A stretch of DNA of 25,768 nucleotides from a virus: positions 1 to 25,768 of the IMG/VR virus record IMGVR_UViG_3300001533_002793; one strand, given 5' to 3'. The translations under genes were made by a program, and so were the position numbers. Position 1 is the first letter of the stretch. Each line of letters begins with the position of its first letter. Positions 1 through 25,768 of the stretch are shown one piece after another. Below the pieces are notes generated by a model. The model did not search any database, was not told where the DNA came from, and saw nothing but the letters and a program-made list of their open reading frames with translations.

Positions 1-101
1 TAACGTTTTTCGTCTTCATAGAGTTGGATTTCAACGTCTTCCATTGTTTCTCTTAGTTCATCTAAGAGGTTAACATCTTTTAGTCTTTCGTCCATAGTCA
101 T
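1..101 (-). CDS. Hypothetical protein, N-terminal part, runs off the window
   Basis: Only the first 33 codons are present. They begin MTMDERLKDVNLLDEL and continue with acidic residues. The ATG at 101 overlaps the TAA of the upstream endonuclease gene (TAATG), and a second in-frame ATG lies at 95. The fragment looks helical and charged. No family can be recognised from so little. The overlap suggests translational coupling to the endonuclease, or that the endonuclease was inserted exactly in front of this gene. Confidence 0.5.
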   Translation of the reverse strand, partial: MTMDERLKDVNLLDELRETMEDVEIQLYEDEKR

Positions 102-832
102 TAAATGTATTTATAGTTGTTAAATTTTTCATTTTTAGATTTTAATCTCCAACTAATTGTTGTTATCGGTATACCTAATTTATTCGATGCTTCACCAAGT
201 GAAGAATACTCAATTCCATCAATAATAAATCTAAGATTTTGATTGCCGAAATATTTTCCCTTTCGTTGTTCCGATAATATTTTTTTGGTTTCATTAGTAT
301 GGTGTTTATTATAAAAAGAATTATTTTCACCATTTCTCGGTAGGCATTTGATACAATATTTATGTTCGGGTGCAATTTGTTTACCACAGACACAATATTT
401 TACCGAAATTCCACCTCTCCAATTAGAATTATCTTCACCACATTTTCTCCATTTTTCTTTTCGTTCTTCTTTAGATAATAAATCATTATTCTTTTTTATT
501 GTGGATTTAATCCTCTCAACAATATTTACTTTATTAGGATGATTGGTAATATTATCACCACCACTTGCTTGTTTTCCAATATTATATTCAGGATTCATAT
601 TCAAATATTTTTGCTCAACCAATAATAATTCTGTTTCATTACATAATTCAACAATTTCAAATATGAAGTTTTCTCCACCATATTTATTCCATGCCCTTTG
701 TAATAAAATATTTTCATGTCTACCATATTTCAACTGTGATTTATGTTTTGACCATCTTCTTTTAATATTTTTTGCAGAACCATAATAACATTTATTATTT
801 ACAATGTTTCTAATTCTATATATTCCAATCAT
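101..832 (-). CDS. Free-standing GIY-YIG homing endonuclease, I-TevI-like
   Basis: A 243-residue homolog of phage T4 I-TevI (245 residues), which cuts intronless thymidylate synthase genes. The catalytic domain has GIY at residues 3-5, YYG at 16-18, the arginine pair at 25-26 and the metal-binding glutamate E73. A zinc-finger-like Cys set follows at 147, 149, 160 and 163 (CxC-x10-CxxC, the I-TevI spacing as I recall it). Next come the NUMOD3-like segment starting NGENNSFYNKHH and a C-terminal helix-turn-helix (YSSLGEASNKLGIP). In T4 this enzyme is encoded inside an intron of the td gene. Here it stands alone, 69 bases downstream of an uninterrupted thymidylate synthase gene, with its own AGTATTTAT motif 14 bases before the ATG. 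It looks intact. Family assignment is confident; the target is inferred. Confidence 0.93.
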   Translation of the reverse strand: MIGIYRIRNIVNNKCYYGSAKNIKRRWSKHKSQLKYGRHENILLQRAWNKYGGENFIFEIVELCNETELLLVEQKYLNMNPEYNIGKQASGGDNITNHPNKVNIVERIKSTIKKNNDLLSKEERKEKWRKCGEDNSNWRGGISVKYCVCGKQIAPEHKYCIKCLPRNGENNSFYNKHHTNETKKILSEQRKGKYFGNQNLRFIIDGIEYSSLGEASNKLGIPITTISWRLKSKNEKFNNYKYI

Positions 833-846
833 AATATTTATTTATC

Positions 847-855
847 ATAAATACT
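847..855 (-). promoter_or_regulatory. Putative phage late promoter motif AGTATTTAT
   Basis: The exact nonamer AGTATTTAT lies on the minus strand 14 bases upstream of the endonuclease ATG, in the gap after thymidylate synthase. It matches seven other copies in the window. It would let the endonuclease be expressed late, separately from the early thymidylate synthase transcript. Confidence 0.6.
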
Positions 856-901
856 ATGATTTTTTAAAACTAAATGATAGTCCGACTAGTTCCTCACAAT
901 T

Positions 902-1975
902 TTATTTTTTAGGTAGTCCAACAAATAACTCAGCCTTCATTGCTGGATGTGAATTATAATTAATCAATTTGAAATCATCAATAGTGAGTTTTAATATATC
1001 ATCAAGTGAATTCAATTCTTTATTAATTATCATCTCAGGTAAATCATATGGTTCTCTACCTAATTGTTCATTGACCATTGGGATATGGGGAAGATATAAA
1101 TGAGTGTCACCACCAATCCAAGTGGCTTGACCTGCAATCATATTACTTGCTTTAGCAATTATCATTAAAAGCAACGACATTGAAGCCAAATTGAAACTCA
1201 AACCCAAATAAGTGTCAACTGACCTTTGAAACATACTAAGGTCGAGATAGAATTTGGGAACATTTTCTTGGTCAAACCAAATATCCCAATCATTAGCTTT
1301 TTTTGGTTGAACTTCTTTGTATTTAGCCTCTAACCCCATTTCCCACGCTAACTCTGTTCTTTCAATATTATCCATTGGTCTTACAATGAACTGATATAGT
1401 AGATGACAAGGCGGTAATGCCATGTCTTTGAAATCTGCTTTATTCCAGCCATCAATAATATGATAACGACTATATGGATTTGACTTCAACCCATCAAGCA
1501 CTTCTTTTATCTGGTCAACACCGTTTTGATTACGCCATTGATAGCCATAAACTTTACCTAAGTCACCAATCGTATATTCTCTTTCACCAGCAATCCAAGG
1601 ATATGGTGGATTGGAAATTTGTTTCACTTGTTCAATGAATTCTTCCATTGTTTCAAGTTTACGAAGACCACCCTGTTCAACACCACTTTCATCCCACCAT
1701 TTCAAATACCATCTGTAAGCATCACCGTTCCAGATGTTTACATTATTATCAACAAGATATTTGATATTTGTTTCTCCTCTGAGAAACCAAAGAAGTTCAT
1801 GTACAATGCCTTTCCAGTACATTTTCTTTGTGGTGAATAATGGAAATCCTTCTTGTAAATCCATTTTAATTACACCGTGTGATATACCTATGGTATTGGG
1901 CATGTTGACTCGACCGCTTTCCTTTTCTCTACCGTTGTCGAGTATGTCTTGTAATAAATCTAGATATTGTTTCAT
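902..1975 (-). CDS. thyA: Thymidylate synthase (ThyA type)
   Basis: Makes dTMP from dUMP with methylene-tetrahydrofolate. Family landmarks are all present: the N-terminal FPLFTTKK segment, HELLWFLRGETN at about 59-70, the phosphate-binding arginine in NPYSRYHI (R170), the catalytic cysteine in PPCH (C190), QRSVD at about 250-254, and the base-selecting asparagine N262 in LSFNLAS. That asparagine argues for dUMP rather than dCMP as substrate, against a hydroxymethylase. At 357 residues it is longer than the 264-residue E. coli enzyme, with extra segments near 92-135 and 205-240. It sits downstream of dUTPase, which supplies dUMP. The reading frame is continuous, so there is no intron, although the T4 counterpart carries one. 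Confidence 0.97.
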   Translation of the reverse strand: MKQYLDLLQDILDNGREKESGRVNMPNTIGISHGVIKMDLQEGFPLFTTKKMYWKGIVHELLWFLRGETNIKYLVDNNVNIWNGDAYRWYLKWWDESGVEQGGLRKLETMEEFIEQVKQISNPPYPWIAGEREYTIGDLGKVYGYQWRNQNGVDQIKEVLDGLKSNPYSRYHIIDGWNKADFKDMALPPCHLLYQFIVRPMDNIERTELAWEMGLEAKYKEVQPKKANDWDIWFDQENVPKFYLDLSMFQRSVDTYLGLSFNLASMSLLLMIIAKASNMIAGQATWIGGDTHLYLPHIPMVNEQLGREPYDLPEMIINKELNSLDDILKLTIDDFKLINYNSHPAMKAELFVGLPKK

Positions 1976-1979
1976 ATAT

Positions 1980-2225
1980 TCAAAAAATTATATTAACGTA
2001 ATTAAGTGACCCATTGGGTCTTTTGGGTGTTGAGACTGTTACCATTATATTACCTGCATCCATTGCTTCTGGTGTGTTATTTTCTTCATCACACTTGATT
2101 TCATATTCGGGTAGAAACGCTTCCATTAATTTTTTTAGTTTGGTGCGTGTTATTGCGTCAGGATATTCTCCAGCAATCAATGGTGCAACATCGTTGCATG
2201 TCTTTTCAATTTTTGGGATATTCAT
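1980..2225 (-). CDS. Small hypothetical protein
   Basis: An 81-residue ORF between dUTPase and thymidylate synthase, same strand, ending 4 bases before the thymidylate synthase start. It starts MNIPKIEKTCNDVAPLIAGE and contains a stretch of alternating charged and hydrophobic residues (TRTKLKKLMEAFLPEYEIK). No signal peptide or membrane segment is visible. I do not recognise the family. Tight packing inside the nucleotide operon makes it likely to be real and expressed early. It could assist nucleotide metabolism, but nothing in the sequence shows that. Confidence 0.7.
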   Translation of the reverse strand: MNIPKIEKTCNDVAPLIAGEYPDAITRTKLKKLMEAFLPEYEIKCDEENNTPEAMDAGNIMVTVSTPKRPNGSLNYVNIIF

Positions 2226-2270
2226 ATTGTCCTAAGTCTTTAAGTTTTCCGACACCACCATAATTTATTG

Positions 2271-2747
2271 TTATTTATTTCCTGTTGAACCGAAACCACC
2301 TTCACCACGCTGGGTTTCCGAGAGTTCTTGTGCTTCAACTAAAGTTATTTTTGGTAGTTCCATGAACACGATTTGTGCCACACGGTCACCGATATCGTAG
2401 CGTTTATTTTCGTCAAAAACGAAATCAAAACCATCTTCCTTAATTACAATGTCCTTGATATTATTATTAATGACAGGTGTGAATCTACACATTATTTCCC
2501 CACGATAACTGGCATCAATCACACCAATACTGTTTTTAAGCATTAAATCGTACTTGGTAACCGAACTTCTGGGGAAGATAAGTCCCACATATCCTTCAGG
2601 TATTTCAACGGCAATGCCTGTGTTGTATTGAATAAAATCAGGTGTTTCATCAATTGAAGTACAATATAAATCAAAACCAGCATCGATATCAATGGCTTTG
2701 TAAGGTGTTTTTGCTTCGGGAACTAATTTTTTAAATCTGATTTTCAT
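2271..2747 (-). CDS. dut: dUTP diphosphatase (trimeric dUTPase)
   Basis: Hydrolyses dUTP to dUMP, which keeps uracil out of phage DNA and feeds thymidylate synthase two genes downstream. All five trimeric dUTPase motifs are visible: I, DAGFDLY (22-28); II, PRSS (59-62); III, GVIDASYRGEI (75-85) with catalytic D78; IV, DRVAQIVF (121-128); V, RGEGGFGSTG (147-156), the flexible C-terminal P-loop-like arm. At 158 residues it has the usual length. The gene is in the same leftward run as thyA. It appears intact and active. Confidence 0.97.
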   Translation of the reverse strand: MKIRFKKLVPEAKTPYKAIDIDAGFDLYCTSIDETPDFIQYNTGIAVEIPEGYVGLIFPRSSVTKYDLMLKNSIGVIDASYRGEIMCRFTPVINNNIKDIVIKEDGFDFVFDENKRYDIGDRVAQIVFMELPKITLVEAQELSETQRGEGGFGSTGNK

Positions 2748-2762
2748 TTTTTTATTCGTGTT

Positions 2763-3074
2763 TTAAAGATTTTGGTTATCGATATCGTCAATATTTTTTA
2801 TCTCGTTAATGAGTTTCATTATGTTTTCGGGGGTGTTTGATTTGTTGGCTTCTTTTTTAAAAAATTCCATGTATTCCTGCCCCATTTCTTCATTCATTTC
2901 ATCGAGGTTATCAAGTTGTTTTAAAGCAAATCTGGCTTGGCTTCCGTTATCTGCTTGTATTAACGATGGTTCCTCATATTTTTTATGTTCGATATAATTT
3001 TCCTTATTGCCATAAAATAGCAGTGCCTGTTTCATTAGTTCGATTTTGCTTCGAAGTTCTTCTAAACTATTCAT
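2763..3074 (-). CDS. Hypothetical protein, helical
   Basis: A 103-residue protein if read from the ATG at 3074 (MNSLEELRSKIELMKQALLF). An in-frame TTG at 3092 is possible but would overlap the upstream gene further. The ATG overlaps the end of the KTSC gene by 8 bases, which suggests translational coupling. Composition is charged and predicted mostly helical, with no membrane segment and no recognised motif. It ends 16 bases before the dUTPase start. Function unknown; position suggests an early gene. Confidence 0.68.
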   Translation of the reverse strand: MNSLEELRSKIELMKQALLFYGNKENYIEHKKYEEPSLIQADNGSQARFALKQLDNLDEMNEEMGQEYMEFFKKEANKSNTPENIMKLINEIKNIDDIDNQNL

Positions 3075-3405
3075 CCTCTTGGTCTTCTTCAATATTGTTA
3101 TTTTTCACAATATCTCGATATTCGTTGAGTTCTGACGGATTTAATGTATATTCTTTGCGATATGAAAACCTATTATTTATTTTGGTATGAAAGAATTTTC
3201 CGTGGGATTCAGCGTCTTCAAATTCCTGATATAAATCGAAATCGATATTTTCATAGGAATACATGTTTCCACGACTAAATCCGATATAAAGTCTTTTGGT
3301 TTCAACAAAATACACGGTATTCAAGATATTTTCTGATTTATAAACGGCTTCCACGTATCCCAGATTGCCATTATCATCAAGTACTTCTTTTCGTTCTACT
3401 ATCAT
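3067..3405 (-). CDS. KTSC-domain protein
   Basis: A 112-residue protein whose middle matches the KTSC fold pattern: TKRLYIGFSRGNMYSYENID, then LYQEFEDAESHGKFFHTKI and a final aromatic residue before basic sequence. KTSC is a small beta-rich domain found in phages and bacteria, named after a Lys-tRNA synthetase appendage; its role in phages is not settled. It is the first gene of the leftward nucleotide-metabolism run, directly behind a host-type promoter. The C-terminal tail is acidic. Domain call is moderately confident; function unknown. Confidence 0.72.
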   Translation of the reverse strand: MIVERKEVLDDNGNLGYVEAVYKSENILNTVYFVETKRLYIGFSRGNMYSYENIDFDLYQEFEDAESHGKFFHTKINNRFSYRKEYTLNPSELNEYRDIVKNNNIEEDQEDE

Positions 3406-3422
3406 TACGTGTGTTTATTGAG

Positions 3423-3453
3423 CAAATATAAGCATTAAAATAATGAAATCAAA
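3423..3453 (-). promoter_or_regulatory. Host-type (Bacteroidota) promoter for the dut-thyA run
   Basis: On the minus strand TTTG (3453-3450) is followed after exactly 19 bases by TATATTTG (3430-3423). This fits the Bacteroidota primary-sigma consensus TTTG-N19-21-TAnnTTTG. It lies 18 bases upstream of the KTSC gene ATG and would drive KTSC, the small unknowns, dUTPase and thymidylate synthase as an early transcript. The -33 box is one base from a late motif that faces the other way. Confidence 0.65.
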
Positions 3454-3454
3454 G

Positions 3455-3463
3455 AGTATTTAT
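3455..3463 (+). promoter_or_regulatory. Putative phage late promoter motif AGTATTTAT
   Basis: An exact copy of the nonamer, 15 bases before the ATG at 3479. Because it lies inside the longer possible reading frame that starts at 3443, it argues that translation begins at 3479. Confidence 0.6.
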
Positions 3464-3478
3464 ATTAAAATCGAGTAC

Positions 3479-4246
3479 ATGTCACTTCCGAAAAAGAAAA
3501 CTAAAGTAAATATTAACACGAATCCACCAAGGGTCGGTAATAAGTATTTGGAATACGGACTGGATAGGATTGAGGAACTTATGGCAAAGACCGATAAGAA
3601 AACCAATTATTTGCCCCGAACAATATTATTGGAAGACCTTGACCGTGCGGTTTATGATTACGTCAATGAATACAATATGAAATTGACACTCGATAATAAA
3701 TCCGTGCCGACTTTCTATCTGGATAACGACCGCTGGGGAGAATTTAGTAAGACTTGGAAGTTCATGGATAACGATAAAAACGTTCCAACCCCATATATCA
3801 CGACAAGACGTATTGATAAACAAGTTGGAACCCGTCTGGGAATCAAACACAGAATTCCACAACCCCGTAGTTTTAGATATATGAACATTCCCATTATGGA
3901 TGAAGGCGAGGTCATTTATCTCCAGATGAAAATGCCTGAACCCGTTAATGTTGATTTAATCTATGAAGTGGCGTTATTTAGTAAGTATCGTGTTGATGTC
4001 AATGTTTATGATGAACAGGTTCTCAAGAATTTTGCCAGTCGTCAGGAATACGTTTGGATTAAAGGCAACCCCTTACCACTTATCTTTGAGGGTTTTGCGG
4101 AAGCCAATCCCATTGAAAACATAGATGGTGACAGATTTTTTGTTAGTAAATACGCATTAAAAATTCTGGGGTTCATTCAAGACGAGAAGGAATTCGAAAT
4201 CGTCAAGACCATGAGACAACCGAAAATCGGGTTCAGCGTGGAATAA
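3479..4246 (+). CDS. gp15-like tail terminator / sheath stabiliser
   Basis: Read from MSLPKKKTKVN the protein is 255 residues; T4 gp15 is 272. T4 gp15 caps the tube and sheath and joins the tail to the head. The second half has the same order of features I remember for gp15: a proline-rich strand (MKMPEPVNVD), then LIYEVALFSKYRVDVN resembling gp15's IYELSIFTRYEDDM, a spacer with an aromatic strand, and IDGDRFFVSKYALKILGFI resembling the gp15 IDGDNLSRRRIEWSL region. A late promoter motif precedes it, and it converges with a leftward structural gene 9 bases away without an obvious terminator. The assignment rests on remembered similarity and context, so it is moderate. Otherwise it is a neck or tail structural protein. 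Confidence 0.6.
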   Translation: MSLPKKKTKVNINTNPPRVGNKYLEYGLDRIEELMAKTDKKTNYLPRTILLEDLDRAVYDYVNEYNMKLTLDNKSVPTFYLDNDRWGEFSKTWKFMDNDKNVPTPYITTRRIDKQVGTRLGIKHRIPQPRSFRYMNIPIMDEGEVIYLQMKMPEPVNVDLIYEVALFSKYRVDVNVYDEQVLKNFASRQEYVWIKGNPLPLIFEGFAEANPIENIDGDRFFVSKYALKILGFIQDEKEFEIVKTMRQPKIGFSVE

Positions 4247-4255
4247 CCATTTGAA

Positions 4256-4579
4256 TTAAAAAGCACCACTAATAGTACCAGTACTGCCATCATCATCATC
4301 GTATGTACCGTCATTTTTAAATAATTTCCCGCTGCGATAATTTTGTTTCTTGTTTTCGAAATTCTGAAACGTTTCATTACTTCTCTGAACATATGCGCTG
4401 TTTGGTGTGAGTTCATATGCATTTGTGTCGGCAGCAAATCTCCACGCCCTTGATTGTGGGTATAAATAGACCTTGAAATACATGTTTTGGGGATTACTGA
4501 TATCATTAATCGAATTATTGTAGAAAAGCAGTAATTTACCTTCTTTCGCATTATAAAAACTCAATTTCATGTATGCCAC
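4256..4579 (-). CDS. Structural protein, C-terminal part of a frameshifted gene
   Basis: The frame from the GTG at 4579 (next ATG at 4570) gives 107 residues, with an Asp-rich tail (TYDDDDGSTG). The same frame stays open upstream to 4753 without a good start and reads as ordinary protein (FYYNTYTPNTQTRLATTYQT…). It is therefore the continuation of the ORF that starts at 4944, offset by -1 at the T run near 4744. Joined, the product is about 229 residues. No family recognised. Position between baseplate-like genes and the tail terminator suggests a virion component. Confidence 0.55.
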   Translation of the reverse strand: MAYMKLSFYNAKEGKLLLFYNNSINDISNPQNMYFKVYLYPQSRAWRFAADTNAYELTPNSAYVQRSNETFQNFENKKQNYRSGKLFKNDGTYDDDDGSTGTISGAF

Positions 4580-4704
4580 AACAAAACTATCTGTTAAGGT
4601 ATTGAGATACCATTTGGGAAAATTAATGGCACAAAGTTGATGATTTAAATCAGGCTTTAAACTATAGTCGGGAGTTGTACCTATTTTTGTTTGATAAGTA
4701 GTGG

Positions 4705-4944
4705 CTAATCTGGTTTGGGTGTTGGGTGTGTAGGTATTATAATAAAACTGTTTCTAACCACCCCATCTCTACCACTGAGTTCGGAACTCGTAAACCCCGC
4801 ATTTGTGAATGAATTACCATGTGAGGTATTACCCGAATTTAAGAAATAAAACCTGAGTCTTTTTGTTGAACTCGGACTGAATCTAACGATTTCGAAATCC
4901 TGAATCGGATTAATGAGTTTTTGTTTGGTTTTCTCTGCTCGCAT
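4705..4944 (-). CDS. Structural protein, N-terminal part of a frameshifted gene
   Basis: Starts MRAEKTKQKLINPIQDFEIV and is followed by beta-type sequence (SSTKRLRFYFLNSGNTSHGN). The last 11 residues before the stop at 4705 are low-complexity (IIPTHPTPKP) and look out of frame. Moving to the -1 frame at about 4744 restores a coherent protein that continues to 4256. It follows the large structural gene with a 27-base gap. Function unknown. Confidence 0.55.
   Translation of the reverse strand: MRAEKTKQKLINPIQDFEIVRFSPSSTKRLRFYFLNSGNTSHGNSFTNAGFTSSELSGRDGVVRNSFIIIPTHPTPKPD
4744..4747 (-). other. Frameshift point at a T4 run
   Basis: On the coding strand the codons AAC AGT TTT ATT contain four consecutive T. 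Five T would give N-S-F-Y-Y-N-T and join the two halves. The context is not a canonical slippery heptamer. A base missing from the assembly, or a real mutation, is more likely than programmed frameshifting here. Confidence 0.7.
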
Positions 4945-4971
4945 TCTTACCTAAATATATTTTTTCCTGTA

Positions 4972-6600
4972 TTATTGACATGGTTTTCCTATATCATTTA
5001 AATCATTTTCTGGTTCGGGACTGAATTCCAATAATGTGAAATTACCCTCCATTGAAATCTGATTGAAAACATTGGAAGTATTGTAATTATTATCACTGTC
5101 ATCCAAATCTGGTGAAATACTAAGTATTAGTGGTGCGAACAAATATCGCTTGCCATTCATGAAGGGATAATCAACACCGTTTCTCGAAATCGGTTCAGTG
5201 ACTCCCTGTGGAACAATTTCTCTCCAAACGTATTGTCCGTTATCGAGTTCTGTTGCGTATTCGGGAATCTCGGTTTCTTCTGGTACGAGTTCATTGGGGT
5301 TTGGTATCAGTTTTGTTACGACTCGAATAACGTCCCCAAACACAAAATTTTTAGTAGTGGTTACGATTTTTTCCTCATAACTGTTTTCAAACAAAATCGT
5401 GCTTCCAGATATTTTATCCCAATTACTGCCGTTTTGTTTCTGTATTTCAGTCACAGCAAAGTATCTGTAACTGTTTTGCGGGAATCTGATTCTGGCACTG
5501 AATTTCAACTCGTAATCCCCACCACCACCAAAAACAAATGTACCATTTGAAAGATTTGCCGTGACAGCACCACCACCATTGTTTTCGATACTCGTCCAGT
5601 CTTGTATCGGTGTCACACCTGACCCAATCATTTCATCATCAGATTTTTTTATTGATGACGTAATCCCTGTATTACCAGTGAAAACTACGTTAAGACTAAC
5701 ACTATTTTCCACCAATTTACTCATTTCGGAAGTGCTGAGGTCATCACTAAGATATCTTAATCTCAGAGGTATAAAGGGATTAAGTTTCCAAATAAGATAT
5801 TTACTTGTACTAGTACCAACTTTATACTGTGTCTTAATATATATGGTCTGATTCTCCACAAGAGTTTGTCTGTACTGACTCTGGTTATAATTAATAACTT
5901 CTCCAATTTTACCACCTGTTGCGGTTTCCACGAAATCACCGATACCAAGTGTTTTGGGGCTGTAATTGGTTTTAATTGCACTACCTGTTGTAATGTATCT
6001 CGTGTATTTCATGGTTTCAACCACACCATTTCCATTGGTTTTTAATTTGTATTGTGCAAATAAAAACAATTCCGTGACGGGAAATCCGAAGTTGTCGAAA
6101 AACGTGCTGACATCGAAATCCGTGTTGAAAGCAAATCCATAGGTTTGTTCGTCATAAACATTGGTTGTGAATCCCGCACGAAACAATTCGAAATCACTGG
6201 GAGTCGCAATGACTTGAAATAGTCTGAGATGATTACCACTGTTAACGCTTCCCGCACGTGTGTAACCACTATTTGCTGGCTTGACAAGATAGAAATCAAA
6301 GGAATTCAATAGTGTCTTGCAATTCGCATCGAAATCAGGTGTGAAAAAGTCATCGAGTTCATTGTAATTACTAACCAAACCATTTAATAACGACAGATAT
6401 TCTATTCTACCATAGATTCTATAAACTGGATTACCTTGTCTTTCCTGTTCGAAAACCCGTGTGGCATCCACGACATCATTAACACCGAATTCCGTGAGTT
6501 CCGCAGTACTTCGTGTTAACTCGGCTTTAGTGAATTCCTGAACGTTAACGCTCTCCGTACTTCTTTCCGAACCCAGCAATATTTCCAGTTTTCTATCCAT
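4972..6600 (-). CDS. Large tail/baseplate structural protein
   Basis: A 542-residue protein read from MDRKLEILLGSERSTESVNV; a longer version of 561 residues starts at 6657. The shorter start is preferred because a promoter-like GGTATTTAT lies just in front of it, although the 5-base gap is unusually small. The sequence is rich in beta-type, Asn/Thr/Gly-containing segments without long helices, as in fibre or baseplate proteins. Residues around 340-440 (GGGAVTANLSNGTFVFGGGG, then YELKFSARIRFPQN) resemble a C1q/TNF-type jelly roll, which phages use for receptor or glycan binding; this is a weak reading. No signal peptide. It leads a leftward pair with the gene starting at 4944. Exact role unknown. 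Confidence 0.65.
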   Translation of the reverse strand: MDRKLEILLGSERSTESVNVQEFTKAELTRSTAELTEFGVNDVVDATRVFEQERQGNPVYRIYGRIEYLSLLNGLVSNYNELDDFFTPDFDANCKTLLNSFDFYLVKPANSGYTRAGSVNSGNHLRLFQVIATPSDFELFRAGFTTNVYDEQTYGFAFNTDFDVSTFFDNFGFPVTELFLFAQYKLKTNGNGVVETMKYTRYITTGSAIKTNYSPKTLGIGDFVETATGGKIGEVINYNQSQYRQTLVENQTIYIKTQYKVGTSTSKYLIWKLNPFIPLRLRYLSDDLSTSEMSKLVENSVSLNVVFTGNTGITSSIKKSDDEMIGSGVTPIQDWTSIENNGGGAVTANLSNGTFVFGGGGDYELKFSARIRFPQNSYRYFAVTEIQKQNGSNWDKISGSTILFENSYEEKIVTTTKNFVFGDVIRVVTKLIPNPNELVPEETEIPEYATELDNGQYVWREIVPQGVTEPISRNGVDYPFMNGKRYLFAPLILSISPDLDDSDNNYNTSNVFNQISMEGNFTLLEFSPEPENDLNDIGKPCQ

Positions 6601-6605
6601 ATGAT

Positions 6606-6614
6606 ATAAATACC
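6606..6614 (-). promoter_or_regulatory. Near-match to the late promoter motif (GGTATTTAT)
   Basis: Differs from the nonamer at the first base only. It lies 5 bases upstream of the ATG at 6600 and within the extended frame that starts at 6657. If used, the transcript would be almost leaderless. Confidence 0.35.
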
Positions 6615-6703
6615 TTGAAAATAATTTCGTGAAACCGTAACCTTTTGTCTTGAGCATCGTATAATATCATGTGTTTAATTTAAAAACTTAAAATTAATTA
6701 ATT

Positions 6704-7159
6704 ATGAAAAAGACAATTTATTTCCTGACAATGATTCTCGCAGTTGCTCTGATGAGCACGAGTTGTGAAAAAGACCCTGTGGTTCCTGAGACTACAATAA
6801 ATGATTTTATTGGGGCTTGGGAAACCATCTCCTACGAGTATCAAAACGAATTGTATTTAACTTGCGAAGAATTAGAGGAAGCAGGTATTTCATCCAATGG
6901 AGTTGAATATGCGTTTCTCGAACTAACCATTAATTCGGCATCACACGCCATACTTAACGATATTTGTGATGAAAACACTGAATCCGATAATGTGGTGTTT
7001 GATAACAATTATCTTACCTTTAACGGTGGTGGTTTCTTAATTTTAAAATTCAAAGTATTGAATTTCGAGAACGATATGTTGGAATTGGAACTCTGCGAAA
7101 AAAACATTGGCACTCTTGGGGATGTGCTATTACATGGAAAATATGTTTTACAGAGATAA
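6704..7159 (+). CDS. Secreted lipoprotein, lipocalin-like (cargo gene)
   Basis: A 151-residue protein with a clear lipoprotein signal peptide: MKK, a hydrophobic stretch (IYFLTMILAVALM), then STSC with the lipidated cysteine at C21. The next residues EKDPVVPE are acidic, as in Bacteroidota lipoprotein export signals, so the product may reach the outer surface. After the signal, DFIGAWETISYEYQ resembles the start of small lipocalin-like or beta-barrel domains of Bacteroidota lipoproteins. It is alone on the plus strand between two leftward structural genes and has its own terminator, which is typical of a moron acquired from a host. A role in blocking superinfection or altering the host envelope is plausible but inferred. 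No late nonamer precedes it. Confidence 0.85.
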   Translation: MKKTIYFLTMILAVALMSTSCEKDPVVPETTINDFIGAWETISYEYQNELYLTCEELEEAGISSNGVEYAFLELTINSASHAILNDICDENTESDNVVFDNNYLTFNGGGFLILKFKVLNFENDMLELELCEKNIGTLGDVLLHGKYVLQR

Positions 7160-7164
7160 TAAGA

Positions 7165-7187
7165 ACCCTCTTCGGAGGGTTTTTTTT
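7165..7187 (+). terminator. Rho-independent terminator after the lipoprotein gene
   Basis: Six-base-pair stem ACCCTC/GAGGGT closed by a TTCG tetraloop and followed by eight T. It begins 5 bases after the lipoprotein stop codon. Its T tract touches the end of the convergent gene at 7186. Confidence 0.9.
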
Positions 7188-7494
7188 ATGTTACCAACCC
7201 CAGTTCGAACAGATACTTTATACAATCGGCATCATTTAATCCCTTGTAAAAATAGGTTCTTTCATCATTACTCGCTGTCGGCACACCGTTTTTCTTCCCA
7301 CCATTATAAGGACAAGGAGTGTTACCGTTACGATAACTCCCAGCAATTGGGGAAACCTGTAAATCCTTAAACCCCTTTGTTGTGACACCAATAAATTTCT
7401 TTATATCCTCAACAGGAACTTCAATAATATCAGTCCAATGTAGGTCAGAACGTGGAAAATATTTGGTGTTGATGTCACCAGCAGCGATAATCAT
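7186..7494 (-). CDS. C-terminal part of a frameshifted baseplate/fibre protein
   Basis: From the ATG at 7494 the product is 102 residues (MIIAAGDINTKYFPRSDLHW…). The frame remains open upstream through LNDND to the T6 run of the preceding gene. A -1 step there joins it seamlessly to the 595-residue protein, giving about 702 residues. It contains a CPYNGGKKNGVP turn-rich segment and ends LFELGLVT. It could be translated separately from the internal ATG, but the better reading is a C-terminal domain of the upstream protein. Confidence 0.6.
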   Translation of the reverse strand: MIIAAGDINTKYFPRSDLHWTDIIEVPVEDIKKFIGVTTKGFKDLQVSPIAGSYRNGNTPCPYNGGKKNGVPTASNDERTYFYKGLNDADCIKYLFELGLVT

Positions 7495-7505
7495 GTCGTT
7501 ATCAT

Positions 7506-9293
7506 TCAGAAAAAATGACCCTGTCTGTGGAAATGGTCTGCAACCTGAACATATTCTGTTCTATTATATGCACTAACAAGTTTTCCAACCTGTGGAAAAT
7601 GTATTGACAGATTCATCCAATTAGCACCGAAACGATGTGCAGTGTTTGATGTTCGATTAGATGGGAATCCATATTGGGAATTATTGTAGTTTGTGTCGTC
7701 AGCGGTGTTTTGGTAATTATTGGTGAGTATCACACCGACATTATTTATTTCATTGGCTGAAATAACGCTTATTTCTTTTGTAACATCATTAATAAAATCT
7801 TTACTAAAAAAACCGTTGGAATCATAACTACTGAATTGACTACTATCAGTACCACCTTCGTTTGCAACCGTAGCATGAAATCTTGAAAAACTATAGAATT
7901 TCTTGCTCTCAAACCTGAAATTTTGTTTTCTCCAATTTATTACAGTGGCGTGATTGTTTCCAGTGTTCCAACCCAAACCGTTTTTAGGTGCAGCATATTG
8001 TGGGAATTTAAATCTATATCTGAATGGTTCGACCGTTGCGTTATTACCAATATCAACACTGAAATTCATAGGTAATTCATCCTCAGTGATTTCAAGAGTC
8101 ACGAATCCCCTGAATTCCGTGAATATTCCGTTTGGATTGGTGTCGGAAACCAATACAGGGGTTCCATCGTCACCAGTAACCACTTTATTTCTATTACAAT
8201 TTATAATAAAAACAAAATCTCCATTTCGTTTATAAATTGAATAATTACTTGGGTCAAGTATTTCCATGTCACTACAATCATCTTCAACATTTCCAGAATC
8301 GATATCGGCATCACTAATATGTGATGGATAGTAATATATTTTCTCCGTTACCTCACCAATTCTTTTTGAAAACATTCCAGCGGTTTCGTTTACGTTTTGA
8401 CGTGCACTAAAAAGTTCTTGTATGTTTCTCGCACCACTAACACTATTCTCACCATACATAGCGTTATCACCATCAGTAAAAACACTTCCAAACATAACGA
8501 ATGTATTAACAAGAGTTGCTCTGATTCTGAAATCCTGTCTCGTGATTCCGATTTCGAAATTCTCGGTATCTCCCCAAAATGGTCTGATATCGGCACTGAT
8601 TTCCTGAGTTTCGATATTGGGTAAATCACCTAAATCCTGACTGGCTTTTATTCTGGTATTGTTGTCAGTAAATAGATTCGCAGGATAACCTAAATTGGTT
8701 ACCATGGATGCGGGATTCATGCTGTATTCACCGATATCCGTGATATCACAACTCATGTGTATGGTTTGCGTACCAATAGGCACACCAAATATCATGTAAT
8801 CACCAGCGTTATTTGTTGTGGTTGTGTATTTATAATATTTTTTATATACCCGTAAAAAGGTTTCGTTGGTAACGATTTCTTCTTTAATGGGAAAACTACC
8901 GAATGCCTGTTTAGGTTTTACTTGACCATCTTCGGGGTCGATTTTACTTACTCGTGGTAATAAATTGTATCGCTTGCCTTCGGTATTCTTATCTCTGGGA
9001 TTGGTGTAGGGATAGAGTTTATATATATCGGGATTTTCAGTATCTTCATCACTTATCGGTATAAATATACTGACCTTGGCATTTGGAATACCCACACCAC
9101 CATTAGCAATAACCCTACCAACAAGAACCCCGTAGTCCGCATTGAAGTTCTGATACACGTCTTTGGTTCCAAGTGTCATTGACATGAATTCCAGTGTATC
9201 AACATCTTGTTCCAGTCTTACAGTAAAATATTTCGTGTCATTTAGATTCCCACTATCATCAGTATTAAGATATATGTGTTGTGATTTATTCAT
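7506..9293 (-). CDS. Baseplate/fibre-type protein with carboxypeptidase-regulatory-like domain
   Basis: A 595-residue protein starting MNKSQHIYLNTDDSGNLNDT. An upstream extension to 9392 lacks an ATG and contains the promoter, so 9293 is the chosen start. Residues about 60-220 form a pattern of carboxypeptidase-regulatory (transthyretin-like) beta sandwich: GVLVGRVIANGGVGIPNAKV early, then TTTNNAGDYMIFGVPIGTQT, interrupted by an insert. The remainder is Asn/Thr-rich beta-type sequence typical of tail fibres and baseplate appendages. It stops at a TGA directly after a T_TTT_TTC heptamer, and the -1 frame continues as the gene at 7186-7494. A late promoter motif lies 15 bases upstream. Role inferred from composition and neighbours. 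Confidence 0.7.
   Translation of the reverse strand: MNKSQHIYLNTDDSGNLNDTKYFTVRLEQDVDTLEFMSMTLGTKDVYQNFNADYGVLVGRVIANGGVGIPNAKVSIFIPISDEDTENPDIYKLYPYTNPRDKNTEGKRYNLLPRVSKIDPEDGQVKPKQAFGSFPIKEEIVTNETFLRVYKKYYKYTTTTNNAGDYMIFGVPIGTQTIHMSCDITDIGEYSMNPASMVTNLGYPANLFTDNNTRIKASQDLGDLPNIETQEISADIRPFWGDTENFEIGITRQDFRIRATLVNTFVMFGSVFTDGDNAMYGENSVSGARNIQELFSARQNVNETAGMFSKRIGEVTEKIYYYPSHISDADIDSGNVEDDCSDMEILDPSNYSIYKRNGDFVFIINCNRNKVVTGDDGTPVLVSDTNPNGIFTEFRGFVTLEITEDELPMNFSVDIGNNATVEPFRYRFKFPQYAAPKNGLGWNTGNNHATVINWRKQNFRFESKKFYSFSRFHATVANEGGTDSSQFSSYDSNGFFSKDFINDVTKEISVISANEINNVGVILTNNYQNTADDTNYNNSQYGFPSNRTSNTAHRFGANWMNLSIHFPQVGKLVSAYNRTEYVQVADHFHRQGHFF
7509..7515 (-). other. Frameshift point, T_TTT_TTC heptamer
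   Basis: In the zero frame CAT TTT TTC TGA ends the long protein. A -1 slip on T_TTT_TTC, or one extra T, gives G-H-F-F-L-N-D-N-D-M and enters the 7494 frame. The heptamer has the canonical X_XXY_YYZ form. The nearest possible stem (TGGTG/CACCA) is some 25 bases downstream, farther than is usual for a stimulator. Confidence 0.65.
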
Positions 9294-9308
9294 ACCCAAG
9301 TCTTTTCT

Positions 9309-9317
9309 ATAAATACT
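9309..9317 (-). promoter_or_regulatory. Putative phage late promoter motif AGTATTTAT
   Basis: Exact nonamer on the minus strand, 15 bases upstream of the ATG at 9293. It lies in a 291-base divergent gap that holds no gene; the other end of the gap carries the motif for the sheath gene. Confidence 0.6.
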
Positions 9318-9513
9318 AATACGAGAAAAACGAAAAATTTTTGATTTATTTTCGAAAAAAAATCGAGACGAATTTAAGCAAATTTTTAACAAAAAAAGAC
9401 GAAAATCTGGAAATCGAGAAAAATCTAGGTAAAAAAACCATGAAATTCGGGAAAATCTGGTGTTGTATCATCGTGATAATAATCATTTAAAAACTTCTTT
9501 TCGATATTTTTTC

Positions 9514-9522
9514 AGTATTTAT
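9514..9522 (+). promoter_or_regulatory. Putative phage late promoter motif AGTATTTAT
   Basis: Exact nonamer 62 bases upstream of the tail sheath ATG, the longest leader of the set. The leader is A/T-rich (repeated AATAA) with no Shine-Dalgarno sequence. Between this site and 9309 the gap holds only AT-rich sequence with several imperfect copies of AAATCTGG/AAATCTAGG. Confidence 0.6.
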
Positions 9523-9584
9523 TGGAAAGAATCGATATTCGATTAATTAATGAAAAATAAATTTGAAAATAAATAATAAATAAT

Positions 9585-12329
9585 ATGGCAGATTTCGTAT
9601 TTACCTCTCCGGGTGTAAAATTTAAAGAACGTGACCTTACTTATGTAACACGTAACGTGGGTATAACTACGCTGGGATTGGCTGGAGAAACAATGAAGGG
9701 TCCTGCATTTGAACCCGTCTTCATTCAAGACCAAACCGAATTCAAAGAGAGATTCGGCTTACAAAGCACAAAAAGATTTCCTGATGGAAATCTTCAATAT
9801 CAATTACCTTATGTCGCAAATGCTTTCCTTGAAGAAGCACAGCAACTATATGTGACCAGAATACTTGGTCTCAGTGGATATGATGCTGGTACGGCATGGA
9901 ATATCGTTATCGAGGCTGGTGTGAATTTAGATAGCGTTACGGGTGTTACCTCTAACACAACAACTGGAATACCTTTCAGCGGTAATAGTTATTTAGGTGT
10001 GAGTATTGGTGCAATTGGTGCAACAGGTACAACCGACACTGGTTACACTAAAAATGGTGATGTTTTCACACAATATGTACACGAATTTACAGCAACTACC
10101 TATAATGAAGGTGTTGGTGAGGTCACAGATACTGTGACTATGTATACTGGAACTTCCTTAACGGATTATGAAAATATGGTGGTGGCAGTAATTAGAAGCC
10201 GTGGTGACTCACAAATTGAACTTGGTAGCACAAATGGTGCGACAACAGACTTTCAAACAACTAATCTCAGTATTGACAACAATAAAACATTATTAGGTGT
10301 TGGAGACCTTTTTGAGGAATTTAAGTTAATTGCATCTAATGCCGATACGGGTTCTACTTATTATGACGGAACAACTGGCAATAGTTATACGGTTTCAATG
10401 AACCCCGATGCAAGTAGTTTCTTACCTAATGTGATTGGAAACACACCAAAAGGCAAGGATGCCATGATTTGGGTTCAGGCGGTATATCCTGACCTCATTA
10501 AAAAACTTGATGAAGACGGTATAGCATACGGTATAAAAACACAAATAGTAACAGGTACAACAGATATCTTTACGGATTACGAAACCAGTTACAAAACCCC
10601 CGAAACCCCTTGGGTTGTTTCTCAGATAAAAGGTAATACCGTGGAGAAACTCTTTAAATTTATAAGTATTTCCGATGGTAATAGTGCAAATGAAGAAATC
10701 AAGGTAACGATTCAGAACATTAACCCATATAATCTGGAATTCGATGTGATTGTCAGGGAATTCTATGACACCGATGATAATCCAAGAGTATTGGAAACAT
10801 ATTCGAAATGTACTATGGTTAAGGGTGCAAGTAATTACATTGGACAGCGTATTGGGACAAGCGATGGTGAATACAGTCTTAAGAGTAAATACGTTATGGT
10901 CGAAATCGCTGATGACCTTCCAAATGACGTATTCCCTGCTGGTTTCGAAGGATATATGTTCTCCAATTACAGTGGTATCGGTGGAATTGCTCCCAAAATG
11001 TTCTACAAAACCGAATATCAGGACACCGATAGAGTAAGTAAAACCTATCTCGGTCTTTCGGAACTCGGTTACACTGGTGATGGTATTAATCAAGACATGT
11101 TTGATTTCATCAACTTCTATAGTGGACAGCCTTCAAGTGGATTCACAAAATCCAAAGGTTTCCATATGGATAGTGGTGCTACTTTTACTTTTGATGGTTA
11201 TCAATTTGAAACTGGTGCTGGTGATTTCAGTAAATTCACAGATACCGATGACCCAACAAACCCATATTTTAACAAAGCAACAAGGAAGTTTACTCTTGCA
11301 CCTGCTGGTGGATTCGATGGTTGGGATGTGAATCGCAGAAGTCGTTCTATTGATGACGACTATAGACAAGGTGGTAGAAAAAGTGGTACTGCTTCACCCA
11401 ATGAAATTCCAAATAACGATTTCCAAGCATGGGAAATGGCAATCGATACTTTTGCTAATCCAGAAGACGTTACGATTAACATATTTGCGACACCGGGCAT
11501 CAACTGGGCAGACCATACCGTACTGGTTCAGAACACCATTGAAATGATTGAAGAACAGCGAACCGATACGCTTTACGTCATTGATTCTCCCGAATTATCT
11601 GATATTGGTGTGGCAACAATAGGTGGTGGTGGTAATGAAGATGTTCGTGCTGCAACGGAAATCATAGACACACTCACTGAGACGGGAATCGATAGTAATT
11701 ACAGTTGTACTTACTTCCCATGGATTCAGATACGTGATACCCAAAATAATGTCAATGTCTATATTCCACCAACAGGTGAGGTGGTAAAAGCGATGGCATT
11801 TACTGATAACACGAGATTCCCTTGGTTTGCACCTGCTGGTTTAACCCGTGGTGTTACCAATGCGAGAAAATCGATGTACAAACTCAGTTTGGAAGCCAGA
11901 GACATTCTTTATGCTGGCAGAATCAATCCAATGGCAGATTTTGCCGATACAGGTACTGCTATTTTTGGAAACAAGACGTTACAAGTCAGAAATAGTGCAC
12001 TTGATAGAATCAACGTTCGCAGATTGCTGCTTCAAATCAAGGTTCTTATTTCCAATATTGCCGTCAGATTGTTATTTGAACAAAATGACCAAGCCACAAT
12101 TGATTCATTCCTTACTCAAGCCAATCCTATCCTTGATAGTATTAAGCGTGAAAGAGGTCTTACGGATTTCAGAATCAAAATGGATAATAGTAATAACACC
12201 CCTGAGACTCGTGACCGTAACGAACTCTATGGTGAGATATTCTTGAAACCAACACGTGCACTTGAATTTATTGGAATCACATTCACAATAACACCGAGTG
12301 GTGCGAGTTTTGATGATGTTGGTGCATAA
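9585..12329 (+). CDS. Contractile tail sheath protein (gp18 type)
   Basis: 914 residues. The N-terminus MADFVFTSPGVKFKERDL is the typical sheath opening (S-P-G-V), followed by FVFIQDQ-type and TRILGLSGYDAG strands. The C-terminal domain (from about 690) is the most conserved part of the family: WFAPAGLTRG at about 750, LSLEARDILYAGRINPMADF, an RRLLLQIKV helix, and a final beta strand pair (FLKPTRALEFIGITFTITPS). T4 gp18 is 659 residues; the extra length lies in the middle, where beta-rich inserted domains would face outward. It forms the contracting sheath around the tube encoded by the second gene downstream. Preceded by a late motif and followed by a strong terminator. Confidence 0.95.
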   Translation: MADFVFTSPGVKFKERDLTYVTRNVGITTLGLAGETMKGPAFEPVFIQDQTEFKERFGLQSTKRFPDGNLQYQLPYVANAFLEEAQQLYVTRILGLSGYDAGTAWNIVIEAGVNLDSVTGVTSNTTTGIPFSGNSYLGVSIGAIGATGTTDTGYTKNGDVFTQYVHEFTATTYNEGVGEVTDTVTMYTGTSLTDYENMVVAVIRSRGDSQIELGSTNGATTDFQTTNLSIDNNKTLLGVGDLFEEFKLIASNADTGSTYYDGTTGNSYTVSMNPDASSFLPNVIGNTPKGKDAMIWVQAVYPDLIKKLDEDGIAYGIKTQIVTGTTDIFTDYETSYKTPETPWVVSQIKGNTVEKLFKFISISDGNSANEEIKVTIQNINPYNLEFDVIVREFYDTDDNPRVLETYSKCTMVKGASNYIGQRIGTSDGEYSLKSKYVMVEIADDLPNDVFPAGFEGYMFSNYSGIGGIAPKMFYKTEYQDTDRVSKTYLGLSELGYTGDGINQDMFDFINFYSGQPSSGFTKSKGFHMDSGATFTFDGYQFETGAGDFSKFTDTDDPTNPYFNKATRKFTLAPAGGFDGWDVNRRSRSIDDDYRQGGRKSGTASPNEIPNNDFQAWEMAIDTFANPEDVTINIFATPGINWADHTVLVQNTIEMIEEQRTDTLYVIDSPELSDIGVATIGGGGNEDVRAATEIIDTLTETGIDSNYSCTYFPWIQIRDTQNNVNVYIPPTGEVVKAMAFTDNTRFPWFAPAGLTRGVTNARKSMYKLSLEARDILYAGRINPMADFADTGTAIFGNKTLQVRNSALDRINVRRLLLQIKVLISNIAVRLLFEQNDQATIDSFLTQANPILDSIKRERGLTDFRIKMDNSNNTPETRDRNELYGEIFLKPTRALEFIGITFTITPSGASFDDVGA

Positions 12330-12353
12330 CCCGATTTATTTAATAATTGAGAA

Positions 12354-12379
12354 AACCCGCTTATCTGGCGGGTTTTTTC
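12354..12379 (+). terminator. Rho-independent terminator after the sheath gene
   Basis: Seven-base-pair stem AACCCGC/GCGGGTT with a seven-base loop, followed by a run of T. It starts 24 bases after the sheath stop codon. A new late motif follows 7 bases after it, so sheath and the next gene are separate transcripts. Confidence 0.9.
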
Positions 12380-12386
12380 TTTTCAC

Positions 12387-12395
12387 AGTATTTAT
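12387..12395 (+). promoter_or_regulatory. Putative phage late promoter motif AGTATTTAT
   Basis: Exact nonamer 35 bases upstream of the ATG at 12431, directly after the sheath terminator. Confidence 0.6.
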
Positions 12396-12430
12396 GATAA
12401 AATAATTAGAATTACAACATATTAAATATC

Positions 12431-12757
12431 ATGACAAGAAGAAAAAAATTGAAATCCGTATTGAATCAAGAAAATGAAGTTGGATTTGATATCAATGAAG
12501 AAACACCTGAAACAACCCCTGAAATGGAAGAAGCGTTTGAAAAAGCATTAGATGGTGAACTCCCAACAATTGAAGAAATCGAAGCCGAGGAAAAAGAAAA
12601 TCAGGTTGAATCCCCTGCATTTGAAGACGATGGTCAGGAAAGCGATGAAACACCTGTTAAGAAAATAGTTGAATCCAAGCCAACAAAAGAACAACTTATG
12701 TCATTATCTAAATCGGGTCTCAGATTTTATCAGAGAACGGGAAAACTGCCTCGGTAA
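12431..12757 (+). CDS. Small acidic protein between sheath and tube
   Basis: 108 residues: a basic start (MTRRKKLKSVLNQ), a long Glu/Asp/Thr/Pro-rich middle that looks disordered (residues about 16-85), and a basic C-terminus (SKSGLRFYQRTGKLPR) that is the only part with likely structure. No family recognised. It is expressed from its own late motif between the sheath and tube genes, so it may act in tail assembly, for example as a chaperone or a minor virion component. No direct evidence supports either. Confidence 0.75.
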   Translation: MTRRKKLKSVLNQENEVGFDINEETPETTPEMEEAFEKALDGELPTIEEIEAEEKENQVESPAFEDDGQESDETPVKKIVESKPTKEQLMSLSKSGLRFYQRTGKLPR

Positions 12758-12795
12758 TAAATCTTAAATACTTGACATTGTTTTTCAAATATCAG

Positions 12796-12804
12796 AGTAT
12801 TTAT
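12796..12804 (+). promoter_or_regulatory. Putative phage late promoter motif AGTATTTAT
   Basis: Exact nonamer 42 bases upstream of the tail tube ATG. The leader after it is A-rich and ends in CTCAAAAATATG, without a Shine-Dalgarno sequence. Confidence 0.6.
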
Positions 12805-12846
12805 TATTAAACACAAAAATAAACAGAAATTTAACAACTCAAAAAT

Positions 12847-13344
12847 ATGGCAGCAGAAGAAACAATGATAAGAACGATGCCGTTCGAATACGAACCGAAA
12901 CGGGTTAACCGATTTTTCGCAGTATTCGATGATTCATTAGGTATTCAAGTCTGGAAGGTTCAGAACTTCAAAAGACCTTCAATGAAAATCAACAGCGTTC
13001 CTATTCAATATATGAACGAACAAAATTATGTTGCTGGTAGATACACTTGGGACACGATGTCAATTACATTTCTTGACCCGATTGGTCCGTCAACATCACA
13101 GCAACTCATGGAATGGGTAAGACTACATGCGGAATCACTTACAGGTCGTATGGGATACGCAGCAGGTTATAAGAAAACCATTACTTTGAAATCATTAGAC
13201 CCGACAGGTGTTGAAGTCGAAAAATGGACTCTGGAACAATGTCAAATCGTAAGTATTGATTTTGGTGACAACAGTTATGAAGACGATGCTTTAACGAACA
13301 TCACGTTGGAAATCCAGCCGTGGAGATGCATACTTAACCTGTAA
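12847..13344 (+). CDS. Tail tube protein (gp19 type)
   Basis: 165 residues, close to T4 gp19 (163). It has the tube-protein pattern: an N-terminal strand facing the ring (NRFFAVFDDSLGIQVWKVQN), a proline-containing loop (FKRPSMKINSVPIQYMNEQ), the strand pair YVAGRYTWDTMSITFLDP, a helix (STSQQLMEWVRLHAESL), then YKKTITLKSLDPTG and a terminal strand (NITLEIQPWRCIL). It builds the inner tube surrounded by the sheath. Own late motif upstream, strong terminator downstream. Confidence 0.92.
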   Translation: MAAEETMIRTMPFEYEPKRVNRFFAVFDDSLGIQVWKVQNFKRPSMKINSVPIQYMNEQNYVAGRYTWDTMSITFLDPIGPSTSQQLMEWVRLHAESLTGRMGYAAGYKKTITLKSLDPTGVEVEKWTLEQCQIVSIDFGDNSYEDDALTNITLEIQPWRCILNL

Positions 13345-13365
13345 TCAGGTTTTAAAAAAATTATT

Positions 13366-13390
13366 AAAGCCACTTTCGAGTGGCTTTTTT
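13366..13390 (+). terminator. Rho-independent terminator after the tail tube gene
   Basis: Nine-base-pair stem AAAGCCACT/AGTGGCTTT closed by TTCG and followed by T6. The remnant endonuclease frame begins immediately after it. Confidence 0.93.
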
Positions 13391-14029
13391 AAAAGATAAT
13401 AATGGGAAACGTAAACAAACTTTTACGAAAAAATCAAAAGTAAATGCTGAAGGGTTTAAAAATATCGATACTTTGGCACATGCCTATATTCTCGGATTAT
13501 TATAGGCAGATGGAACAGTATCTTTTGCTAATAATAATGCTAAAACACCACAAATTAAACACTCGGCAAAAAAAGAGGATAATCAGGATTTCAGAAAAAT
13601 AAGAAAAATAATATTCTTGAAGTTAATTGGACTTCTAACAGGGAATTAGGTGAATTCTTAATTGAAATGGATTATAGAAACAAAAACAAATCACCAATTA
13701 AAATAATTAACATATTAAATAATGAAGAAAAACAATTTTGGTTTAGAGGTTTTTTTGATGGTGATGGGTCTGTTAGTATTTTTCCTAAAGGACACCATTC
13801 CATTACATTCACTGGTTCAAAAAATCAAGACTGGAAGTTCGTATGTGAATTATTTAATAATATTGGAGTTGAAAAATATAGGGAAAGAATTATTGAGAGT
13901 CGAAACGCATATTCTTCTCAAATCAGAGTAACCAATAAAAAAGACATTAAAACATTTCAAAATTATCTATATCAAGATTTACCGAATCTTAGTTTGTGGA
14001 GAAAAAGAGAAAAATTTATACTGCTTTGA
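13391..14029 (+). pseudogene. Decayed two-motif LAGLIDADG homing endonuclease
   Basis: Translation gives AHAYILGLL, then a TAG at 13503-13505, then ADGTVSFANNN: a first LAGLIDADG motif with a stop in it. A -1 shift at the A5 run (13604-13608) leads into NILEVNWTSNRELGEFLIEM. The last 120 codons, from an ATG at 13667, are open and hold the second motif (FWFRGFFDGDGSVSIF) and a normal-looking C-terminus. No start codon is visible before the first motif. With one stop, one frameshift and no start, the gene is not functional as written. The 3' part overlaps the convergent nuclease gene by 14 bases. It lies directly behind the tail tube terminator, as expected for a free-standing homing gene inserted between phage genes. 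Confidence 0.85.
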
Positions 14030-14801
14030 GTTCTTCGATTCTTTTTTTCATGATGAGATTAACATAATATGACATATCTTTTATTTTAATAATTTTATAA
14101 CTATCGTTATTATGTGAATACCATACGATATATGACTCACCTAATTTAATTCCTGTATGTTTCTCAATTATATGTTTATAAAATGATAATTGTAGTGAAT
14201 ATATTGTGAAATCAGAATCATCTAACACATAGAGTTCATCTTTCATTCTTCTTTCTGTTTTCATGGAAAGTTGTTTATTTGTCTTATGGTCCCAGATTTG
14301 AAAGCACTTTGCCCTGACATTGTAGAAAAGCATATCCACCATTCCACCGATTAACGACTCCATGTCGTAAACCACCATCTCGGTTCTAATCGGTATTAGT
14401 TTACCCCTGACATCATTATAAAAATTGTTAACGTGTTTTTTCGTGATATCGTATTCAGGTAATACGGGGTCGAACCCGAATTCATTAAGTATTAATTGTT
14501 TGGGGTATGGGAAAACTTTATTTAGAAACAGTGACTCAGCATAATCGTGTATTGCACTACCTTTAATCGTGCCTTTTTTATTTATGAATTCCCAACCCCT
14601 AAGAACTTGTTTCTGGGTAATAGCATATTCCTCGGCTTTATAATTTGACCAATAGTCTTCAGCAAAATCTTCTTGGTATCTATGAATGATTGTCGTGACG
14701 CTAATTAATTCCTTACCATTCACATAATACTTATGTGGTTCATCGTAATACGTGATGTCGTTAAACGTGGTGAAAAATTTATTAGGTATTTCAATATTCA
14801 T
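14016..14801 (-). CDS. PD-(D/E)XK nuclease, RecB/Cas4-like
   Basis: 261 residues with the RecB-family nuclease core in order: GSAIHDYAE with H85, TEMVVYD with E141, GGMVDML with D156, IWDHKTNK giving D171 and K173, and the LQLSFYKHI helix with Q204 and Y208. These place it among metal-dependent DNA exo/endonucleases. Length and architecture fit phage exonucleases used in recombination or host DNA breakdown, without helicase domains. A host-type promoter candidate directly upstream suggests early expression, unlike the baseplate operon before it. Active-site residues all appear present. The specific substrate is unknown. Confidence 0.82.
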   Translation of the reverse strand: MNIEIPNKFFTTFNDITYYDEPHKYYVNGKELISVTTIIHRYQEDFAEDYWSNYKAEEYAITQKQVLRGWEFINKKGTIKGSAIHDYAESLFLNKVFPYPKQLILNEFGFDPVLPEYDITKKHVNNFYNDVRGKLIPIRTEMVVYDMESLIGGMVDMLFYNVRAKCFQIWDHKTNKQLSMKTERRMKDELYVLDDSDFTIYSLQLSFYKHIIEKHTGIKLGESYIVWYSHNNDSYKIIKIKDMSYYVNLIMKKRIEELKAV

Positions 14802-14806
14802 AACCG

Positions 14807-14838
14807 CAAAACTACAAAAATAATTAATTTGTTACAAC
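14807..14838 (-). promoter_or_regulatory. Possible host-type promoter for the nuclease gene
   Basis: On the minus strand GTTG (14838-14835), 20 bases, then TAGTTTTG (14814-14807), fitting TAnnTTTG with an imperfect -33 box. It ends 5 bases before the ATG at 14801, so the leader would be extremely short or absent. It partly lies in the end of the upstream gene. Confidence 0.35.
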
Positions 14839-15717
14839 ATTTTTTTGTTTAATTAATTCAAACTGTAGTTCTTCGAGTTTTTTCATGACTTCATTTTTAT
14901 CGGGTTCGATTCCCGAATAACCATGAATATGATTAACCAATGCGGTTCTGATTATCTCAAGTGCTTCTACGAGCACATCTGCACGTGCAATTGGGTGTCC
15001 CTCACTAAATATTCTCTGACGGTCTTCGGGTGTGAGTCTTGCCGATTTAAATCTGGGGTTGCCAGAATGCGTAACCAAAGCAATTTTATCACTGAGAAGC
15101 ACGGAATTACTATAATAATCGGTATCACCTGAAAGCGGTTCATAAATCAAACTAAGATGTGCGGGATTCTTGGTGTTGAGTTTCAACACGTCATTGTTTT
15201 CATGTTTTCCCGCTCTAATATGTACCTCATTTACTCTTAATATAACATCGGTATTGACCCGACCCACAATGGCAATATCTGATTTTGTCGGGAAAACACC
15301 TTCGGCATCAGGTATTTTACTAATCGCTTTATCGGGATTAGTTAGTCCGACATTGGTTGTTGATAATGCGGTATAGACGTTATCGTATTCGATTTTCTGA
15401 AGTTGAGAAATGACAGTGCCCATCCAATATCTGCTTCTTTGCGGAAAATTAATGTCTTCAAGTGTGATTCTAACCATTTCACCTTCTTTCGGATAGGCGT
15501 GAAAAAACTTAGGTAATTCGGGATACGCCCACACCAGTTTCTCGTTAGGTATTTGATTATCAATACCATCTATTCTCGCTTTGATTCTACCACCATCGGT
15601 CTTATCGTCAACACTAATCACATTGGCGTAATACGTTACCCTTTGACGGGCAATTCCAGCGGTTTCCTTTTTATTGGGGTTGCTTGTTTGTATTATGGGT
15701 TTATCATATCCAGCCAT
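14824..15717 (-). CDS. Baseplate hub/spike protein with gp5-type OB fold
   Basis: 297 residues. Residues about 27-105 have the OB-fold pattern seen in T4 gp5 and gpV spike proteins: YYANVISVDDKTDGGRIKAR, LVWAYPELPKFFHAYPKEGE, MVRITLEDINFPQRSRYWMG. A middle beta-rich part follows (DIAIVGRVNTDVILRVNEVH), then a C-terminal helical region with VNHIHGYSGIEP. No lysozyme domain is present, unlike T4 gp5. It is the last gene of the leftward baseplate run and its ATG overlaps the stop of the previous gene by one base. It probably forms the central hub where tube and spike meet. Confidence 0.75.
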   Translation of the reverse strand: MAGYDKPIIQTSNPNKKETAGIARQRVTYYANVISVDDKTDGGRIKARIDGIDNQIPNEKLVWAYPELPKFFHAYPKEGEMVRITLEDINFPQRSRYWMGTVISQLQKIEYDNVYTALSTTNVGLTNPDKAISKIPDAEGVFPTKSDIAIVGRVNTDVILRVNEVHIRAGKHENNDVLKLNTKNPAHLSLIYEPLSGDTDYYSNSVLLSDKIALVTHSGNPRFKSARLTPEDRQRIFSEGHPIARADVLVEALEIIRTALVNHIHGYSGIEPDKNEVMKKLEELQFELIKQKNVVTN

Positions 15718-15920
15718 TATTGATTCAGTATTTCAACGATTTCAACATAATTTTTTTCGAGTTCCTGTAATTCCTCAACTTTTTTATTAAGTCGTTTTTC
15801 AAGTTTTTCGATTTCATGAGTATCGGCAATAATTTCTTGTTTCAAAACATCGTGTCTGGCTTTGATATCATTACCTTTTTTTAGTAATTGTGTCGGTGTT
15901 AATTTACTCAGGTCTTGCAT
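15717..15920 (-). CDS. Small coiled-coil protein in the baseplate operon
   Basis: 67 residues. From about residue 10 it is a heptad-rich helix (LLKKGNDIKARHDVLKQEII, HEIEKLEKRLNKKVEEL). One-base TAATG overlaps link it to both neighbours, which implies translational coupling with the OB-fold protein. No family recognised. Likely an accessory or assembly factor for the hub. Confidence 0.72.
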   Translation of the reverse strand: MQDLSKLTPTQLLKKGNDIKARHDVLKQEIIADTHEIEKLEKRLNKKVEELQELEKNYVEIVEILNQ

Positions 15921-16327
15921 TACTGTATTACTCCATAGCCTTTAGTAAATGTTATTGTTGAACCGAACACCGATACAGGTCCCGTTGGTGACACCCCTGC
16001 TGCTGTCAGTGTGATACCGGGTGGAATCGCCACGCTTATCTTCGCATCTTGTTGAAGTGCTTTAACGATTTCTTCGATTCTGATTCTTTCCATGATTTCA
16101 TCGGGATTCACAGCACCGCTCGGTAACGCACCCACAGGTAGTCCCGCTTCGGATTTTCTCGCAATGATATTCGAAGCAATTTTTGTTGGGGATAGTCCCG
16201 CACGTCTCGGTACACCAACAAGTATGAGAGGTGTCGGCACGGGTGGCGGTCCTCCGATTGACCCCAACGCCAGCACCACACCAAACCCAGCAATTATTGT
16301 TCCTATATCACTATAATCCGTAGCCAT
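15920..16327 (-). CDS. Pro/Gly-rich baseplate-associated protein
   Basis: 135 residues. It starts with a hydrophobic, Gly-rich stretch (DIGTIIAGFGVVLALGSIGG) followed by PPPVPTPLILVGVPRRAG, a central helix (NPDEIMERIRIEEIVKALQQ) and a beta-type end (ISVAIPPGITLTAAGVSP, VSVFGSTITFTKGYGVIQ). The hydrophobic segment could be a membrane anchor, but in this context it could also be a virion core segment. The gene is coupled by overlap to the next one. A spike-tip or hub accessory role is possible; no PAAR motif is seen. Confidence 0.7.
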   Translation of the reverse strand: MATDYSDIGTIIAGFGVVLALGSIGGPPPVPTPLILVGVPRRAGLSPTKIASNIIARKSEAGLPVGALPSGAVNPDEIMERIRIEEIVKALQQDAKISVAIPPGITLTAAGVSPTGPVSVFGSTITFTKGYGVIQ

Positions 16328-16337
16328 ATTATCTTAT

Positions 16338-16505
16338 TTATTTTGTCTGTTCTTCACCCAACCTAACGGTTTCCTGTTCTTTAAGAAGTGTTTTGAGTTC
16401 CAGTTCATCGGCTTTTCTCTGGTTTTCTTTTTCAACGGCTTTTTTCTGTAACTCTTTTAATTTTTTAATACTAATCCATTTCCAACCGATAAACAGTTTT
16501 GTCAT
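16338..16505 (-). CDS. Small basic coiled-coil protein
   Basis: 55 residues beginning MTKLFIGWKWISIKKLKELQ and continuing as a charged helix to GEEQTK. ATG at 16505, TAA at 16338-16340, 10 bases before the next gene. The short aromatic start may touch a membrane or protein surface. No family recognised; support comes from helical composition and tight operon spacing. Confidence 0.6.
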   Translation of the reverse strand: MTKLFIGWKWISIKKLKELQKKAVEKENQRKADELELKTLLKEQETVRLGEEQTK

Positions 16506-16517
16506 AGTCCTTCTAAA

Positions 16518-16619
16518 TCAATTCGGTTTAATTGTTGTTGCGAGTTGTGTACCATCGATACTACCATCGATTAGATAAACCCCCATAAATCCTTTGTTTA
16601 ATTTCTGGTCAACTATCAT
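16518..16619 (-). CDS. Very small ORF in the baseplate operon
   Basis: 33 residues (MIVDQKLNKGFMGVYLIDGS, then IDGTQLATTIKPN), starting 2 bases after the stop of the 443-residue gene and ending 12 bases before the next start. The exact fit in the operon favours a real gene, and the composition is that of a short beta hairpin. It is too short to assign. Confidence 0.45.
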   Translation of the reverse strand: MIVDQKLNKGFMGVYLIDGSIDGTQLATTIKPN

Positions 16620-16621
16620 AA

Positions 16622-17953
16622 TTACATAATTTTATTTATTCCCGTTAGACTTTTAATTGTTCCAACGTATTGATTTATTTTTTCTCTCAGCACTTTAGCG
16701 ACAACTGGTTTCAATAACTTTACTAGATAACCAATAGCCAGTGCAAATAAGAATGCTGCCACGATTTTCATGATTTCCTTAGACATGCATTTAATACTGG
16801 TTTTGAAATTCTTCATGTCCTCACTGGCTTTACTAAGTAAAACCGTACCATTGTTTTCCAGTGCACTCGACATGCCTAACAATACCCTGATTTGTGGTGC
16901 TGTTGTTACGGCAGCAAGTAATTCTTTTGTGAAAACCGTGATTATTTTCTGAAAAAAACCGTCTTTAATTGTTTCTCGGTTCTCTTCGGTAAGTTCTTGG
17001 GTTTCGGTGTTACCACTTGTGCTTTTATCGATTGTTTCCTCGATTTTATTTGCGATTAAAGACGGGTCTGTTGAACCCGATATACTAGACATCACCGAAA
17101 CAAGGTCATCTAATCCGAGTTCGGTTGGCATCAATCCACAACCCATATCATATTGTAGGGTTCCGTTCACAATGTTTTCAGCACGGTTTTGAAGTTCAGC
17201 GATTTCATTGGGTGGAATCACAAATGAATCGTTATCATTTAAAACGTCTTCAAGTATTTTATTTACTTTTTCTTCTTCATATTGTTGCTCAACAGTTTTT
17301 CCTTGGTCTTTGGATAGTGTTCCGTACATAGCATTCAGCACCGCACCAATAATCACGGTTTTATCAATTAATTTGGTATTATCAATGTAATCACTGAAGA
17401 AATCACCAATATTTCCACTGAAACTCGAAATCGGTTTAACTCGCATTTCATCGGTACTATCGTCATAAATCAGGGTCATGTTTTTATAATCAACGGGGTT
17501 ACCTGCATTTAAAATCGCATCACGTGCTGCCTTATCAAAACTGTCACCAGTACCAAATAAGAGACTTCCACTCTGACTGCTAGGGTCAACCTGAAACTTC
17601 CCGCTTACGTCAATTTGTTTTACAGGAACTTTTATCCCCTGATTTTTAAAATCATATGGACTTGTCGGCAATGCAGCATTGGCGTTTGACTGAATAAATT
17701 GTTTTTTAAGACCCGTTTTGATTTGCGGTTCTACGTCATCAAGCACCTCAGTAAATAATTTACCGATGGCGATTTTAATCGCAGCAGTACCCACAATGGT
17801 CTTCAATACATCTAATATGAACGGCACGATATCGTTTTTGTTGTTGATTGACGAAAACAAATCCGTTTGTTCTGGTGCATCACCCGCCTCTATCAAAGAC
17901 GTATATGCACCGATTTTATTAAATATATCCCTCTTATTATCAGCCAGACTCAT
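16622..17953 (-). CDS. Unknown baseplate-operon protein with hydrophobic segments
   Basis: 443 residues. Hydrophobic helices lie at about 43-67 (VPFILDVLKTIVGTAAIKIA) and 394-420 (IMKIVAAFLFALAIGYLVKL), the latter followed by a basic amphipathic tail. The middle is acidic and polar with short repeats of Asp/Ser/Thr. It follows the 128-residue gene with a 6-base gap, under the late motif at 18367. It could be a short tape-measure-like or baseplate hub protein with membrane-active ends, but I recognise no family signature. Confidence 0.7.
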   Translation of the reverse strand: MSLADNKRDIFNKIGAYTSLIEAGDAPEQTDLFSSINNKNDIVPFILDVLKTIVGTAAIKIAIGKLFTEVLDDVEPQIKTGLKKQFIQSNANAALPTSPYDFKNQGIKVPVKQIDVSGKFQVDPSSQSGSLLFGTGDSFDKAARDAILNAGNPVDYKNMTLIYDDSTDEMRVKPISSFSGNIGDFFSDYIDNTKLIDKTVIIGAVLNAMYGTLSKDQGKTVEQQYEEEKVNKILEDVLNDNDSFVIPPNEIAELQNRAENIVNGTLQYDMGCGLMPTELGLDDLVSVMSSISGSTDPSLIANKIEETIDKSTSGNTETQELTEENRETIKDGFFQKIITVFTKELLAAVTTAPQIRVLLGMSSALENNGTVLLSKASEDMKNFKTSIKCMSKEIMKIVAAFLFALAIGYLVKLLKPVVAKVLREKINQYVGTIKSLTGINKIM

Positions 17954-17959
17954 TATTTC

Positions 17960-18346
17960 TTATTTTTTACCTTTCTTTGCCATTTCTTCTTCGACAAAAC
18001 CAAGAAGTTCGTTTCTTCTATTGGTATCAACGGTTTCTCTATCTGCTGTTGATGCACCATCGCCTTGAAGCACACCGTCTTCCCTGTTTTTCTCAAATAC
18101 CACTTCTTTGAGATATTTAAGGAGCATGATTTTCTGGTCTTGATTCTTGGCTTCCGCTGCGATTAGTTTAACGATTTCACCGCCAATAGCAGCGACCTCA
18201 CCAGTTTCTTTCACTTGGGTTTCCCACTTATTGAAAAGCCTGTTTATTCTCGCTTTTATGTTATGACTTTCGTCATATATTTCTTGAAGAAGTTTATTTA
18301 CACTTTCTTCGTTGAATTTCAGTTCCTTACGTTTTGGTCGAGCCAT
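17960..18346 (-). CDS. Helical protein, first gene of the late baseplate operon
   Basis: 128 residues. Basic N-terminus MARPKRKELKFNEESVNKLL, then long helices (ESHNIKARINRLFNKWETQV; KNQDQKIMLLKYLKEVVFEK) and a polar tail ending EEEMAKKGKK. No membrane segment. It is the first gene after a late promoter motif and is followed by structural genes, so a virion assembly role is likely. The basic start would also allow nucleic-acid binding. Family not recognised. Confidence 0.72.
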   Translation of the reverse strand: MARPKRKELKFNEESVNKLLQEIYDESHNIKARINRLFNKWETQVKETGEVAAIGGEIVKLIAAEAKNQDQKIMLLKYLKEVVFEKNREDGVLQGDGASTADRETVDTNRRNELLGFVEEEMAKKGKK

Positions 18347-18366
18347 AATAAATAGTTTTAGTACAT

Positions 18367-18375
18367 ATAAATACT
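18367..18375 (-). promoter_or_regulatory. Putative phage late promoter motif AGTATTTAT
   Basis: Exact nonamer on the minus strand, 20 bases before the ATG at 18346 and just after the stop of the 88-residue gene. It separates the sigma/glycosyltransferase run from the baseplate operon. Confidence 0.62.
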
Positions 18376-18377
18376 AA

Positions 18378-18644
18378 TTATTTATTTTGTCTCTCTTTCA
18401 CCATGGCGATTCTATGTTTTTTACGTGCTGCTTCTAAAGCCTTGTGTATTGTGTTGAATTCATCCAGTTTATCGGCAGTTAACTCAAAAACATGGGCTTT
18501 GGTTTCGATTTTTTTCATCACGGGATAATCTGGGTCTTTCTTTTTTTCTTCAGCAGTTAATTCTCTTGAATTATCCCTGCGAAATTTTTCATAGACTTTG
18601 TTCGCTTCATGCAAATCATTTCTTAATTCTTCTAATGTTTTCAT
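18378..18644 (-). CDS. Small charged helical protein
   Basis: 88 residues, mostly charged helix (MKTLEELRNDLHEANKVYEK; FNTIHKALEAARKKHRIAMV). It starts 27 bases after the sigma factor gene and ends 2 bases before the late motif. No family recognised. It may be co-expressed with the sigma factor. Confidence 0.65.
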   Translation of the reverse strand: MKTLEELRNDLHEANKVYEKFRRDNSRELTAEEKKKDPDYPVMKKIETKAHVFELTADKLDEFNTIHKALEAARKKHRIAMVKERQNK

Positions 18645-18671
18645 TTTTTTTATTATTAATCATTTTATTTA

Positions 18672-19544
18672 TTAGTCCACCATATAATCTGTTTTTTCCA
18701 GAAAATATATGTCTTTAAACGGTTTAATTCCCACTCTTATCTCCTTGGTACTTAACCCCGTTTGTTCTTTTAAATAGAGTAAAATTTTATTTTTAGCGAA
18801 TTTATTGGTTATCCTCTTATTATATTTTCCATTTGGTGTGTCTTCGAGAAACAAGACCTGCCAGTTTTTCAACACGTTAACGATTGCCTCACCGACAACA
18901 ACTTCATTTTTCTTTATGCCTTCGTCATTATCGATACGATTCTCGATTTTATTAACCACGGAATTAATTAGTTTTTCAAGTTGTTCCTGTGCCTCTAATT
19001 CTATCTCATACGTGAAGTCCAGATTTTCATTGATATCATCCACGTAATCATCAAATGGCAGATTAACTTTTTTCTCGGTATAACTTTTCTTGCTATGGTC
19101 TTTATAGTGATTTCTAATAATGGTTTGACAATAACTGAATGCTCTGGAATAAAATATTCTGTATTCGTAACCGTCATCGAGTTTTTTTAGTTTCTCCAAT
19201 TTTTCATTGACTTCTTCTACCTTGAAAAATCTGTATTTATCACCCAATTTATTCCATTTATCGTCTTCATACACGGTTTTTCTACGCTCAATAATAAATG
19301 GACGATATTTAACCATGTGTTCAATTAAATGGGTTAATGCATTGGATTCCACCTCTTCCATATCATAATTTCCGATGTGAATCGGATACCTTCTGAGTAT
19401 GGATTGAATCATTTTTTTAAAGGGTTCGAGAAGAACATCGTTATAAATGTTATTTTTTTCTGTCAGCGAGTCAGAATTAATGTAATTTATAACGGCTTGT
19501 TCCTCTTTATCAGCAAAATATTGGTTAGTGTTTCTCTTAGCCAT
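18672..19544 (-). CDS. Phage RNA polymerase sigma factor (late, gp55-like)
   Basis: 290 residues from MAKRNTNQYFADKEEQAVIN (a TTG 9 bases earlier is a less likely start). Sigma region 2 is recognisable in two blocks: helices at 33-83 (YNDVLLEPFKKMIQSILRRY, DMEEVESNALTHLIEHMVKY) and 133-155 (AFSYCQTIIRNHYKDHSKKS), the promoter-melting and -10 recognition part. An insert of about 50 residues separates them. The C-terminus (248-283, FAKNKILLYLKEQTGLSTKE…) has a helix-turn-helix like region 4. T4 gp55 directs host polymerase to late promoters and is shorter (185 residues). It is a strong candidate to read the AGTATTTAT motif that precedes the virion genes here. Confidence 0.85.
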   Translation of the reverse strand: MAKRNTNQYFADKEEQAVINYINSDSLTEKNNIYNDVLLEPFKKMIQSILRRYPIHIGNYDMEEVESNALTHLIEHMVKYRPFIIERRKTVYEDDKWNKLGDKYRFFKVEEVNEKLEKLKKLDDGYEYRIFYSRAFSYCQTIIRNHYKDHSKKSYTEKKVNLPFDDYVDDINENLDFTYEIELEAQEQLEKLINSVVNKIENRIDNDEGIKKNEVVVGEAIVNVLKNWQVLFLEDTPNGKYNKRITNKFAKNKILLYLKEQTGLSTKEIRVGIKPFKDIYFLEKTDYMVD

Positions 19545-19565
19545 TGAAAACAATATGAGATAATA

Positions 19566-20405
19566 TTATTTTTGGACTCCGAGATACTGTACTCCAGATA
19601 AATCAATCGGTCTGTCATTCGTAAAATTAGATTCCTTAGTCGCTGTTTCAAACCAAAATTTTCTCTCTTCAACAGGCATCTCATTCAAATAGGTGTTGAA
19701 CATGCTTCCCTCACGAGTTGAAAGGTGTTTGTATCCGAGTTTGGGAATCGTGTATATCTTACTGGCATTATTTAATGCCCTGAGTAAGAATTCATACATG
19801 AAAGTTAATTTAATGTTTGATTTATATCCACCCAGATTTTCGAAGTCAGATTTCTTAATAACTGCTCCAGACAATTTGAAATCCGTGTATTGTTTAAGAG
19901 CATTTAGGTTTAGGTAACCCATTTCACCGTTCTCACCAACAAATTGTTGTGCCCACACGGTTTCGTTTGTCATTTTAATACCATCGTTGTTATTATTAAC
20001 TTCAATCATCATGGTTAGAAACACATCGATATCGGGATACGCCTTGATGTAACTATCAACATTTTTAAAATAGTTGTCACTGTATTCATCATCGAATTCC
20101 AGCACCGAAAAATAATCGGTTTTAACTGATTTTACAGCGAGATTGACTTGAGACTGATAATCGGTTTTACCGTCATTCTGCACAAGAACAAAATTTTCGG
20201 TTGTTGTGCCACCGCTACTATGTTTTCTAATCAGGAAATCTCTTAATTCCGTGATATTGGTATCGAGTTCAGTCGGATACACTAACACCATTTTAGGTAT
20301 TTCATCGACATCCTTTTGATTGATTACGGTTTCCAATGCTTTTGTCACGTATAACGACACGTCATCATTATATTCGTGGATTGGAACTATTACTGTGCTA
20401 TTCAT
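19566..20405 (-). CDS. Family 2-like (GT-A) glycosyltransferase
   Basis: 279 residues. The N-terminus STVIVPIHEYNDD is the nucleotide-binding strand of GT-A enzymes. NDGKTDYQSQVNLAVKSV follows, then the metal-binding acidic cluster LEFDDEYSD (D105, D106, E107) corresponding to DXD. The C-terminal half contains GAVIKKSDFENLGGYKSN, the usual acceptor-side strand-helix, and YKHLSTREGSM. It probably transfers a sugar from a nucleotide donor. Located between the sigma factor and a second glycosyltransferase, the acceptor could be phage DNA, a virion protein or a host surface molecule. Confidence 0.85.
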   Translation of the reverse strand: MNSTVIVPIHEYNDDVSLYVTKALETVINQKDVDEIPKMVLVYPTELDTNITELRDFLIRKHSSGGTTTENFVLVQNDGKTDYQSQVNLAVKSVKTDYFSVLEFDDEYSDNYFKNVDSYIKAYPDIDVFLTMMIEVNNNNDGIKMTNETVWAQQFVGENGEMGYLNLNALKQYTDFKLSGAVIKKSDFENLGGYKSNIKLTFMYEFLLRALNNASKIYTIPKLGYKHLSTREGSMFNTYLNEMPVEERKFWFETATKESNFTNDRPIDLSGVQYLGVQK

Positions 20406-20431
20406 TTTTTTATATGTTTTTAAATTCGTTA

Positions 20432-21574
20432 TTATTTTTCGGTATGGGGTTCAAGTGCTTTCTCAAAAAGCGATACCCTTTTCTCAAGTAATTTACTATA
20501 GATTTCAGATAATCTGGTTTCACTGTCGTTTTGATTATATTTTTCCACCACGGCATCCATGCTCTTATAGAGGTCATCACTGATATTATCATCTAAAAAT
20601 TTAACCAGAACATCACCAATCAAAATAGGAAGGTCATAATAGTTTTCAGTCCAGACACCAGCACCTTCTACGGCTTTTATGGGTTTACCGTCTTCATCTC
20701 TCTCAATCATGTATTCTGGCATGATATCGGGTTTCAAACAGATTGGAATTGTTCCAGATTTCATGCATTCCAGTGGAAACGTGCCGAAACTCGAAATCCT
20801 GTCTACCCAAACCGCAGCAAAATTCTCCTGCAATCTCTTGGCAAAATCCACTCTACGCATTGGTTGTGGTGGTTTGCTTTTCGTTACCATGGGGTCGAAA
20901 GTCACCCAGTTATATTGTGGGTACTTCGTGAAAAACAATTTAACTAATTTCGAGATTTCGTTGGCGTTTCTACCGATAACCGAAATCACGGGTTTCTTGG
21001 GTTTATCCGACTTACTAAAATAATCGGGAATACCGATATTATAAGCACTCACATCGAATTTCTGACTACCGTAAAACACCTCAATCATTTCTTTAAGTGT
21101 TTCGGAAGTCGTAATTACGTCTTGTATTCCGAAAACACTCCAGTCGGTTCCCGGTATCAGAGAATTCATCATGTAATCAACCGATTGCAATAACCCAACC
21201 CTTAAACAAGGCAGATTTTTAGTTTGTTCCATTACATTAGAAAATACTTCAGGTATGACCATCACGTCTTCTGGTCCGACTGTGAGTTTCGGGTCAGCCA
21301 TTGAAATATGTTCGAAATCCGTAAGTTCTTTTTCAATCCATGTCGGTACGACATAATCACCTTTTTCAACCATTATTTTTACATTGAATCCCATGTTCTT
21401 TACCACTGTCGCATGAAAATATGTTTCATATACACTAGCAACGGGGTTCTGAGATTCGGGAACGACAAATAAGAATTTGGATTTCTTATTTTTTACGTTT
21501 TCAAGAGCAACTCTGATACGTTCTACTTGTTCTGTTTCAGCCTGTTGTGTTGCATTTTGTAATTCTTCACTCAT
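20432..21574 (-). CDS. GT-B glycosyltransferase (family 4-like)
   Basis: 380 residues with two Rossmann-like halves. N-terminal: KSKFLFVVPESQNPVASVYE (about 31-50) and FNVKIMVEKGDYVVP. C-terminal: KPVISVIGRNANEISKL (about 194-210) and AVWVDRISSFGTFPLECMKSG, which holds the conserved glutamate (E269) of the donor-binding motif, then TIPICLKPDIMPEYM. It begins with an acidic, Gln-rich stretch of 25 residues. It starts one base after the HAD-like gene ends. Together with the GT-A gene it suggests a two-step glycosylation system. Confidence 0.83.
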   Translation of the reverse strand: MSEELQNATQQAETEQVERIRVALENVKNKKSKFLFVVPESQNPVASVYETYFHATVVKNMGFNVKIMVEKGDYVVPTWIEKELTDFEHISMADPKLTVGPEDVMVIPEVFSNVMEQTKNLPCLRVGLLQSVDYMMNSLIPGTDWSVFGIQDVITTSETLKEMIEVFYGSQKFDVSAYNIGIPDYFSKSDKPKKPVISVIGRNANEISKLVKLFFTKYPQYNWVTFDPMVTKSKPPQPMRRVDFAKRLQENFAAVWVDRISSFGTFPLECMKSGTIPICLKPDIMPEYMIERDEDGKPIKAVEGAGVWTENYYDLPILIGDVLVKFLDDNISDDLYKSMDAVVEKYNQNDSETRLSEIYSKLLEKRVSLFEKALEPHTEK

Positions 21575-21575
21575 T

Positions 21576-22313
21576 TTATTTGTTTTTATATTTAATTATT
21601 TTTTGAAATTTTTTATTATCTATTAAATCCTTGATTTGAAGTACCTCAATATTACCAGTCTTAATGTCTTCATTGTATGGTCTATTGAGTTTAATCAGTT
21701 TCTTTCCCCAAGGAACTCCCATTTTAAGGATTTCTGGGTCTGTTGTAATCAGTACATCCACGTGTTTCCACATATCCAGTGAATTATTAACAAACACGTA
21801 ATTTCTGAATCTCGATGTAATCTTACTCAGGAAGAAAAGCGTGGGTGGAATACTGAATTTATTTTCCACTGAAAGTACGGTGAAATCTGCGTTTTTTTCG
21901 TATTTCAATAAGAAATTATTTACATCGACATCCATATTCCTATACATTATAGGTGTGCTGCCATGGATTTCAAACAAAAAATCTTCGTACATGAAACGAT
22001 TATAGACTTCACGAGCACTTAATTCGATTTGTTCGGCTTTTTTAAATAAAAAAGCATCGGCATCGGCTTCACCGTCTTTATCGGTTTGATAATGCACTGG
22101 ATTGATATTATCTGGCATGTCATCGGGTTCACGTAGTTCCTTAACGGTTTCCACAGTGTCTTCCCAGTGATATGTGTTGAAAAAATCATAGGTATATGAT
22201 GCAGGTACTTCTTCATCATCTGTTCCGAATTCCTGTGCGTAATACCTATCAAATTGCAACCATCTGGCTCTCAATACTTCATTGATATCAATACCAACTC
22301 TTTTTTTACTCAT
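21576..22313 (-). CDS. HAD-like hydrolase-fold protein
   Basis: 245 residues. RVGIDINEVLRARW (5-18) is a HAD motif I in which the first Asp is kept and the second is replaced by Asn. Near the end RNYVFVNNSLDMWKHVDVLI and TTDPEILKMGVPWGKKLIKL resemble motif III/IV regions of 5'-nucleotidase-like HAD proteins, with D and DP retained. Catalysis may be impaired by the D-to-N change. Its start overlaps the 95-residue gene by 8 bases, and it precedes two glycosyltransferases, so it may act in nucleotide-sugar or nucleotide metabolism. The HAD assignment is moderate. Confidence 0.6.
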   Translation of the reverse strand: MSKKRVGIDINEVLRARWLQFDRYYAQEFGTDDEEVPASYTYDFFNTYHWEDTVETVKELREPDDMPDNINPVHYQTDKDGEADADAFLFKKAEQIELSAREVYNRFMYEDFLFEIHGSTPIMYRNMDVDVNNFLLKYEKNADFTVLSVENKFSIPPTLFFLSKITSRFRNYVFVNNSLDMWKHVDVLITTDPEILKMGVPWGKKLIKLNRPYNEDIKTGNIEVLQIKDLIDNKKFQKIIKYKNK

Positions 22314-22593
22314 TACTATTCTCTTTTAATTGTGTGACCTGATGCCTGAGTTCCAGTTGTAATTCCTGCATGAGGTCAGTATGTTTTTTTATTAATTCTT
22401 CATCAGTGATATACACGGGGTTAACACATTCCACTCTGGTTTCAGAACCCTGAGTGGGTATCATGATGATTTCGCCTTCAAAAGTACTTGGTGTTATACG
22501 TGAACTCACTTTATACACGAAGTCCTGAAGGTCTTCACTACGAATACCTGCCACTCCGATATAAAACACCAATATTTTCTTTTCATCAACCAT
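22306..22593 (-). CDS. Small hypothetical protein
   Basis: 95 residues. It starts MVDEKKILVFYIGVAGIRSE, a strand-turn pattern, and ends in a helix (DEELIKKHTDLMQELQLELR) and ENSNE. It overlaps by 8 bases at both ends, with the PhoH gene and with the HAD-like gene, so translation is probably coupled. Not recognised. A globular alpha/beta domain with a helical tail is likely. Confidence 0.7.
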   Translation of the reverse strand: MVDEKKILVFYIGVAGIRSEDLQDFVYKVSSRITPSTFEGEIIMIPTQGSETRVECVNPVYITDEELIKKHTDLMQELQLELRHQVTQLKENSNE

Positions 22594-24532
22594 TTAATCG
22601 TTGTTTCTTTCTACCATTACCGTTATTATTGGTTTCAATGTGTTCCTTGTATTTCTTCTCAATTATGGTGATAAGTGGATTTCTGATATTGGTATCTTCA
22701 TCACTCATTTTAATTACACCCATGTTTTCGACTTCATTGAACATATCGAGAAGCGTTTCCAATGAACTATCGGTTTTGTTTCTCATATCGATTTGATTAA
22801 TATCACCAAGTAATATGATTTTGGCGTTACTGCCGATACGAGTTAAAAGTGTTCTACTGTTATCAAGACTTATGTTTTGACAGTTATGTGTTAAAATATT
22901 ATTCACAAAATAATTATTGTTTTCATTAACCTCCATATTATAAACAGTAGTAACACCACCATCATTAATCTCACTAATGGTTGATGTTGTAAGTTCATAA
23001 TTATTTAAATAATTAAAATAATTGTTGAATTTAAAATATCCTTTATAATCATCATTTAGTTTATAATACATGGAAGGATGAACATATTCTTTAATTAAAT
23101 TTTGAAATTTATTTGAATTTTCGTTATTTAACCTTAAATAAAAATACGAATTAAAATCACCAACTCTATCTTTTCTTGGTTTCTTTATTGTTTCAATTTT
23201 TAATTCGATATTGAATTTATTTTTCAATATCGTTAGTAGATGATGATTTTCTGTTTTAGTAAATCCTTCTGAATGTAAACTAATATTTGACCCCTTATTA
23301 TTATATATATGATTACTTCCATCATCCATAAACCATGTAGCAAGCGTTCTTACCGTCATATATTTTTCAATACCAGCGGTAATTCTCTTTTTCTTTCCAT
23401 TAGGAAATAACCTTTCAATAAAATCACTATTAATATAAAATGATTTAGTGTTTAATACAGACATATTTTCACCAGTAAACCCCGATTTTCCAGTACTACT
23501 ACATTCAGTGTTATATAATAAACCGCAAAATTTATTATATTCCATCTGTTTTAACGAATGTTGTTTTCTGATTCTGAAAACATTATCACCCCATTGTTTA
23601 TTTTTTTGTAAACAACCATCACCTAATAAAAACCCTAATAAAATATCATAATTTTTTTCATTCAATATCGAATGGTTACCTGATTTATTCTTTCTTTTTA
23701 GAATCTTATCCCCAACACTTAACTCGTTAGCGGTAACATATTTTATATTATTTTCACTATCAATGACAGCAAATGGGTGGTTTTTTGTGATAATTAAATC
23801 ATTTATGTTTTCTCTTAGTTTTATTTTTATTGTTTCTTTATTTTTAGTTATTCGAATTGAATTAATTTCTTTATATTCATTTTTATTCGTTTTATCATTA
23901 TGTGATAAGACCGTGAGATTATTATATTTTTTAAAATAATGAGGTAATCTTTTTAATTTAATGTGTTTAGGTTTTTTATCTAACATAGATGTTTTAATTA
24001 TTATCTTATTTTCACCTGAAACACATTCATCGGCAATAATAATACAGTCATCGAGACTCGCACCCCTAATAAAAGCAAGTGGTGCGGGTCTCACGATATC
24101 CTTTTCAACCAGTTGTTTCAAAGCGATATCTGTCATGACTTTCTCCATGTTGAGATAAAAACTCCACATGGCGGGTTCAATTTTTTCACGAATATCACCC
24201 GGTAAGAATCCGACTTCCTCGTCTTTAAGCGTCTTTACGGACTTAACGAGATAGATTTTCTTAAAACGATTCGTTGATTTTTTCAGAAGATTTAAAGCGA
24301 TTCCCATTGCAACGAAGGTCTTACCTGTACCAGCAGGACCGGCACAAATCGTGATTTCATTCGTCTTTATCGACTTAATCAATTTAATCTGACTGTCATT
24401 CATCGCTTTTATTTTTAGGTCTCTAGGTAAAATCTTATTTATTTCAGATTTTGTTCTTTCAACGTCTTCTTTCGTGTTTACACGAATCAGTTCATCGTAT
24501 TCCTTTTCTTCTTTGAATCTATCTCTTGCCAT
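22586..24532 (-). CDS. phoH: PhoH-type ATPase precursor with an intein
   Basis: 648 residues from the ATG (MARDRFKEEKEYDE); a GTG two codons earlier is an alternative. Walker A is AGPAGTGKT at about 64-72. Walker B is CIIIADE at 163-169, directly followed by the intein Cys170. The intein ends HN at 549-550, and the second part resumes at Cys551 with CQNISLDNSRTLLTRIG and ILLGDINQIDM, the sensor region of PhoH proteins. After splicing the product would be a 267-residue P-loop ATPase, as found in many T4-type phages; its role is unsettled (possible RNA or phosphate-starvation link). The extein Cys after ADE replaces the usual Ala of DEAQN, as splicing chemistry requires. Confidence 0.92.
   Translation of the reverse strand: MARDRFKEEKEYDELIRVNTKEDVERTKSEINKILPRDLKIKAMNDSQIKLIKSIKTNEITICAGPAGTGKTFVAMGIALNLLKKSTNRFKKIYLVKSVKTLKDEEVGFLPGDIREKIEPAMWSFYLNMEKVMTDIALKQLVEKDIVRPAPLAFIRGASLDDCIIIADECVSGENKIIIKTSMLDKKPKHIKLKRLPHYFKKYNNLTVLSHNDKTNKNEYKEINSIRITKNKETIKIKLRENINDLIITKNHPFAVIDSENNIKYVTANELSVGDKILKRKNKSGNHSILNEKNYDILLGFLLGDGCLQKNKQWGDNVFRIRKQHSLKQMEYNKFCGLLYNTECSSTGKSGFTGENMSVLNTKSFYINSDFIERLFPNGKKKRITAGIEKYMTVRTLATWFMDDGSNHIYNNKGSNISLHSEGFTKTENHHLLTILKNKFNIELKIETIKKPRKDRVGDFNSYFYLRLNNENSNKFQNLIKEYVHPSMYYKLNDDYKGYFKFNNYFNYLNNYELTTSTISEINDGGVTTVYNMEVNENNNYFVNNILTHNCQNISLDNSRTLLTRIGSNAKIILLGDINQIDMRNKTDSSLETLLDMFNEVENMGVIKMSDEDTNIRNPLITIIEKKYKEHIETNNNGNGRKKQRLNG
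22883..24025 (-). mobile_element. Intein with LAGLIDADG endonuclease in the PhoH gene
   Basis: 381 residues. Block A begins CVSGENKIIIKT with the nucleophile Cys1. Block B is TKNHPF (80-85) with the conserved His. The endonuclease domain has two LAGLIDADG-type motifs: LLGFLLGDG (129-137) and TLATWFMDDG (227-236). Splicing blocks F and G are TVYNMEVNENNNYFV and NILTHN, followed by Cys+1. All residues needed for splicing are present, so it appears active. It interrupts the ATP-hydrolysis motif and is a homing element. Confidence 0.93.
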
Positions 24533-24560
24533 ATTCACTTAAAGTGTTGGTTTAAATCGA

Positions 24561-24574
24561 ATTTTTATAAAAAT
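24561..24574. repeat. Palindrome ATTTTTATAAAAAT, copy 1
   Basis: A perfect 14-base palindrome 28 bases upstream of the PhoH ATG. An identical copy lies exactly 120 bases away, before the oppositely directed hub gene. Both could be binding sites for a dimeric regulator. Confidence 0.5.
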
Positions 24575-24646
24575 AATCGTATACTTATATGAACTAATAC
24601 GTGTTTTAATTAATAATCTTGAAACCCTGACGAAAAATTTTTTTAT

Positions 24647-24655
24647 AGTATTTAT
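24647..24655 (+). promoter_or_regulatory. Putative phage late promoter motif AGTATTTAT
   Basis: Exact nonamer 37 bases upstream of the hub protein ATG at 24693. Confidence 0.6.
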
Positions 24656-24680
24656 CAGTGAAAACAATAATAAAATATAA

Positions 24681-24694
24681 ATTTTTATAAAAAT
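24681..24694. repeat. Palindrome ATTTTTATAAAAAT, copy 2
   Basis: Same 14-base palindrome as at 24561. It overlaps the first two bases of the hub gene ATG, so a protein bound here, or the hairpin in mRNA, could affect initiation. Confidence 0.5.
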
Positions 24695-25646
24695 GGACGA
24701 ACAAATGCGAGAACAACAAGGTATACCACCAAAAAAAGAACCTATTGGTGACGTGTTGAAAAAATACAAGGAAATGCGTGATGATGGTAATTTACCTAAA
24801 CCTCCAGTGCAACCAATCGACTCCGATAAAGTTATTGCGGATTCCATACCCACAAACATGGGATTCGATAAAAACGAATTTCAAGACACTATGTCAAGGG
24901 AAACCGACCCCGATTTAATGATGTCGTATGAAATCGTTAAATTACCATCAAAAGGCGTGTTTTATAAAAACGGAATTTCTGAAGTCAATGTGGAATACAT
25001 GACATCTAAAGACGAGGATTTACTTACAACTCCTTCTCTTATTGAGAATGGTACGGTTTTAGAAGTCTTACTTAAAAGAAAAATTAAAACCAAGGGCATT
25101 AATCCCGAAGACCTGCTTTCTGGTGATAGAAACGCTGTACTTCTGTTTTTACGTAGTTCAAGTTATGGACACGAATACACGGTACAGGTATCAGACCCCA
25201 GAACTGGAAAACAATTTCAGTCCAGTGTTGATTTACGTAAATTAAGGTATAAAAATGTCGAGGAATTACCTGATGAAGACGGACTATTTACTGTTGAAAT
25301 TCCCATGCGTAAGAAAACCGTTAAATTCAGACTTCTGACAAGCGGTGAGGAAAACATGTTATTCAAACAAGCCGAAGCACATCGTGAAGCAATGAATTTG
25401 GAATTCAATGACTACAACACCATGAAATTAAAAGCACATATTGTCAGTATCGGAGAAAAAACTGACCCAACGTATATCAGTAAGTTCGTTGATGTCATGC
25501 CAGCACTTGATGCTCTGACAATTAGAAAGAAAATTCTTGCCGTTAGTCCCGATGTTGATATGGATTATAAATTTACCACTGCTGATGGCTATACTTTTAA
25601 TGCTCAATTAACAATCGGTATTGATTTTTTTTTCCCAAACACTTAG
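24693..25646 (+). CDS. T4-type baseplate hub/assembly protein (gp26/gp51-like), as far as the frameshift
   Basis: 317 residues as read. A disordered, charged N-terminus of about 75 residues precedes the family core: SYEIVKLPSKGVFYKNG, VEYMTSKDEDLLTTPSLIEN, LLKRKIKTKGINPEDLLSGD, RNAVLLFLRSSSYGHEYTVQ, and FRLLTSGEENMLF. This is the pattern I associate with baseplate hub assembly proteins of T4-type phages of cyanobacteria. The frame ends FFFPNT at the T9 run; the -1 frame continues as coherent protein to the edge of the window. Own late motif upstream. The exact T4 equivalent is uncertain. Confidence 0.68.
   Translation: MDEQMREQQGIPPKKEPIGDVLKKYKEMRDDGNLPKPPVQPIDSDKVIADSIPTNMGFDKNEFQDTMSRETDPDLMMSYEIVKLPSKGVFYKNGISEVNVEYMTSKDEDLLTTPSLIENGTVLEVLLKRKIKTKGINPEDLLSGDRNAVLLFLRSSSYGHEYTVQVSDPRTGKQFQSSVDLRKLRYKNVEELPDEDGLFTVEIPMRKKTVKFRLLTSGEENMLFKQAEAHREAMNLEFNDYNTMKLKAHIVSIGEKTDPTYISKFVDVMPALDALTIRKKILAVSPDVDMDYKFTTADGYTFNAQLTIGIDFFFPNT
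25625..25633 (+). other. Frameshift point at a T9 run
   Basis: Zero frame: GAT TTT TTT TTC CCA AAC ACT TAG. One more T, or a -1 slip on T_TTT_TTC, gives D-F-F-F-P-K-H-L-A-G and an open frame to the end of the window. Confidence 0.7.
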
Positions 25647-25768
25647 CGGGGGAATACAAGAAATTGGTTGACGAGGAAATCTACATCCTAACCAAACACG
25701 CTAAGTTTCAAGCCGATTATGTGGAACGACTTCCGATTTACAGAAGACGACATTTTCTGTACTTACTC
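25634..25768 (+). CDS. Continuation of the hub protein in the -1 frame, runs off the window
   Basis: 45 codons without a stop: PKHLAGEYKKLVDEEIYILT, then KHAKFQADYVERLPIYRRRH and FLYLL. The composition (helical, basic-aromatic end) fits the C-terminal part of this protein family. There is no start codon of its own. It is best read as the end of the gene at 24693. Confidence 0.65.

Follow-up and report, generated by a model that had tools for sequence, protein, structure and literature searches.

Results

Gene organization of the locus

The window, i.e. the 25,768-base virus record analysed here over its whole length, is assigned to a contractile-tailed phage by PHROG matches to sheath (5.3e-64) and tube (1.2e-25) proteins; the T4-type virion genes of the initial annotation hold at the level of these matches. 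On the plus strand, positions 6704..7159 carry a gene with an ATG start for a protein of 151 aa, in the model a lipocalin-type beta barrel behind a lipoprotein signal peptide. That this is a real gene follows from 30 distinct proteins, described below, which share C21 and W39. The signal peptide comprises codons 1-21 (6704..6766, plus strand) and ends in the lipidation cysteine; the hydrophobic leader reads MKKTIYFLTMILAVALMSTSC, ending in MSTSC, and continues with EKDPVVP, which places E22 and D24 behind C21 as the acidic residues annotated there. The mature body of 130 aa follows at 6767..7156 on the same strand. The gene has its own promoter (6635..6665, plus strand, CCGTAAC-N16-CGTATAAT), which ends 38 bases before the ATG, and an intrinsic terminator with a TTCG loop (7161..7184, plus strand), a stem-loop with a T tract. 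The terminator, already proposed from the sequence, stood up to folding: the segment 7150-7195 gives -17.6 kcal/mol with a z of -4.6, and 0 of 200 shuffles equal it.

Both neighbors lie on the minus strand, so that the opposite orientation noted earlier is correct. The divergent tail-cluster gene (4972..6600) belongs to an open reading frame of 4972-6657, its probable start at 6600 (MDRKLEILL) being suggested by similar starts in relatives, and it is preceded by a late motif, GTATTTATA, at 6605..6613 on the minus strand. The convergent tail-cluster gene (7186..9392), separated from the lipoprotein gene by 26 bases, is split in the window into two open reading frames in different frames, 7186-7494 and 7506-9392, and in most relatives it is a single frame of about 675-783 aa; where the two frames adjoin there is a short run of A, so that an assembly or sequencing slip is possible. 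Elsewhere in the window an intein that carries a LAGLIDADG endonuclease splits a PhoH-like gene (22586-24538; Pfam PF02562, PF14890 and PF03161), and two more open reading frames look by eye, from their translations, like homing endonucleases (101-832, with a GIY-YIG-like beginning, and 13667-14029, LAGLIDADG-like).

Occurrence of the lipoprotein family in related phages

Direct searches with the window protein alone found no relative in Pfam, PHROGs, INPHARED, IMG/VR or the GTDB contigs (pattern-based scan), and none above the cut-off in NCBIfam. Relatives were reached through the neighbors instead: a sheath search yielded 43 loci, and of 115 loci found with the convergent tail protein 80 were kept. 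An iterated profile over all open reading frames of these loci collected 53 entries, among which the window's copy is counted twice; they represent 30 distinct proteins including that of the window. The readings of the gene as an orphan or as a one-off were thus overturned by the neighbor-based searches. Scans with two single relatives as queries returned only copies identical to the query, so the family is hardly sampled beyond these phages.

Junction scoring gave 91 rows (some contigs occur twice, e.g. L015/L112), with the gene present in 42, absent in 30, and 19 too short. From the 30 absences five were left out, four since the contig ends inside the neighbor (L015, L109, L112 and L124) and one since the gene end was misplaced (L110), which leaves 25. 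The gene is therefore present in 42 of 67 decidable contigs, near-identical ones included, always on the strand opposite to the same convergent tail gene; it lies directly beside that gene in 35 carriers and is displaced by 423-890 bases in seven (L030, L107, L116, L118, L120, L121 and L122), the distance in the L027 and L107 groups being 840-890 bases. With 30 versions known, the claim that the gene is carried alone, in the sense of a singular acquisition, cannot be upheld. In 22 of the 25 contigs without the gene the junction is plainly empty, i.e. the next tail gene comes immediately after the stop of the convergent gene, and in 13 of these 22 the motif GTATTTAT sits directly between that stop and the next start. 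The other three are a truncated remnant which has kept promoter and terminator (L080), a contig with another exported open reading frame (L102) and one that is not plainly empty (L101). The protein at this junction in L102 (12273-12797) has 174 aa and a signal peptide that by eye lacks a lipobox, and it stands under the same promoter type, for which reason the slot may accept other envelope genes. Four long records without the gene at the junction had no match elsewhere in the record at E 0.01.

Presence was also followed on a tree of the convergent tail gene with 51 tips, 31 with and 20 without the lipoprotein gene. It requires 13 changes, compared with 16.0 for shuffled labels, and 6.6% of the shuffles are as low; with clustering this weak, presence was rejected as a clade marker. 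Sister pairs which differ in presence are L007/L066, L065/L070 and L058/L069. The moron arrangement proposed by the initial annotation is a fair description, because besides the gene's own promoter and terminator and the abutting neighbors in 22 of 25 contigs without it, presence is scattered over the tree; the slot is nonetheless widely used.

Lipoprotein signal, host and fold

C21 is invariant in 30 of 30 proteins, each of which has a signal peptide with a lipobox cysteine, and in the AlphaFold2 model residues 5-19 of the signal form a helix of low confidence (pLDDT 57). A surface export signal of Bacteroidota has been described with the optimal form C-X-K-(D/E)2 (PMC5080379). This form occurs exactly in 9 of 28 members, K stands at +3 in 24 of 28, and acids lie near the cysteine; the CEKDP of the window is not a strict match. 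Exposure of the lipoprotein at the cell surface is therefore only suggested by its sequence. As for the host, the GTDB contigs searched with the sheath held no relative, so the phylum is read from the type of lipoprotein signal, from the fold and from motifs resembling ribosome binding sites, which are at chance level (2 of 25 starts, compared with 6% in shuffles); together these make a host from Bacteroidota probable. INPHARED had no tblastn match to the lipoprotein or to the convergent tail protein, i.e. no cultured relative.

Structure prediction with an alignment of 30 rows gave an AlphaFold2 model of mean pLDDT 85.5 whose body is, in this model, a lipocalin-type barrel nearest to Bacteroides proteins. 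The best VIA-align match of the mature region is a lipocalin-like protein of Bacteroides uniformis (4qrl, Z 10.4 over 90 residues at 2.3 A), and the second an uncharacterised Bacteroides protein (5byp, Z 9.6). Further matches include an Enterococcus protein, nitrophorin 4 (4hpb, Z 9.1), other lipocalin-type barrels and fatty-acid-binding proteins. Foldseek's best E-value was only 3.3e-3, for which reason the assignment of the fold rests on the Z-scores, on the tryptophan motif (W39 is invariant in the 30 proteins and stands in many of them in the context L-x-G-x-W) and on matches to PF13648 (Lipocalin_4). The latter is matched by 7 of 30 members at E up to 1, the best at 2.1e-4. The window protein itself has no Pfam match and does not reach the gathering score of PF13648 (0 of 1 records with a match), so that we claim the fold and not membership of the family; in a control set PF13648 was found in 1 of 14 genomes, that of Bacteroides ihuae. 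A single match at E up to 0.001 was found in BFVD, a lipocalin-like domain protein of Siphoviridae sp. ctHeV6 (A0A8S5MDH5, E 1.5e-4). The description of the lipoprotein as host-like is accordingly borne out for fold and signal type, and not for sequence, as the pattern scan of the GTDB contigs gave no relative and the window sequence no Pfam family. One relative has a longer lipoprotein of 248 aa (L084, 12244-12987); some 100 additional residues, which by eye look Ig- or PKD-like, separate its signal from the barrel.

Promoter type and late motif

The sequences upstream of the family share the consensus TTGTAAC-N16/17-CGTATAAT. Among 30 gene copies 29 have a site with at most two mismatches that ends 22-55 bases before the start (2 of 1500 for shuffles), the window, with two mismatches, among them; in the sequence upstream of the remaining copy (L116) a promoter of this type is not recognisable. 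The promoter is not confined to the lipoprotein. Counted without mismatch and with a spacer of 12-22 allowed, it gives 88 sites in 12 long related records, none of which lacks one, and 0 in the reversed control. Four of these 88 sites are the lipoprotein's own promoters (G004, G005, G006 and G010), and the other 84 lie at least 35 kb from the convergent tail gene if the records are linear, at least 14.7 kb if they are circular. In the stretches fetched for closer inspection, which were picked for promoter matches or virion genes and not at random, the promoter precedes arrays of small, mostly unmatched genes at up to 18 sites per 20 kb, a density biased by this choice; the whole-record counts are unbiased. 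Three stretches of 20 kb surround virion genes, and in these no site is closely followed by an open reading frame except at the two lipoprotein genes. Promoters of the family type also precede genes at 12952-15336 in L151 and 12759-13550 in L152, and one lies at 6028 in L155. A 795-aa protein under such a promoter has no library match and recalls, to our minds, T4 rIIA; another is a GmrSD_N-domain protein (PF03235, E 5.8e-15), with a similar open reading frame, by eye, in G004.

The virion genes show the reverse pattern. Among distinct upstream sequences, the 100 bases next to the start contain the motif GTATTTAT for 55 of 55 sheath genes, 74 of 76 tube genes and 49 of 51 convergent tail genes (0.8-2.1% in shuffles), whereas it stands before 0 of 30 distinct copies of the lipoprotein gene. 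This motif is the T4 late promoter core read as its reverse complement. The reported lack of the late nonamer was found again in all 30 distinct homologues including that of the window, in the sense orientation over 160 bases upstream. In the window this sense reading is seen upstream of 9585 and 12847, as it is in relatives, and the T4 late core in its own orientation is nearly absent upstream of sheath (0 of 55) and tube (3 of 76). Terminators were found by a strict criterion at 24 of 30 copies, the window included. Because 29 of 30 copies have the non-late promoter type and none the late motif, we infer from these sequences that the lipoprotein is probably expressed early, apart from the late genes that surround it. 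This contrast would mark an early-type gene within a late cluster even if the role proposed below were wrong.

Exchange of the body behind a conserved leader

Compared with the nearest relative with a long flank (L003), the lipoprotein is the least conserved of 17 aligning genes (33%, the next 43%), while sheath and tube are 85% and 95% identical; 20 window genes were given to this comparison and three had no match, perhaps because the locus ends. The lipoprotein is lowest also in relation to L009 and L007, but in relation to L035 four small window genes (32-39%) fall below its aligned part (41%). The variation is unevenly spread. Between the window and its nearest relative (L002) the signal is 76% and the mature part 35% identical, the latter compared with 27% for shuffled sequence, and most close pairs likewise differ less in the signal peptide than in the body. 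Over the 28 of 30 distinct proteins used for the comparison of signal and body (L021 and L116 left out), mean body identity is 0.29, compared with 0.24 for shuffled sequences (378 pairs).

The sharpest case is the pair L077/L064, in which the end of the signal peptide is the very point behind which the body is replaced: 62 of 63 bases are identical through the cysteine codon and then 18 of 42. The convergent tail genes of this pair are 70% identical, and the mature proteins 23%, at the shuffled level of 25%. Bodies differ to the shuffled level in L054/L016 as well. Other pairs are less abrupt. L023/L007 agree at 59 of 63 bases and then at 20 of 42, their bodies still beginning with the same residues; in L016/L008 an identity of 84-90% persists for some 87 bases past the leader; L027/L114 drop only to 65-76%; and in L083/L084 the leader already differs (70%), similarity returning at the 3' end (72%). 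In several pairs, then, the signal peptide is conserved and the mature body replaced, in L077/L064 exactly at the anchor cysteine.

Linkage of body and signal to the neighboring genes

The similarity of bodies was compared with that of the neighbors in 28 phages for the convergent gene and 25 or 24 for the divergent one, a set to which the window itself does not belong. Given the N-terminal 300 residues of the convergent protein, body similarity follows its C-terminal parts with a partial r of 0.41 (residues 300-600) and 0.43 (600-712), reached in 0 of 1000 permutations; for the divergent gene the values are -0.11 and -0.02. Signal similarity behaves otherwise: it is correlated at 0.40 with the first 200 residues of the divergent gene (2 of 1000) and at 0.06 with the rest, and at -0.30 and -0.22 with the convergent gene. 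These permutations do not fully remove kinship. Within the main clade of 20 phages body and convergent gene give a partial r of 0.24 and 0.33 (permutation fractions 0.005 and 0.004) and body and divergent gene 0.14 and 0.11 (0.12 and 0.18), a smaller contrast in which the two neighbors are not clearly different; the signal and the first part of the divergent gene give 0.29 (0.036). Recombination whose two joints lay near the leader and within the tail gene would leave such a pattern, but closeness alone could produce it as well.

The convergent gene is conserved over its first 300 residues (mean pairwise identity 0.61-0.74) and variable beyond residue 400 (0.30-0.41), a profile that would suit a tail protein whose distal part varies. 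Because its predicted structure has no clear match, to a known adhesin or otherwise (Foldseek none at <=0.001, VIA best at a weak Z of 5.0), it is a guess that this putative tail protein binds a receptor or takes part in adsorption.

Discussion

From the predicted fold, the promoter class, the patchy presence, the exchange of bodies, their linkage to the tail gene and the likeness to known phage lipoproteins we suggest, at a probability of roughly 0.45 and in keeping with the initial annotation, whose proposal of phage exclusion or a changed host surface is still the likeliest, that the gene encodes an autonomous early-type envelope lipoprotein which excludes superinfecting phages and whose body is fitted to the current receptor of the phage. 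After infection the gene would be transcribed from its own non-late promoter, and signal peptidase II would anchor the product at C21, so that a lipocalin-type barrel would come to stand on the outer membrane and would probably face outward. There the barrel could bind or occlude a component of the cell envelope which incoming phages need, and the infected cell and its debris would cease to adsorb related virions, i.e. superinfection exclusion. Downstream of the conserved leader the body would be exchanged jointly with the variable region of the convergent protein, which is to be expected if the lipoprotein has to fit the receptor that the phage currently uses. The linkage between body and tail gene may, on the other hand, come from their physical closeness alone. 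A broader idea, which we hold to be possible but doubtful, is that of leader-anchored cassettes: a fixed slot would keep promoter and signal, and lipocalin-type bodies would be swapped at or just behind the cysteine codon along with the variable region of the tail adsorption protein next to it; the choice of receptor and its blocking would then be inherited, and altered, as a single module in a large group of uncultured phages (records up to 349 kb).

Since lipocalin-type barrels bind many ligands, other functions also fit. The body could be an inhibitor or decoy aimed at a surface peptidase, a bacteriocin, a toxin or the protein of another phage, protecting the infected cell or the released virions. 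Hypervariability and exchange would suit any arms race; potempin E of Tannerella (so named in the title of its PDB entry), presumably a protease inhibitor, is among the structural matches with a Z of 8.8, and a model of BSAP-5i immunity is weakly matched by 4 of 30 members (best E 0.0066). As these matches are weak or at the level of the fold only and the locus names no target, we regard such a role as rather unlikely. Somewhat less likely still is a metabolic moron, that is, a binder of small molecules (capture of lipid, haem or a nutrient) which would alter the physiology of the host envelope during infection. The lipocalin-type fold, with nitrophorins and fatty-acid-binding proteins among its matches, speaks for it, but a conserved pocket should fix residues, and only C21 and W39 are invariant in the 30 proteins, while the bodies of some near relatives (L077/L064 and L054/L016) are at the shuffled level.

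It is improbable that the gene drifts as an accessory without a selected function at present, its leader kept as an anchor for recombination while the bodies turn over. Scattered presence and the truncated remnant in L080, which retains promoter and terminator, would agree with this, but the promoter is kept in 29 of 30 copies, the predicted fold is confident, and C21, W39 and the open frame persist in 30 of 30 although the bodies average near shuffled identity. A lipidated component of the virion or tail, or a tail chaperone, made together with the other tail proteins is slightly less probable again: the place in the tail cluster and the similarity of the body, which tracks the C-terminal part of the convergent protein, would be explained, but not the non-late promoter (29 of 30), the missing late motif (0 of 30), the opposite orientation, or the absence from 25 of 67 contigs, in 22 of which the tail genes abut. 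Phages also possess lysis lipoproteins, the outer-membrane spanins; however, an outer-membrane spanin is a short proline-rich peptide, here we have 151 aa with a globular barrel in the model under a promoter that is not of the late type, and the neighboring open reading frames searched had no match to lysis genes, which makes a spanin very improbable. On these grounds the spanin, the virion protein and the metabolic gene were rejected or demoted.

If exclusion is the function, uncultured phages, probably of Bacteroidota, would obtain the same device from a different protein, and the family would serve as a marker linking each tail protein to the envelope target that it fits. Superinfection exclusion lipoproteins are best studied in coliphages, and among the matches listed in our literature search there was no paper on a lipocalin-like exclusion lipoprotein of a phage. 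The nearest analogy is with T5, whose Llp blocks FhuA, is made early and is encoded next to oad, the gene for receptor binding; in BF23 an unrelated Llp that blocks BtuB stands in its place (PMC9586334, PMC4728585). The likeness to these phages lies in a phage lipoprotein, early in T5 and probably so here, beside an adsorption gene, putative in our case, and in the replacement by an unrelated protein with the same role in BF23. The differences are that T5 Llp, as described there, is much smaller (61 residues compared) and acts on FhuA from the periplasmic face, whereas here a body of 130 residues is modeled as a lipocalin-type barrel; because of that periplasmic site the analogy gives no support to a location at the surface. 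Families of Llp or Cor type were not matched in Pfam and NCBIfam by the 30 members, nor in PHROGs by the window protein.

Lipocalin-like proteins of Bacteroidota (PF13648; PDB 4qrl, 4gzv and 4i95, with 5byp titled uncharacterised) share the barrel and the conserved tryptophan in L-x-G-x-W and are the nearest solved folds, but the window sequence does not match PF13648, and here the barrel comes with a phage promoter and terminator and with a hypervariable body. The ctHeV6 protein A0A8S5MDH5 has the lipocalin-like match in common with the window lipoprotein, at 280 aa and 16% identity. A moron is an autonomous cargo gene of a phage, and the classic ones were described in temperate phages. Our gene resembles them in its own promoter and terminator, in lying on the opposite strand and in standing between genes that abut in relatives; it differs in that one slot is used across many divergent phages, the record of the window being a fragment. 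New here are the lipoprotein family itself, its promoter class and the exchange of its bodies behind a conserved leader.
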